A stretch of DNA of 42,568 nucleotides, from positions 1-42,568 of the IMG/VR virus record IMGVR_UViG_3300020121_000039. One strand, 5' to 3'. Of this stretch, positions 1-42,568 are shown piece after piece (within the stretch, counting starts at the first letter, position 1; each line of letters begins with the position of its first letter). The position numbers were made by a program, and so were the translations under genes. Source of the DNA: a virus. The notes under the pieces are model-generated. The model was not told the origin of the DNA. It did no database searches and saw only the letters and a program-made list of their open reading frames with translations.

Positions 1-214
1 AGCGCGCGTCGTTCAGGCGGATTTTGTACGCGCGCACGGCCGCACCGACGCAGCCAGGGTCATCGCCGTGCGGCAGTCCGAGCGCGCAGCACCACGCAGC
101 CTCAATGCACATCTCGCCCAGCTTCTGCTTGCCCAACCCAGACACCAGGCCGTGCCCGAGCAGGCCGACGAATTTACGATAGTGAGACTCTGTTACTTCT
201 ACTTTCGTATTCAT
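1..214 (-). CDS. N-terminal part of Ala/Tyr-repeat phage protein (truncated by window edge)
   Basis: The reading frame opens with ATG at 214 and runs without a stop to base 1, giving 71 codons that begin MNTKVEVTESHYRKF and end near YKIRLNDARA. The stretch CIEAAWCCALGLPHGDDPGC and the following KIRLND motif match, from memory, the conserved N-terminus of a widespread phage protein whose C-terminal half is made of Ala-Ala-Tyr repeats. That C-terminal half is found at the other end of the window on the same strand (42262-42568), so the two pieces are probably one gene cut by the contig break. Direct joining of base 1 to base 42568 does not keep frame, so sequence is missing between them. Function unknown. 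Confidence 0.75.
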   Translation of the reverse strand, partial: MNTKVEVTESHYRKFVGLLGHGLVSGLGKQKLGEMCIEAAWCCALGLPHGDDPGCVGAAVRAYKIRLNDAR

Positions 215-225
215 ACGTTACCCCT

Positions 226-348
226 TCAGTTGTGGTTGTGGTTGTCGATCAAAAACACCTTGCGCAGCCTGCCGCGCGTGTCGAAGATGCGCACCAGGGC
301 TAGGCCTGGAGCTGTGGCGAAGTGGTGAATGTGGACGCGGCAGGTCAT
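226..348 (-). CDS. Small hypothetical protein (40 aa)
   Basis: A short frame starts at ATG 348 and ends at TGA 226-228. Its start overlaps the stop of the upstream gene as ATGA (345-348), the arrangement used throughout this phage, which is the main reason to believe in it. The product is basic and His-rich, ending in DNHNHN. There is no recognisable domain and no strong Shine-Dalgarno sequence, so translation probably depends on coupling to the gene before it. Confidence 0.5.
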   Translation of the reverse strand: MTCRVHIHHFATAPGLALVRIFDTRGRLRKVFLIDNHNHN

Positions 349-521
349 GTCGTTGCTACTTTTGCGCCACGTATACGGTTATACAATGCCCGGTCTTCCG
401 CTTCGATATCCACGGACACTTCGCCGCAAACGCCTTCAGCAAAGCGGAACCATTCGCAGATGCGCTCGATGTCTTGATATGTGAGCACGATGCGACCGAC
501 GCTTTCTGATTCGCTGCTCAT
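345..521 (-). CDS. Small acidic hypothetical protein (58 aa)
   Basis: ATG 521 to TGA 345. The product begins MSSESESVGRIVLTYQDIER and is acidic in the middle. Its start overlaps the stop of the preceding gene by four bases (ATGA) and its own stop overlaps the next start in the same way, which places it firmly in the leftward operon. No domain is recognised. The size and position suggest a phage early accessory protein, which is inference only. Confidence 0.6.
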   Translation of the reverse strand: MSSESESVGRIVLTYQDIERICEWFRFAEGVCGEVSVDIEAEDRALYNRIRGAKVATT

Positions 522-694
522 GGACGCACCTGCGCCAGCCGTGGGTCTATATGCGGCAGCAATTTACGCAGCTTGAGTGCCGCAGCGTTCCAATCCGCGC
601 GACTCCAACGTGTACGACCGGCCTTGCGCATGCTGTGATTACCGGCATCTCGGGACGCCGCCATTGCCAGCGAGTATGTGAGCTTTACTTTCAC
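518..694 (-). CDS. Small basic hypothetical protein (58 aa, GTG start)
   Basis: I place the start at GTG 694 because a strong GGAGGT ribosome-binding site lies six bases upstream (700-705) and because GTGA overlaps the stop of the preceding gene. The frame is open further upstream, but that extension lies inside the preceding gene and looks non-coding. The protein is basic (RKAGRTRWSRADWNAAALKLRKLL) and could bind nucleic acid, but no domain is recognised. Confidence 0.6.
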   Translation of the reverse strand: MKVKLTYSLAMAASRDAGNHSMRKAGRTRWSRADWNAAALKLRKLLPHIDPRLAQVRP

Positions 695-1029
695 GGCCCC
701 ACCTCCTTTTGCACCTTGGCGAGCGCGGCGCGGGCCTTCGCCAACGCATCGCAATTTTGCAAGCCGTCATGCGTCGCAGACTGATCCAGCGAAGATGCGC
801 GGACCAGCAAATGCGACAGCGCCTTGACCAGCTCGGCATTCTGCGCGCGGATGGTGTCGTAGGCGTTGCAGGCTTCGACGATGAAAGCGGCATTGGCAGT
901 TGCTTCCGCTGCCTTGTGCGGGTACTCGACGTGGCCAACCTCGCCCCATTGGGTTTCCGTGATGCAAGTTCCGCTCGCCGAATAGACGGAGTTCCCGACG
1001 AGATGCCACGGTCCATTTGTTCTGTTCAT
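691..1029 (-). CDS. Hypothetical phage protein (112 aa)
   Basis: ATG 1029 to TGA 691. The segment ATANAAFIVEACNAYDTIRA resembles a motif common in small phage proteins of unknown role, where it follows a short N-terminal beta-rich half (GPWHLVGNSVYSASG). The C-terminal half is predicted helical and Ala-rich. The start overlaps the stop of the 156-aa gene upstream as ATGA. No enzymatic residues stand out. Confidence 0.75.
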   Translation of the reverse strand: MNRTNGPWHLVGNSVYSASGTCITETQWGEVGHVEYPHKAAEATANAAFIVEACNAYDTIRAQNAELVKALSHLLVRASSLDQSATHDGLQNCDALAKARAALAKVQKEVGP

Positions 1030-1496
1030 GACTGTTGCTCCTGTGCGTTCAACGCTGCTTCGATAGCTGCGATCAAAGCGCCTTCGTGATTGTCGCCGTC
1101 GTAACGGTCTTGGAATGCTTCGCGGCCAATGTCAATCAGGTCTTGCCGTGTTAGCGGGGCTGGCCGATTGCCTATTGCCGCGTTGGCGCATTCTGAATCG
1201 AGTTCGCCTAAATGGTCCGCTTCGGTAATGACGTCTTCAATGTCGTCTTTCGACAAGACCGTTTCCATCGCGTCGAGAATGTTGGCCAGTCTGCCGGCCG
1301 GAGAGTTAACCTCTTCTTCCAGCCAGTTCATGTAATTGAACGCAAACGGTTGGCCACGCAATTTCAATACATCGGGGACTATTCCGGTTATGCGTTCGTG
1401 GCTGAACCAGCAGTAGGCCCCAAACAGAACGCCTTCATTATCGACCGTGACTAAGCGCGTGCGGCGTCCCGCCGTGCGGCTCTGTGGCGCGGTCAT
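1026..1496 (-). CDS. Hypothetical protein (156 aa)
   Basis: ATG 1496 to TGA 1026, coupled by ATGA overlaps on both sides (HNH nuclease gene upstream, 112-aa gene downstream). The product is acidic, with LSKDDIEDVITEADHLGELDSEC in the centre and a helical C-terminus (EGALIAAIEAALNAQEQ). I recognise no family. Its place in the leftward operon starting near 2076 suggests early expression. Confidence 0.7.
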   Translation of the reverse strand: MTAPQSRTAGRRTRLVTVDNEGVLFGAYCWFSHERITGIVPDVLKLRGQPFAFNYMNWLEEEVNSPAGRLANILDAMETVLSKDDIEDVITEADHLGELDSECANAAIGNRPAPLTRQDLIDIGREAFQDRYDGDNHEGALIAAIEAALNAQEQQS

Positions 1497-1894
1497 GGCT
1501 GGCTCCGACGTGCTTTACGGTTGGCATGCATGACTTTCTGGTGCTCGTTGTGGCACACGCGACAACGGCGCGAGCCATTGGGTCGAGTCAGTGTGTTGTC
1601 AGGCGTGAATTCGTGGCCACGCTCGCAATGCGTGCGCTTTGCCCACCGTGCCGCAGGGCCGACGCCACGCAACGTATTCTCGCGCGACGTTACCGGCTCC
1701 AGATGGTTCGGATTGATACACGCCCGATTGCGGCAAAGGTGATCGAGTTGCAGACCAGCCGGAACAGGTCCGCGGAACAGTTCCCACGCAACGATGTGCG
1801 ATGGCCGAAATTTGCGGTTATCCCACCATGAGCGGCCGTAGCCGCCGGGGTCTTTTGGTCCCGCGTATTCAATGCATTTTCCGTAGAGGTTCAC
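1493..1894 (-). CDS. HNH endonuclease
   Basis: A 133-residue HNH nuclease. The core is QLDHLCRNRACINPNHLEPV at about residues 49-68, with the catalytic His in LDHLC, the CxxxxC knuckle (CRNRAC), the Asn and the final His in NPNHLEPVT. The C-terminal part has further Cys/His residues (HCERGHEF, CRVCHNEHQ) that could form a second zinc ribbon. Such enzymes are usually free-standing homing endonucleases or nicking nucleases; since it sits in an operon with ATGA overlaps on both sides rather than as an isolated insert, it may be an integrated part of this phage. Metal-dependent DNA cleavage is expected from the family; the target is unknown. Confidence 0.88.
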   Translation of the reverse strand: MNLYGKCIEYAGPKDPGGYGRSWWDNRKFRPSHIVAWELFRGPVPAGLQLDHLCRNRACINPNHLEPVTSRENTLRGVGPAARWAKRTHCERGHEFTPDNTLTRPNGSRRCRVCHNEHQKVMHANRKARRSQP

Positions 1895-2076
1895 AGTGCG
1901 CGCTCCTGTGCTTGTGCTTCACGCAGGGCGATGATGCGGTCGGCATAGTCGCTGACCTTGCCGACTACACCGAGAACAACGCGGCCAGTTGCCACATGTA
2001 CGGCATGCTCAAATGCGCGCTCGGCCAGCATCGCGCAGCGTTCGTCAACAGAGATTTGTTCAGAAATGTTTAACAT
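1891..2076 (-). CDS. Small helical hypothetical protein (61 aa), first gene of leftward operon
   Basis: ATG 2076 to TGA 1891. A ribosome-binding site AGGGAG (about 2085-2090) lies eight bases upstream of the start, and the stop overlaps the HNH gene start as ATGA. The protein reads MLNISEQISVDERCAMLAER and is mostly predicted helix. No family is recognised. As the promoter-proximal gene of the leftward unit it is likely made early. Confidence 0.65.
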   Translation of the reverse strand: MLNISEQISVDERCAMLAERAFEHAVHVATGRVVLGVVGKVSDYADRIIALREAQAQERAL

Positions 2077-2142
2077 TGTCTTAACTCCCTTCAGGTTCAG
2101 GTGACTAACCTCACCGTGATGCGAACACTAGTAAGTGTTGCT

Positions 2143-2148
2143 ACTATA
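2143..2148 (-). promoter_or_regulatory. Possible -10 element of leftward promoter
   Basis: On the minus strand the bases read TATAGT, about 65 bp upstream of the first leftward start codon at 2076. No convincing -35 box sits 16-18 bp upstream; the best is a weak TTTGCG. The region is the only long non-coding space from which the leftward operon (2076 to 1) can be transcribed, so a promoter is expected here, but this exact site is tentative. Confidence 0.3.
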
Positions 2149-2207
2149 CACAAGCCTGTTGTAACGCAAACCATGATAAACGGTATTAAAAAGCCGACTA
2201 ACGGTAT

Positions 2208-2436
2208 GGTCTACCTTAGCCTACCTTGATGGTCTACCTTGTTCGGACCCTACTGTCTACTATATCTACCTTGTCTACCTTGAATTATCTCAATTCAAGA
2301 GAAAGGAGATGTAGGTATATTAGGTAGGGTAATGTATATGTGTAATACGTCGCCTATATAGGAAATCCAGTGTCCGCAAGGTAGAGCACTAGAATCAATG
2401 ACTTAGCAAGGTAGAGTCAAGGTAGGGCACGGTAGA
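2208..2436. repeat. Inverted array of TCTACCTT / AAGGTAGA repeats in the divergent intergenic region
   Basis: The left half carries TCTACCTT in direct repeat at 2210-2217, 2233-2240, 2265-2272 and 2274-2281, with variants at 2220-2227 (CCTACCTT), 2249-2256 and 2256-2263. The last copies are spaced nine bases apart. The right half carries the reverse complement AAGGTAGA at 2378-2385 and 2408-2415, with variants at 2321-2328, 2419-2426 and 2429-2436. The halves are separated by AT-rich DNA with a 21-bp palindrome (2279-2299) and the palindrome CCTATATAGG (2353-2362). The region lies between the leftward small genes and the rightward late genes. It looks like a set of protein-binding sites, either iterons of a replication origin or a multi-site operator. 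Confidence 0.85.
2279..2299. repeat. 21-bp hyphenated palindrome at the centre of the repeat array
   Basis: CTTGAATT and AATTCAAG form a perfect 8+8 bp inverted repeat around ATCTC. It directly abuts the last TCTACCTT copy (2274-2281). A dimeric regulator or an origin-unwinding structure would fit. The following GAAAGGAGA is purine rich, but no start codon for a gene follows it. Confidence 0.75.
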
Positions 2437-2556
2437 CCCCTAATGTCCACCGTTTGCGCGCGGTTTCGCTGTTCGCTGGGCGAACGCTTGTCATGCGCGA
2501 ATCGACCGCAAGTGTGCCTCTTGACAACGCCAGCGCAGACGACGACATTGCGCGGC

Positions 2557-2961
2557 ATGTTCGATCAAGAGCGCGCTACCAGGCTGATTGCGAGCGGCGC
2601 CAGCCTGCGGCAAACAGCCAAGCAGCTAGGCTGCAGCGCCTCGCATATCTGCGAAACTGCGGCTTTAGACCCTGTTTTCGGCGAACAATACGCGCGCGCC
2701 ATGGCCATTCGACATGAACACGATGTCGAGCAGTTGGCTGAAATAAAGCAAAAGGTATTGGACGGCACAATCACGCCAGAACAAGGCCGTGTTGCCGGTG
2801 ATCTGATCAAGTGGCCGGCCGCCAGACGCGCGCAACATTTGTTCGGGGATCGGGTCAAGGTGGATGCTGAAGTCAGGCACTTCGTGATTGAAGACCCGAC
2901 ACGCAATGTACGCGCAGCACTTCTGCCAAAGCCAGTGCCGGCACTCGACCATGCCAAATGA
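2557..2961 (+). CDS. terS: Terminase small subunit
   Basis: The product (134 aa from ATG 2557) has a helix-turn-helix-like N-terminus, RLIASGASLRQTAKQLGCSASHI, then FGEQYARAMAIRHEHDVEQLAEI and LIKWPAARRAQHLFGDRVKVD. This order (HTH, 'F..QYARA', then a 'K W ... FGDR' end) is that of the small terminase subunit family that recognises phage DNA and hands it to the large subunit. The frame is open back to ATG 2443, but the extra 38 residues do not look like protein and neither start has a good Shine-Dalgarno sequence. It is the first gene of the rightward structural operon and the large subunit follows three genes later, as expected. Confidence 0.85.
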   Translation: MFDQERATRLIASGASLRQTAKQLGCSASHICETAALDPVFGEQYARAMAIRHEHDVEQLAEIKQKVLDGTITPEQGRVAGDLIKWPAARRAQHLFGDRVKVDAEVRHFVIEDPTRNVRAALLPKPVPALDHAK

Positions 2962-3310
2962 GCCGCTAAGGCGCTACGCGAGCCTACAAGCGCGTCGCGG
3001 TCGCGAGGCATACATCCAGATACGTACGCAGCTGCATCGCCTCAGATCGCTGCATATCGAGCCTAAGGCGATCTGGGTCAACCAGGCGACGGCCAATGAC
3101 ATGCACGCGCTCTGGTGTGAGGTATGCGGGCCTCGCGCATTCGATGGCGTGCTGCCGCCTGTTGCTGGCGTGCGCGTGTTCCAAGGCATGACTGGCGGGC
3201 ACGACTACACGTTTGAGTACCATGACAGCCGGGCAGAAGACCATGCGGCGCGTGACTGGAAGGCCGATGTGTTCCCACTAGTTGACAATCCTCTGGATGG
3301 GACCCATTGA
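2951..3310 (+). CDS. Hypothetical protein between terminase genes (119 aa)
   Basis: ATG 2951 overlaps the end of the small terminase gene by 11 bases; an in-frame upstream ATG at 2888 would overlap by 74 and is less likely. The protein is basic at the start (LRRYASLQARRGREAYIQIRTQLHRL) and ends in a GHDYTFEYHDS segment. I recognise no family. Position suggests a role in packaging or a moron. Confidence 0.65.
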   Translation: MPNEPLRRYASLQARRGREAYIQIRTQLHRLRSLHIEPKAIWVNQATANDMHALWCEVCGPRAFDGVLPPVAGVRVFQGMTGGHDYTFEYHDSRAEDHAARDWKADVFPLVDNPLDGTH

Positions 3311-3457
3311 TGCATGGATGGTCACGCGATGGGGCGGCACCCCCGCTGAGCGTAGAAGCTCTGGCTCTGGATTCGATGAGACTCTACGCAACCATTCCCT
3401 GATTTTTTTTTGCTTTTCCGCGCACCTTTTTTCCGCACCGCAACATGGGACACGCAC

Positions 3458-3709
3458 ATGCCGGATGACCCGCAGGACAAGCCGCCGATCGACCCTGACC
3501 TGCAGTGGAGTGTGGTAATCGAGGATGGGGTGGTGTACGTGAAGGGGTTGCTAGTTTGTGGTGACAATCAGTACGTGATCACGGACCGTCTGCCGGATTG
3601 GATCGTGCGCAACTTCACGTATGCTGCCAGGCGTGTGAAGAACGAATCGGCGCAGCGCGAGAAGTTGGCGAAGGCACAGGAACATCGCGAACGCAATCGG
3701 GTGGCCTGA
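3458..3709 (+). CDS. Hypothetical protein upstream of terminase large subunit (83 aa)
   Basis: ATG 3458 is chosen over ATG 3410 because the first 16 codons of the longer form read as non-coding and follow a T-run. The protein has a beta-rich core (WSVVIEDGVVYVKGLLVCGDNQYVI) and a basic helical tail (AARRVKNESAQREKLAKAQEHRERNR). The stop TGA (3707-3709) overlaps the terminase start ATG (3709) in a TGATG junction. No family recognised. The 147 bases before it (3311-3457) hold no gene that I can support. Confidence 0.65.
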   Translation: MPDDPQDKPPIDPDLQWSVVIEDGVVYVKGLLVCGDNQYVITDRLPDWIVRNFTYAARRVKNESAQREKLAKAQEHRERNRVA

Positions 3710-5142
3710 TGGCCAAGGCTAGCCTGTTCGGTAGTTGGGAGTGCCGCCCGTACCAGGTGAACCTGTGGGATTACCTGAACGGCGGGGGAAAGCGCGCCAT
3801 CCCCGTGTGGCACCGCCGCAGTGGCAAGGACGACATCAGCCTGCGTTGGTCAGCGGTGAGTATGCTGCGGGAGCCGGGCAGTTACTGGTACATGCTACCG
3901 CTGAAGGACCAGGGCCGGACGGCGATCTGGACCGCGGTCAACAAGCATACGGGGCGTAGGAGAATTGACGAGGCATTCCCGGATGCGCTGTTCGACAAGC
4001 GCGACACGGACATGATGATCACGTGCAAGGCGAACGCGAGCACGTGGCAGGTCAAGGGTAGCGACAACTACGGCGCCGGGATAGGCAGTAGCCCGGCCGG
4101 CATAGTCTTTTCGGAGTACTCCCGCGCCGACCCGAACGCGTGGGCCTTCCTGCGCCCGATCCTCAAGGAGAACAACGGCTGGGCGATCTTCCCGAGCACG
4201 CCGTTCGGGCACAATCACTTCGAGAACCTGTATCGCTACGCGGTCAGCGAGGAAGGCAGAAGGGACAACTGGTTCGGGGAACTGTTGACCGTCGAACACA
4301 CCGGCATCTTCACCCCGCAGGACATCGCGCAGGAAAAGCGCGAAATCGCGGCGGAGCGCAACAGCGAGGAAGAAGCCGAAGCCATCGTCCGGCAGGAGTA
4401 TTACTGTGACTTCAACTCAGCCATCCCCGGAGCCATCTATGCCCGACTTCTGGCTGACTTGGAGGCAATGGAGCCGCCCCGAATTGCTCCATGTCCCCAC
4501 GACCCGGGTTTTGACGTTGAATGCTGGTCCGATCTTGGAGCCACTGAAGGCAATGACATGGCCGTCCTGTTCACCCAGCGAGTCGGACGCGAGACACGTA
4601 TCATCGACGCCGACAGCGCCACCGGCGTCGGAATCGACTGGCTGGCGCACCAACTCAACGAACGCGCACGCACGCGCAAGTTCGTCTACGCCCCCACGTC
4701 GATGATCTTCCCGCACGAAGCCGGGCACCCGCAGGCGAGCAACCGGGGCGCCGCCAGTTTCGCGCAGAAGTTCGCGCAGGACTACGGCTACCGAAGCCGC
4801 GTCAATCAGGTGACGAACAGCGTCGCTTGGAGTATCGACCAGACCAAGCACTTCCTGAAGACCTGCATCATCGACACGCAGCACTGCATGCCGTTGCTGT
4901 CTGCCCTTCGGCACTATCATCGCAAGTGGGACCCGGTACGCCGCACTTACGGTGACAAGCCGGTGCATGACTGGAGTTCAAATTACGCGGACGCGCTCAG
5001 GACCGGCAGCGAGAGTAAGCAGAAGGATCATGCTGGACAGTCGCGCAGGGCGCGAGTACCTTACGCAGCGCAGGGCATCCTGATGCCGAACTCCGGTGAC
5101 AACATGGCCCTGGACTATATTGACCCTTTGGGGAGAGACTAA
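3709..5142 (+). CDS. terL: Terminase large subunit (ATPase/nuclease)
   Basis: A 477-residue packaging motor. The N-terminal ATPase has the deviant Walker A WHRRSGKD (residues 34-41) typical of phage terminases and a Walker B-type segment GIVFSEYS (131-138) with the catalytic Glu 136. The C-terminal RNase H-like nuclease shows DLGATEGND (Asp 275), IIDAD (Asp 300/302) and NYADALR (Asp 428), the expected three acidic positions. It translocates DNA into the procapsid through the portal encoded at 5561 and cuts concatemers. The start is ATG 3709, overlapping the previous stop; upstream in-frame codons lie in the preceding gene. Similarity looks closest to terminases of T7-like/epsilon15-like podoviruses. 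Confidence 0.96.
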   Translation: MAKASLFGSWECRPYQVNLWDYLNGGGKRAIPVWHRRSGKDDISLRWSAVSMLREPGSYWYMLPLKDQGRTAIWTAVNKHTGRRRIDEAFPDALFDKRDTDMMITCKANASTWQVKGSDNYGAGIGSSPAGIVFSEYSRADPNAWAFLRPILKENNGWAIFPSTPFGHNHFENLYRYAVSEEGRRDNWFGELLTVEHTGIFTPQDIAQEKREIAAERNSEEEAEAIVRQEYYCDFNSAIPGAIYARLLADLEAMEPPRIAPCPHDPGFDVECWSDLGATEGNDMAVLFTQRVGRETRIIDADSATGVGIDWLAHQLNERARTRKFVYAPTSMIFPHEAGHPQASNRGAASFAQKFAQDYGYRSRVNQVTNSVAWSIDQTKHFLKTCIIDTQHCMPLLSALRHYHRKWDPVRRTYGDKPVHDWSSNYADALRTGSESKQKDHAGQSRRARVPYAAQGILMPNSGDNMALDYIDPLGRD

Positions 5143-5351
5143 TGGGTGGACTTTTCAGCGGCCCCAAGATTCCGGTGATGCCTGCCGCGCCTGCCCCGCC
5201 GCCGGCCTCACCGAGCGTCGATCAGGCGGCGATCAGCCAGCAGCAGGATGCGCTGATCCGTAGCCGACGAGGTGCCGCGGCAAGTGCGCTGGCGGGTGCG
5301 AATCCCGCGGCACCGACGAGTTTGGGCAGTACGCGGTTGCTCGGCACATGA
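5142..5351 (+). CDS. Small Pro/Ala-rich protein between terminase and portal
   Basis: This 69-aa product begins MGGLFSGPKIPVMPAAPAPPP and has a basic segment RSRRGAAASALAGANPAAPTSLGSTRLLG. Podoviruses often have a small protein here with the same MGGLF start, RRGRA segment and terminal 'LLG'; its role is not established and it may be a minor virion component. ATG 5142 shares its first base with the end of the terminase stop codon. Confidence 0.75.
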   Translation: MGGLFSGPKIPVMPAAPAPPPASPSVDQAAISQQQDALIRSRRGAAASALAGANPAAPTSLGSTRLLGT

Positions 5352-5560
5352 CGCTCGTCGAGGAAGCCCGCGACCGCCTGAAGTACACGGGCGCGCGCAA
5401 GCCCCTGCTGGTGATTGGTGAGGACAAGTTGACGCAGTTCCTGACCGAAACCTGCGATCGTCATCCGCCCTTGATCGACGACAAGAAGCGTTTTGATGGC
5501 GTGCCGTTTCGCTGCGTGCCGTCGATGAAGGGCATGTACGTCCTGGACCTGGACCCCTAA
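5348..5560 (+). CDS. Hypothetical protein upstream of portal (70 aa)
   Basis: ATG 5348 overlaps the previous stop as ATGA, and the stop TAA at 5558-5560 directly abuts the portal start. The protein is mixed charged (LVEEARDRLKYTGARKPLLVIGEDKLTQFL) with no recognised domain. Its tight coupling between two virion genes suggests late expression. Confidence 0.65.
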   Translation: MTLVEEARDRLKYTGARKPLLVIGEDKLTQFLTETCDRHPPLIDDKKRFDGVPFRCVPSMKGMYVLDLDP

Positions 5561-7255
5561 GTGGCCAACGCCGCCGTCAAGCCGTACACGCCCAGCCGCC
5601 GCGACACGCGCGCGGACGAGGTGATTCGGCTGCAGGAGCAGATGTGGAATGCCCGCGGCAACTTCAACACGATGTGGCAGTCCGTGTCGGAACGTGTCCT
5701 GCCGAACTACTCCGACTTCATCATGCAGTGGGCGGAAGGCCAGCGCCGCACGAACAAGGTGTTCGATAGCACCGCCCCACTGGCGCTGGAACATTTCTGC
5801 GCCGCCATGGAAAGCATGTTGTGTCCTGCCAGCACACGCTGGCACCGCCTGCGTCCCGCCGACCCACGCCTACAGGCCGACCTGCAGATCATGCAGTACA
5901 TGGACGACGTCACCGATGTCCTATTCCGAGCGCGCTATGCACCGACTGCCAATTTCCAAAGTCAGATCCATGAATCTTTCGCTCAGACAGGGGCGTTCGG
6001 CAATGGGCCAATGCTGGTCGATGATGTACCGGGATTTGGGCTTCGTTACCGAGCCATGCACCTCGCCGAGACATTTGGGATGGAGAACTCTGCAGGAGTC
6101 ATTGATCGGGTACATCGAGAATACCAACTCACGGCGAAAGCCGCGGTAGACGCTGAAGAACGTGGCATCTTCGAGAAGGGCAGTCTGCCAGATGGCATAC
6201 GGGGAATGGCACAAACCAGCCCCACGACCAAGTACACGTTCATCCACGCCATCTACCCCGACCCGGATTTCAACCCCAGGAATCCGATGTCCAAAACGTT
6301 CATCTCCCTGCAGGTGTGCAAGGAGTTCCGATGCCTTTTGAAAGAGCGTGGCTACACGACGCAGCCCATCCTGTTTCCGCGATACAGAGTCTCCCCGAAG
6401 GAAACCTATGGACGTGGACCCGGGTGCGATGTCCTGCCGGAAATCCTGATGCTCAACGAGGCGGCGAAGTTGTACATCCGCCAGGCGCAACGTGCGATTG
6501 CGCCGCCTATCTTGTTGGCCGACGATGGCAGTTTGCCTGCGTTCGATGTGCGAAGTAACGCCTTCAACTACGGCATGCTCTCCCCCGACGGCAAGCCGCT
6601 GGCGGTTCCCTTCATGACTGGCGGCAACTTTGAAGTTGCCAGTGACTTTTTGAAGCGCACCGCCGACAAGATCGAACGTGCGTTCCTGGTGGACATCTTC
6701 TCGATCCTGGAAGACCCCAAGCAGGACATGACGGCGACCGAAGTCCTGCAGCGTGCGCAGGAAAAAGGCTATCTGCTGGCCCCCATGATCGGCCGGCAGC
6801 AATCCGAATTGTTCGGTCCCATGATCACGCGCGAACTGGACATCCTCGACCGTGCGGGCCAGTTGCCGCCCCCACCGGACAAGCTGCGCAAGATCGGCAA
6901 GCTCGACATCGAGGTCGTGTACGAGTCCGAGATTCAGGTCACGCAGCGCAAGACGAAGGCACTGGCGATCGCGGCGACGATTCAGCAGGTCGAGCCATTG
7001 ATGAACATTGACCCGACTGTAGCCGGCGTGTTCAATCCGAAGCGCATGGCCAGCATCATTGGTGACAGCAACGGCGCTCCCGCAGCGATCTTCAACACGC
7101 CAGAGGAAATGCAGGCGAAGGAAGAAGCCGCGGTGCAGCAGCAGCAGTTGACCAACATGGCGCAACTGGCAGGACCGGCATCGCAAGCCATCAAGAACCT
7201 GGCCGACGCGCAGCGCGCGGGCGGTTCCACGGTTCCGGGTAATCTGCCTGCGTGA
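5561..7255 (+). CDS. Portal protein (T7 gp8-type head-tail connector)
   Basis: A 564-residue protein starting with GTG 5561 directly after the TAA of the previous gene. The N-terminus (EQMWNARGNFNTMWQSVSER, then FDSTAPLALEHFCAAMESML and PASTRWHRLRP) is the signature of the head-tail connector family of T7-like phages. The Gln-rich C-terminus (AVQQQQLTNMAQLAG) is usual. It forms the dodecameric ring at the capsid vertex through which the terminase pumps DNA and to which the tail tube attaches. Length matches the family (about 500-600 aa). Confidence 0.95.
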   Translation: MANAAVKPYTPSRRDTRADEVIRLQEQMWNARGNFNTMWQSVSERVLPNYSDFIMQWAEGQRRTNKVFDSTAPLALEHFCAAMESMLCPASTRWHRLRPADPRLQADLQIMQYMDDVTDVLFRARYAPTANFQSQIHESFAQTGAFGNGPMLVDDVPGFGLRYRAMHLAETFGMENSAGVIDRVHREYQLTAKAAVDAEERGIFEKGSLPDGIRGMAQTSPTTKYTFIHAIYPDPDFNPRNPMSKTFISLQVCKEFRCLLKERGYTTQPILFPRYRVSPKETYGRGPGCDVLPEILMLNEAAKLYIRQAQRAIAPPILLADDGSLPAFDVRSNAFNYGMLSPDGKPLAVPFMTGGNFEVASDFLKRTADKIERAFLVDIFSILEDPKQDMTATEVLQRAQEKGYLLAPMIGRQQSELFGPMITRELDILDRAGQLPPPPDKLRKIGKLDIEVVYESEIQVTQRKTKALAIAATIQQVEPLMNIDPTVAGVFNPKRMASIIGDSNGAPAAIFNTPEEMQAKEEAAVQQQQLTNMAQLAGPASQAIKNLADAQRAGGSTVPGNLPA

Positions 7256-7569
7256 CGAAGCCCCGCGCACCAACAGCGAGCAAGGCATGGAAAACCCTGT
7301 TGTGCGATCCCCAGGGCAACCTGACCCCGTTCGGAAATATCGCGCTTTCCGACTTGGCTAAGTTCTGTCGCTATGCCGATGCCCCGACCCGGCACGATGC
7401 GACCGGGCGCGTCGATGTTTCGGCGACGATGGAAGCAGTCGGGATGCACAAACTTTACCGCAGGATTTGCGTCCTGCTGATGCTCGATGATTCCCGCGCT
7501 GCCAAACTGGCCCTGATGCAATGGCAGCAATCCGAAGACGATGACGAAGGAGTAGACCATGAGCGATAA
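7252..7569 (+). CDS. Bbp19-like phage protein
   Basis: The 105-aa product has the pattern of the small protein found between portal and scaffold genes in many podoviruses (Bbp19 of Bordetella phages): an N-terminal DPQGNLTPFGNIALSDLAKFCRYAD, the middle GRVDVSATMEAVGMHKLYRRI and an acidic tail. GTG 7252 overlaps the portal stop as GTGA. Function is unknown; the position suggests a role in head assembly. The stop overlaps the scaffold gene by 11 bases. Confidence 0.8.
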   Translation: MTKPRAPTASKAWKTLLCDPQGNLTPFGNIALSDLAKFCRYADAPTRHDATGRVDVSATMEAVGMHKLYRRICVLLMLDDSRAAKLALMQWQQSEDDDEGVDHER

Positions 7570-8467
7570 CGCCACCCCATCCGGCGCCGCTGCGGCAGCA
7601 CTGGCAGACCCGCCGAACACCGAACAAACGGCCACTCATATACAAGCGCGTGATCAGACTAAGGAAAACACGTCTGCGACACCGACGGCGCCCGATTGGG
7701 TCAAGGACTGGGACGCCGCCGATGCCGGCATCATCGAGAAGAAAGGCTGGCGCGACCCCAAGGACATGTACAAGTCCTATCGCGAACTGGAGCGCACCTT
7801 GAGCCAGGACAAGATCCCGCTGCCCAAGGACGGCGCCGATCCGAAGGAATGGGACCAGGTGTTCAACCGATTGGGAAGGCCGGACACGCCGGACAAGTAC
7901 GTCGCGCCCAAGGACGCGGACGCGAACATGTTCAAGGCGCTCGCGCCGGAACTGCATGCCGCGGGGCTGACACAGAAGCAACTGGACCGCGTGACGGATG
8001 GCTACAACAAGTTCGCCAACGAGCAGATGCAGCAGCAGCAGCAGGCGTGGATGAAGGACCAGTCCGATGCACAGGCGAAACTTGAACGCGAGTGGGGCCT
8101 GAAGACGCCGCAGGAAATCGAACACAACCGCCGCGCCATGCGCGCGATCGGCATGACGGTGGACGAGGCGGAATCCTACATGCGCTCAGGCAGCGAGAAG
8201 TTCCTGCGCATGCTGAACCTTGCCGGCCACATGATCGCGGAAGACAACAGCGGTGACATCGTGAGCGATGAAACGCTGGGCTTCGGCCTGACGGCCAATC
8301 GCGCGGCGGCCGAGTTGCAGGAGATGAAGGCCAACAGCGAGTTTATGAAGCGCGTCTATGGCGGCGACCACGCGGCCAAGGCCAAGTACGATCGCCTCGT
8401 CAAGGCCACCAGCGACGGCGGCATGGTCAGGCGCACGATTCGCAGCGGCTACAGCAAGCCGGGCTGA
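7559..8467 (+). CDS. Capsid scaffolding protein
   Basis: A 302-aa acidic, helical protein directly before the capsid gene. It has a disordered Ala/Pro/Thr N-terminus, the segment WRDPKDMYKSYRELERTL followed by IPLPKDGADPKEWDQVFNRLGRPDTPDKY, which is typical of scaffold proteins of T7-like and related phages, then a long Gln-rich helix (EQMQQQQQAWMKDQ). Its likely role is to direct procapsid assembly and leave before DNA filling. ATG 7559 lies 11 bases before the end of the Bbp19-like gene. Confidence 0.9.
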   Translation: MSDNATPSGAAAAALADPPNTEQTATHIQARDQTKENTSATPTAPDWVKDWDAADAGIIEKKGWRDPKDMYKSYRELERTLSQDKIPLPKDGADPKEWDQVFNRLGRPDTPDKYVAPKDADANMFKALAPELHAAGLTQKQLDRVTDGYNKFANEQMQQQQQAWMKDQSDAQAKLEREWGLKTPQEIEHNRRAMRAIGMTVDEAESYMRSGSEKFLRMLNLAGHMIAEDNSGDIVSDETLGFGLTANRAAAELQEMKANSEFMKRVYGGDHAAKAKYDRLVKATSDGGMVRRTIRSGYSKPG

Positions 8468-8630
8468 TCTATTGACAAACGCAAAACGACGGGCGCACAC
8501 TCACGCCCGTCACAGGTCCAGCCGCGCAACGCGGGAACTGAACGACCGATGACATAGCGGCCCAGTCACAACTGGCAAGCCCAAAACCTCCCCGCACCCG
8601 CGAGGGTGTATCCGTTTTGGAGCGATGCCA
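8468..8630 (+). promoter_or_regulatory. Structured leader in front of the major capsid gene
   Basis: This 163-base space is the longest gap in the structural operon and contains three potential RNA hairpins. GACGGGCG (8488-8495) pairs with CGCCCGTC (8504-8511). CCGCG (8522-8526) pairs with CGCGG (8530-8534). CACCC (8595-8599) pairs with GGGTG (8604-8608) around a GCGA tetraloop, enclosed by an outer 7-bp stem CCAAAAC (8581-8587)/GTTTTGG (8614-8620). The outer stem includes the first two bases of the GGAG ribosome-binding site (8619-8622). No T-run follows any hairpin, so they are not simple terminators. RNA stability, processing or translational control of the most abundant virion protein is plausible. 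Confidence 0.65.
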
Positions 8631-9578
8631 GTGGCCAACCAAGCCCCTACCTATTTCATTACCAAGTTCACCGACTCGGTGGAATTCCTTGCGCAGCAGA
8701 AACCCGCGCGCTTGTGGGAGTCCGCCATGATCCGTGGCGAAGCGCCGGGTTCCGGTGCCGTAGCGGTCGAGCAGTTCGGCGCCGTGACGATGCAACAGGT
8801 CACCGGCCGCCTGCAGTCGATCACCTTCACCGACACGCCGGCCGGACGCCGCTGGGTCTACCCGACCCCGTTCGCGCTGTACGATGCGGTCGATACCTTC
8901 GAGAAGCTCGAAATGGCCATCGCGCCGGACGGGTACATCTCGCAGACGCAGACCTTCGCCGCCAATCGCCAGAAGGACGACACCTTCATCAGTGCCTTCT
9001 TCGGCACGGCGCAGACGGCCACCACGCAGTCCGGTGGCGGTAATGCCCCGGCGACCGCGGTGACATTCCCCGCAAGCCAGATCATCAGCGTCAACTGCGG
9101 ATCGTCGGGATTCACCGGCAGCCCGGTAACAGGCACGGGCGGATCAGCGACCGGCATGAACGTACCGAAGCTGCGCGGCGCCAAACAGGTGTTGCTGGCT
9201 GCCGAAGTGGACCTCGACTTCGAGACCGCCAACGTCGCCATGAATGCGCAGCAGATTGACAACATGCTCAATCAGGCGCAGGCGATTAGCCTCGACTTCA
9301 ACGAAACCCCGGTCCTGGTCGATGGCCGCATCACGCGGTTCATGGGTTTTGACTTCAAGCACTCCGAGCGTTTGCCGCTCAAGACTGCCACCGTTCGCAA
9401 GAACCCGGTGTGGGTCAAGTCCGGCATGCACGGCGGCGTGTGGCAGGACATCACGACGGACATCCGCCAGAGCACCACGCTCGTCGGCTATCCGTGGCAG
9501 GTATCCGTGCAGATGATGATCGGCGCCACCCGGCTCCAGGAAGTCAAATGCGTCGAAATCGACTCGTCGGAGGCATAA
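8631..9578 (+). CDS. Major capsid protein
   Basis: A 315-aa protein directly after the scaffold gene. It begins ANQAPTYFITKFTDSVEFLAQQKPARL and has PAGRRWVYPTPFALYDAVDTFEKL and ISQTQTFAANRQKDDTFISAF, matching the layout of the HK97-fold capsid family of podoviruses in which an 'R..YP' segment is followed by an aligned helix. I prefer GTG 8631 because GGAG (8619-8622) is then eight bases upstream; ATG 8625 would leave only two bases, though it cannot be excluded and adds two residues. The portal also starts with GTG-GCC-AAC. It forms the icosahedral shell. Confidence 0.9.
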   Translation: MANQAPTYFITKFTDSVEFLAQQKPARLWESAMIRGEAPGSGAVAVEQFGAVTMQQVTGRLQSITFTDTPAGRRWVYPTPFALYDAVDTFEKLEMAIAPDGYISQTQTFAANRQKDDTFISAFFGTAQTATTQSGGGNAPATAVTFPASQIISVNCGSSGFTGSPVTGTGGSATGMNVPKLRGAKQVLLAAEVDLDFETANVAMNAQQIDNMLNQAQAISLDFNETPVLVDGRITRFMGFDFKHSERLPLKTATVRKNPVWVKSGMHGGVWQDITTDIRQSTTLVGYPWQVSVQMMIGATRLQEVKCVEIDSSEA

Positions 9579-9581
9579 GAC

Positions 9582-10088
9582 ATGGCCGCTGCAGTAAATC
9601 ACAATCTCGGTACGCTTCTCACCAACACCTACGCCACCCCTCCGGTCTTCAATGCCACGGGGCAGGACCTCGTATCGGTCTACTTGAAGCAGGCCACCTG
9701 CGCGATCCCGGCGGTGGCCACGGACCTGGCGAATTCGACCTACGCCATGTGCCAGGTTTCCTCGTCTGACGTGCCGATTTCGATCAAGTTTTCTTCCACG
9801 GCACTGACGGCGGGAGCGATCAGCATCGGCTTGTTCCTGCCCAACACGGCGACGGTCGCGGCGACGAACAGCGACCACTTGTTCGTCACGTCGGTCAACT
9901 GTGCCGCTGCCGTGGTGGCGGTCGAGGAACGCTGGGCCAACAAGGATGTCACCACGCAAGGCCAGCGCATCTGGCAGTTGCTGGGCCTGACTTCCGATCC
10001 CGAGGCGATCTACGACCTGGCGTGCTACTCGACGACAGCCGCCACGGCCGCCGGTACGCTGGGCGTCATCTACACGTTCACCCGGTAA
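9582..10088 (+). CDS. Putative virion protein after capsid (168 aa)
   Basis: ATG 9582 follows the capsid stop by three bases. The protein is Ala/Thr/Val-rich and probably all beta (VPISIKFSSTALTAGAISIGLFLPNTATVAA), ending TLGVIYTFTR. I do not recognise the family. A beta-rich protein of this size right after the capsid gene could be a head decoration or cement protein, but that is inference from position. Confidence 0.7.
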   Translation: MAAAVNHNLGTLLTNTYATPPVFNATGQDLVSVYLKQATCAIPAVATDLANSTYAMCQVSSSDVPISIKFSSTALTAGAISIGLFLPNTATVAATNSDHLFVTSVNCAAAVVAVEERWANKDVTTQGQRIWQLLGLTSDPEAIYDLACYSTTAATAAGTLGVIYTFTR

Positions 10089-10097
10089 GGATCGAAC

Positions 10098-10304
10098 ATG
10101 GCCAACCAAACCGCCGGCATCAACGTGCAGGATCGCAACCCGTACAACATCACGGTGACGAACGCCGGCACGTTGGTCGGTAGCGACGTGGAACTGGTCT
10201 ACAACCAGGCGACGGTCCTGTCGAGACAGGACCTCATCACCTGCGTCGAGCAGTTCCTGGAGTTCCTGAACACCGCGTCGGGTACTGCATTCGGGCCGCC
10301 GTAA
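10098..10304 (+). CDS. Small protein of the head region (68 aa)
   Basis: ATG 10098 is preceded by AAGGATCGAAC, a usable ribosome-binding site. The product begins MANQTAGINVQDRNPYNITV and has an amphipathic helix RQDLITCVEQFLEFLNTA. There is no recognised domain. It lies in the same operon as capsid and tail genes and is probably a late or virion protein. Confidence 0.6.
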   Translation: MANQTAGINVQDRNPYNITVTNAGTLVGSDVELVYNQATVLSRQDLITCVEQFLEFLNTASGTAFGPP

Positions 10305-10305
10305 C

Positions 10306-10524
10306 ATGGGAAAGCGTGGACGGCACACGATCTACGTCAGTACGGACCCGAACAACATCGTCCAGATCGGAACGCCGGGGCAGTCGATTTTCATCGGCTA
10401 CCCTGGCCCGACGATTTACGGCGGGACCGGGACCGACACCAACCCTTCCGGCGTGCTTACCTTCTTGGGTGAGGCTACGGTAACATTCACCCCTACCACC
10501 GTTCCCGTCGTCGTGGAGTTCTGA
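10306..10524 (+). CDS. Small Gly/Thr-rich protein (72 aa)
   Basis: ATG 10306 is one base after the previous stop. The sequence is rich in Gly, Pro, Thr and Val (YPGPTIYGGTGTDTNPSG) and should be beta-stranded, with a basic N-terminus MGKRGRHTIYV. No family is recognised. The position between capsid and tail genes suggests a structural part. Confidence 0.6.
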   Translation: MGKRGRHTIYVSTDPNNIVQIGTPGQSIFIGYPGPTIYGGTGTDTNPSGVLTFLGEATVTFTPTTVPVVVEF

Positions 10525-10525
10525 A

Positions 10526-11155
10526 ATGGCAAATGCCAATCTGGATTTTTCCGGCCTGACAGTCACTCGGACCTTCACGTATCCCGACGCATCAGGGACG
10601 CTTGCCCTGACGAGTGGCAGCACTTCCATCATCACGGTCGGCACGATCACGACCGGCGTGTGGCACGGCACGAAGATCGGCCTGGCCTACGGCGGCACCA
10701 ACGCCGACCTGTCGGCCACCGGCGGCGCGCACCAGTTCCTGCGCCAGAATTCCTCCGGCGCCACGATCGACGTCGTACAGCCGGCGTTGGCCGACCTGTC
10801 GGACGCCTCGACCGTTGCGCTCAACGCCAGCTTGGGACTCGACGATCCGGGCATCTCCATCCCGACCACGGGCGGTACGGTCAATGTCGGCGGTGCGCAA
10901 CTACTGGCCCTGACCGGCATTCGCCCGGCCGGAACGCTTGCTGCGCTCACGTTGAACTTCATCGACGGCATCCCGAATGCGGTGGCGAGGATTCTCAGTA
11001 CGCAAATCCTCACCGCCGTCACCGTGACGGGCAATGTGGACCTGGATGCCACGCGCTCGCTCAAGGCTGGCCTGACGACGATGACGGCCAACCAGATCGT
11101 CGAATACTGGTGGGACGAATCCGGCTCCTCGCCGTGTTGGGTGCGCGCGGTGTAA
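10526..11155 (+). CDS. Fibre-like repeat protein
   Basis: A 209-aa protein with a tail-fibre module: TTGVWHGTKIGLAYGGTNAD, LSATGGAHQFLRQNSSGATI and ALADLSDAS, a pattern seen in repeated units of many phage fibre shafts. The C-terminal part (GNVDLDATRSLKAGLTT, ending EYWWDESGSSPCWVRAV) looks like a small capping domain. It sits, unusually, ahead of tail tubular protein A rather than near the main fibre (21949), so it may be a head fibre or a short tail spike. ATG 10526 follows the previous stop by one base. Confidence 0.75.
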   Translation: MANANLDFSGLTVTRTFTYPDASGTLALTSGSTSIITVGTITTGVWHGTKIGLAYGGTNADLSATGGAHQFLRQNSSGATIDVVQPALADLSDASTVALNASLGLDDPGISIPTTGGTVNVGGAQLLALTGIRPAGTLAALTLNFIDGIPNAVARILSTQILTAVTVTGNVDLDATRSLKAGLTTMTANQIVEYWWDESGSSPCWVRAV

Positions 11156-11164
11156 GATGCCTTC

Positions 11165-11794
11165 ATGGCATCCCAAATCGACATCTGCAACCTGGCGCTG
11201 GCCAAACTCGGCACGCAGGCGATCCCGTCGCTGACCTCGAACGACCCGAAGGCCGCCATCCTCAACCGCATGTATCCGCTGCTGCTGGCCAAACTGCAGC
11301 GCGTGTACCGCTGGAGTTTCTGCCTGACCTACGCCGAACTGCCGGCGCTAGTTGATGTACCGCTGTTCGAGTATAACTACGCCTACGCGCTGCCGACGGA
11401 CTGCCTGCAGTTGTACCTGTGCGACGTGTCTCTGGGCAACAGCATCGACATCGGCATGCCGGGCGCGAGCATGGGCGACTGGAACTTCAATCGCCTGCAG
11501 AACTATCGCGTCGTCGGCCGGAATGTCTACACCTCCATCCCGGCGCCGTTGCGCATCCAGTACGGTCGGCTTGTCACGGATACGGCACAATTTGACGCGG
11601 CGTTCAATGAGTCTTTTGCCTGCTACATGGCATGGCAGTTATGCGAGCAGTTGACCGGCAGTGGCTCAAAGAAGGATGCCGCGGCCAAGGAGTACCAGTT
11701 CTCGATGCGCGAGGCACGCCTGGCCAACGCCGTTGAACTGCCGCCTGAGACGATCCCCGACGATACGTTCATGGGTTCCCGACTGAGTAGCTGA
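11165..11794 (+). CDS. Tail tubular protein A (adaptor, T7 gp11-like)
   Basis: The 209-aa product opens SQIDICNLALAKLGTQAIPSL and continues with LQRVYRWSFC and an ALPTDCLQLY segment, the standard pattern of the podoviral head-tail adaptor (tail tubular protein A of T7, gp4-like in P22-type naming). It forms a ring beneath the portal and joins it to the nozzle protein encoded next. ATG 11165 lies nine bases after the previous stop. Confidence 0.9.
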   Translation: MASQIDICNLALAKLGTQAIPSLTSNDPKAAILNRMYPLLLAKLQRVYRWSFCLTYAELPALVDVPLFEYNYAYALPTDCLQLYLCDVSLGNSIDIGMPGASMGDWNFNRLQNYRVVGRNVYTSIPAPLRIQYGRLVTDTAQFDAAFNESFACYMAWQLCEQLTGSGSKKDAAAKEYQFSMREARLANAVELPPETIPDDTFMGSRLSS

Positions 11795-11799
11795 ACCTT

Positions 11800-14427
11800 A
11801 TGGCGAACTACAGCGCCACCTGGTCCAGCTTCAACGACGGCGAGATGTCGCCGTTGATGGACGGGCGTTTCGACTTGCCGCAGTACATGAAGTCCGGCAA
11901 GACCATGCTGAACTTCATCCCCACTGTGCAAGGCCCAATGGTCAAGCGGGGTGGCACGCGCCTGCTGCTGTTCTCCGGTCCTTTCGTGGACAACCCGCCG
12001 CTGACAGTGGCCTTCTCGCGCTCGCGTACGGAGTCGTACCTGATCGAGTTCGGCAACAACATCGCGCATTTTTTCTTCAACGGCGCGATCGTCGAGTCCG
12101 GGCCGAGTATTCCCTTCACGATCACCACGCCCTACGCCATCACCGACCTGTACAACGCCGACGGCACGCCGGCCCTTTCCTTCGCCGAGTCCATCGACCA
12201 ACTTTACCTTGCGCACCCGGACTTCCCGCCGCAGGTGCTGCAGTTCCGCGGTCCGCTCGACTGGACGCTGACGCCGCTGGATTTCTTCGATGGCCCGTGG
12301 CAGGACGGAAATAGCGACAAGACGAATGTCATGTCGATTTTTGGGAACGTCACGGTCGGCAGCACGATCATCATCACCGCGACCAACGACACGTTCACGC
12401 CCGGGCACGTCGGTGGCCTGATAAGGATTCATCAGCAGGACCTGTCCCAACTCAAGGCATGGTATCCCGGCCAAAGAACCACGGGCGGCAACATCGCCAT
12501 CGGCATCCAGGAACGCAGCGGCAACAACACCTATCAGGTCAAGGATGTCAGCCACGGTACATCGACAGGCACGGTCGATTGGGTCGAGACGGGTAGCGAC
12601 ACGCTGATCACCACCGACGGCGACCAATGGGACGGGCCGCAGGACATCGTGCCGAACCCGGCGACCGCAGGCCACTTCTACGGCCGTGGCGTGCAGTGGA
12701 CCTATCAGGACTGCGGCTACGGCGTGGCGACGATCACGAATTTCTTCGACACCAAGACGGTGCAGGCCACGGTCACGCGGCAATTCCCCTTGGCGCTGTC
12801 GGGCGGCAATCATCCGTCCTACCGCTGGGAACTGGGCGCGTGGTCAGACGCCGCCGGCTGGCCGCGGCTGGTCACGTTCTTCAAGCAGCGCCTGGTCTTT
12901 GCCGGCATCGACCGGATCTGGATGAGCGTGTCCGGCGACTTCGCTAACTTTGCCGACTTGCAGTTTGGCCTGATCCTGACCGATTCGGCGCTCACGGCGC
13001 AGGTGCTGTCGGACCAGTTGAACTCGATCAACTGGCTGGCGCCGCAGAAGACGTTGCTCGTCGGCACCACCGGCGGCGAGTTCGTCATCAGTCCGCAGTC
13101 CATCTCGGATGCCTTCGGGCCGACCAACTTCCAGATCGACCCGTACTCGAACTACGGTGGTCGGCAGGTGGCGCCCATTCGCGTGCAGACCAGTACGATC
13201 TTCGCGCAGCAGAACGGCAGGGCGTTGCGCGAGTTCTCCTACGTCTTTACCTCGGATGCCTACCAGTCGGTGGACTTGACGCCCCTGGCCGAGCACATCA
13301 CCGAAGGCGGTATCGTTGGCATGGCGTGGGCCAAGTTCCCGTATTACGTCGTGTGGTGCGTGCTGGGCAATGGCAAGATTGTGGCGTTCACGTTCAATCC
13401 CGAGCAGGCGGTGCGCTGCTGGCACGAACACGACATCGCCGGCAATGCGATCGTCAAGTGCGCAACCGTGATCCCCAGCGCTGACGGGTCCACCGACGAC
13501 CTGTATCTTGTCGTCGGACGTACTCCCGTCGGCGGTGTGCTGCAGTATTCGATCGAGAAGATGGAATTGCCGTTTGACGCCAATGCCCCGGACGCACGCC
13601 AGCAGGACATGTTCTATGTCGATGCCGGCCTGACCGTTGACAACACGATTGATACCACGCTCACCCCAGGCGCAGGAGCGACGACCCAGGGCACAACCGG
13701 GGTGACATTCACGGCGGGGGCAGCCGTTTTTCTTTTAACCGACGTGGACCGATACATCGACTACGACTACGAAACCACTGTCACGAATGACAAGGGACTT
13801 GTCGTACCCGCCCCCGCTAAGGCGCGGGCGCAGATCACCGCGTGGGTTTCGACGACGCAAGTCACGGCGACGATCATCGCCGCATGGCCAAGCCTCGACC
13901 TCATCGACGCCGATGCGTGGCGCATGTCGGTGACGACGATTGCGAGCCCGCCGGCCATTTGGGAAAGCGGCACGGTGTCGATGTTGCTCGACGGCGCGGC
14001 GGCGCCGGACTTGAACTACCCGTCCGGCCCGATCACGTTGCCGTTCCCGGCATCGGTGGTGCAGATCGGGTTGAAGTCGCCGAGTGTGTGGCAATCGTTT
14101 CGACCCGAAGGCGGCGACCCCACCGGCAGCGCCATGGGCAAGCCGCGCAGGGTCATTCAAGCGTCCATCCGCGTCAACGACACCTTGGGCGTGGAGATTG
14201 GCCGCGACCTCGACCAGATGCAGACCATCGAGACGCGTCCTGCCGGATGGCCGGACGACGAACCGCCGCCGCTGTACAGCGGCAACCTACCGAACGATCC
14301 GACCACGCGCATCACCTTCGGCGGCGACTGGGACCAGGATGGCAGCATCATCATTCGCTGCCAGCAACCGCTTGCTGCTACTATCTGCGCGATTTCGGTG
14401 ACGATCGACGAGGAACCGGATAACTGA
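11800..14427 (+). CDS. Tail tubular protein B (nozzle)
   Basis: An 875-aa protein with the N-terminal signature of tail tubular protein B: WSSFNDGEMSPLMDGRFDLP, then YMKSGKTMLNFIPTVQGPMVKRGGT and a conserved beta-propeller-like body (RLVTFFKQRLVFAGIDRIWMS, NWLAPQKTLLVGTTGGEFV). It forms the tail nozzle below the adaptor ring. Length is close to that of T7 gp12 (about 790 aa), somewhat longer. It is followed immediately by the gp13-like gene, the classical T7 order. Confidence 0.93.
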   Translation: MANYSATWSSFNDGEMSPLMDGRFDLPQYMKSGKTMLNFIPTVQGPMVKRGGTRLLLFSGPFVDNPPLTVAFSRSRTESYLIEFGNNIAHFFFNGAIVESGPSIPFTITTPYAITDLYNADGTPALSFAESIDQLYLAHPDFPPQVLQFRGPLDWTLTPLDFFDGPWQDGNSDKTNVMSIFGNVTVGSTIIITATNDTFTPGHVGGLIRIHQQDLSQLKAWYPGQRTTGGNIAIGIQERSGNNTYQVKDVSHGTSTGTVDWVETGSDTLITTDGDQWDGPQDIVPNPATAGHFYGRGVQWTYQDCGYGVATITNFFDTKTVQATVTRQFPLALSGGNHPSYRWELGAWSDAAGWPRLVTFFKQRLVFAGIDRIWMSVSGDFANFADLQFGLILTDSALTAQVLSDQLNSINWLAPQKTLLVGTTGGEFVISPQSISDAFGPTNFQIDPYSNYGGRQVAPIRVQTSTIFAQQNGRALREFSYVFTSDAYQSVDLTPLAEHITEGGIVGMAWAKFPYYVVWCVLGNGKIVAFTFNPEQAVRCWHEHDIAGNAIVKCATVIPSADGSTDDLYLVVGRTPVGGVLQYSIEKMELPFDANAPDARQQDMFYVDAGLTVDNTIDTTLTPGAGATTQGTTGVTFTAGAAVFLLTDVDRYIDYDYETTVTNDKGLVVPAPAKARAQITAWVSTTQVTATIIAAWPSLDLIDADAWRMSVTTIASPPAIWESGTVSMLLDGAAAPDLNYPSGPITLPFPASVVQIGLKSPSVWQSFRPEGGDPTGSAMGKPRRVIQASIRVNDTLGVEIGRDLDQMQTIETRPAGWPDDEPPPLYSGNLPNDPTTRITFGGDWDQDGSIIIRCQQPLAATICAISVTIDEEPDN

Positions 14428-14429
14428 TC

Positions 14430-14858
14430 GTGGAAGTGCGCACTTTCCAGCCGCAGGACCTCTACGCCATTTCACTGCAGCCGGCGCAGAGGGGGATTCT
14501 GTACGACACGGTGATGGAGAAAGGCTATGGCGAGGCGCTGGCTGCCGTGGGCAAGTCGTATACCGCAACCCAGGGCGGTGAGGTCATGGCTTGTATCGGT
14601 GTTATTCCGCAATGGCCCGGTTATTGCCGTGCGTGGGCGCTGCTTTCTCGTGACGCGGGACGCTGCCTGGTGCCTCTCACACGCGGGGTTGCGCGCTGGC
14701 TGCGATTTCACAACGAGGGCCGCGTTGACACGGCGGTGCGTTGCGATTTTGACGCCGCCATCCGGTGGGCTGAAATTCTGGGGTTCCGTCAGGAAGGCAC
14801 GATGAAGAAGTACGACCCGGAAGGGTCCGATTACTACCTTTACGCGCAGGTGATCTGA
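14430..14858 (+). CDS. T7 gp13-like protein (GNAT-like fold, DUF2833)
   Basis: A 142-aa protein starting with GTG 14430, two bases after the nozzle stop. The order of segments, FQPQDLYAISLQPAQRG, EVMACIGVIPQWPGYCRAWALLS, and the C-terminal CDFDAAIRWAEILGFRQEGTMKKYDPEGSDYYLYA, matches the acetyltransferase-like gp13 family of T7-type phages, where it is needed for particle assembly. The usual GNAT acetyl-CoA loop (Q/RxxGxG/A) is not obvious, so catalysis is doubtful. Confidence 0.88.
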   Translation: MEVRTFQPQDLYAISLQPAQRGILYDTVMEKGYGEALAAVGKSYTATQGGEVMACIGVIPQWPGYCRAWALLSRDAGRCLVPLTRGVARWLRFHNEGRVDTAVRCDFDAAIRWAEILGFRQEGTMKKYDPEGSDYYLYAQVI

Positions 14859-14859
14859 C

Positions 14860-15414
14860 ATGGCATTCGTCGTTCCTGTCATGGCATGGGCCGCGGCTAA
14901 CATGGGCACCGTAGCGCTTGCCGCCTCGGCTGCCGTGGGGGCGGCGGGTGCGATTTCCTCGTCTCGCGCGCAGGCGGCGTCTTACAAGTCACAAGAGCAG
15001 GCGGCCAAGTACAATGCTGAAGTCAACATGGGAAATGCCACCGCGGCCGAGACGGCGGCGAGCGCGAACGAACTGGCGCAGCGGCGCCTGAACGACCAGC
15101 GCATGGGGGCGATGAGAGCACAAGCCGCCGAGTCCGGCGGGTTCGGAGGAACGAACGCCGAAGTGCTGAGCCAGTCGGCGACGAACATGGAACTCGACGC
15201 GCTCAACACGCGCTATCGCGGCCAGATGCAGGCACGCGGATTGCTGGCACAGGCGAATCTGGACGAGTACCAGTCGCAGGTTGCAGAGATGAACCGCGGT
15301 AGTTCGATTCGCGCCGGCTACATCGGCGCGGCATCGAGCGCGCTGGGCGCGGCGTCGAACTACTACAACTACCGCAGCCTCAACTATGGCGGTAGCGGCG
15401 GGATTTACGGCTGA
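14860..15414 (+). CDS. Internal virion / ejection protein (T7 gp14-like)
   Basis: A 184-aa, Ala-rich protein with an N-terminal hydrophobic segment (PVMAWAAANMGTVALAASAAVGAAGAI) and a long helix containing AASYKSQEQAAKYNAEVNMG and QMQARGLLAQANLDEYQS. This is the layout of gp14-type ejection proteins, which leave the capsid first and form a pore in the outer membrane. Its place between the gp13-like and transglycosylase-bearing genes supports the call. Confidence 0.85.
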   Translation: MAFVVPVMAWAAANMGTVALAASAAVGAAGAISSSRAQAASYKSQEQAAKYNAEVNMGNATAAETAASANELAQRRLNDQRMGAMRAQAAESGGFGGTNAEVLSQSATNMELDALNTRYRGQMQARGLLAQANLDEYQSQVAEMNRGSSIRAGYIGAASSALGAASNYYNYRSLNYGGSGGIYG

Positions 15415-18029
15415 TGCCGAGCCTCGTCTACAACCAGCAGACCGATGTCCAGCCGGCAACCACGCCGGCCGACGCGCAGGGCGCGCACTTCACGCCCGCC
15501 GTGGGGCAGGCGGTCGAGCAATTGGGACAGGAAGGCACGCGGCTGGCCGCGGACTACAACCGCATCCAGTACATGCAGAAGGAGGCCGACGGCGTCGCCC
15601 AACTGCAGAAGAACATCTCGGAGGGCTATCGCAACTTCACCACGTCGATGGACGACTGGAAGGGCGACCCGAACGTCGTGCAGCAGAACGGCACGGGCCT
15701 GACGCAGAAGTTCGTCGGCACCTACGGCGACTGGCAGGACCAACTGATCCAGCAGCAGCCAACGCCGCGCCTGAAGCGCATGGCGGCCGAGCAGTCGCGC
15801 ACGATGGGCGATCACTTTTTCAACCAGGCGCACAGTTGGGAGGTCGAGACCAATCGCGCATGGCGCGTCAGCAGCATCGACGATTCCATCAACACGGATG
15901 CCTCAACCATCCAGCAGAATCCGTCTCTGTACACGCAGATGCTGAAGGACAAGCAGGACGCCATCGACGCGATGCGTGACCTGCATCCTGCCGATCATGT
16001 TGCGTTGTCGAACAAGGTGCGCAATGTATACTCGGAAGCCGCCTTCATGGGCCATACGCAGGCGGCGCCGCAGGACGTTCACAACCTGCTGACCGGGCAG
16101 AAGCCGTTGCAGGCTGGCAGCATCCCGCAGAAGATCATTGCCGCTGCCAACGAAAAAGGCGTCGATCCCAAGGCGGCGCTGGCGTTCGCGCAATTCGAGT
16201 CTGCGGGAATGAATCCCGACGCGCAGAACGGACAGTCTACCGGCCTGTTCCAGATGCAGCCGACTACCGCGGCCTTTTATGGCGTGGCCAAGGAAGACCT
16301 GAAAGACCCGGACCAGAACATCAAGGCCGGTGTCGGCTACATGGCCGATAACCAGAAGGAGTTCAAGTACAACTTCAAGCGCGACCCGACACTGCCGGAA
16401 CAGTACGCCATGCACTTGCTGGGTTCCGGTGGCGGCATGGCACTGGCCAAGGCGCCGGACAACGAGTCGTTCAACGACTTCGTCAACCGTGTGTACGCAA
16501 AACAGGGTCCGAAGTTCATTGAGCAGGTGCAAAACGCCAATCATCTGCAAAACATGACCGTTGGTCAGGTCAAGGCGACGTTCGCCGGCTGGATGAACAA
16601 GGCATCGCTGCAGACCGCGGGATTGGCGAATGCCCCGCCGCCCGGCGAGGTTCCACGTGAAACCAACGACTTGCCCGATTACATGCAGCAAGTGACGCCG
16701 GCCTTTCGCCAGTCGATGCTCACGCATGCGGACAATCTGCTGCGCAAGGACGATAGCGAGGCACGTGCGTTGCTGCACGGACGCATGCAGGACCAGAACG
16801 CCGCGGCGCAACGTGGCGAGTCGGTGCCCAATCCCATCACCGTGGACGATCAGGTCAAGGCCGGAATCCCTTACAAGGAAGCCGTAGCCAACCAGCGTGG
16901 TCTGGATGCGTGGCAGCAGTTCGGCGCGCAATACGCGCAGGTCAAGACGCTGCCGCCCGCGCAGCAACAGGCGCTGTACGATTCCAGCGCACCGACGCCT
17001 GGACAGCCCGGATACGCCACGGCAGCCGAAGCGCACGATGCGTTGGGGAAAGCCATCCTGCACGTGGACCAGCAGCGCCGTGACGATCCGATTCGTTACG
17101 ACCAAGGTGATGGGCTGAAGACGACCACGCCGCTCGACCTCAACAAGCCGGACTGGTTCACGACAGCATTGAATCAGCGATACACGCAGGCCGAACAGGT
17201 CGCGCGCAATTCCGGTACGCCTTACACGCCGTTTTCCAAGCAGGAAGCCTACGAGATTGGCGCCAAGCTGACGGCGACCGATCCCAAGCAGGCGTTGGCG
17301 AACCTGTCGATGATGCGCAGCAGCGCGCCGAGCCAGGACTACTTCAATGCCGCGATGGGCCAGGTGGCCAAGGACCACCCGTTGCTGGCTGCCGCCGGAC
17401 AACTCGCGCAATCCAACCCGACAGCGGCCTTCACCGTGCTGCAAGGTGATCGCATGCAGCATCCGCCGGATGGCAAAAAGGCCGATCTGTTGCTGCCGTC
17501 GCCTGAGAAGTTCCGCGAGCGGTGGAATGCGGACATGGGCGCAGCCTACCAAGGCTTGTCGCAAACCTCGGAAGCCGACAAGCAGGCGGTGATTGCCTAC
17601 TACGTGGCCAAGGTTCCGCCGTCCAAGAATTCGGACAAGATCATCGATGAGGATACGTGGAAGGAAGCCGTGCAGGCCGTGGCGCCTTCAACGCCGTACA
17701 ACGATCGCACCACGTTGGTTCCCGCCGGCAGCGACCCGACACGATTTGCCGACAACGTTGCCGCGCGCTGGGATGGCGCATTGCAGGCGCACGGGCTAGA
17801 CCCGAAGGACTATCCCGCCAGCGCATTCCAGTTGGGCAGCGCGGGCATGGATGGCGTGTACGTGCCCTATCAAGGCACGACGCCGCTGACGGCCAACGGC
17901 CGTCCGGTAGTCATCGACCTCAATGCGCCCCAGCAGCCCCCGCCTCCACCGCCTGTCGCGCGGCCGCCGATGAAGGGCCGCAAGCTGACGGCGCAGGACA
18001 TCAACCTCGACAACCAGCGGTTCCGGTAG
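15414..18029 (+). CDS. Internal virion protein with lytic transglycosylase (SLT) domain
   Basis: An 871-aa ejection protein. Residues about 240-370 form an SLT domain: KIIAAANEKGVDPKAALAFAQFES with catalytic Glu 262, GQSTGLFQMQPTTAAFYG, and the NIKAGVGYMADNQ helix. The domain cuts peptidoglycan locally during DNA entry, a role carried by gp16 in T7. The rest is helical with Pro-rich C-terminal residues (QQPPPPPPVARPP). ATG 15414 overlaps the previous stop in TGATG. In this phage the large ejection function appears to be split over this and the next two genes. Confidence 0.9.
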   Translation: MPSLVYNQQTDVQPATTPADAQGAHFTPAVGQAVEQLGQEGTRLAADYNRIQYMQKEADGVAQLQKNISEGYRNFTTSMDDWKGDPNVVQQNGTGLTQKFVGTYGDWQDQLIQQQPTPRLKRMAAEQSRTMGDHFFNQAHSWEVETNRAWRVSSIDDSINTDASTIQQNPSLYTQMLKDKQDAIDAMRDLHPADHVALSNKVRNVYSEAAFMGHTQAAPQDVHNLLTGQKPLQAGSIPQKIIAAANEKGVDPKAALAFAQFESAGMNPDAQNGQSTGLFQMQPTTAAFYGVAKEDLKDPDQNIKAGVGYMADNQKEFKYNFKRDPTLPEQYAMHLLGSGGGMALAKAPDNESFNDFVNRVYAKQGPKFIEQVQNANHLQNMTVGQVKATFAGWMNKASLQTAGLANAPPPGEVPRETNDLPDYMQQVTPAFRQSMLTHADNLLRKDDSEARALLHGRMQDQNAAAQRGESVPNPITVDDQVKAGIPYKEAVANQRGLDAWQQFGAQYAQVKTLPPAQQQALYDSSAPTPGQPGYATAAEAHDALGKAILHVDQQRRDDPIRYDQGDGLKTTTPLDLNKPDWFTTALNQRYTQAEQVARNSGTPYTPFSKQEAYEIGAKLTATDPKQALANLSMMRSSAPSQDYFNAAMGQVAKDHPLLAAAGQLAQSNPTAAFTVLQGDRMQHPPDGKKADLLLPSPEKFRERWNADMGAAYQGLSQTSEADKQAVIAYYVAKVPPSKNSDKIIDEDTWKEAVQAVAPSTPYNDRTTLVPAGSDPTRFADNVAARWDGALQAHGLDPKDYPASAFQLGSAGMDGVYVPYQGTTPLTANGRPVVIDLNAPQQPPPPPPVARPPMKGRKLTAQDINLDNQRFR

Positions 18030-18036
18030 AGCCTGT

Positions 18037-19413
18037 ATGCCTCTTGGCCTCTATCCCAACGAGACACGCGACCTGCTGGCCGGCGGGATGGGAGAGGACA
18101 TGCCGCCCGTGCAGCCGGGGTTCTTTCAAGGCGCCTTGGGCGCCACGCTGGAAGGCATTCCGAGGGGTCTGGAAAGCACCCGACAGGCCGTGGAGACCGG
18201 CGCGACCTCGCTGGTCACTGGCTTGCTGCCCAGTTCCGAAACGATGTTTCGTGCCGGTGCGATGGGCATGGCGGTGCCGGAATTGCCGATCAGCCCAGAG
18301 CAGATCGACTTAGATCGCGCCAACGCGGCCAATGCGGCGGTCAAGCAGTACACGCCGGACCCGCATACGGTCGGAACGGCGGGTCAGGTTCTCAACGGCA
18401 TGGCGTCCGGCGTAACCCGGTTGGTTGCCGGAACGGCGTTTACAGGTTCACCGCTAGTCGGTGCAGCCCTGGTCGGCACCACGGAAGGCGCGGCCACGCA
18501 CAGTGAATTGGTTGCAGCGGGCGTCGATCCGACGACGACCAATGTGTTGAGTGCCGGGAGTGCGCTATTCAGTGGCGCAGGCGCGCTATTACCGGGCGGC
18601 CTTGGCAAGACCCTGACGATGCGTTTGGCTACGGGTGCCAGCATCCAGTTGGAGGCTGGCGTAGCCAATCGCGCCATGATGCACACGGTTTTGGCCGAGA
18701 ATGGCTACGACCAGATGGCCAAGTCGTATCAGCCGCTCGACGGCGCTGCCATGCTGGCCGACGCGGTGCTGGGCGCAGGCTTTGGTGCAGTGCATCACCT
18801 ATGGGCCAAGCCCAGCGATATCGACGCTGCGCACGCGGTCAAGGACGCGCAGCAGGTCGAACGGGGCGCCGACGGTCCCGCGGCCGATCCGGTCAGCCGT
18901 ACGAACATCGTGGACAACAACACCAAGGCTGCCGAAACCTTAGTCGCAGGCCGTGAGACGCCAGCGAACTACGGCGACGTGCGCGTGGTGCCTGATCCTG
19001 CGCAGGAAGCCGCCAGAGAGGCGACGGCGGCACAGGTGGATGAGGCAGGGCGGGAAGTGGCCGGCAAGCCTGTAGAGGCACCTGTCGAGCCGCAGACGCC
19101 TTCGGACATCATTGCGGCGCTCAAAGAGGAAGCCGCTCAAGGCACTGAAGTCCCCAAGTCCACCCTGTCTCGTGCTGCTCGCGCCGAAGAAGCCGCCACG
19201 GAAACCGCCGCACAACTCGACCCGGCGACGCAAGAGGCCGTCGGTCAGGCGCAAGAGGCGTTGACGCGGCATGAAGGCTTGCAGATCGAGGACGAGAATG
19301 GGCGCATGGTCGATGCCAACGAGGCATTGCAGCGTTCGCTGGACGACATCAAGAATGCACAGGGCGACAGCGAACTGCATCGCATTGCCGCGGCGTGCCT
19401 TGGGAGGGGATGA
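18037..19413 (+). CDS. Internal virion / ejection protein with membrane-like segment
   Basis: A 458-aa protein. It has Gly/Ala-rich hydrophobic stretches around residues 110-200 (GMASGVTRLVAGTAFTGSPL, GSALFSGAGALLPGG) that could insert in membranes, then an Ala/Glu/Gln-rich helical C-terminus. The composition and position between two other ejection-protein genes fit a core protein that forms part of the DNA-entry channel. I do not recognise a catalytic domain. ATG 18037 lies seven bases after the previous stop. Confidence 0.8.
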   Translation: MPLGLYPNETRDLLAGGMGEDMPPVQPGFFQGALGATLEGIPRGLESTRQAVETGATSLVTGLLPSSETMFRAGAMGMAVPELPISPEQIDLDRANAANAAVKQYTPDPHTVGTAGQVLNGMASGVTRLVAGTAFTGSPLVGAALVGTTEGAATHSELVAAGVDPTTTNVLSAGSALFSGAGALLPGGLGKTLTMRLATGASIQLEAGVANRAMMHTVLAENGYDQMAKSYQPLDGAAMLADAVLGAGFGAVHHLWAKPSDIDAAHAVKDAQQVERGADGPAADPVSRTNIVDNNTKAAETLVAGRETPANYGDVRVVPDPAQEAAREATAAQVDEAGREVAGKPVEAPVEPQTPSDIIAALKEEAAQGTEVPKSTLSRAARAEEAATETAAQLDPATQEAVGQAQEALTRHEGLQIEDENGRMVDANEALQRSLDDIKNAQGDSELHRIAAACLGRG

Positions 19414-21947
19414 TGCGTAACGACTGCGTTCGAGCCGTAACCGAAGCCGCCATCAAGGCAGGCAGGTCATTGACGGCCACCGATCTTGCGGGCATCGAAG
19501 GGCGCATCCGGCAGGCGCTGCGCGACAACGCGCGCGAGAACCTGGACGCTCACCGTGCCATGACGCCGGCCGAACAGGTCAGCGCCGCAGCCGACCGCGT
19601 GGCCAAGGACATCGAGTTCGAGCACCAGCGCGCGGCGGCCAACGTGGCGCGGCAGATCATCGCGCACGACCGCAATCAAGGGTTCGTCGATGCGCAGGCG
19701 GCCAAGGGCATGCGCCGCACCGACGCGGTGCAGCACATCATCTTCAACTTCCTGACCGGCAAGGGCGGCTTCAGGACGCTGGAGCAGAACTTGGAAGGCG
19801 TCGTGCGCAGTGCCAAGGCGAAGATGGAGCCAATCGCGCAGGCGACGCAACGCTTCCTGGGGTTCTGGACGGACAAGGCGCGCGTGCGCAATATCGTGCG
19901 CGAACTGTACGGTGAGGATACGCACGACTCGCAGGCGCGCGAAGTCGCAAAAATATGGTCGGATCAGATTGCCGAACCGCTGCGCAACCAGTTCAACGAA
20001 CTGGGCGGGGCGATTCGCAAGCTGAAAGGCTGGGCTGTGCCCCAGGACCATTCGATGTGGAAGGTCAACGACGGCACGGCGAACGCGACGAACAACTGGA
20101 TCGACTACGTGTTACCCCGGCTTGATCGGGGTCAGTACGTCAAGGCCAACGGCGACATGATGAGTGAGAGCGACATGCGCGCGTTGCTGGCCGAGTCGTG
20201 GCTGTCGATCACGACCGATGGTGCGTGGAACACACGGCCCGGACAGAACGGTGGCTCGCTGCGCAATCGCGGGCAGGAACGGCGCGTGCTGCACTTCAAG
20301 GACGCCGACAGCTACCTCGACTACCAGGCCAAGTACGGCGAGCGGTCGTTGCTGGAAACCATGAACTCGCATATCGAGGGCATGGGCAAGAACATCGCCG
20401 CGCTGCAGACGCTGGGGCCGCAGGCGGAAGCCGGATTGAAGGCATTGCTGGATGATGCGGTACAGAAAGACACGGCAGCCGGCATGCCCAAGGATGATGC
20501 GCAAAAGGCACGGGACAAGGCGGAAATCGGTTTTGCCTTGGCCAGTGGCAAGATGGGACAAATGGGCGATCCGCGCGTGTCCAAATGGTATCAGACGGCG
20601 CGCAGTTTCCTGTCGGCCGCACGTTTGGGCAGTGCTAGCCTGTCGGCACTGACCGACAGCAGCAACGGCATTGCCGTGGCGAGAGCATGGAACATCCCAG
20701 CCATCGCCAGTTGGGCCAAGTGGGAAAGCAAAGCATGGTCTGATCAGGAATTCCGCCAGTTCATGCGCAGCCAAGGTGTCGGTGTCGAGGCCATCACGCA
20801 CGCGATCAGCCGCTACGGGGAGGAGGTTTTTGGGCATGGATTTTCGTCCAATCTGGCCAACACTGTCTTTCGTGTCAGCGGCCTTAACCTCATCGACAAT
20901 GTTCGCCGGGTGGCGACGGGTGCCATGCTATTCGATCGCATCGGCGAGTTGGCCCGAACTCACGAAACTCTGGACGCGGCGCACCCTGACGATGTTGCCC
21001 GTCTACGCAATGCGGGCGTAGATGCCAAGACCTGGGAAGTGTGGCGGCAGGCCGCGCAGGAGGCCGGCGAGGGGCAGATGATCACCCCGGCCGGCATAGC
21101 CCGCTTGGCCAATCGCAGCGACAACGTGAAGCGCGATGCGATGCAGGCGCTGGTCGGCGCCGTCAGCCGCGACATCGACACCGTGGTGCCGATGCCGACG
21201 CTGAAAGCGCGCAGCAGCATCGAATACCAATTGGCGGGGCTGCGCGGCAAGCCCGGCGGCGAACTGGCGCGCAGCATCCTGCAGTTCAAGTCGTTCCCAC
21301 TGGCGATGATTTCCAACCACTGGCAGCGCCTGCAGTCCATGCCGACGCCTGTGGGTAAAGCAATCTATGCCGCCGAACTTATTGCCACCAGCACGCTGCT
21401 GGGCGCGGTCAGTATCCAGTTGAAGTCGCTGGTCGCCGGCAACAATCCGCAGGACATGAAAGACCCGAAGTTTGCTGCGCGCGCCTTCGTGCAAGGGGGT
21501 GCCACGGGCTTGTACGGCGACATGATAGCGGGCCTGTCAGCGATCTCTCCGTACAAGGTCAGCTTGCCGGATCAACTGGGACCGCTGGCTAGCACGATGT
21601 CCGATGCCTACGACCTGTCGCGCACGGCGTGGAATTCGTATGCCGATCCGGAGAAGAAAGCCAACTTGGGTGGCGAGGCAACGCGCTTCATCAAGGGCAA
21701 TACGCCGTTCGCCAATGTGTGGTGGGGTAAAGCTGCCATCGACCACCTGATTTTCCAGCGCCTGCAGGACTACTACAGTCCCGGCTATGCCGACCGCATG
21801 CAGCAACGCACGCAGAAATTCTACAACTCCGGGCAATGGTGGCGGCCTTCAACCGCTGCCAGTCCGGCGCAAGTGATAACATCGACGAAGGGTATAACGA
21901 CGCCGCGGGCGCCGGACCTGACAACTGCTGTTGGTGGAGGCCGCTAA
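19413..21947 (+). CDS. Large internal virion / ejection protein (844 aa)
   Basis: The start is placed at ATG 19413, which shares its first base with the previous stop and has GGGAGG (19402-19407) five bases upstream; ATG 19410 and GTG 19395 are alternatives. The protein is helical and resembles the C-terminal part of large podoviral core proteins, with SFLSAARLGSASLSALTDS, LQFKSFPLAMISNHWQRLQS, and FANVWWGKAAIDHLIFQRLQ followed by DYYSPGYADRMQQR near the end. The last three segments are common at the end of phage internal core proteins. It probably forms the periplasmic or inner-membrane section of the ejection conduit. Confidence 0.85.
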   Translation: MRNDCVRAVTEAAIKAGRSLTATDLAGIEGRIRQALRDNARENLDAHRAMTPAEQVSAAADRVAKDIEFEHQRAAANVARQIIAHDRNQGFVDAQAAKGMRRTDAVQHIIFNFLTGKGGFRTLEQNLEGVVRSAKAKMEPIAQATQRFLGFWTDKARVRNIVRELYGEDTHDSQAREVAKIWSDQIAEPLRNQFNELGGAIRKLKGWAVPQDHSMWKVNDGTANATNNWIDYVLPRLDRGQYVKANGDMMSESDMRALLAESWLSITTDGAWNTRPGQNGGSLRNRGQERRVLHFKDADSYLDYQAKYGERSLLETMNSHIEGMGKNIAALQTLGPQAEAGLKALLDDAVQKDTAAGMPKDDAQKARDKAEIGFALASGKMGQMGDPRVSKWYQTARSFLSAARLGSASLSALTDSSNGIAVARAWNIPAIASWAKWESKAWSDQEFRQFMRSQGVGVEAITHAISRYGEEVFGHGFSSNLANTVFRVSGLNLIDNVRRVATGAMLFDRIGELARTHETLDAAHPDDVARLRNAGVDAKTWEVWRQAAQEAGEGQMITPAGIARLANRSDNVKRDAMQALVGAVSRDIDTVVPMPTLKARSSIEYQLAGLRGKPGGELARSILQFKSFPLAMISNHWQRLQSMPTPVGKAIYAAELIATSTLLGAVSIQLKSLVAGNNPQDMKDPKFAARAFVQGGATGLYGDMIAGLSAISPYKVSLPDQLGPLASTMSDAYDLSRTAWNSYADPEKKANLGGEATRFIKGNTPFANVWWGKAAIDHLIFQRLQDYYSPGYADRMQQRTQKFYNSGQWWRPSTAASPAQVITSTKGITTPRAPDLTTAVGGGR

Positions 21948-21948
21948 A

Positions 21949-24900
21949 ATGCCCGTAACTACCGCGTATTCCCCTATTTCGTATAGTGGCAATGGCGTTA
22001 CTAACGCCTTCCCAGTCACATTTCAATTTCAGCTGCAGACCGACCTCGTGGTCAGCACGCTGGTGGTGGCGACCAACGTCTCGACGCCGCTGGTTCTTGG
22101 CACCGACTACACGGTCTCGCCCACGCTCAATTCGCCGGCCAGCACGGGCACGGTCATCACGACGGTTCCGGTAGCGACTGGTAGCGACCTTGTCATCGCA
22201 CGTTCTACCCCGGTCACGCAGTTGACGACCTGGGTGCCGAACGATCCGAACCTGTCCACCAGCACGATGAACGCGGTGGACAAGCTGACGATGGAAATGC
22301 AGGAAATCGTCGGCGGCGGTGGCACGCTGCCTGACAGCGCGCTGGGCAATGGCACGTCCAGCACCGACACGTTCCTGCGCGGGGGCACGCCGCGGGCGTG
22401 GTCGAACACGCTGATTGGCCCTGCCGGTCCCGGCACCGTCCCTGTGGACGCGCAGTCACTGCTCAACTTGCAGGACGATGGCGTTGCAGCCATGCGTGTT
22501 TTGTCCGGCGCAACGGACATTAGCGCCTATCGCTTTGGCCACGACGGTGCAACGAATGCATGGGACATGCAATGGGGCTACGACCCGGTCACGGGCAAGA
22601 TCGGTTGGTATGCGTTCGGCGGAAGTGCGCTTGGCACGTTCGACTCCAGCGGCAACGTGGACATCACCGGCGCTTACACCGGCCACGCCGATGCGTCACT
22701 GATCGACAGTGGCACGATCGCGCTGGCACGGTTGGGCACGAATTCTCCGGCATCGAATCTGTTCCTCAACGGCGCGAACCAGTGGTCTGTTCCAGCCGGC
22801 GGCGGGGGCGTCAACACGACTACCACCGGCACGTTCGTCATCGCGGCTGTCAGTAGTTCGCAGACGGTTCCGGTAACAGCCACGACAGGTATTGCAAATG
22901 GCACGTACCTGCAAATCTCCGACGGCACGCATACCATCATCGGGCATGTGACGAACATCGCCAGCCTAAACCTGACCGTTGTCACGGACTCGATCGTCCT
23001 GGGTAGCGCGGGCAATACGATGGCTAGCGGCGCGGCGGTGCAGTTGTCCACCGTACCGGGACAGAACACGGTGCTGGTGTCGGACCTCGTCGTGACATCG
23101 ACGCCCGTCACCAATATCCATTTCCTCAACGGCAGTTCCGCAGGCGCCGCCGGCAAGTCGCATGTCACGTCCTATATCTCGTCCGTCGTCGCTGGCTTGG
23201 CCAACATCCAGGGCTACCTGGCATCCGGCGTCAGCATTGCCGAAGTCGTTTTCAATCCAGTGCCGGCGTTCCCCAGGACATTGGTGGCAGACGCCAGTTC
23301 TGGCGTGCCGCATGAAACTCTTACTGGCGCCGCCGGTACGCCGTTGCGCATTACCACCAATGGCCTCTCTGCGGATTTTGGACAGTTGCAGGCGGCTCTG
23401 GCTATTGCTGCGGGCACCATTACCCCGGCTCTGTTCAATGCCACGAATTCGCTGACCAACGGCTATGTGCCAAGCTACGACAGCGGCACGGGACATTTCA
23501 CTTGGGTTGCCAACGGCGGCAGCATCCCCGGCGGTGGCGATGCGGGCAAGTTCTTCCGCGGCGACAACACGTTCACGAACGTACTGGACATCAGTGCCGA
23601 CAGTGGCGCAGCCTCGATCGGGTTGACGCTCGCGCAGGGCGATGTCAACGGCGACTTCGGTAGCACCTTCGGCGGTGCCGTCAACGGCAGTTATGCCTTC
23701 TGGATCATGCAGAAGAAAACGGCAGGTGTATGGGGCACCCCGGCGACATTCTGCAACTACCAGATCGGCAGCGGCATCGACGCAGGCGTGCTGTCCGTGG
23801 GGGCGCCGTGGGTCAATCCCGACGGCACGAATGTCGAGCGGTTCTACGCCAATGGCCTGATGCGGACCAACGCGGGCCTGCGCAGCGTGTACGGCCCGCT
23901 GTCGCTGATCTATGAAATCGCGGCACCCGCCAGCCCGCTGACCATCGACCTCGTAAACGGTGCCTACCAGCGCATCAGCAGCCTGGGGTTGGCCCTGACG
24001 ATCGCTTTGGCCGACACGACGCCGCTGCCGACATCCGTGCGCTACGAGAGCGAACTGACGCTGGAACTGAATCTGTCGAGCCACGACATCACGTGGCCCG
24101 GTACGATCACTTGGGCCAATGGTGGGACGGGGCCGACCATTGCCAACAGCGGCTTGAACGCCACGGGCATCAATATCATCAAGTTGATTCGCCGACAGGG
24201 GCAGACACAGTGGATTGGTTACGAGAACCCGAACGTGGCTGGCGGCGGCACCGGAACGGTCACGTCGATCACGGCAGGTTCGGGCCTGTCCGGTGGAACC
24301 ATCACCACGTCCGGCACGATTGCGATTGGCGCGGCGGCCATCACCAGCACGATGTTCCAAAGCGGCGCGGTGGACAACAATGCGCTGGCCAGCGGCATCC
24401 AGATCAGCAAGCTGCTGGGCGCCGGCAGCAGCACGACGACGTTCCTGCGCAACGACGGGAACTGGGCAGTTCCTCCCGGCACCGGTGGCGGTGGCGGTGG
24501 CATCAGCCCGAACAGCCCCAATACGTGGACGGCGACACAGACGTACACCAGCGCGGGCGTTATTGTCTCTGCTGCGCTCAATACCTTTAGCAACACGAAC
24601 ACGTTCACGCCGCCGTCGTGGACCAATACGCTGGCAGGAACCGGGGTATCGACAGGCTACACCGATGGCAGCAGCGGTGCCAAGGAAGGTATCTCCAGCC
24701 GCATCTTCGACAACCATCTGACGGCCGACTACATCCCGATTTCGAGCTACCACGTTACCTATGCGAACCGCTCGAACGCATCGGGCAATGACCAGCACTA
24801 TTTCGACATCCGTGGAACTGCGGGACCATTGGGCAACTTCAGTATTGCCGACACGGCCATCACGCAATCGGCGAATGTCAACGGCGATAGCCGCGATGGC

Positions 24901-25803
24901 ATCTGGCTCAACTCGTGGGGTCCGTGCATTGTCTTTCAGTCCACGCCGGCCACGTACACGACAGACTCCACGACGACGACGCACAACTTCGCCAGCGGCA
25001 CAATCCGCGGTGGCGAGGTCAACTACGGCAATGCGTGGTCCGAACTGGGCTTCGTGGACGATCGCGGCCTGTCCAGCTTCTACTGCGGCATCGAATTCTT
25101 CCCCGACTGGCTGCCCGGTACGATTGCCGATTTCTACAGCGGCAGCCCGCCACCATTCCAGAAGTTCAATGCCCAGTGGGCTATAGCTATTGGTGGCGCG
25201 GCTCCTGGCACGCTGGGTGCTGCGCCGAAGAACTGGATCGGCCTGCTTGTCGGCAAGGATGGTATTGCGCCTGGCGGCTTGGCGCTCAACCTGCATGGCG
25301 GCACAGTATCCACGACGACTACGGGCACGTTCACGATGGCTGCCGTTGGCGCATCGCAGACGGTATCGGTCACGTCCACGTCGGGTATCAGCGCTACGGC
25401 CGGCAGTCTGACCGGCCTACAGATTAGTGATGGTACACACACGATCCAGGGCCATGTCACCAACATCGCCAGTCTTAATCTAACTGTCGTTACCGATTCC
25501 ATCATTGCCGGTACCGCGGGCAATACGATGGCCTCTGCTGCCATCGTGACAACGGCGATGGCTGCGGCCATCAACCTGCAGAACTACATGGGTACCGGCA
25601 TCAACTTTGCCGGCAGCGCAGGTGGTGCACCGGTAGGAACCGGTGGCGGCACGGCGGCTACCTTCACCAATACGGGCGCTCCGGCAATCACCCTTGCCGA
25701 TGATCAGTCGATCAAGTTCGGCAGCATCTGGTTGCGCGGGCATTCCAGCACGTTGCAGTACAGCACCAATGGTACTTCGTGGTCCACCTTGACGCTGCCG
25801 TAG
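21949..25803 (+). CDS. Tail fibre protein (1284 aa)
   Basis: The N-terminal 130 residues ([63 protein letters not shown]) form the T7-type fibre adaptor that docks to the tail. The shaft contains fibre repeats ([25 protein letters not shown]), Gly-rich linkers and a domain of about 80 residues present twice (nucleotides 22815-23045 and 25312-25548). The end, [20 protein letters not shown], resembles fibre tip strands. ATG 21949 has GGAGG (21936-21940) eight bases upstream, so the open codons before it are excluded. It is the main host-recognition candidate. Confidence 0.93.
22815..23045 (+). repeat. Duplicated fibre domain, copy 1
   Basis: Within the tail fibre gene, this segment encodes [60 protein letters not shown]. 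The same order occurs again 2.5 kb downstream with scattered differences, so the domain was duplicated or acquired twice. Confidence 0.85.
25312..25548 (+). repeat. Duplicated fibre domain, copy 2
   Basis: This encodes [60 protein letters not shown]. The core [26 protein letters not shown] is almost identical to copy 1, while the segment before it has a three-residue insertion and differs more. It lies near the fibre tip. Confidence 0.85.
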
Positions 25804-25804
25804 C

Positions 25805-26482
25805 ATGCCCATCGACCCGCTGCCCTCGCCGCCGTTATGGCAGAACACGCTTGACCTGACCTCGGCGACAATCCCACCGGGCAAGACACTGCTGGGGCCT
25901 GACGGGGGTGGCGGGACAGGGCCTGCCGGGCCAACGTGTCCGACTGGCGCTACTGGCCCTGCAGGGGCAACGGGTGCCACGGGAGCGACTGGCCCTGCCG
26001 GTGCTACCGGCGCCACCGGTGCTACAGGGCCTGCCGGCGCAACAGGAGCCACTGGGGCAGTCGGCGCCACAGGAGCCACCGGGGCAGCAGGTGCGACAGG
26101 GGCCACGGGTCCGACAGGCGCTACTGGGCCTACGGGTGCCACGGGGCCGAGTACTGACAACCCCATCGCCGGGTTGAACAATGGGGCTATTGCGATTACC
26201 TCCGGCAGCTATGTGGTCGAGATTCCTAAAATCCGGTTTACGGCCACCTACACCGGCTGGAGGATTGTCGGTGATCAATCGGGAACCATCACTGTATTGG
26301 TAGAGCGTGCGACCTATGCGAATTATGACACCATGAGTACACTCGTGACCGCAACCTGTACGACCGCGATCAAGGCCGAGGCGACGGGATTGACCCTTAG
26401 CCTGACTGCCGGGGATGTCCTGCGCTGCACATTTTCCGGCAGCGTGAATTTCAAGCGTGTTGCATTCCAACTGGTGCTATAA
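25805..26482 (+). CDS. Collagen-like tail protein
   Basis: A 225-aa protein. After a short N-terminus there are about 80-90 residues of Gly-X-Y triplets, mostly GAT and GPA/GPT (residues about 37-117), followed by a roughly 105-residue beta-rich head starting [13 protein letters not shown] and ending [10 protein letters not shown]. Phage collagen-like proteins form trimeric rods with a C-terminal trimerising or binding head. ATG 25805 is one base after the fibre stop. The position just after the fibre suggests an accessory fibre or receptor-binding branch. Confidence 0.88.
25915..26150 (+). repeat. Gly-X-Y coding repeat (collagen-like)
   Basis: The coding DNA consists of imperfect 9-bp and 18-bp repeats of the type GGTGCTACAGGGCCT, giving uninterrupted Gly at every third residue. 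Such repeats change length easily by slippage, so the rod length may vary between relatives. Confidence 0.85.
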
Positions 26483-27433
26483 ATGGCAATCCTTCATCTT
26501 AACGAGTCGTCCTCTGGCGCAACGCGATGCTCGGGCACGAACGGCGATTTGAATGCGCTGCTCAAATGGGCCTTGGTTACCAACGGTGGCTGGACCAACC
26601 CATTCACGGCGACGAATGCCGACATCTTCAAGCCGGCATCTGGGAACCAGCTATTGCTTTTCGTCAATCACGACAGTACGGTATCCGGCGATGCCCGCTA
26701 TGCGCTGGTGCGTGGTTGCGAGTCGGCAACGGGCGCAGGTACTGGCACCATTACCAATCCCTTCCCGACCGTGGCGCAGATCGCCAATGCCAGCGCTAAC
26801 TGGGGCGTGTCCAGCGTCGCCAGCACGACGACGAGAAACTTCGATATCTACGTGGCCCCCAGTTGGATGTTCCTGGTCATCTTCACGACAGGATCGACCA
26901 TCTCCGATATCGGGTTTTTTGGCGACATGTCGCCCAGCATTGCCGCCGATACCTGGTGTACGGCCTGTTCGACGCGGAACCTGAATACCGCGCCTTCCGG
27001 CGTGCTTGGCGGCCAGATGGGGACGGCCAGCGCCACGACCAGCAACCTGTTGTTCTTCGTTCGCAGCATCGACGGGACGGTCAATTCCACGCATGCCTCG
27101 ATGAACCTCGACAACGGCGTGACGACCATTGGCAACTACACGGCGGGTGCCACGATGCAGAACGGCATCACGGCATTGATAGACCGCCAGAAGGTGTCGG
27201 TAACCGACTCGGGAGCCACGACGACGACTTTTGCAGCCGCCAAGGGTCACTTCAAGCGCGCCTACTGGCCGAACCTATGGTCGCCTTTGCACAGTGGGCT
27301 TGGGGCTGTCGCTGCCCGCGACACCTTCACGGACACGGCCTACAATGCAGGTGCGACCTTCCGCGTGTTTGCCGGTTCGACCGGGTCGCTGATCGTCGAA
27401 GAATCGAACACCTGGAGCCCTCCGGTCGTATGA
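26483..27433 (+). CDS. Putative tail-associated virion protein (316 aa)
   Basis: The protein contains LNALLKWALVTNGGWTNPFT near the N-terminus, then a DARYALVRGCES segment and FPTVAQIANAS, a layout I associate with structural proteins found beside fibre genes in many siphoviruses and podoviruses. It is beta-rich with many Thr/Ser/Asn and no catalytic motif. ATG 26483 directly follows the collagen-like gene stop. Role in receptor binding or fibre attachment is inferred from context. Confidence 0.78.
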   Translation: MAILHLNESSSGATRCSGTNGDLNALLKWALVTNGGWTNPFTATNADIFKPASGNQLLLFVNHDSTVSGDARYALVRGCESATGAGTGTITNPFPTVAQIANASANWGVSSVASTTTRNFDIYVAPSWMFLVIFTTGSTISDIGFFGDMSPSIAADTWCTACSTRNLNTAPSGVLGGQMGTASATTSNLLFFVRSIDGTVNSTHASMNLDNGVTTIGNYTAGATMQNGITALIDRQKVSVTDSGATTTTFAAAKGHFKRAYWPNLWSPLHSGLGAVAARDTFTDTAYNAGATFRVFAGSTGSLIVEESNTWSPPVV

Positions 27434-27440
27434 GGCGTGT

Positions 27441-27809
27441 ATGGCCGCACTAGGAAACGTCGGCAAGGGCTTTGCCATAAGCCCAGAGTGGTTTGCCCTG
27501 AGTGTGTTCGACGTGCCCAAGGCTCCGACTTCGGTCACGATGACGGCAGTTTCCTCTTTTCCCGCCACTGTTGTCGTCCTATACTGGCACGGAGTACCGA
27601 TACCCACGACAGGAGGCCCTGGTGGCAGGACCTTGACAGATGCCAGCGGCAACTGGTTTTTTTACGACATGGACGATTCAGGACTGTTCCCCTACTACAT
27701 TTATGCCTTGGGAACAGGAGAGGACTGGTCGGCCACTGTGGTCGGCAACGTCGTCGTCGTCACTCAGCTTCACGCGGCGAATCGCGCGGTGGCGTATGCG
27801 TATTGCTGA
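27441..27809 (+). CDS. Small beta-rich protein ending the structural operon (122 aa)
   Basis: ATG 27441 follows the previous stop by seven bases. The product has alternating beta-like segments (SVTMTAVSSFPATVVVLYWH, PGGRTLTDASGNWFFYDMD) and ends HAANRAVAYAYC. It resembles a small Ig-like or fibre-tip domain, but no family is named with confidence. Its last 50 bases overlap the end of the convergent minus-strand gene 27760-28542. Confidence 0.72.
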   Translation: MAALGNVGKGFAISPEWFALSVFDVPKAPTSVTMTAVSSFPATVVVLYWHGVPIPTTGGPGGRTLTDASGNWFFYDMDDSGLFPYYIYALGTGEDWSATVVGNVVVVTQLHAANRAVAYAYC

Positions 27810-28542
27810 TCAGCCCGCAATAGTCGCACTGCGGTGTCGGCCAGCGTGCGCCGCACTGGGGGCAGGTCTGCGGATGCGCCTGCAATGCAGCGAGTTGGTC
27901 GCGGAGTTGGTACAGTTCCTGATACACGCCATGCGTAATGCCAGCCTTGCTCAGTGCCCAGTCACGTTCCTCCCGCAGCCGTGCGAGTTCGCCTTGTAGC
28001 TGTGCGAAGACGGCTTCAAGGGTTTCACGAACTGCGCCTGACAACGGCGTACCTTTGGTCAGCACATCCCCGAATAGCCGCCTGACGGCTGTTGCAACCA
28101 TTGCATCCGTTACCTCGCCTGACTGCGAGGGAGCGGATGGCGGTTGTGGGGCGGCGTAGAGTGGGCGAATTTCGATGGTCTTGTATCCTTCGGCCACCAT
28201 GCGACGCGCTTTGTCGATGTCGCGCTGGCTACTGTTCGTTTCCCAGTCACCCCAAATTCGGTTTTCGGAATACCGCTGCCGAATCTGCCACGCTACCGGC
28301 TCTCCAATCGCGCCTACCTGCGCATCAGGGGCACTGCGGCTGTTGCGGCTGGCGTCGTATTCAGTGAGGATGTCTTCGCACATGTGCCGCACTGAAATCT
28401 GCCCCATGAAAGGTTCTAGTGGTGATTGGTTTGCGAGCATCTGTTGAATGCTGCGCACGATAGCAGCCATCCTGTCGATCAGCGCAGCATCCGTGCGACT
28501 GCCCTCGGGATGTAACTGCCTGCGTGAGATGGGTGGGATCAT
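27760..28542 (-). CDS. Phage accessory protein with C-terminal zinc ribbon (260 aa)
   Basis: ATG 28542 to stop 27760. The middle contains IGEPVAWQIRQRYSEN and YKTIEIRPLYAAPQPP, the 'PVAW ... PLY..P' layout of ead/ea22-like accessory proteins of lambdoid phages. A helical stretch (LEAVFAQLQGELARLREERDWAL) follows and the C-terminus has CPQCGARWPTPQCDYCG, a likely zinc ribbon. It is the last gene of the leftward operon and converges on the structural operon with a 50-base overlap. Function unknown. Confidence 0.78.
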   Translation of the reverse strand: MIPPISRRQLHPEGSRTDAALIDRMAAIVRSIQQMLANQSPLEPFMGQISVRHMCEDILTEYDASRNSRSAPDAQVGAIGEPVAWQIRQRYSENRIWGDWETNSSQRDIDKARRMVAEGYKTIEIRPLYAAPQPPSAPSQSGEVTDAMVATAVRRLFGDVLTKGTPLSGAVRETLEAVFAQLQGELARLREERDWALSKAGITHGVYQELYQLRDQLAALQAHPQTCPQCGARWPTPQCDYCGLISNTHTPPRDSPREAE

Positions 28543-28844
28543 GGCTGCGGTTCCTCTTGTGGAGGTTCTTGTTGTTCCTCCTGTTGCTGCTGTTCGTAGT
28601 GGATGCGCTGCATTTCCAGCATGTACGCCTCTTCCTCCTGCGCCTCTTCACGGCGGTTGCGCTCGCGACGAACTTCCGCCGCATATCCGTCAACGCATTC
28701 GCTTGGGTATCGACCATTCATCCGGCAATCGTCTGCGCACTCGACGGCGCGTTCTGGGTCATAACCGCGTCGCCATGCTTCGTAATACACGTCTGCGCGG
28801 TATTCGTTACGTTCGTCACGTTCCTCTTCTCGGTACCTACTCAC
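28539..28844 (-). CDS. Highly charged Glu/Arg/Gln-rich protein (101 aa)
   Basis: ATG 28844 to TGA 28539, coupled by ATGA overlaps on both sides. The sequence opens MSRYREEERDERNEYRADVYYEA, has a small cysteine-containing section (ERAVECADDCRMNGRYPSEC) and ends in a Glu/Gln/Pro tail (EQQQQEEQQEPPQEEPQP). Much of it is probably helical or disordered. No family recognised. Confidence 0.7.
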   Translation of the reverse strand: MSRYREEERDERNEYRADVYYEAWRRGYDPERAVECADDCRMNGRYPSECVDGYAAEVRRERNRREEAQEEEAYMLEMQRIHYEQQQQEEQQEPPQEEPQP

Positions 28845-29278
28845 TTCACTTCCCCTTGTTCGTCTGAGACGGCTGGACTGGTGGGGCGCTCATGGCCGGT
28901 TGCATCTATGACATCTCTGCATTTTGGACAAATAAGCCCAGCAAACTTTCCGTGCGTTCCCCACCCTGAAAGCTGCTTAGTGCCGATGCCACATGATGCG
29001 CATGTCTCAATTATTGGTGCTATTGGCGGATTCGGTTTCTGTTGCCAGCCGATTAGTTTTGGCGATGTGTGCCATGGGCACGCCGGATATTCATTCGGAT
29101 GACCGAGTGATGGCGTTATTTGACCATCTGCCGCAATCGTGTGATTCACCGCATTCAACGGTTTGCCGCAATCCGGACACCATACAATCGCTGTCCAGCG
29201 TGGGTTATCGCCTAACTGGTCAATCAAGGTATACGACCAATGACCGCGACCTTTGCCTTCTGGAATGTCAGTCAGCAT
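28841..29278 (-). CDS. Phage zinc-ribbon protein (145 aa)
   Basis: I start at ATG 29278, which has GGAAGG six to eight bases upstream; the frame continues further up but only as overlap with the preceding gene. The N-terminal half has RWTAIVWCPDCGKPLNAVNH and ITPSLGHPNEYPACPWHTSPKLIGW, like a small phage family with a CPxC...CxWH layout. The C-terminal half has CASCG and CPKC, a second metal site. Probable zinc-binding adaptor; partner unknown. Confidence 0.75.
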   Translation of the reverse strand: MLTDIPEGKGRGHWSYTLIDQLGDNPRWTAIVWCPDCGKPLNAVNHTIAADGQITPSLGHPNEYPACPWHTSPKLIGWQQKPNPPIAPIIETCASCGIGTKQLSGWGTHGKFAGLICPKCRDVIDATGHERPTSPAVSDEQGEVK

Positions 29279-29606
29279 TGTTATCCTTCCGTTCAACCGC
29301 CCTCTGCAACCGCTCGACCTCGGCACTTTGCGCACTAAGCTGCGCAGTGAGGCGGTCGCGTTCCTGAATTAGCAGGCCGATGCCGCACAGTAGTTCATCT
29401 ATCGGTAGCATGTCATTCGATTCAGTCCAGCGTATGTGGTGTCTGACATACCGGTAAATCGTAGACCAATCCTCCCTAAGCCGCGCGTGGTCGGCACTGA
29501 GGGTACGCAGCATGTCGGCAAAACTATCTTCGCGACCGTCCAGCGCAAACATGTCTAGCGCGCAGTCGTCGATAATCTGTTCCACTTCCTCGGGGGTGGT
29601 GGTCAT
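29268..29606 (-). CDS. Coiled-coil hypothetical protein (112 aa)
   Basis: ATG 29606 to stop 29268. The N-terminus is acidic (TTTPEEVEQIIDDCALDMFALD) and the C-terminus is a clear heptad helix (LIQERDRLTAQLSAQSAEVERLQRAVERKDN). It overlaps the next gene by 11 bases and the preceding one by four. No enzymatic motif is visible. Confidence 0.7.
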   Translation of the reverse strand: MTTTPEEVEQIIDDCALDMFALDGREDSFADMLRTLSADHARLREDWSTIYRYVRHHIRWTESNDMLPIDELLCGIGLLIQERDRLTAQLSAQSAEVERLQRAVERKDNNAD

Positions 29607-29821
29607 GGCGTCACCAGCGTCATTATTCGGCGCACCGCATTGTCTTGTGCTTTGGTTAGTATTTCGTCGTGGTCTTCGCGCCCGTATTGGTCATCGCCCC
29701 AACTGGCGAATAATTGCTCAAAGTCTGCATCGCGAACCATTGCAGCAGCCATTTCAAGCGCAATGCGATTGGCGTTACGCTGATTGAATCTTTCGCGCGG
29801 TGGCACGGTGTCAGTCTTCAT
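29603..29821 (-). CDS. Hypothetical protein (72 aa)
   Basis: ATG 29821 to stop 29603. The product is charged and probably helical (NANRIALEMAAAMVRDADFEQLF, DDQYGREDHDEILTKAQDNAVRRI). Its start overlaps the end of the Lar-DUF551 fusion gene by 11 bases. No family recognised. Confidence 0.65.
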   Translation of the reverse strand: MKTDTVPPRERFNQRNANRIALEMAAAMVRDADFEQLFASWGDDQYGREDHDEILTKAQDNAVRRIMTLVTP

Positions 29822-30227
29822 GGGGTGGCTCCGGTAGGGGTTGCCAAATTACGATTGTCTTGGACTTTGCAAACTGTGGCACCCAGTTAGTGGACCACCA
29901 ATCACCAAGCCACCATCCAACTGTTACAGCAACGCCATCCGACAGCAAGATTCGAGTTCCATCTTTCGGCGCAGTCTCAATCGGCTGCCACCCATCCGCC
30001 GTGTTGCCCGCAGTCGGCTCACAAGGCGCAGCAAGGGGTTGGGCGCGGGTGTTCCAGTATGAAATCTCTAACCCTTCATCCTTTTTAAGACTCAGGAAGC
30101 ACTTCCGATTGGAACACGTTGCGTAAAACTTGCCGGCCATTTTTACTCTGCGCCCCGGCGATCCGCAAAACGGACAGGGAAGCAGGCTTGGTGCCGCAGG
30201 AACAGAGAACTCGCGGTCAGGAGTCAT
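29811..30227 (-). CDS. Lar-like zinc ribbon fused to DUF551
   Basis: The 138-aa product joins two phage domains. Residues about 15-62 (LLPCPFCGSPGRRVKM, ATCSNRKCFLS, ISYWNTRAQ) match the four-cysteine restriction-alleviation (Lar-like) family. Residues about 78-138 (DGWQPIETAPKDGTRILLSD, VTVGWWLG, VIWQPLPEPP) match DUF551. ATG 30227 has GGAGGG nine bases upstream and overlaps the previous stop as ATGA; the frame is open much further upstream but only as a shadow of other genes. Lar proteins of lambdoid phages weaken host type I restriction; whether this one does is inference. Confidence 0.82.
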   Translation of the reverse strand: MTPDREFSVPAAPSLLPCPFCGSPGRRVKMAGKFYATCSNRKCFLSLKKDEGLEISYWNTRAQPLAAPCEPTAGNTADGWQPIETAPKDGTRILLSDGVAVTVGWWLGDWWSTNWVPQFAKSKTIVIWQPLPEPPHED

Positions 30228-30493
30228 TGCTCGAACCCTCCACGAAAGATGATCCCGTCGCACACCAGCTTGCGATCGGTAGTCCAGCGCATCGGCGTAC
30301 ACGGCGCATGCACCGCGACGTGATCGACCAGGAGTAGCGATGTGCCAGCAGCCGCGGCAAGCCTGCTGCAAGCGATGGCGAGCAGTCCGACGACCAGGGT
30401 TGCGGCGACCAGGCGCCACAACGTGCGCACGCTCAACAGCAGCGCGGCGCCGATGCTGAAACCGACGATGGCGATGAGGGTTACAGTGTCCAT
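30224..30493 (-). CDS. Small membrane protein (89 aa, two TM segments)
   Basis: ATG 30493 to TGA 30224. Two hydrophobic segments are seen at residues 4-21 (VTLIAIVGFSIGAALLLS) and 27-43 (RLVAATLVVGLLAIACS), followed by a soluble tail with two Cys. It overlaps the exonuclease gene end by 13 bases and the Lar fusion start by four. It could be an inner-membrane exclusion or lysis-timing protein, but nothing in the sequence decides this. Confidence 0.65.
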   Translation of the reverse strand: MDTVTLIAIVGFSIGAALLLSVRTLWRLVAATLVVGLLAIACSRLAAAAGTSLLLVDHVAVHAPCTPMRWTTDRKLVCDGIIFRGGFEQ

Positions 30494-31326
30494 GATGCGT
30501 CATACCTCTTGAGAGACTTCCAAAGGTCCAGCGCCTTACTGAAGACTTCCCAGCCATAGGCAATATCGTCTGCCGACCAGACGTGGCTAGCGACCTTGCC
30601 CGGATGCGTTCTGGACACGAAGATGTTGGCGCATTGTGTAGGCGAGAACAGTGGCGGGTCCATGTCGAATGTTTGGAACGGTCGAATGCCAAGACCCACC
30701 TGATACGCCGCCAGTTGCCAATGCTGATCCCACGCGAGTTTTTTTTGCTTGCCGTAGGCGTCTACCTCAGTGAAGTCGCCGTCGCGGCCTTTGTAATCAA
30801 CCACGATTCCGGTGGATGGCGAGTGCAGGTCAGTGGCGCCGCCGAAGCCAAGCGGATGAGCAAAGGTCTTCTCGCTGATCCAATCATCGACATCGGGGAA
30901 CAGGCGCTTGATTTCGGCCAGCGTGGCAGCGACATGCGGCACAAAGCGTTCAGGATAATCACGCCCATCAAAATGCGCTTCAATGGCGCGATGGATGCGC
31001 GTGCCTTCGGCGGCTGCGTTCAATGCCTGCTGCTTGCTGTCATCCATCACGCGCGCCAGATAGACCTCCTCCGGCTCGTCGGGAATTCGCGGCAGCGTAA
31101 GCGCCGACAGGATACCTTGTTCCACTTTCCACTTTTCCAGCGCCGGCTTGGCGATGACTGTCAGAACAGTCGTCACGCTCGGCACCAGTTTCAGGCCACG
31201 ATCCCAGCGCAGGTTGATGCCACGCTCGCCACCGGACTTGTTCGGGACCGTGTAGCATGGCGATCCATCACGGCGATACCAGTGGCCCGATTCGGCATCG
31301 GCTTTCGGTGCGATGACGGCGCTCAC
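30481..31326 (-). CDS. PD-(D/E)XK phage exonuclease
   Basis: A 281-aa nuclease of the RecB/Cas4/lambda-exonuclease-like superfamily. Motifs from the GTG start are EGTRIHRAIE (107-116), Glu 152 in the SEKTF segment, GFGGATD with Asp 166, and VVDYKGRD with Asp 177 and Lys 179, then a QLAAYQ-type helix (Gln, Tyr), the usual motif IV. I choose GTG 31326 because GGAGGT lies seven bases upstream and GTGA overlaps the preceding stop; an ATG at 31365 would overlap the preceding gene by 43 bases. With the SSB-like protein upstream (31756-32202) it forms a likely recombination or DNA-processing module. Confidence 0.88.
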   Translation of the reverse strand: MSAVIAPKADAESGHWYRRDGSPCYTVPNKSGGERGINLRWDRGLKLVPSVTTVLTVIAKPALEKWKVEQGILSALTLPRIPDEPEEVYLARVMDDSKQQALNAAAEGTRIHRAIEAHFDGRDYPERFVPHVAATLAEIKRLFPDVDDWISEKTFAHPLGFGGATDLHSPSTGIVVDYKGRDGDFTEVDAYGKQKKLAWDQHWQLAAYQVGLGIRPFQTFDMDPPLFSPTQCANIFVSRTHPGKVASHVWSADDIAYGWEVFSKALDLWKSLKRYDASWTL

Positions 31327-31538
31327 GACTTCACCTCCGCTGCGCGATAGGGCGTACTTCTCCATTCCTCGATCCTGTCAATGTGATAGTCACACTTGAA
31401 CACGCCGATGCGCGCGACCTTCACTCGGGACTGGACCTCCTTGATCTTAGACTGCAGATGATCCTCGCTGTCGCAGGTCAGTATCTCCGGCTTGGCGGAA
31501 TCCTGTTCGTAGTTGACGCGCAAAAGGGCGTAGCACAT
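31323..31538 (-). CDS. Hypothetical protein upstream of exonuclease (71 aa)
   Basis: ATG 31538 overlaps the previous stop in TGATG. A longer frame back to 31688 exists but its first 50 residues are a shadow of the 57-aa gene upstream. The protein reads MCYALLRVNYEQDSAKPEIL and then a basic helical part (HLQSKIKEVQSRVKVARIGV). No family recognised; tight coupling to the exonuclease suggests a linked role. Confidence 0.68.
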   Translation of the reverse strand: MCYALLRVNYEQDSAKPEILTCDSEDHLQSKIKEVQSRVKVARIGVFKCDYHIDRIEEWRSTPYRAAEVKS

Positions 31539-31711
31539 CACCCTGCAACCAGTTTCCGGCGCTTGATTTCCTTTAGCACGGTCTTGTAATCCATCAGGCC
31601 ATGCGTCCATTTCTGCATCAGCGTGTCGATCTTCAACTCGTCTGCGGTTGACTTCCGAGACGCCCAGCCGTTGCTGGTTTGTTCCCATGTTCTACCATTG
31701 CCGTTTGGCAT
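31538..31711 (-). CDS. Small basic protein (57 aa)
   Basis: ATG 31711 to TGA 31538-31540. The product begins MPNGNGRTWEQTSNGWASRK and ends KTVLKEIKRRKLVAG. It is basic and partly helical. Its stop overlaps the start of the next gene (TGATG). GGAGAACATC upstream provides a ribosome-binding site. It lies between the SSB-like and exonuclease genes, so a DNA-binding or annealing cofactor is a possibility, without direct support. Confidence 0.68.
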   Translation of the reverse strand: MPNGNGRTWEQTSNGWASRKSTADELKIDTLMQKWTHGLMDYKTVLKEIKRRKLVAG

Positions 31712-31755
31712 GATGTTCTCCAGAAAGTGCGGCGCGTCCGTGCGCCAGTGGTCGA

Positions 31756-32202
31756 TCAGAACGGGATTTCGTCGTCGAAGTCCGGCCCTGCAGAAGCAGA
31801 CACCGTGGCCTTGGGATTGCGCGGACGACCGGCTTCCTGATCTGCTGCGGCATCTTCCGGGTCAGCAGCAGGCTTGGCCGCAGCCTTACCCTTGGGCGCA
31901 CGCAGGCGCAGCCCACCGACGACTTCGCCGCCGAATTCGACATCTTCGTCCACATAGACGACCATCTGCTTGCCGATCCAGCCGTCGCTGTCGTCGCCGT
32001 GCGCCTTGGCGATGCGCTTCAAGTTCGTCGAGTTCAGCACCATCGGCTTGTCGAGTTCGGCAAAGACAGCGACCCACTTCATGTCGCCGGACTGGTTCTG
32101 GCTCACATCTGCCGTGGTCAGCTTCTTGATCGTGACCAGGACCGGCTCGGGTACGTCGGACTGCTTGATGTACTTGCTCGGGAGCATTTCGGAGATTTTC
32201 AT
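31756..32202 (-). CDS. ssb: Single-stranded DNA-binding protein-like
   Basis: A 148-aa protein. Residues 1-105 form a beta-rich body (MKISEMLPSKYIKQSDVPEP, VLVTIKKLTTADVSQNQSGD, GWIGKQMVVYVDEDVEFGG), then a disordered Ala/Lys/Pro linker, then the acidic tip DFDDEIPF. The D-D-x-I-P-F end is the hallmark of bacterial and phage SSB tails that bind partner proteins. The body does not show a textbook OB-fold motif, so it belongs to a divergent phage SSB family. It has AGGAA about 10 bases before ATG 32202. Works in DNA replication or recombination with the exonuclease downstream. Confidence 0.8.
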   Translation of the reverse strand: MKISEMLPSKYIKQSDVPEPVLVTIKKLTTADVSQNQSGDMKWVAVFAELDKPMVLNSTNLKRIAKAHGDDSDGWIGKQMVVYVDEDVEFGGEVVGGLRLRAPKGKAAAKPAADPEDAAADQEAGRPRNPKATVSASAGPDFDDEIPF

Positions 32203-32242
32203 GTGCGAGTTCCTGTGTGAGTTTGAGTTGAGTTTAGTTGGT

Positions 32243-32264
32243 TGCCCGGATTAAGCGCCGGGCA
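32243..32264. other. Hairpin in gap upstream of SSB-like gene
   Basis: TGCCCGG (32243-32249) and CCGGGCA (32258-32264) form a perfect 7-bp stem with an 8-base loop in the 108-base gap (32203-32310) between the membrane-protein gene and the SSB-like gene. On the minus strand, where transcription runs, no T-run follows, so it is more likely an RNA-processing or attenuating structure than a full terminator. Confidence 0.5.
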
Positions 32265-32310
32265 CGCTGCGTTGCACTTCATCAAGGGGAGTTTTGCGTT
32301 GGCGTTCGTG

Positions 32311-32553
32311 TCAGCGTCTATCCTCCTTTTTGCGAAGTTCATGGGCGTCACCAAAAACGAATTGACTCGGAACCCATTTGTCTTCAACCTTGGCGTAGCA
32401 GCCAAAGCTGTACTTCGTTTCGTAACCTGTTGCGGCCTCGAAGCCTTTGCAGGTTGCGTAATCGCCACCTATTACGACCAATGCAATGAAGCCAAAAATC
32501 ATTCCGACCATAACCGCAATCGGTAGACCAAATTCACGAAATTCTTGCCACAT
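32311..32553 (-). CDS. Small membrane protein (80 aa)
   Basis: ATG 32553 to stop 32311. A hydrophobic segment at residues 10-30 (LPIAVMVGMIFGFIALVVIGG) is followed by a soluble part with two Cys (ATCKGFEAATGYETKYSFGC) and a charged tail. The start overlaps the previous stop in TGATG. Probably an inner-membrane anchored early protein; the function is unknown. Confidence 0.68.
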   Translation of the reverse strand: MWQEFREFGLPIAVMVGMIFGFIALVVIGGDYATCKGFEAATGYETKYSFGCYAKVEDKWVPSQFVFGDAHELRKKEDRR

Positions 32554-32798
32554 CAGTCTTCTCCACGTCCGTTGATACAGGGTTGATGCTCGACGGCTTC
32601 CGCCGCAGCATAGCGTTCGTTGTCGTCCTGCGGCACCTTGCCGAACAGGCGCAGGTAGGTTTCTTCCAGCGCACGGTCACGCCTCTCATCTTCCGTGGGG
32701 CCGTACAACTGCTGCAGCAACACAGGCGTCACGGTGCGGACCTTGTGGCTTGCATGCCGCTGTTCCCAGTCGTGTTGCGACTTGTTGAAGGATTTCAT
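32553..32798 (-). CDS. Charged hypothetical protein (81 aa)
   Basis: ATG 32798 to stop 32553. The sequence is rich in Glu, Arg and Gln (GPTEDERRDRALEETYLRLF) and helical. It overlaps both neighbours by one to four bases. No family recognised. Confidence 0.62.
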   Translation of the reverse strand: MKSFNKSQHDWEQRHASHKVRTVTPVLLQQLYGPTEDERRDRALEETYLRLFGKVPQDDNERYAAAEAVEHQPCINGRGED

Positions 32799-32965
32799 GC
32801 GTGATCCTCATAATGCGCCCCGACCAGCAGGATCAGCGCCATGCCGACGATGCCGACGATGCTGGCGACAACGAAGTCCGTCTGCGCTGTGTTGTAGCAG
32901 GCGACGACAAGAATGGAAGCAATCAATCCGATGAATCCTGCTGCCTGGCGTTCGTTCAGTTCCAT
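32795..32965 (-). CDS. Small two-TM membrane protein (56 aa)
   Basis: ATG 32965 overlaps the previous stop in TGATG, so the open codons upstream of it are ignored. Two hydrophobic segments (AGFIGLIASILVVACY at 9-24; VVASIVGIVGMALILLVGA at 31-49) are joined by a short NTAQTDF loop. The hairpin topology resembles small holins or exclusion proteins, but the gene lies in the early operon far from the endolysin. Confidence 0.65.
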   Translation of the reverse strand: MELNERQAAGFIGLIASILVVACYNTAQTDFVVASIVGIVGMALILLVGAHYEDHA

Positions 32966-33351
32966 CACAGCCACCCGTTTGCGAGGCCAGCTTCGTGCCA
33001 CTTGGCGATGACTTCGGCGTGGGTGTGGGTATTGTTATAAGTGACGATGTCATGCATGGCCCTCGACAAGGCGCAATAAACTTTTATATGCCGCTTATCG
33101 CTATGATCACGGTTGACCAACATGAGGGATGCGCCATGCGAACAGTACTGATCGCGTCCATCTCTTACCCGGTGAGTGGCGCCCTGACACCAGTCGCGCT
33201 CATCCGCAATCAGCGCCAGCGCCTTGCGGAACAGCACGCCTTCCGGGCTATTGAATCGCGGATCGGCCGGGACTTCGGTCGGCTGGAACTTGCGCAGCAG
33301 CGCATCGACTTCGCCTTGGATGCTGGACAGGGTTTCGTTTAGTTTGAGCAT
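32965..33351 (-). CDS. First gene of the leftward early operon (128 aa, unknown)
   Basis: ATG 33351 has AGGAG six bases upstream (about 33358-33362) and lies about 20 bases after the predicted start of the leftward transcript. The product begins MLKLNETLSSIQGEVDALLRKF and has WCQGATHRVRDGRDQYCSHG in the middle, with Cys and His that could bind metal. I recognise no family. Its promoter overlaps that of the Cro-like gene, so it is probably expressed immediately early. Confidence 0.7.
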   Translation of the reverse strand: MLKLNETLSSIQGEVDALLRKFQPTEVPADPRFNSPEGVLFRKALALIADERDWCQGATHRVRDGRDQYCSHGASLMLVNRDHSDKRHIKVYCALSRAMHDIVTYNNTHTHAEVIAKWHEAGLANGWL

Positions 33352-33362
33352 TTCAGTCTCCT

Positions 33363-33407
33363 GTTGACGTGGGATGCAAATTAACTTATATTCGCGGCCA
33401 TGTCAAC
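33363..33407. promoter_or_regulatory. Overlapping face-to-face promoters and inverted operator candidate
   Basis: Rightward promoter: -35 TTGACG (33364-33369), 17-base spacer, -10 TATATT (33387-33392), predicted transcript start at about 33399-33400, the A of the Cro-like ATG. Leftward promoter on the minus strand: -35 TTGACA (33406-33401), 17-base spacer, -10 TAATTT (33383-33378), start near 33371. The two -35 regions form a 10-bp inverted repeat, GTTGACGTGG (33363-33372) and the reverse complement GTTGACATGG (33398-33407), differing at one base. One protein bound there would cover both promoters. Confidence 0.75.
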
Positions 33408-33600
33408 TACTTTACACATCACGAAGGAACGGGCCATCGAACTGTTCGGCTCGCCGCTGGAACTGGCCGAAGCCCTTGGCATAGAACGTGCCAATGTGTA
33501 CATGTGGAAGGATGGCGAACCGATCCCGCAGAAGCATGCGCTGCATATCCGTTTCGTCTTGAAGCCGGAAGCGTTCAACGGGAAGCGCAATGCACGTTGA
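33400..33600 (+). CDS. Cro-like helix-turn-helix regulator
   Basis: A 66-aa protein whose core, AIELFGSPLELAEALGIERA, NVYMWKDGEPIPQKHALHIR, is the helix-turn-helix of small Cro/YdaS-type repressors (recognition helix at about ERANVYMWK). There is no Shine-Dalgarno sequence; the -10 box ends seven bases before the ATG, so the mRNA is probably leaderless, as for lambda cI made from its maintenance promoter. It is the first gene of the rightward middle operon and likely binds the inverted repeat in its own promoter. Confidence 0.85.
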   Translation: MSTTLHITKERAIELFGSPLELAEALGIERANVYMWKDGEPIPQKHALHIRFVLKPEAFNGKRNAR

Positions 33601-33829
33601 TGACCACTACGAACGTCAGCACACGCGCCAGCCACACAAGCACATCTGGCAACGCGAGACATCGCAAAGCGCACGCTGCGCTTGTGGCGCCCGCGCCGGC
33701 GTCCTGACCGACAGCGACTTGCATCCACCAGGCATGAGCGACGAGGAATGTGCAGGCATCCTGCGGGGCGAGCCGTGGACGAAGTGGGCGCCCGTGCCTC
33801 GTTTACCGAAAGGGTGGCGCGGAAGATGA
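33590..33829 (+). CDS. Hypothetical protein (79 aa)
   Basis: ATG 33590 overlaps the end of the Cro-like gene by 11 bases with GGGAAG upstream. The product is His-rich at the start (HVDDHYERQHTRQPHKHIWQ) and carries CACG with other His residues, perhaps a metal site. Its stop overlaps the RusA start as ATGA. No family recognised. Confidence 0.62.
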   Translation: MHVDDHYERQHTRQPHKHIWQRETSQSARCACGARAGVLTDSDLHPPGMSDEECAGILRGEPWTKWAPVPRLPKGWRGR

Positions 33830-34167
33830 CTCTCACTGTATTTATCCCCATGAAGGCCAACGGCAACCAGAACAATCGTGAACACTGGGCGGCCAAGGCC
33901 AAGCGTGTCAAGAAGGAACGCAACTGGGCATGGCTGATGACGCCTATGGTCGAACTGCCGTGCGTGGTGACGCTGACGCACTGCGGCTCGCGGCAACTGG
34001 ACGACGACAACCTGCGCGCTTGCCTCAAGGCCGTCCGGGATGGCGTCGCGGATCGGCTGGGCGTGCCGGACAACGACCCCCGCGTGCAGTGGCGCTACGA
34101 CCAGGCCAAGTGCAAGCGTGTTGACGTTGGCGTGCGCATCGAATTGGAGAAGGTGGCGTGCCTATAG
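33826..34167 (+). CDS. rusA: RusA-type Holliday junction resolvase
   Basis: The 113-aa product has FIPMKANGNQNNREHWAAKA at the start and the RusA active-site region QLDDDNLRACLKAVRDGVAD, RLGVPDNDPRVQW (Asp 59, Asp 61, Lys 68, Asp 82/84), matching the D..D..K..D pattern of this family. It resolves four-way junctions, which in phages removes branches before packaging. ATG 33826 is in ATGA overlap with the previous gene. The frame is open upstream but only as shadow. Confidence 0.92.
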   Translation: MTLTVFIPMKANGNQNNREHWAAKAKRVKKERNWAWLMTPMVELPCVVTLTHCGSRQLDDDNLRACLKAVRDGVADRLGVPDNDPRVQWRYDQAKCKRVDVGVRIELEKVACL

Positions 34168-34340
34168 TCTTTTTTGATGAAGCTTCCAAGAAAGCGTTCG
34201 GCAATCAGGAAGAAAATGAAAGATTGCTCAACAAGCATCTTGGTAAAATATATTTCGATGCAATGGAGCGCCTGTATCAGATGGAAAGGATGATGACTAT
34301 CCTTCGCAAACTGTGCGATTCAAAAAGGAAGATGTCGTGA
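34158..34340 (+). CDS. Small helical protein (60 aa, AT-rich gene)
   Basis: GTG 34158 lies five bases after AAGG and overlaps the RusA gene by 10 bases. The product begins MPIVFFDEASKKAFGNQEEN and is strongly helical (HLGKIYFDAMERLYQMERMM). The gene is clearly richer in A and T than its neighbours, which suggests a more recent acquisition. No family recognised. Confidence 0.62.
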   Translation: MPIVFFDEASKKAFGNQEENERLLNKHLGKIYFDAMERLYQMERMMTILRKLCDSKRKMS

Positions 34341-34747
34341 ACTTCACGAAGCATCCAGTAGATAACGAGGGCTGGACAGATTGGCTGCGGCCACGCCAGA
34401 GGATGTATCGCCTGCGTTGCTGTGATTGCCTTCTGGTTCACGACATGCAGTTCAAGGCACAGATGGGGCGCGTGTTGTTTCGGGCACGTCGCAATGACGA
34501 ACTAACTGATGCAAGTCGAGCCAAGAACCCGCATCGGGTACAGAAAGCATGGGCACGGAGGAAGGTAAAAACCAAGCCTTCGCCATTGCTGACGTTCAAG
34601 GCGACATGGCGGGCGGTCGAATGCCCAAAATGCTTTTCTCCTGCCGGTAAACGATGCACGACTGGCGGCAGCATCCACGTCGCGCGCATCGCGGCAGGCA
34701 AGGCGGCGCAGGGCAAGAGGAATAACCGGAAGGGGAGTCGGAAGTGA
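34337..34747 (+). CDS. Zinc-finger protein (136 aa)
   Basis: GTG 34337 overlaps the previous stop as GTGA and has AGGAAG six bases upstream. Two Cys groups are present: RLRCCDCLLVHD near residue 28 and VECPKCFSPAGKRCTTGGSI near residue 100, followed by HVARIAAGKAAQGKRN. The second, 'CPxC...GxxC......HxAR', is a small phage zinc finger often found on DNA-binding or modifying proteins. The protein is basic, so nucleic-acid binding is likely. The partner is unknown. Confidence 0.72.
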   Translation: MNFTKHPVDNEGWTDWLRPRQRMYRLRCCDCLLVHDMQFKAQMGRVLFRARRNDELTDASRAKNPHRVQKAWARRKVKTKPSPLLTFKATWRAVECPKCFSPAGKRCTTGGSIHVARIAAGKAAQGKRNNRKGSRK

Positions 34748-35259
34748 CGCTATCCATATTCGACTGCCCCTATCGCAGTGAAATCATGGCGGCCATGCAC
34801 GCCTACCTGCCGACATGGGACTACCTGTGGGGCGTGGCGCAGTTGTATCAGGAGTCCCACTGGGACCCGGCAGCGCTGAACAAGGACACCGGCGCGGCCG
34901 GCATCGCGCAGTTCATGCCGGACACGGAGGTCGAGGTCTTCCAGCAACTGGGCTTCCCGCACTCGGCCACGGCCTACGACCCGGTGTACGCGATCCCGGC
35001 ATATGCCTACTACATGAAGAAGATGTGCCGGACCTGGACTTCCAAGCGTAGCGACGACGAGCGGCGCCGGCTGGCGCAGGCGTCCTACAACTGCGGCGCC
35101 GGGAACATGATCGCAGCGCAGGCGCTGACGAAGGGCGCCTTGGACTACGCCACCATCATTGCTGCACTGCCGCAGATCACGGGCGTGGCCAATGCTGAAC
35201 AGACGGCCGACTACGTGGCCAAGATTCAACGGTGGTATACGGAGTTATCGACAACGTGA
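34744..35259 (+). CDS. Endolysin, SLT-type lytic transglycosylase
   Basis: A 171-aa enzyme with YLWGVAQLYQESHWDPAALN (catalytic Glu in QES), GAAGIAQFMPDTEVEV and LAQASYNCGAGNMIAAQAL, the three motifs of the SLT lysozyme-like fold that cleaves peptidoglycan between MurNAc and GlcNAc. It lacks a signal peptide, so a holin is required for release. GTG 34744 is in GTGA overlap with the previous gene. The genes of small membrane proteins that follow are the holin and spanin candidates. It is distinct from the virion SLT domain at 15414-18029. Confidence 0.9.
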   Translation: MTLSIFDCPYRSEIMAAMHAYLPTWDYLWGVAQLYQESHWDPAALNKDTGAAGIAQFMPDTEVEVFQQLGFPHSATAYDPVYAIPAYAYYMKKMCRTWTSKRSDDERRRLAQASYNCGAGNMIAAQALTKGALDYATIIAALPQITGVANAEQTADYVAKIQRWYTELSTT

Positions 35260-35474
35260 GAATCTACTCTTTTGATCCAGGAGAACTGACCAGTTTTGCC
35301 AATCAGGTCAATGATAATATCTCTTCATTCAGCGGCATAGACCTTGATGGATACGTGGTCACGGTCGCCGAAAAGCGTTGGTTCGGAAGAGTAAAATCAT
35401 GGCTGCTGCCATCCTCGAAAGAGGAAGACCTTTGCATTGTAATTTCATTGGTGAAGAAGGGGGCAACGTTGTAG
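35256..35474 (+). CDS. Hypothetical protein (72 aa, AT-rich gene)
   Basis: GTG 35256 overlaps the endolysin stop as GTGA; an ATG at 35232 would overlap it by 28 bases. The product reads RIYSFDPGELTSFANQVNDN and ends LCIVISLVKKGATL. It looks like a small alpha/beta protein. The coding DNA is more AT-rich than the flanks. No family recognised. Confidence 0.62.
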   Translation: MRIYSFDPGELTSFANQVNDNISSFSGIDLDGYVVTVAEKRWFGRVKSWLLPSSKEEDLCIVISLVKKGATL

Positions 35475-35475
35475 C

Positions 35476-35622
35476 ATGGCCCACGTGAACTGGCATATCG
35501 TCGCAGGCGTCATCGGCATCCTCATGCTGGCGTTGACCGTGTACTTCATCGTGCAGGAAGTACGGCGCGATCGCCAGGAGAAGGCAGCCAGGCGTGCGCG
35601 TTTCTGGAGGGATGCCCAATGA
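35476..35622 (+). CDS. Small membrane protein (48 aa), holin candidate
   Basis: ATG 35476 to TGA 35622. The single hydrophobic segment is at residues 7-26 (HIVAGVIGILMLALTVYFIV), followed by a strongly basic tail (RRDRQEKAARRARFWRD). This N-out, C-in topology and the position one gene after the endolysin suit a small class III-type holin. Its stop overlaps the next start as ATGA. No sequence family is recognised. Confidence 0.6.
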   Translation: MAHVNWHIVAGVIGILMLALTVYFIVQEVRRDRQEKAARRARFWRDAQ

Positions 35623-35858
35623 ATTGGACCGAGGTCAGTACCATCATCGCCATCGCTGCCCTCGTCGGCGGCGTCATCGGCTGGATACTGCCCTCGCCGA
35701 TCCAGATGCAGAATCGCATCTCGGCAATCGAAAAAGACTTGGCCGTGCTGGTCAACACGGTGACGACCTTGCGCGACACCGTCACCGATTTGGTGCGGTA
35801 CTTCAGGGGAACGGACAATGGGAACAACAACGCCAGCGGAAGACGAACCCGCGTATGA
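35619..35858 (+). CDS. Membrane-anchored coiled-coil protein (79 aa), inner-membrane spanin or holin candidate
   Basis: One N-terminal TM segment (STIIAIAALVGGVIGWIL, residues 7-24) is followed by a heptad helix (IQMQNRISAIEKDLAVLVNT, VTTLRDTVTDLVRYF). This is the shape of an inner-membrane spanin, though it is short for one. ATG 35619 overlaps the previous stop and the last 41 bases overlap the next gene, which is more than usual here. Confidence 0.62.
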   Translation: MNWTEVSTIIAIAALVGGVIGWILPSPIQMQNRISAIEKDLAVLVNTVTTLRDTVTDLVRYFRGTDNGNNNASGRRTRV

Positions 35859-36180
35859 GCCGCGCACGCCCGAACAGATTCGCTACGACGCAACCGCGGA
35901 CCAGATACGCGAGACCGCGCAGGTTGCGCGCGAAGTCGCCGACATGGTGCGCGAACTGGTCAGCAACGGCGCGCACGGGAATGTGCAGACGGTCATCCAC
36001 AAGACGCAGGGCATGGGCGTCGTCGGCGTCATCTGCGCCACGATCTGTGTCATGTGCATCGTCGTGCTGATCCTGGGCGCCATCATCTTCGTGCCGGACA
36101 TCCACGACCTGCGAGCTTGGCAAGACATCATGCGCAAAGACATTGCGCGACTACAGGCAGGACAGGAGAAGGGCAAGTGA
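35818..36180 (+). CDS. Membrane protein with central TM segment (120 aa)
   Basis: ATG 35818 lies inside the end of the previous gene. The N-terminal half is helical and charged (DATADQIRETAQVAREVADM), and residues 68-92 form one very hydrophobic segment (VVGVICATICVMCIVVLILG). A short helical C-terminus follows. It could take part in lysis or membrane attachment; no family is recognised. Confidence 0.65.
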   Translation: MGTTTPAEDEPAYEPRTPEQIRYDATADQIRETAQVAREVADMVRELVSNGAHGNVQTVIHKTQGMGVVGVICATICVMCIVVLILGAIIFVPDIHDLRAWQDIMRKDIARLQAGQEKGK

Positions 36181-36359
36181 AGTGTGATTGCGACCTTTGG
36201 AAGTCTGAGATTGAAAAGGTGAACGCACCGATCATGCTTTCATATGCTCGCAATCCGAATACGTACAAGTACGATGGCAAACCATTCCGGTATTGCCCGT
36301 GGTGCGGAGACGCATTGCAGCCACAAACTGACGAGGAGAAAGTGTCATTTCAACCATAA
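36177..36359 (+). CDS. Zinc-ribbon miniprotein (60 aa)
   Basis: GTG 36177 overlaps the previous stop as GTGA. The protein starts VKCDCDLWKSEIEKVNAP and has KPFRYCPWCGDALQP near the end, so two CxC/CxxC pairs can hold one zinc. Small phage proteins with a 'YCPWCG' end are common and are of unknown role. The coding DNA is rather AT-rich. Confidence 0.68.
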   Translation: MKCDCDLWKSEIEKVNAPIMLSYARNPNTYKYDGKPFRYCPWCGDALQPQTDEEKVSFQP

Positions 36360-36520
36360 TCATCGGCGGCGGTGGCGGCCACGAAGCCATCGACAAACTG
36401 GTCGGCATCTCGCCCGACATGACGGCAGAACAGCGTGCGGCGGCAGAGGCATTGATTGCCAAGTTCGTTCACGACGTGAACGCGCTGGTCGAGGCGGTAC
36501 GCGGCAATAAGCGGACGTGA
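36347..36520 (+). CDS. Small hypothetical protein with apparently non-standard start
   Basis: The frame from 36347 encodes STIIIGGGGGHEAIDKLVG and then MTAEQRAAAEALIAKFVHDV, ending at TGA 36518-36520. The only standard start codon in the frame is ATG 36419, which has no ribosome-binding site and would remove the Gly-rich part. GAGGAG (36333-36338) lies eight bases before ATT 36347, which suggests ATT initiation, or a sequencing error. The 3' end forms a GTGA overlap with the next gene, supporting the frame as real. Confidence 0.5.
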   Translation: MSTIIIGGGGGHEAIDKLVGISPDMTAEQRAAAEALIAKFVHDVNALVEAVRGNKRT

Positions 36521-36636
36521 TCGTGCGTAACCTGTTGTACGGGTACGCGGTCATGCCGATTGGCGGCCTGTCAGGCGCAGGGCTGTTCGTGCTGGTATCG
36601 CTGTGGGCCATGCTGCGAAGCGAGAGGCGCGCATGA
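36517..36636 (+). CDS. Very small membrane protein (39 aa)
   Basis: GTG 36517 (GTGA overlap) to TGA 36634-36636, which overlaps the next ATG. One hydrophobic segment (AVMPIGGLSGAGLFVLVSLW, residues 11-30) is followed by a basic end (MLRSERRA). Overlaps on both sides and tight packing support it despite the small size. A holin, antiholin or membrane toxin role is possible but unproven. Confidence 0.55.
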   Translation: MIVRNLLYGYAVMPIGGLSGAGLFVLVSLWAMLRSERRA

Positions 36637-36986
36637 AAGCCGCACTCTGCATCCTGCTGCTGATGCCTGCGCTGGCCTTCGGGCAGGCCGCATGTTCGGT
36701 TGACCTGATATTCCCGCAACTGACCGTTGAACTGTCCAGCAATGCCTGTTACTGGCAGATTTTCTGCCATCCCAACCCGGAAGGCTGCCGCTACAACAGG
36801 GAACTGGTCGAGCCGGTGACGCTGACCCTGATCGACCCGGCACTCGCCTATGAAGTCCTGACGCCAAACGCGCAGGTGGGCATCATCTCCGACCCTATTT
36901 CTTTCAACATCACGCAGCAATGGTTTGGGCAGTATGGCGCCCAGGGTTTCTACGTAGATGCGGTTTTCCTCGACAACTTCGACTAG
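36633..36986 (+). CDS. Secreted protein with signal peptide (117 aa)
   Basis: ATG 36633 gives MKAALCILLLMPALAFGQAA, a standard Sec signal peptide with a probable cleavage after AFG-Q or GQA. The mature part has four Cys (CSVDLIF, CYWQIFCHPNPEGC), so disulfides in the periplasm are likely. It ends FGQYGAQGFYVDAVFLDNFD. Function is unknown. Its position among lysis candidates suggests action on the envelope or against superinfecting phage. Confidence 0.7.
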   Translation: MKAALCILLLMPALAFGQAACSVDLIFPQLTVELSSNACYWQIFCHPNPEGCRYNRELVEPVTLTLIDPALAYEVLTPNAQVGIISDPISFNITQQWFGQYGAQGFYVDAVFLDNFD

Positions 36987-36994
36987 GAGATTTC

Positions 36995-37198
36995 ATGTCA
37001 GTACAAGGTCTGCAACGCGCTGCACAAGTCATCAATGCCATCGGTCAGCTTCTGCCCGTGATCGGCGAAGCCGACAGCGAAGGGCTGGACGTGGCACGAT
37101 TGGTCAACGGCTCGCTGCTGCGCATGGGGATTGGACCAGTCCCGGACCTTGTTGCTGCCGTTGTTGCTATTGTTCAACCACCGGAGACACTGCGATGA
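36995..37198 (+). CDS. Small helical protein (67 aa)
   Basis: ATG 36995 is preceded by AGGAG (36985-36989) at six bases, and this ribosome-binding site overlaps the stop codon of the gene upstream. The product begins SVQGLQRAAQVINAIGQLLP and ends DLVAAVVAIVQPPETLR, with a hydrophobic C-terminal helix. No family recognised. The stop overlaps the lipoprotein start as ATGA. Confidence 0.62.
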   Translation: MSVQGLQRAAQVINAIGQLLPVIGEADSEGLDVARLVNGSLLRMGIGPVPDLVAAVVAIVQPPETLR

Positions 37199-37446
37199 AA
37201 CTGCTGATCGCACTTGCGCTACTCGTACTGCCCGGCTGTGCCGCGCAGCAGATCGACCACGTCCTGTCGAACATCGACAAAGATTGTGAGCGTCATTACG
37301 CGGGCAGCATCGGCGGCATTGCCGGCGTCGGCGCCCAGGCCACCTTCGACATATCGTGCAAGGCTAGTGGGACGACGATCACGACCACGACGACCTTCGT
37401 GCCGGCCAATCCCAATGCGCCGACAGGCCAGCCGAACGGGCAATGA
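37195..37446 (+). CDS. Small lipoprotein (83 aa), outer-membrane spanin candidate
   Basis: MKLLIALALLVLPGCAAQQI is a lipoprotein signal with lipobox LPGC (lipidated Cys 15). The mature protein is short, with one more Cys pair region (DKDCERHYAG, FDISCKASG) and a Thr-rich, Pro-containing end (TTITTTTTFVPANPNAPTGQ). A small outer-membrane lipoprotein in a lysis neighbourhood fits an o-spanin, but it is not embedded in a second spanin gene and is not very Pro-rich, so another role is possible. Confidence 0.68.
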   Translation: MKLLIALALLVLPGCAAQQIDHVLSNIDKDCERHYAGSIGGIAGVGAQATFDISCKASGTTITTTTTFVPANPNAPTGQPNGQ

Positions 37447-37880
37447 GCATCGGTCACGGCAGCGGCGTCATCGACAAGGCATGGCTGGACATGCTGATCG
37501 CCGACATCGAGCGGCAGACAGTTTTTAATCGCGAGTTCAATGTGCCGCTGGCCGGCGGGTCGTCCAAAGACGGACGAACCATCTACCAGGACAAGTCGAT
37601 CCCGACGACGTACACGCAGCGCGGGGGTGCCGTCGTTGACGTGACCCGCTACCTGCGCGTGCATGAGTACGTTGAGAAGCGGCTGATCGACGCTGGCAAT
37701 GGCTATCTGCCATCGCATGGCGCTGCAACCGCGGTGGAGCTTGCTGCGCTGCAAGACGATGGGTACGACGTGGCGCAGTACGATGCGTTCTGGAGCAAGT
37801 GGGAAAAGGTCGCCGCCAAGCACAAGCTGGGCGACGACACACCGCCGGATTTGGAGTTGAAGCCGTATGAAGACTCTTGA
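37443..37880 (+). CDS. Conserved phage protein with HExxE-like motif (145 aa)
   Basis: ATG 37443 overlaps the lipoprotein stop. The sequence contains SSKDGRTIYQDKSIPTTYTQ, then VTRYLRVHEYVEKRLIDAGN with an H-E-x-V-E segment, and LPSHGAATAVELAALQDDGY with another His and Glu. The layout resembles a group of phage proteins of unknown role. The His/Glu residues could bind metal as in minimal metallopeptidases, but this is inference from spacing only. Confidence 0.7.
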   Translation: MSIGHGSGVIDKAWLDMLIADIERQTVFNREFNVPLAGGSSKDGRTIYQDKSIPTTYTQRGGAVVDVTRYLRVHEYVEKRLIDAGNGYLPSHGAATAVELAALQDDGYDVAQYDAFWSKWEKVAAKHKLGDDTPPDLELKPYEDS

Positions 37881-38091
37881 AAAATACCTGTTGGATGCTG
37901 CGCAAGAACTGAACCGGATAATGTTCCTTCGCGTATATGGAGACATCGACATGCCCAGCAAATCACCCAAGCAAGCACGCACCATGCGTGCTGCCGAACA
38001 CAACCCGGCCTTCCGCAAGAAGATGCACATACCGCTGAAGGTCGCCAAGGAATTCAACCGCGCCGACGCGCGCAAAGGTAAGCGCAAATGA
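37867..38091 (+). CDS. Small basic protein of the MPSKS family
   Basis: ATG 37867 gives 74 aa; an internal ATG at 37951 gives 46 aa starting MPSKSPKQARTMRAAEHNPA, which is the usual start of a common small phage protein ('MPSKS..Q...M.A.AHNP.F..K...P..V...F..AD'). Both have a GGAG at nine to ten bases. The family start suggests that 37951 is used, with the upstream part perhaps a leader. The protein is very basic (FNRADARKGKRK). Role unknown. Confidence 0.7.
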   Translation: MKTLEKYLLDAAQELNRIMFLRVYGDIDMPSKSPKQARTMRAAEHNPAFRKKMHIPLKVAKEFNRADARKGKRK

Positions 38092-38222
38092 CCATCAACC
38101 AAGCCCTATTGATAATCGCCGTCATCCTGATGATTTTGGGCGCATGCCCTATCCCGTCGAAGGTTGACCTTTGGAAGATGGGCACCGCGATTGCACTGGC
38201 GGCGCTCTGCGTGATCCGATAA
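38088..38222 (+). CDS. Very small membrane protein (44 aa)
   Basis: ATG 38088 overlaps the previous stop as ATGA and the frame ends at TAA 38220-38222. Two hydrophobic parts (INQALLIIAVILMILGA; MGTAIALAALCVI) are joined by a short PIPSKVDLWK loop. The topology is that of a two-TM hairpin such as small holins or phage membrane toxins. No family recognised. Confidence 0.55.
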   Translation: MTINQALLIIAVILMILGACPIPSKVDLWKMGTAIALAALCVIR

Positions 38223-38225
38223 AAC

Positions 38226-38423
38226 GTGAAAACCGTCCAACTGTATAGCCGGAAGTTTCGCAAGCCCATTCTGCGGCGACACCCTAGTGGTGAATGGCTG
38301 TGTACGTGGCAATGGCGTGATCGAGACGGTACGCCACAGTTCTGCAGCGAGATAGCATCTACGCCAAGGGCATCGTATGACCGGACTGTCGCCATGCTGA
38401 TCGCACGGTTTATCGGCTCATGA
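38226..38423 (+). CDS. Small basic protein (65 aa)
   Basis: GTG 38226 lies three bases after the previous stop. The product begins MKTVQLYSRKFRKPILRRHP and contains SGEWLCTWQWRDRDGTPQFC, a compact Trp/Cys-containing core that could fold as a small beta domain. No family recognised. The stop overlaps an ATG at 38420. Confidence 0.58.
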   Translation: MKTVQLYSRKFRKPILRRHPSGEWLCTWQWRDRDGTPQFCSEIASTPRASYDRTVAMLIARFIGS

Positions 38424-38566
38424 CCGCCCATCTGCCCGACTGGCTGCTCCGTTTACTCTGCCGGTATTTCGGAATAGGCTGCACGCAGCGCGGCAGTTTC
38501 AGCGCTAAATTGTCGTTTCAATCCTACCGGGCTTTCAGTCCCGCCCACCAAATGAGGTATGTCACC

Positions 38567-38878
38567 ATGTCTGCCACGCTTTCCATTGATACCGACGACA
38601 CCGGCGTACACACGGCCACTATGACCTACACCAACGACCGGGATGGCTCGATCGCCACCGGCGTCACCACGACCTTCACCGGCGACAACGATGCGGTTGC
38701 CAGCATCGACGCCAGCAGCGGCGTACTGACGTTCCCGACGCCGAAGATCGCTGGCGTGGTCAACCTGACGGGCACCGGAACACGCGATGCCAACACGGCC
38801 CGCGACAGCGGCGTGCTGACCGTGACACCGGGCGATCCCAACAAGGGCACATTCACGGCAACGCTGGGGCTGAGCTGA
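38567..38878 (+). CDS. Ig-like beta-sandwich protein (103 aa)
   Basis: From ATG 38567, GAGGT lies eight bases upstream. The protein, ATLSIDTDDTGVHTATMTYT, TTTFTGDNDAVASIDASSGV, then KIAGVVNLTGTGTRD, reads as one bacterial Ig-like (BIG2-type) domain, which in phages often decorates virions or binds cell-surface sugars. The frame is open back to ATG 38420, which forms an ATGA overlap with the previous gene; the additional 49 residues (LPDWLLRLLCRYFG...) do not resemble the domain. Either start may be used. Location far from the structural operon is unusual. Confidence 0.68.
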   Translation: MSATLSIDTDDTGVHTATMTYTNDRDGSIATGVTTTFTGDNDAVASIDASSGVLTFPTPKIAGVVNLTGTGTRDANTARDSGVLTVTPGDPNKGTFTATLGLS

Positions 38879-38882
38879 TTCT

Positions 38883-39368
38883 GTGAAAGAGCTTCCTGTC
38901 AGCATCCTTCTCTCACTTTTCGAGGTGAGAGAGGGAGAAATTTTTTGGAAGCAGCGTAGCCGTGGTAGGGCCGTTGATCGCCCTGCTGGAACGATAGTTA
39001 AAAAAGGATACAGGACGGTTAATATCGGCGGTAGCTTATACCGGGTCCACAGAATTATATTTGCGATGACGCATGGGTATTGGCCGAAGCATCAGATAGA
39101 TCACATCAATGCTGACAGGCTGGACAATCGCCTTGAGAACTTGCGCGAAGCAACAAGCTTTCAAAATTCCCAGAATCGTTCCATTACCGCACTGAATAAA
39201 AGCGGAAGAAAAGGAGTTTTTTGGAACAAGGCTGAGAACCGATGGCAGGCAAGGATTACCGTCAACGGGACTAGAATTTTTCTAGGTTCTCACAAGGATG
39301 TGGCGTTGGCAGCATTCATCTACGAATGCGCGGCGGAGAAGTATCACGGAGAGTTTGCGCGACTGTAA
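38883..39368 (+). CDS. HNH homing endonuclease with AP2 domain
   Basis: A 161-aa protein. The N-terminal part contains YRTVNIGGSLYRVHRIIFAM and HQIDHINADRLDNRLENLRE, the HNH core (His in IDHIN, Asn, Asn-rich end) of phage intron-type nucleases. The C-terminal part, GVFWNKAENRWQARITVNGT, FLGSHKDVALAAFIYECAAE, is an AP2 DNA-binding domain. GTG 38883 follows the previous stop by four bases. The gene is distinctly more AT-rich than its neighbours, which fits recent entry as a free-standing homing endonuclease. Confidence 0.92.
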   Translation: MKELPVSILLSLFEVREGEIFWKQRSRGRAVDRPAGTIVKKGYRTVNIGGSLYRVHRIIFAMTHGYWPKHQIDHINADRLDNRLENLREATSFQNSQNRSITALNKSGRKGVFWNKAENRWQARITVNGTRIFLGSHKDVALAAFIYECAAEKYHGEFARL

Positions 39369-39375
39369 AAGAAAA

Positions 39376-39403
39376 CCCCCTGAGTGGGTTAGCAAACAGG
39401 GGG
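39376..39403 (-). terminator. Hairpin with T-run on the minus strand
   Basis: CCCCCTG (39376-39382) and CAGGGGG (39397-39403) form a perfect 7-bp GC-rich stem around a 14-base loop. Read on the minus strand it is followed by TTTTCTTTTAC, a good rho-independent terminator. On the plus strand, where the neighbouring genes lie, no T-run follows. The rest of the 133-base gap (39369-39501) holds no other feature that I can support. Confidence 0.6.
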
Positions 39404-39501
39404 TCGAGGTGCTGCGCCGATTGGCGACGCGGAAAGGGGGAATCCGCAAGGAGTTGTCGCCGAAGCCGAAGGTACAACAAGTGTTAAAGGGGTGTCAAGT
39501 C

Positions 39502-39699
39502 ATGCACGAATCCGAACTGCCTTCGCAAAGCCGTCTGTATGAACTGGCGCGGCTGGCCTGCGCAGGACCCGTAGAACCTAAGCCCTCGAAACTTTCCCGT
39601 CTGCCCGTCGTCACCGGCGGCATCTTCGGCTGGTCGCGCAATCGCAAGGGCAACGTCGTCAACCTCATGTCCAGCCCGATCTGGCGGGGACGCAAGTGA
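39502..39699 (+). CDS. Small protein upstream of VapE-like helicase (65 aa)
   Basis: ATG 39502 has AAGGGG about 10 bases upstream; earlier in-frame codons run through the hairpin region and are excluded. The product reads MHESELPSQSRLYELARLAC and ends FGWSRNRKGNVVNLMSSPIW. GTGA overlaps the next gene. It may be a loader or partner of the helicase, from position only. Confidence 0.62.
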   Translation: MHESELPSQSRLYELARLACAGPVEPKPSKLSRLPVVTGGIFGWSRNRKGNVVNLMSSPIWRGRK

Positions 39700-41384
39700 G
39701 CGAGCATTTTGAAGCTACTGGATCGTGGCCGCATCGCGGGCAGTTCACCGGCATCGACATCCTGGCGCGCAAGCCGGACGCCAACGTGCTGCTGGTGATC
39801 GACGTGGCACAGGAGACCGCCGCGGCATTGTTCCCCGACCTCGCGGTGCTTGGCGTCGATGGATTCCCCAAGCCCGACACCGTACGCGGGCGCAAGGTGA
39901 TCGTGTGGGGGCCGTGCTGCCACGACGATGCTGCGCTTGCACAATCGCTGTCCACCGTCGCCGCCAAGGTGGCCGTGGTGCACGGCGAGCGCAATCCCAT
40001 GACCTTCGACGGCAGCGCGACGGCGGCACGACACTGGTTGAAAACGAACCTGCGGCGATTTGAGGCCGTCGCGCCTGCGGCTGCTGCGGTGCAGCCGGAA
40101 GTCGTGCGCGAGGCGCCTGCGACGAATGGCGCGGCATGCGAGGCCAAACCGGCCAAGGTTAAGAAATCTGAATCGCCAACGATAATCGCCCGTAAGGCCA
40201 CGCGCGAGCGCACCGAGGGCACGTCTTGGGCCGACTTCGGGCTGGTGCTGAACGACGACGGCATACCGGTATCGACGTTGGACAACTGCGTGCGCGTGAT
40301 CGAGCATCACCCGGACCTGGCCGGCAAACTGTGGTACGACACGTTTTTGGGCAAGATCGTGCAGGAATGGGGAGTTGACACTCCCAAGGAATGGTCGGAC
40401 TACGACGACGTGCGCATGGCGCTGTTCCTGCAGCGCGACATTGGCATCCCTCGCGTCAGCCCGCCGCTGGCGTCGTTCGCGGTCGTGGCCTACGCGCACC
40501 GGGAATCGCGCAACTGCGCCTACGACTGGCTGGATGCGCTGCAGTGGGACGGCAAGCCCCGCTTGCAGGACATCGCGACCAAGGGGTTCGGGGCACTGGA
40601 CAACCTCTACAACCGGCAGGTCTGCCGCAACCTGCTGCTGGCGATGGTCAAGCGCGTGTTCTCCCCCGGCTGCAAGTCGGACTACATGCCAGTATTCGAG
40701 GGGCCGCAAGGCGAGGGCAAGTCCAAGGCGCTGGCGATCCTGGGTGGTGACTGGTTCGCCGAACTGCACATGGACTGGAACGGGAAAGACTTCTACCAAG
40801 CCCTGCAGGGCAAGATGCTGCTGGAGATTGGCGAACTGCATGCGTTCAAGCAATCGGACGTGGACCGTATCAAGGGCATCGTGTCGTGCCCGACTGACCG
40901 CTACCGCGTGTCCTTCGGCCGGCATGTGCAGGATCATCCCCGGCATTGCGTGTTTGCAGGCACTACCAACCGCGACGACTGGAACCGGGACGATACCGGC
41001 GCACGGCGCTTCTGGCCGATCGTCTGCGGCGCGATCGACCACAATTGGTTACGGACACGGCGCGAACAGTTGTTTGCCGAGGCCGTGCATGACGTGCGCG
41101 CTGGCAAGACCTATTGGGAAGTGCCGTGGAATGCGGCCAAGGCCGAACAGGAGAACCGCCGGCCGCCGGATGCGTGGGACGACAAGGTAGCCGACTGGGT
41201 GATCGGCAAGAATACCGTGCGCATCTGCGACTTGATGATCGACGCCTTGGGGATAGAACTAGGGCGGCAGACGCTTGCCGACCAGCAGCGCGCGGGGCGT
41301 TGCATGCGCAAGCTGGGGTGGACCAATCGCAACGTGACAGTGAACGGCAAGCAGCAAAAATGCTGGTGCCGTTCACTCGATTAG
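39696..41384 (+). CDS. VapE/VirE-type replication helicase with TOPRIM-like N-terminus
   Basis: A 562-aa protein starting at GTG 39696 (GTGA overlap). Residues about 1-115 resemble a TOPRIM domain in layout (LLVIDVAQETAAALFPDLAV, VRGRKVIVWGPCCHDD), but the usual catalytic Glu and DxD are not in place. Residues about 230-500 form the VirE (virulence-associated E) P-loop domain: GPQGEGKS (336-343, Walker A), MLLEIGEL (374-381, Walker B), CVFAGTTNRDDWNRDDTGAR and RRFWPI (arginine finger region). Such proteins act as replication initiator helicases in phages without their own DNA polymerase. It is probably the replication initiator here. Confidence 0.9.
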   Translation: MSEHFEATGSWPHRGQFTGIDILARKPDANVLLVIDVAQETAAALFPDLAVLGVDGFPKPDTVRGRKVIVWGPCCHDDAALAQSLSTVAAKVAVVHGERNPMTFDGSATAARHWLKTNLRRFEAVAPAAAAVQPEVVREAPATNGAACEAKPAKVKKSESPTIIARKATRERTEGTSWADFGLVLNDDGIPVSTLDNCVRVIEHHPDLAGKLWYDTFLGKIVQEWGVDTPKEWSDYDDVRMALFLQRDIGIPRVSPPLASFAVVAYAHRESRNCAYDWLDALQWDGKPRLQDIATKGFGALDNLYNRQVCRNLLLAMVKRVFSPGCKSDYMPVFEGPQGEGKSKALAILGGDWFAELHMDWNGKDFYQALQGKMLLEIGELHAFKQSDVDRIKGIVSCPTDRYRVSFGRHVQDHPRHCVFAGTTNRDDWNRDDTGARRFWPIVCGAIDHNWLRTRREQLFAEAVHDVRAGKTYWEVPWNAAKAEQENRRPPDAWDDKVADWVIGKNTVRICDLMIDALGIELGRQTLADQQRAGRCMRKLGWTNRNVTVNGKQQKCWCRSLD

Positions 41385-41395
41385 GCGATTTAGAC

Positions 41396-41632
41396 CTACT
41401 GCGTCGCCTGTTCGTCGTGCTGGCGCTGCTGTTCCAGCAGGCTTTCGCGCTGCAGGAATATCCTTTCGCGCTGCAACGCATCGGCAATCGTTGCTTCCAC
41501 GCTGCGACCATTCTTGGCGCTAAGCAGGTCCGCCCATGCCTGCGGCGTAAACCACACGCTGTACTGCCTGTAACCGCTTGCCAGGCGTGCCGCGCGGCGG
41601 GCGTCCATGTAGGGCTTGCGGGCGTAGGTCAT
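41396..41632 (-). CDS. Hypothetical protein with C-terminal coiled coil (78 aa)
   Basis: ATG 41632 to stop 41396, 11 bases from the end of the convergent helicase gene. The product begins MTYARKPYMDARRAARLASG, has QYSVWFTPQAWADLLSAKNG, SVEATIADALQRERIF, which may be a ribbon-helix-helix-like fold, and ends in a Gln/Glu coiled coil (LQRESLLEQQRQHDEQ). DNA binding is possible but not shown. If the genome is circular it is the last gene of the leftward operon that begins near 2076. Confidence 0.66.
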   Translation of the reverse strand: MTYARKPYMDARRAARLASGYRQYSVWFTPQAWADLLSAKNGRSVEATIADALQRERIFLQRESLLEQQRQHDEQATQ

Positions 41633-41790
41633 GGCTTCAACCCCGCAAGGTGCGCCAGATACACACGCAGCGATTCGTGTATCGAAGGGTCGCCCATGAA
41701 TAGAAACATGAGAATACCAACGCTGAAAATAAATCCAAAAACGTTATTCTCATTCTCAACCTTCACGTTTACTTGTTTGTCGTCGCTCAT
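41629..41790 (-). CDS. Small membrane protein (53 aa)
   Basis: ATG 41790 to TGA 41629-41631, in ATGA overlap with the gene on each side. One hydrophobic segment at residues 17-33 (VFGFIFSVGILMFLFMG) follows a charged N-terminus (MSDDKQVNVKVENENN). The coding DNA is AT-rich. No family recognised. Confidence 0.6.
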   Translation of the reverse strand: MSDDKQVNVKVENENNVFGFIFSVGILMFLFMGDPSIHESLRVYLAHLAGLKP

Positions 41791-42053
41791 AGCAGCCTTC
41801 CAAGCGATTCACGAATTGCGCGCGATTCTCTTAAAACTGCAGACGCTTCTTCGGCTGCCAATACGGAATCGGCAGCCAAATTGGATGCGCCAAACCTATG
41901 GGCTGTAATAGCCACAGATTTTGTATAGTCGATCAGTTTATCTAGCGCGTTTGCTAGATCGGCGTGAGATGTCAACAAGCGTTCGGTGTCTTTGATTTTT
42001 ATAACGGCCCATCCCCGTATCGGTCTTCCATGTCGTCGCGCCACGACTCGCAT
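41787..42053 (-). CDS. Helical hypothetical protein with uncertain start
   Basis: The convincing part reads IKIKDTERLLTSHADLANAL, DKLIDYTKSVAITAHRFGAS and ends AVLRESRAIRESLGRLL. The first standard start with a ribosome-binding site (GAGG at seven bases) is ATG 42053, but this overlaps the upstream gene by 55 bases and its first 17 residues look like a shadow. The natural four-base overlap position holds ATAA instead of ATGA (ATA at 42002-42000), so either ATA initiates or a mutation or base error has changed the start. Confidence 0.6.
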   Translation of the reverse strand: MRVVARRHGRPIRGWAVIKIKDTERLLTSHADLANALDKLIDYTKSVAITAHRFGASNLAADSVLAAEEASAVLRESRAIRESLGRLL

Positions 42054-42265
42054 GCAAGCGCCTCGCATTCGTCTTCGTCTGCAATCGCAGCCTCGCGTGC
42101 CTCTTGTACCGCGAGCATGCACGCCAGCGCGTACACCTGGTCGTCTGATGGCATGTCGCCCGCTTCATCCGATAGCTGGTCGCGTGCGTCTTCCAGGTGG
42201 CGCTGCGATGGCTCGATATCGTCGTCTGTCGGCTGCGTGGTTAGCCAGAGGTCGAAGGTGGTCAT
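41999..42265 (-). CDS. Acidic hypothetical protein (88 aa)
   Basis: ATG 42265 to TAA 41999. The product is very acidic (TTQPTDDDIEPSQRHLEDAR, AIADEDECEALACESWRDDM) and helical. Its start overlaps the stop of the Ala/Tyr-repeat gene as ATGA. Small acidic early proteins of phages sometimes mimic DNA; the composition permits that here, but there is no further evidence. Confidence 0.65.
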   Translation of the reverse strand: MTTFDLWLTTQPTDDDIEPSQRHLEDARDQLSDEAGDMPSDDQVYALACMLAVQEAREAAIADEDECEALACESWRDDMEDRYGDGPL

Positions 42266-42568
42266 GGCGTGGCCTCATCGGCGAGATGCAGATACGCGCA
42301 ACCCGGCGACTTCATGTCAATGAGGATTTCCAGCGCCATGTCTGCAGTTGCGCACAATACTTCGTCGCGCGCTTTCGCTTTGGCTTCGGCGGCGGCGGCG
42401 GCGTCGTAGGCGGCGGCGGCGTAGGCGGCGGCGGCGTAGGCGGCGGCGGCGGCGGCGGCGTAGGCGGCGGCGGCGTAGGCGGCGTAGGCGGCGGCGGCGT
42501 AGGCGGCGTAGGCGGCGGCGGCGGCGTAGGCGGCGCCGCAGGCATGATAATTGTCAGCCAGCATCCAG
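42262..42568 (-). CDS. C-terminal part of Ala/Tyr-repeat phage protein (truncated by window edge)
   Basis: The frame is open from base 42568 to TGA 42262. After a short lead (WMLADNYHACGA) come about 50 residues of AAYAA/AYAAYAAAA repeats, then the conserved end EVLCATADMALEILIDMKSP, GCAYLHLADE. Proteins with this repeat and this end usually begin with the N-terminus seen at 1-214, so an internal ATG at 42564 is probably not the true start. The helical Ala/Tyr repeat may act as a spacer or oligomerisation rod; function is unknown. Confidence 0.75.
   Translation of the reverse strand, partial: WMLADNYHACGAAYAAAAAYAAYAAAAYAAYAAAAYAAAAAAAYAAAAYAAAAYDAAAAAEAKAKARDEVLCATADMALEILIDMKSPGCAYLHLADEATP
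42388..42536. repeat. Low-complexity GGC/GTAGGC coding repeat
   Basis: The plus strand consists of runs of GGC triplets interrupted by GTA at irregular spacing, giving alanine runs broken by tyrosine on the minus strand. The spacing of Tyr varies (three, five or eight residues). Such DNA is prone to slippage and to assembly collapse, which may explain why the contig ends close by. Confidence 0.9.

Follow-up and report, generated by a model that had tools for sequence, protein, structure and literature searches.

The alpha protein of phage P4 is a primase-helicase that recognizes repeats at its own origin (ori/crr). The Rep helicases of SaPIs bind iterons directly 3′ of their own gene via the C-terminal domain (PMC7581432), and the origins of PICIs, described in a paper that also treats P4, contain two iteron sets on either side of an AT-rich region (PMC6092414). 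The helicase Cch2 of SCCmec likewise uses its C-terminal domain to bind short repeats that lie downstream of the gene encoding it (PMC7581432). In lambda O-type origins the iterons are bound by the phage initiator (PMC11447400), and for the Pbunavirus Banzai the initiator was proposed to be a SaPI-like self-loading helicase, iterons not being part of that proposal (PMC12390725). In the open-licence papers, no literature linking VapE or VirE with iterons was found.

Here, an inverted repeat array in a stretch of phage DNA of 42,568 nt (IMG/VR record IMGVR_UViG_3300020121_000039, referred to as the window) was compared with these systems. The array is likely to be the bidirectional replication origin of the phage, bound by the winged-helix C-terminus of its VapE helicase, and by analogy it would work like a SaPI/PICI rep-ori. 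With the rep-ori of SaPI1 (PriRep1, 7pds) and the PICIs it shares a VapE-like self-loading helicase with a C-terminal DNA-binding domain, both predicted in the window. Unlike these elements, the window is not a satellite but a full-size phage that carries structural genes of its own. It encodes both terminase subunits (small and large) and a large rightward set of late genes, which does not agree with the helper-phage dependence of a PICI. The iteron is also different, no primase domain was recognized in the helicase, and the array does not adjoin the helicase gene but lies about 3.4 kb from it, beside terS. The proposal for the window is comparable to Cch2, which differs in being a D5/Primase_Cterm-type helicase with three direct-repeat iterons only, for which replication in vivo was not shown. 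P4 alpha belongs to a different helicase family, and a close relative of the window (contig L002) has a D5/P4-like helicase in place of VapE. The lambda O-type iterons differ from those of the window in being tandem repeats inside the initiator gene, and the initiator is not a helicase (PMC11447400).

Nine copies of CTACCTTG/CAAGGTAG matching in at least 7 of 8 bases were found within 225 bp (between 2211 and 2435), five in one direction and four in the opposite one, with CTACCTTG as the best core (Table 1). Positions 2190-2450 contain 9 such matches to CTACCTTG compared to 22 across the remaining genome, while 0.13 would be expected per 260 bp. Exact copies of TCTACCTT are located at 2210, 2233, 2265 and 2274 on the plus strand and at 2378 and 2408 on the minus strand, and copies with one mismatch at 2220 (+) and at 2419 and 2429 (−). 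For the whole window, 28 matches to TCTACCTT with at most one mismatch were counted versus 10.3 in shuffled sequences (sd 3.4, maximum 17). In a scan of the 42.6-kb genome for two-strand 7-mer clusters the array ranked top with 8 copies, followed by 5 copies at a single place (23301), and in 5,000 shuffles of the array region such clusters reached at most 4 copies. A two-strand cluster of this kind is thus unique to the array within the genome. The repeats were located where an earlier note on this DNA had described them (2208-2436), and the site counts and shuffles establish the array as real; an equal repeat density elsewhere in the genome, which that note had named as the argument against it, is contradicted by the same counts. 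GC skew, used as a strand-skew check for the replication start, was uninformative and gave no clear origin, and no DNA match to the array region was found in the phage collection.

Table 1. Positions of the array elements and associated genes in the window.
Feature	Position	Strand	Remarks
AACGGTA repeat pair	2179..2206	+	21 bp apart; common to all three relatives
Left iteron arm	2210..2282	+	CTACCTTG-type sites at 2211, 2221, 2234, 2266, 2275
21-bp palindrome CTTGAATT-ATCTC-AATTCAAG	2279-2299		overlaps innermost left iteron
AT-rich central gap, presumed melting region	2283..2376		94 bp, 36% GC
Right iteron arm	2377..2436	-	CAAGGTAG-type sites at 2377, 2407, 2418, 2428
terS	2557..2961	+	first rightward gene past the array; likely start ATG 2557, not 2443
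VapE-like helicase, proposed origin-binding initiator	39696..41384	+	PF05272, E 1.9e-67
VapE C-terminal winged-helix-like domain, proposed iteron reader	41163..41381	+	about residues 490-562; predicted model

The spacings between the sites are mirror-like (10,13,32,9,[102],30,11,10), with two inner copies in the left arm and one in the right arm. The GC content of the central gap is far below the 60% of the genome, in agreement with the AT-rich center that had been claimed. The palindrome, which the earlier note had regarded as the turning point, does exist. It is located off-center, at the inner end of the left arm, and was found conserved neither in L002 nor in a second close relative, L160. 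The AT-rich gap is the turning point, and the palindrome is probably incidental. The AACGGTA pair to the left of the array was found with a spacing of 21-22 bp in the window, in L160 (12044-12071) and in L002 (5667-5695), whichever helicase type is present. It may be an outer, helicase-independent element or a pair of degenerate outer iterons.

The closest solved structure to the VapE of the window is PriRep1 (7pds), which we read as a SaPI1 protein from its name and the cited literature. The match was found by phmmer (E 6.6e-42), and the structural comparison of VapE residues 175-562 gave a Z of 31.9 over 383 residues, far above the next matches. Together with the PF05272 domain, this places the protein among PriRep1/VapE-type helicases. 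The earlier statement that no named regulator is known for this site is therefore half right, since the candidate ligand groups with the SaPI1 self-loading helicase. In the full-length model the C-terminal block is winged-helix-like with a pLDDT of about 94 across most of its length; the predicted fold rests on this model, since the domain folded alone gave a poor one. A 58-aa basic protein, proposed as another ligand, had no family match and gained no support.

For the comparison with other loci, VapE genes were gathered regardless of arrays (80 bacterial loci, annotated phages and viral contigs), and three loci found by their arrays (L157, L125 and L145) were added. This resulted in 84 non-redundant loci (below 80% amino acid identity), which were analyzed for two-strand 7-mer clusters of at least 6 copies. 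Such a cluster follows VapE in 53 of the 84 loci compared to 4 of 484 other ORF ends (Fisher 1.6e-47), a P value that is too small since the VapE loci are related and their independence is overstated, although the contrast is still large. With a tighter window, clusters were identified after VapE in 58% of the cases and in 0.07% of 3,029 other windows; shuffled sequences contained none, and none was found upstream of VapE in this survey. In some of the VapE loci that did not score, the array lies just past the test window or overlaps the gene end. Arrays of this architecture are thus linked to VapE in general, and the survey suggests that they are common in prophages and phages.

The repeats themselves differ among the VapE loci (AGGTTAGGA, AGGTATGGA, GGGTCCGGGT, AGGTCGGGC, TGCGTCA, TGTTGCA and others). 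The 53 arrays have a median span of 248 bp, and their first copy is found at a median distance of 10 bp past the stop codon. The median length of their largest gap is 93 bp (quartiles 72 and 101), and in 43 of the 53 this gap is AT-richer than the locus itself. The geometry of the window (225 bp span, 94-bp gap, 36% GC) fits these values. Mirror-like spacings were also found in L210 (20,12,45,10,9,[111],10,9,43,11,12,10). A common plan is seen in the window, L145, L192 and L210: the inner copies are 9-10 bp apart with a central start-to-start distance of 102-111 bp, the next spacer is 30-55 bp, and the outer copies are separated by about 10-13 bp. A different repeat kind is present downstream of the VapE gene in L162, where 17 one-strand copies of CCGGAGAC were detected (10075-10407).

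Next, the similarity of the iterons was related to that of the VapE protein parts in 52 loci. The correlation was 0.55 for the C-terminal domain and 0.47 for the motor. In partial Mantel tests, the value for the C-terminal domain controlled for the motor was 0.33 (0 of 2000 permutations) versus 0.04 for the motor controlled for the C-terminal domain (489 of 2000 permutations). Since iteron similarity tracks the C-terminal domain over the motor, this domain is supported as the reader in general. The two loci with the C-terminal domains nearest to that of the window, L177 and L178, have an iteron similarity of just 0.35-0.37. The window iterons are only partly like theirs, so the pairing of VapE and iterons in the window is one that we infer, and the window motif is not predictable from VapE alone.

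The IMG/VR contigs were scanned for sequences with three CTACCTT copies, without reference to VapE. Among the matches listed, at least six intergenic two-strand CTACCTT arrays were found in other contigs; other matches to the pattern were mostly coding or tandem repeats. In L157, L125 and L145 the array is located no more than a few hundred bases from the VapE 3′ end. Since the scan was seeded with CTACCTT, the agreement of the window motif with those of L157 and L125 is in part a product of the search itself. Two further arrays were found beside other helicase genes, one next to a Prim-Pol with DUF5906 (L158, 2699-3082) and one next to a DnaG-type primase-helicase (L085, 10358-10602). An irregular one-strand array lies beside a DUF3987 protein in L106 (4662-4989). 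These three cases suggest that the rule extends past VapE to other primase-helicase families. The CTACCTT array in L047 (8321-8467) adjoins a Mu-type transposase gene and perhaps represents transposase end sites. A CTACC core general to VapE was rejected: across 96 VapE loci its clustering was no greater than that of its permutations, so the generality lies in the architecture and not in the sequence.

The array was then compared between the window and its close relatives. The VapE of L160 is 70% identical to that of the window over the helicase part and the C-terminus, and L160 has the same gene order on one contig. Its left arm is in register with the window and carries a drifted motif (CTACTCTG, CTACCCTG), while its right arm is weak and hardly recognizable. 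L002 shares 78% (TerL) and 83% (portal) identity with the window and carries a helicase gene at the equivalent place. The helicase part of this gene is of the D5_N type, without blast similarity to that of the window, whereas homology to the window VapE is seen over its first 160 residues (32%, E 2e-12). No match to D5_N (PF08706) was found within the window genome, and no VapE on the incomplete L002 contig. The helicase part has thus apparently been exchanged inside one gene. The N-terminal homology was recorded for 39696-40190 of the window and 1900-2490 (−) of L258, the remainder being unrelated. The window-type array is missing in L002, with one site matching in at least 7 of 8 bases versus nine; two copies of AACGGTAG resembling the iteron are kept. 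Conservation in close relatives, to which the earlier note had tied its reading, therefore holds for the left arm in L160 and fails in L002 with its D5-type helicase. This single case, with an incomplete contig, is consistent with a joint exchange of helicase and origin. No further relative spanning the array was revealed when the gene at 2951-3307 and the portal were used for scans.

In the proposed mechanism, the winged-helix C-terminal domain of VapE would bind the CAAGGTAG iterons, one cluster per side, so that two oppositely oriented rings would form. The 94-bp AT-rich gap would then melt, and the rings would load themselves and unwind outward, leading to bidirectional replication. Origin iterons and VapE as their ligand, both put forward in the earlier note (each as one of two possibilities), are favored by the comparative sequence data: similar inverted arrays are found directly behind VapE in many unrelated prophages and phages, their geometry matches, and the type of iteron varies with the C-terminal domain of VapE. 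An argument against the origin reading is the separation of the array from VapE by a leftward operon, both in the window (about 3.4 kb with the genome ends joined, VapE reading towards the array) and in L160 (about 2.4 kb).

The other reading of the earlier note was a cooperative operator, in which a phage repressor or activator on both arms would control the leftward small-gene and the rightward terS/late operons. The array is indeed situated between divergent operons: the leftward one, which includes an HNH endonuclease, starts from 2076, and terS and the late genes follow to the right. This is the large divergent intergenic space of the genome, as had been described, since the only other divergent junction (~33351/33399) measures just ~50 bp. 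A small ORF adjoining that short junction (33399-33602, +) is Cro-like by eye and had no Pfam match. The AACGGTA pair, kept in the three relatives, looks operator-like as well. Nevertheless, an operator is improbable: arrays of the same geometry are located at VapE 3′ ends elsewhere and not at promoters, their motif type tracks the VapE C-terminal domain, and a weak scan revealed no sigma-70-like promoter at the array.

Still less probable is a packaging site (pac or cos) at which the small terminase subunit would bind the repeats. Such sites are often found near terS, and the array ends ~120 bp ahead of the likely terS start, which is kept in the relatives. In L160, however, an extra ORF parts the array from terS, and comparable arrays elsewhere follow VapE and not terS. 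Since the array lies between divergent operons and next to terS, both explanations retain a small probability, yet they do not account for the same-geometry arrays behind VapE genes. Chance or low-complexity repeats without function are practically negligible, given the excess of sites over expectation, the top rank of the cluster in the genome, the shuffles and the left arm in register in L160.

Beyond this locus, we lean with less confidence towards a wider view of the VapE proteins of bacterial mobile elements. They may be general self-loading origin-binding helicases with a lineage-specific iteron code read by the C-terminal winged helix. Phages would then swap the helicase part as a unit with its matching origin, the N-terminal domain and the remaining genome being retained. 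The window and L002 would be a natural example of such a coupled change. In many genomes VapE is named "virulence-associated" without a stated job, and the arrays point to replication initiation. As 3′ arrays are present at most of the sampled VapE loci, they provide testable origin predictions for many prophages.

The ends of the window probably join, as is suggested by L002, which runs from the equivalent of a repeat gene at the window end into the equivalent of the window start. This low-complexity, Ala-Tyr-rich gene, with (GGCGTAGGCGGC)n on the plus strand, is located beside the helicase gene in both (42262-42564 (−) in the window, about 960-1300 in L002). At 2520-2570, around the likely start of terS, TTGACAACGC precedes a conserved GCGnGGCATGTTCGA block. 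This arrangement is kept in the window, L160 and L002 and is possibly a promoter or packaging element.

What the first reader, a model, noticed from the sequence alone, without database searches (positions are those of the whole stretch)
33352..33407. Minimal two-way genetic switch with a leaderless Cro-like gene in a phage without integrase
Two promoters with 17-base spacers face each other and overlap fully within about 45 bp. Their -35 boxes form the inverted repeat GTTGACRTGG, so one dimer or pair of dimers can shut both. The rightward -10 is seven bases before the ATG of the Cro-like protein and there is no ribosome-binding site, predicting leaderless mRNA. A lambda-like switch normally accompanies an integrase and a CI repressor; neither is visible here. 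The switch may time early versus middle expression in a lytic phage, or support a non-integrating (plasmid or pseudolysogenic) state.
Basis: partly seen in the sequence, partly recalled or inferred. Interest (0 to 1): 0.78.

Follow-up and report, generated by a model that had tools for sequence, protein, structure and literature searches.

The report
Cro-only overlapping divergent early promoters
In this phage the two early promoters of a lambda-like control region sit on top of each other beside a Cro-type repressor gene whose mRNA probably starts at its own start codon; relatives indicate that the partner repressor gene (cI) has been lost, so it probably acts as a timer or brake on early genes rather than a lysis/lysogeny switch.

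Summary
A rightward promoter (TTGACG-17-TATATT) ends 7 nt before the ATG of a 66-aa P22-Cro/YdaS-type gene with no ribosome-binding site. A weaker leftward promoter (TTGACA-17-TAATTT) overlaps it and feeds an SD-led operon. No cI, integrase, resolvase or ParA was found here or in a circularly permuted 43-kb relative.

Relatives change the interpretation. Leaderless cro geometry recurs in most IMG/VR relatives but in none of 13 more distant, SD-led cro genes; cro of phage PY54 is proven leaderless. The -35 inverted repeat is not the operator: only GTTGAC is conserved. A 16-bp palindrome matrix built solely from relatives ranks two window sites first and second of 42,553: 33401-33416, inside cro codons 1-6 and covering the leftward -35; and 33375-33390, under both -10 boxes. 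Rare codons spell the first site. In relatives cI lies between such operators, and a leftward PL-like promoter beyond cI carries the same kind of operator at its -35.

Best reading: PL and PR of a lambdoid immunity region, overlapping after loss of cI, both shut by Cro. That is negative feedback and timing, not a bistable switch. All comparative; nothing was tested at the bench.

The parts
33364..33392 (+). Rightward (PR-like) promoter: TTGACG, 17 bp, TATATT
   Evidence: geometry conserved in relatives
33378..33406 (-). Leftward (PL-like) promoter: TTGACA 33406-33401, 17 bp, TAATTT 33383-33378
   Evidence: TATCTT at the same place in L002 and L003; PL-like counterparts in cI-bearing relatives
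33375..33390 (.). Predicted operator O2, TGCAAATTAACTTATA, under both -10 boxes
   Evidence: rank 2 of 42,553 positions with a matrix from relatives only; both half-sites conserved among three divergent sequences
33401..33416 (.). Predicted operator O1, TGTCAACTACTTTACA, over the leftward -35 and inside cro codons 1-6
   Evidence: rank 1 of 42,553; rare codons TCA, ACT, TTA
33400..33600 (+). cro-like gene, 66 aa, predicted leaderless
   Evidence: PF14549 P22_Cro 1.4e-8 and PF15943 YdaS 3.1e-7; family profile matches P22 Cro 1rzs, 1e-7; no SD
33352..33371 (-). Predicted 20-nt leader of the leftward mRNA with SD AGGAG (33360-33356)
   Evidence: SD at the same place in L002 and L003
32965..33351 (-). 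First gene of the leftward operon, 128 aa, DUF6197, not a recognisable repressor
   Evidence: PF19698 8.4e-8
30481..32964 (-). Rest of the leftward operon: small proteins and an exonuclease (294 aa), PL-operon-like
   Evidence: phrog_298 exonuclease 2e-9; several genes have homologues in G001/L002
33590..41384 (+). Rightward operon: RusA-like resolvase, transglycosylase, HNH, VapE-type helicase

Best explanation
This is the relic core of a lambdoid immunity region that has lost cI. The leftward early promoter (PL-like, recombination genes) and the rightward early promoter (PR-like, cro and replication genes) now overlap within about 45 bp. RNA polymerase can occupy only one at a time. The rightward mRNA begins at the cro AUG and is translated leaderlessly; the leftward mRNA has a normal SD leader. 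As Cro accumulates it binds O1 (33401-33416: the leftward -35 and the first cro codons) and O2 (33375-33390: both -10 boxes), shutting both early operons. This is negative feedback that times and limits early expression, not bistability. Shown: the sequence elements, their conservation, the operator-matrix ranking, and absence of detectable cI and integrase. Inferred: transcript starts, Cro binding, order of events and the deletion history.
For: Leaderless: in 11 of 13 IMG/VR members including the window (L004 with its second ATG as start; L015 and L019 weaker, 8/12) a promoter scoring 8-10/12 ends its -10 6-8 nt before the ATG, and there is no SD of 4/6 or more except in L004, where AGGGGG lies inside the operator/-10 region. 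In 13 more distant cro genes no promoter above 7/12 sits there, the best promoter lies 23-42 nt upstream, and SD scores are 4-6/6. PY54 cro (RACE, PMC4488713) and lambda cI (reported leaderless, cited in PMC8630535) both have a 6-nt gap. Operators: a matrix from 18 sites in 7 relatives ranks O1 first and O2 second; both top two fall at this locus in 4 of 2000 column-permuted controls. O2 lies at -25 from the ATG, as in relatives (-23 to -26). Codons 2, 3 and 5 are TCA, ACT, TTA (3.6%, 7.0%, 1.3% of their synonymous codons here) in all three clade members. cI loss: L004, L012-L016 and L018 carry an HTH repressor divergent from cro, and most have further operators beyond cI, several ending in a leftward TTGACA (L004, L013, L014, L016). 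Window and G001 have no S24, HTH_3, integrase, resolvase or ParA hit. They are circularly permuted relative to each other, so it is unlikely that contig ends hide a cI.
Against: No transcript or binding data. Matrix sites were picked by eye in the relatives, and each relative's Cro may differ in specificity. O2 is imperfect. The leftward -10 in the window is weak (3/6). L012 and L014 do not show the leaderless promoter clearly, and L015 and L019 only weakly. The window clade has three sequences, one a 4.2-kb fragment. The deletion history is read from present-day layouts, not from a tree. A repressor with no recognisable HTH or S24 domain cannot be excluded.
Confidence: 0.66

Rival explanations
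1. A real two-way switch: Cro represses leftward transcription, and an unrecognised leftward product (such as the DUF6197 protein) represses or activates in return, giving two stable states.
For: Overlapping divergent promoters exclude each other; many leftward genes have no assigned function.
Against: The first leftward gene differs in window, L002 and L003, so it is unlikely to be a conserved partner; no HTH_3 or S24 in the record.
Confidence: 0.1
2. The 45-bp inverted repeat GTTGACRTGG is itself the operator.
For: Two exact copies against 0.32 expected, in a meaningful place.
Against: The flank beyond GTTGAC is not conserved at the rightward copy in L002 or L003; GTTGAC is explained by two -35 boxes plus an operator half-site; 16-bp palindromes in the same register as relatives explain the region better.
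Confidence: 0.08
3. Only the rightward promoter matters; the leftward promoter is a chance by-product of the Met-Ser-Thr codons and an operator half-site.
For: The leftward -10 is 3/6 in the window; TTGACA overlaps both coding and operator sequence.
Against: TATCTT at the right spacing in L002 and L003, an SD-led leftward gene at the right distance in all three, and no other leftward promoter in the tool's scan near that operon's start.
Confidence: 0.16

Closest known systems
Yersinia phage PY54 cro/cI switch (N15-like telomere phages)
   Same: Helical Cro-type protein; cro mRNA shown leaderless by RACE; divergent control region; prophage not integrated (PMC4488713)
   Different: PY54 has cI; its Cro binds one site (OR3) and is thought not to repress itself; 6-nt gap; promoters not overlapping within 45 bp
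Lambda / P22 immunity region (OL-cI-OR-cro)
   Same: Cro-family protein, palindromic operators on early promoters, divergent early operons with recombination leftward and replication rightward
   Different: cI absent; PL and PR overlap; cro leaderless; one operator inside the cro coding sequence
YdaS/RacR and YdaS/PaaR2 modules of E. coli prophages
   Same: Same Pfam family for the Cro-like protein; YdaS shown to act like Cro (PMC8630535)
   Different: Those have a CI-like partner; Rac ydaS has a leader with a weak SD
Pseudomonas phage AH02 and Pantoea phage PdC23
   Same: Cro-like gene with a divergent leftward early operon and no HTH_3 repressor or tyrosine integrase detected; AH02 was described as lytic (PMC8567786)
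   Different: Intergenic regions of 145 and 450 bp; cro has an SD leader

Membership tests
P22_Cro / YdaS family repressor | Significant match to the curated family model | tested here: met
   PF14549 34.8 bits (cut-off 30.2), PF15943 30.6 (cut-off 30); P22 Cro 1rzs 1e-7 by family profile
P22_Cro / YdaS family repressor | Helical HTH fold | tested here: inconclusive
   Five helices predicted, mean pLDDT 76.5, pTM 0.57: consistent, moderate confidence; not compared with a structure library
Lambdoid lysis/lysogeny switch | cI-type repressor gene divergent from cro | tested here: not met
Lambdoid lysis/lysogeny switch | Integrase or other lysogeny module | tested here: not met
Lambdoid lysis/lysogeny switch | Cro-type operators on the early promoters | tested here: met
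   by sequence only:
Lambdoid lysis/lysogeny switch | Two stable expression states | not testable with these tools
   needs a reporter assay
Leaderless mRNA | Promoter geometry placing +1 at the start codon, no SD | tested here: met
Leaderless mRNA | Mapped 5' end at AUG | not testable with these tools
   needs RACE or dRNA-seq

The most novel reading that the evidence does not exclude
Loss of cI repeatedly turns lambdoid immunity regions into compact Cro-only early controllers. In this clade the controller (leaderless cro plus shared operators) is a selected unit joined to exchangeable leftward operons: cro is 97.5% identical in DNA to that of L002, while the 300 bp upstream of the promoter are 27% identical and the promoter/operator elements between them are kept.
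Probability: 0.35. Interest if true: 0.65.

Novelty: new variant of a known kind. Interest (0 to 1): 0.5.

Why it matters
It gives a natural test of what Cro does when CI is absent, and a concrete picture of how a temperate control region may decay into a lytic timer. It also suggests that leaderless cro mRNAs, proven in one phage, are common in a whole branch of Cro proteins, with one operator written into the first codons of the gene.

Tried and rejected
The -35 inverted repeat as operator: not conserved. Leftward promoter as a cI promoter: no repressor downstream, and relatives show PL-like promoters with the same operator register. Searching the phage collection with the window's own Cro protein, or by near DNA identity, found nothing. 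The first genome-contig scan found no relative; the second found one, L034, a contig of the same length and range as L018. One tblastn query was typed with one residue different from L016 (FGS for FES); it was used only to collect distant Cro genes. One coordinate (L002 leftward) was off by 13 nt, so its SD value there is not valid; the promoter found is the same as. A reverse transcriptase (BPP-1-like diversity element) was looked for and not found.

Full report
What is there. The rightward promoter TTGACG-17-TATATT (33364-33392) stands 7 nt before the ATG (33400) of a 66-aa gene. The tool's scan found it at 10/12. On the other strand TTGACA (33406-33401), 17 bp and TAATTT (33383-33378) precede a 20-nt leader with AGGAG and the ATG at 33351 of a 128-aa DUF6197 gene. 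The two promoters are divergent and overlap, so their predicted starts lie about 28 bp apart. The leftward -10 is weak here but reads TATCTT in the two closest relatives. The repeat GTTGACRTGG is real, with two exact copies against 0.32 expected.

Setting. The record is a 42.6-kb linear IMG/VR contig of a podophage-like virus; its portal protein is nearest to those of Stenotrophomonas phages BUCT708/709 and Burkholderia phage BcepC6B. Leftward genes include an exonuclease. Rightward genes include a RusA-like resolvase, a transglycosylase, an HNH nuclease and a VapE-type helicase. The 66-aa protein passes the cut-offs of P22_Cro and YdaS, its family profile matches P22 Cro in the PDB, and its model is mainly helical at moderate confidence.

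Is cI or an integrase missing? Six-frame searches of the window and of the 43.5-kb relative G001 found no Peptidase_S24, HTH_3, tyrosine integrase, serine resolvase or ParA-like domain. The two contigs are colinear but circularly permuted: the window's ends fall inside G001, and G001's ends fall inside the window. Missing ends are therefore an unlikely explanation.

Leaderless cro. Relatives were gathered from IMG/VR. In most of them the promoter ends 6-8 nt before the cro ATG and there is no SD. In thirteen more distant cro genes from annotated phages the best promoter lies 23-42 nt upstream and an SD is present. L012 and L014 do not fit clearly, and L015 and L019 fit weakly. L004 fits if its second ATG is the start; its AGGGGG lies in the operator. 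Two transcripts reported as leaderless, PY54 cro (RACE, PMC4488713) and lambda cI (cited in PMC8630535), show a 6-nt gap in the same measurement.

Operators. In the relatives I saw 16-bp palindromes of the form TRTMAR-N4-YTKAYA at about -70, -46 and -24 from cro. A symmetric matrix built from 18 such sites in seven relatives (six with a divergent repressor, plus L011), none from the window clade, ranks 33401-33416 first (17.8 bits) and 33375-33390 second (14.2) of 42,553 window positions. With permuted columns both top ranks fell here in 4 of 2000 trials. O2 is at -25, the register of the relatives. Among window, L002 and L003 the 47 bp upstream of cro are only 55-70% identical pairwise, but TGTTGAC, TGCAA and CTTATA are invariant. 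O1 lies in codons 1-6 of cro, spelled with TCA, ACT and TTA, which make up 3.6%, 7.0% and 1.3% of their synonymous codons in this genome. TTA lies outside the leftward -35, so the -35 alone does not explain it.

What the leftward promoter is. L004, L012-L016 and L018 have an HTH repressor divergent from cro (adjacency computed from locus coordinates). Beyond that gene L004, L013, L014, L015 and L016 have further operator sites; in L004, L013, L014 and L016 the operator ends in a leftward TTGACA (TTGCA in L015), the register that O1 has with the leftward -35 in the window. I therefore read the window's leftward promoter as PL-like. L011 is a possible intermediate: no cI was detected in its 7.6-kb contig, and it has separate leftward and rightward promoters, each with an operator at its -10. 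Isolated phages AH02 (described as lytic, PMC8567786) and PdC23 also carry cro with a divergent operon and no detected HTH_3 repressor or tyrosine integrase.

Mechanism. With one repressor acting on both promoters, the circuit is negative feedback. Polymerase exclusion adds alternation but no memory. The steps from Cro binding to timed shut-off are inferred. The history (cI lost, PL and PR brought together) is the simplest account of the layouts, but it was not tested on a tree.

Verdict. A correct and useful observation whose interpretation needs revising: not a two-way switch, but a compact Cro-only early controller with a predicted leaderless cro.

Noticed in passing
window 33053-33399 and L002: cro is 196/201 nt identical between window and L002, the 47 bp upstream 30/47 and the next 300 bp 81/300: an abrupt loss of similarity inside the promoter, as after recombination.
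   Followed up: partly
window 34111-34126: Third-best operator-like site, TGCAAGCGTGTTGACG (13.6 bits), inside the RusA-like gene; may be chance.
   Followed up: no
window 22908-23024 and 25416-25532: A 117-nt direct repeat at 72% identity within the 1290-aa tail-region gene.
   Followed up: no
L011 1-801: Fragment with separate PL-like and PR-like promoters and no detected cI, a possible intermediate.
   Followed up: partly
L017 and L019: Cro relatives with the leaderless geometry but no clear operator match, suggesting a different binding specificity.
   Followed up: no
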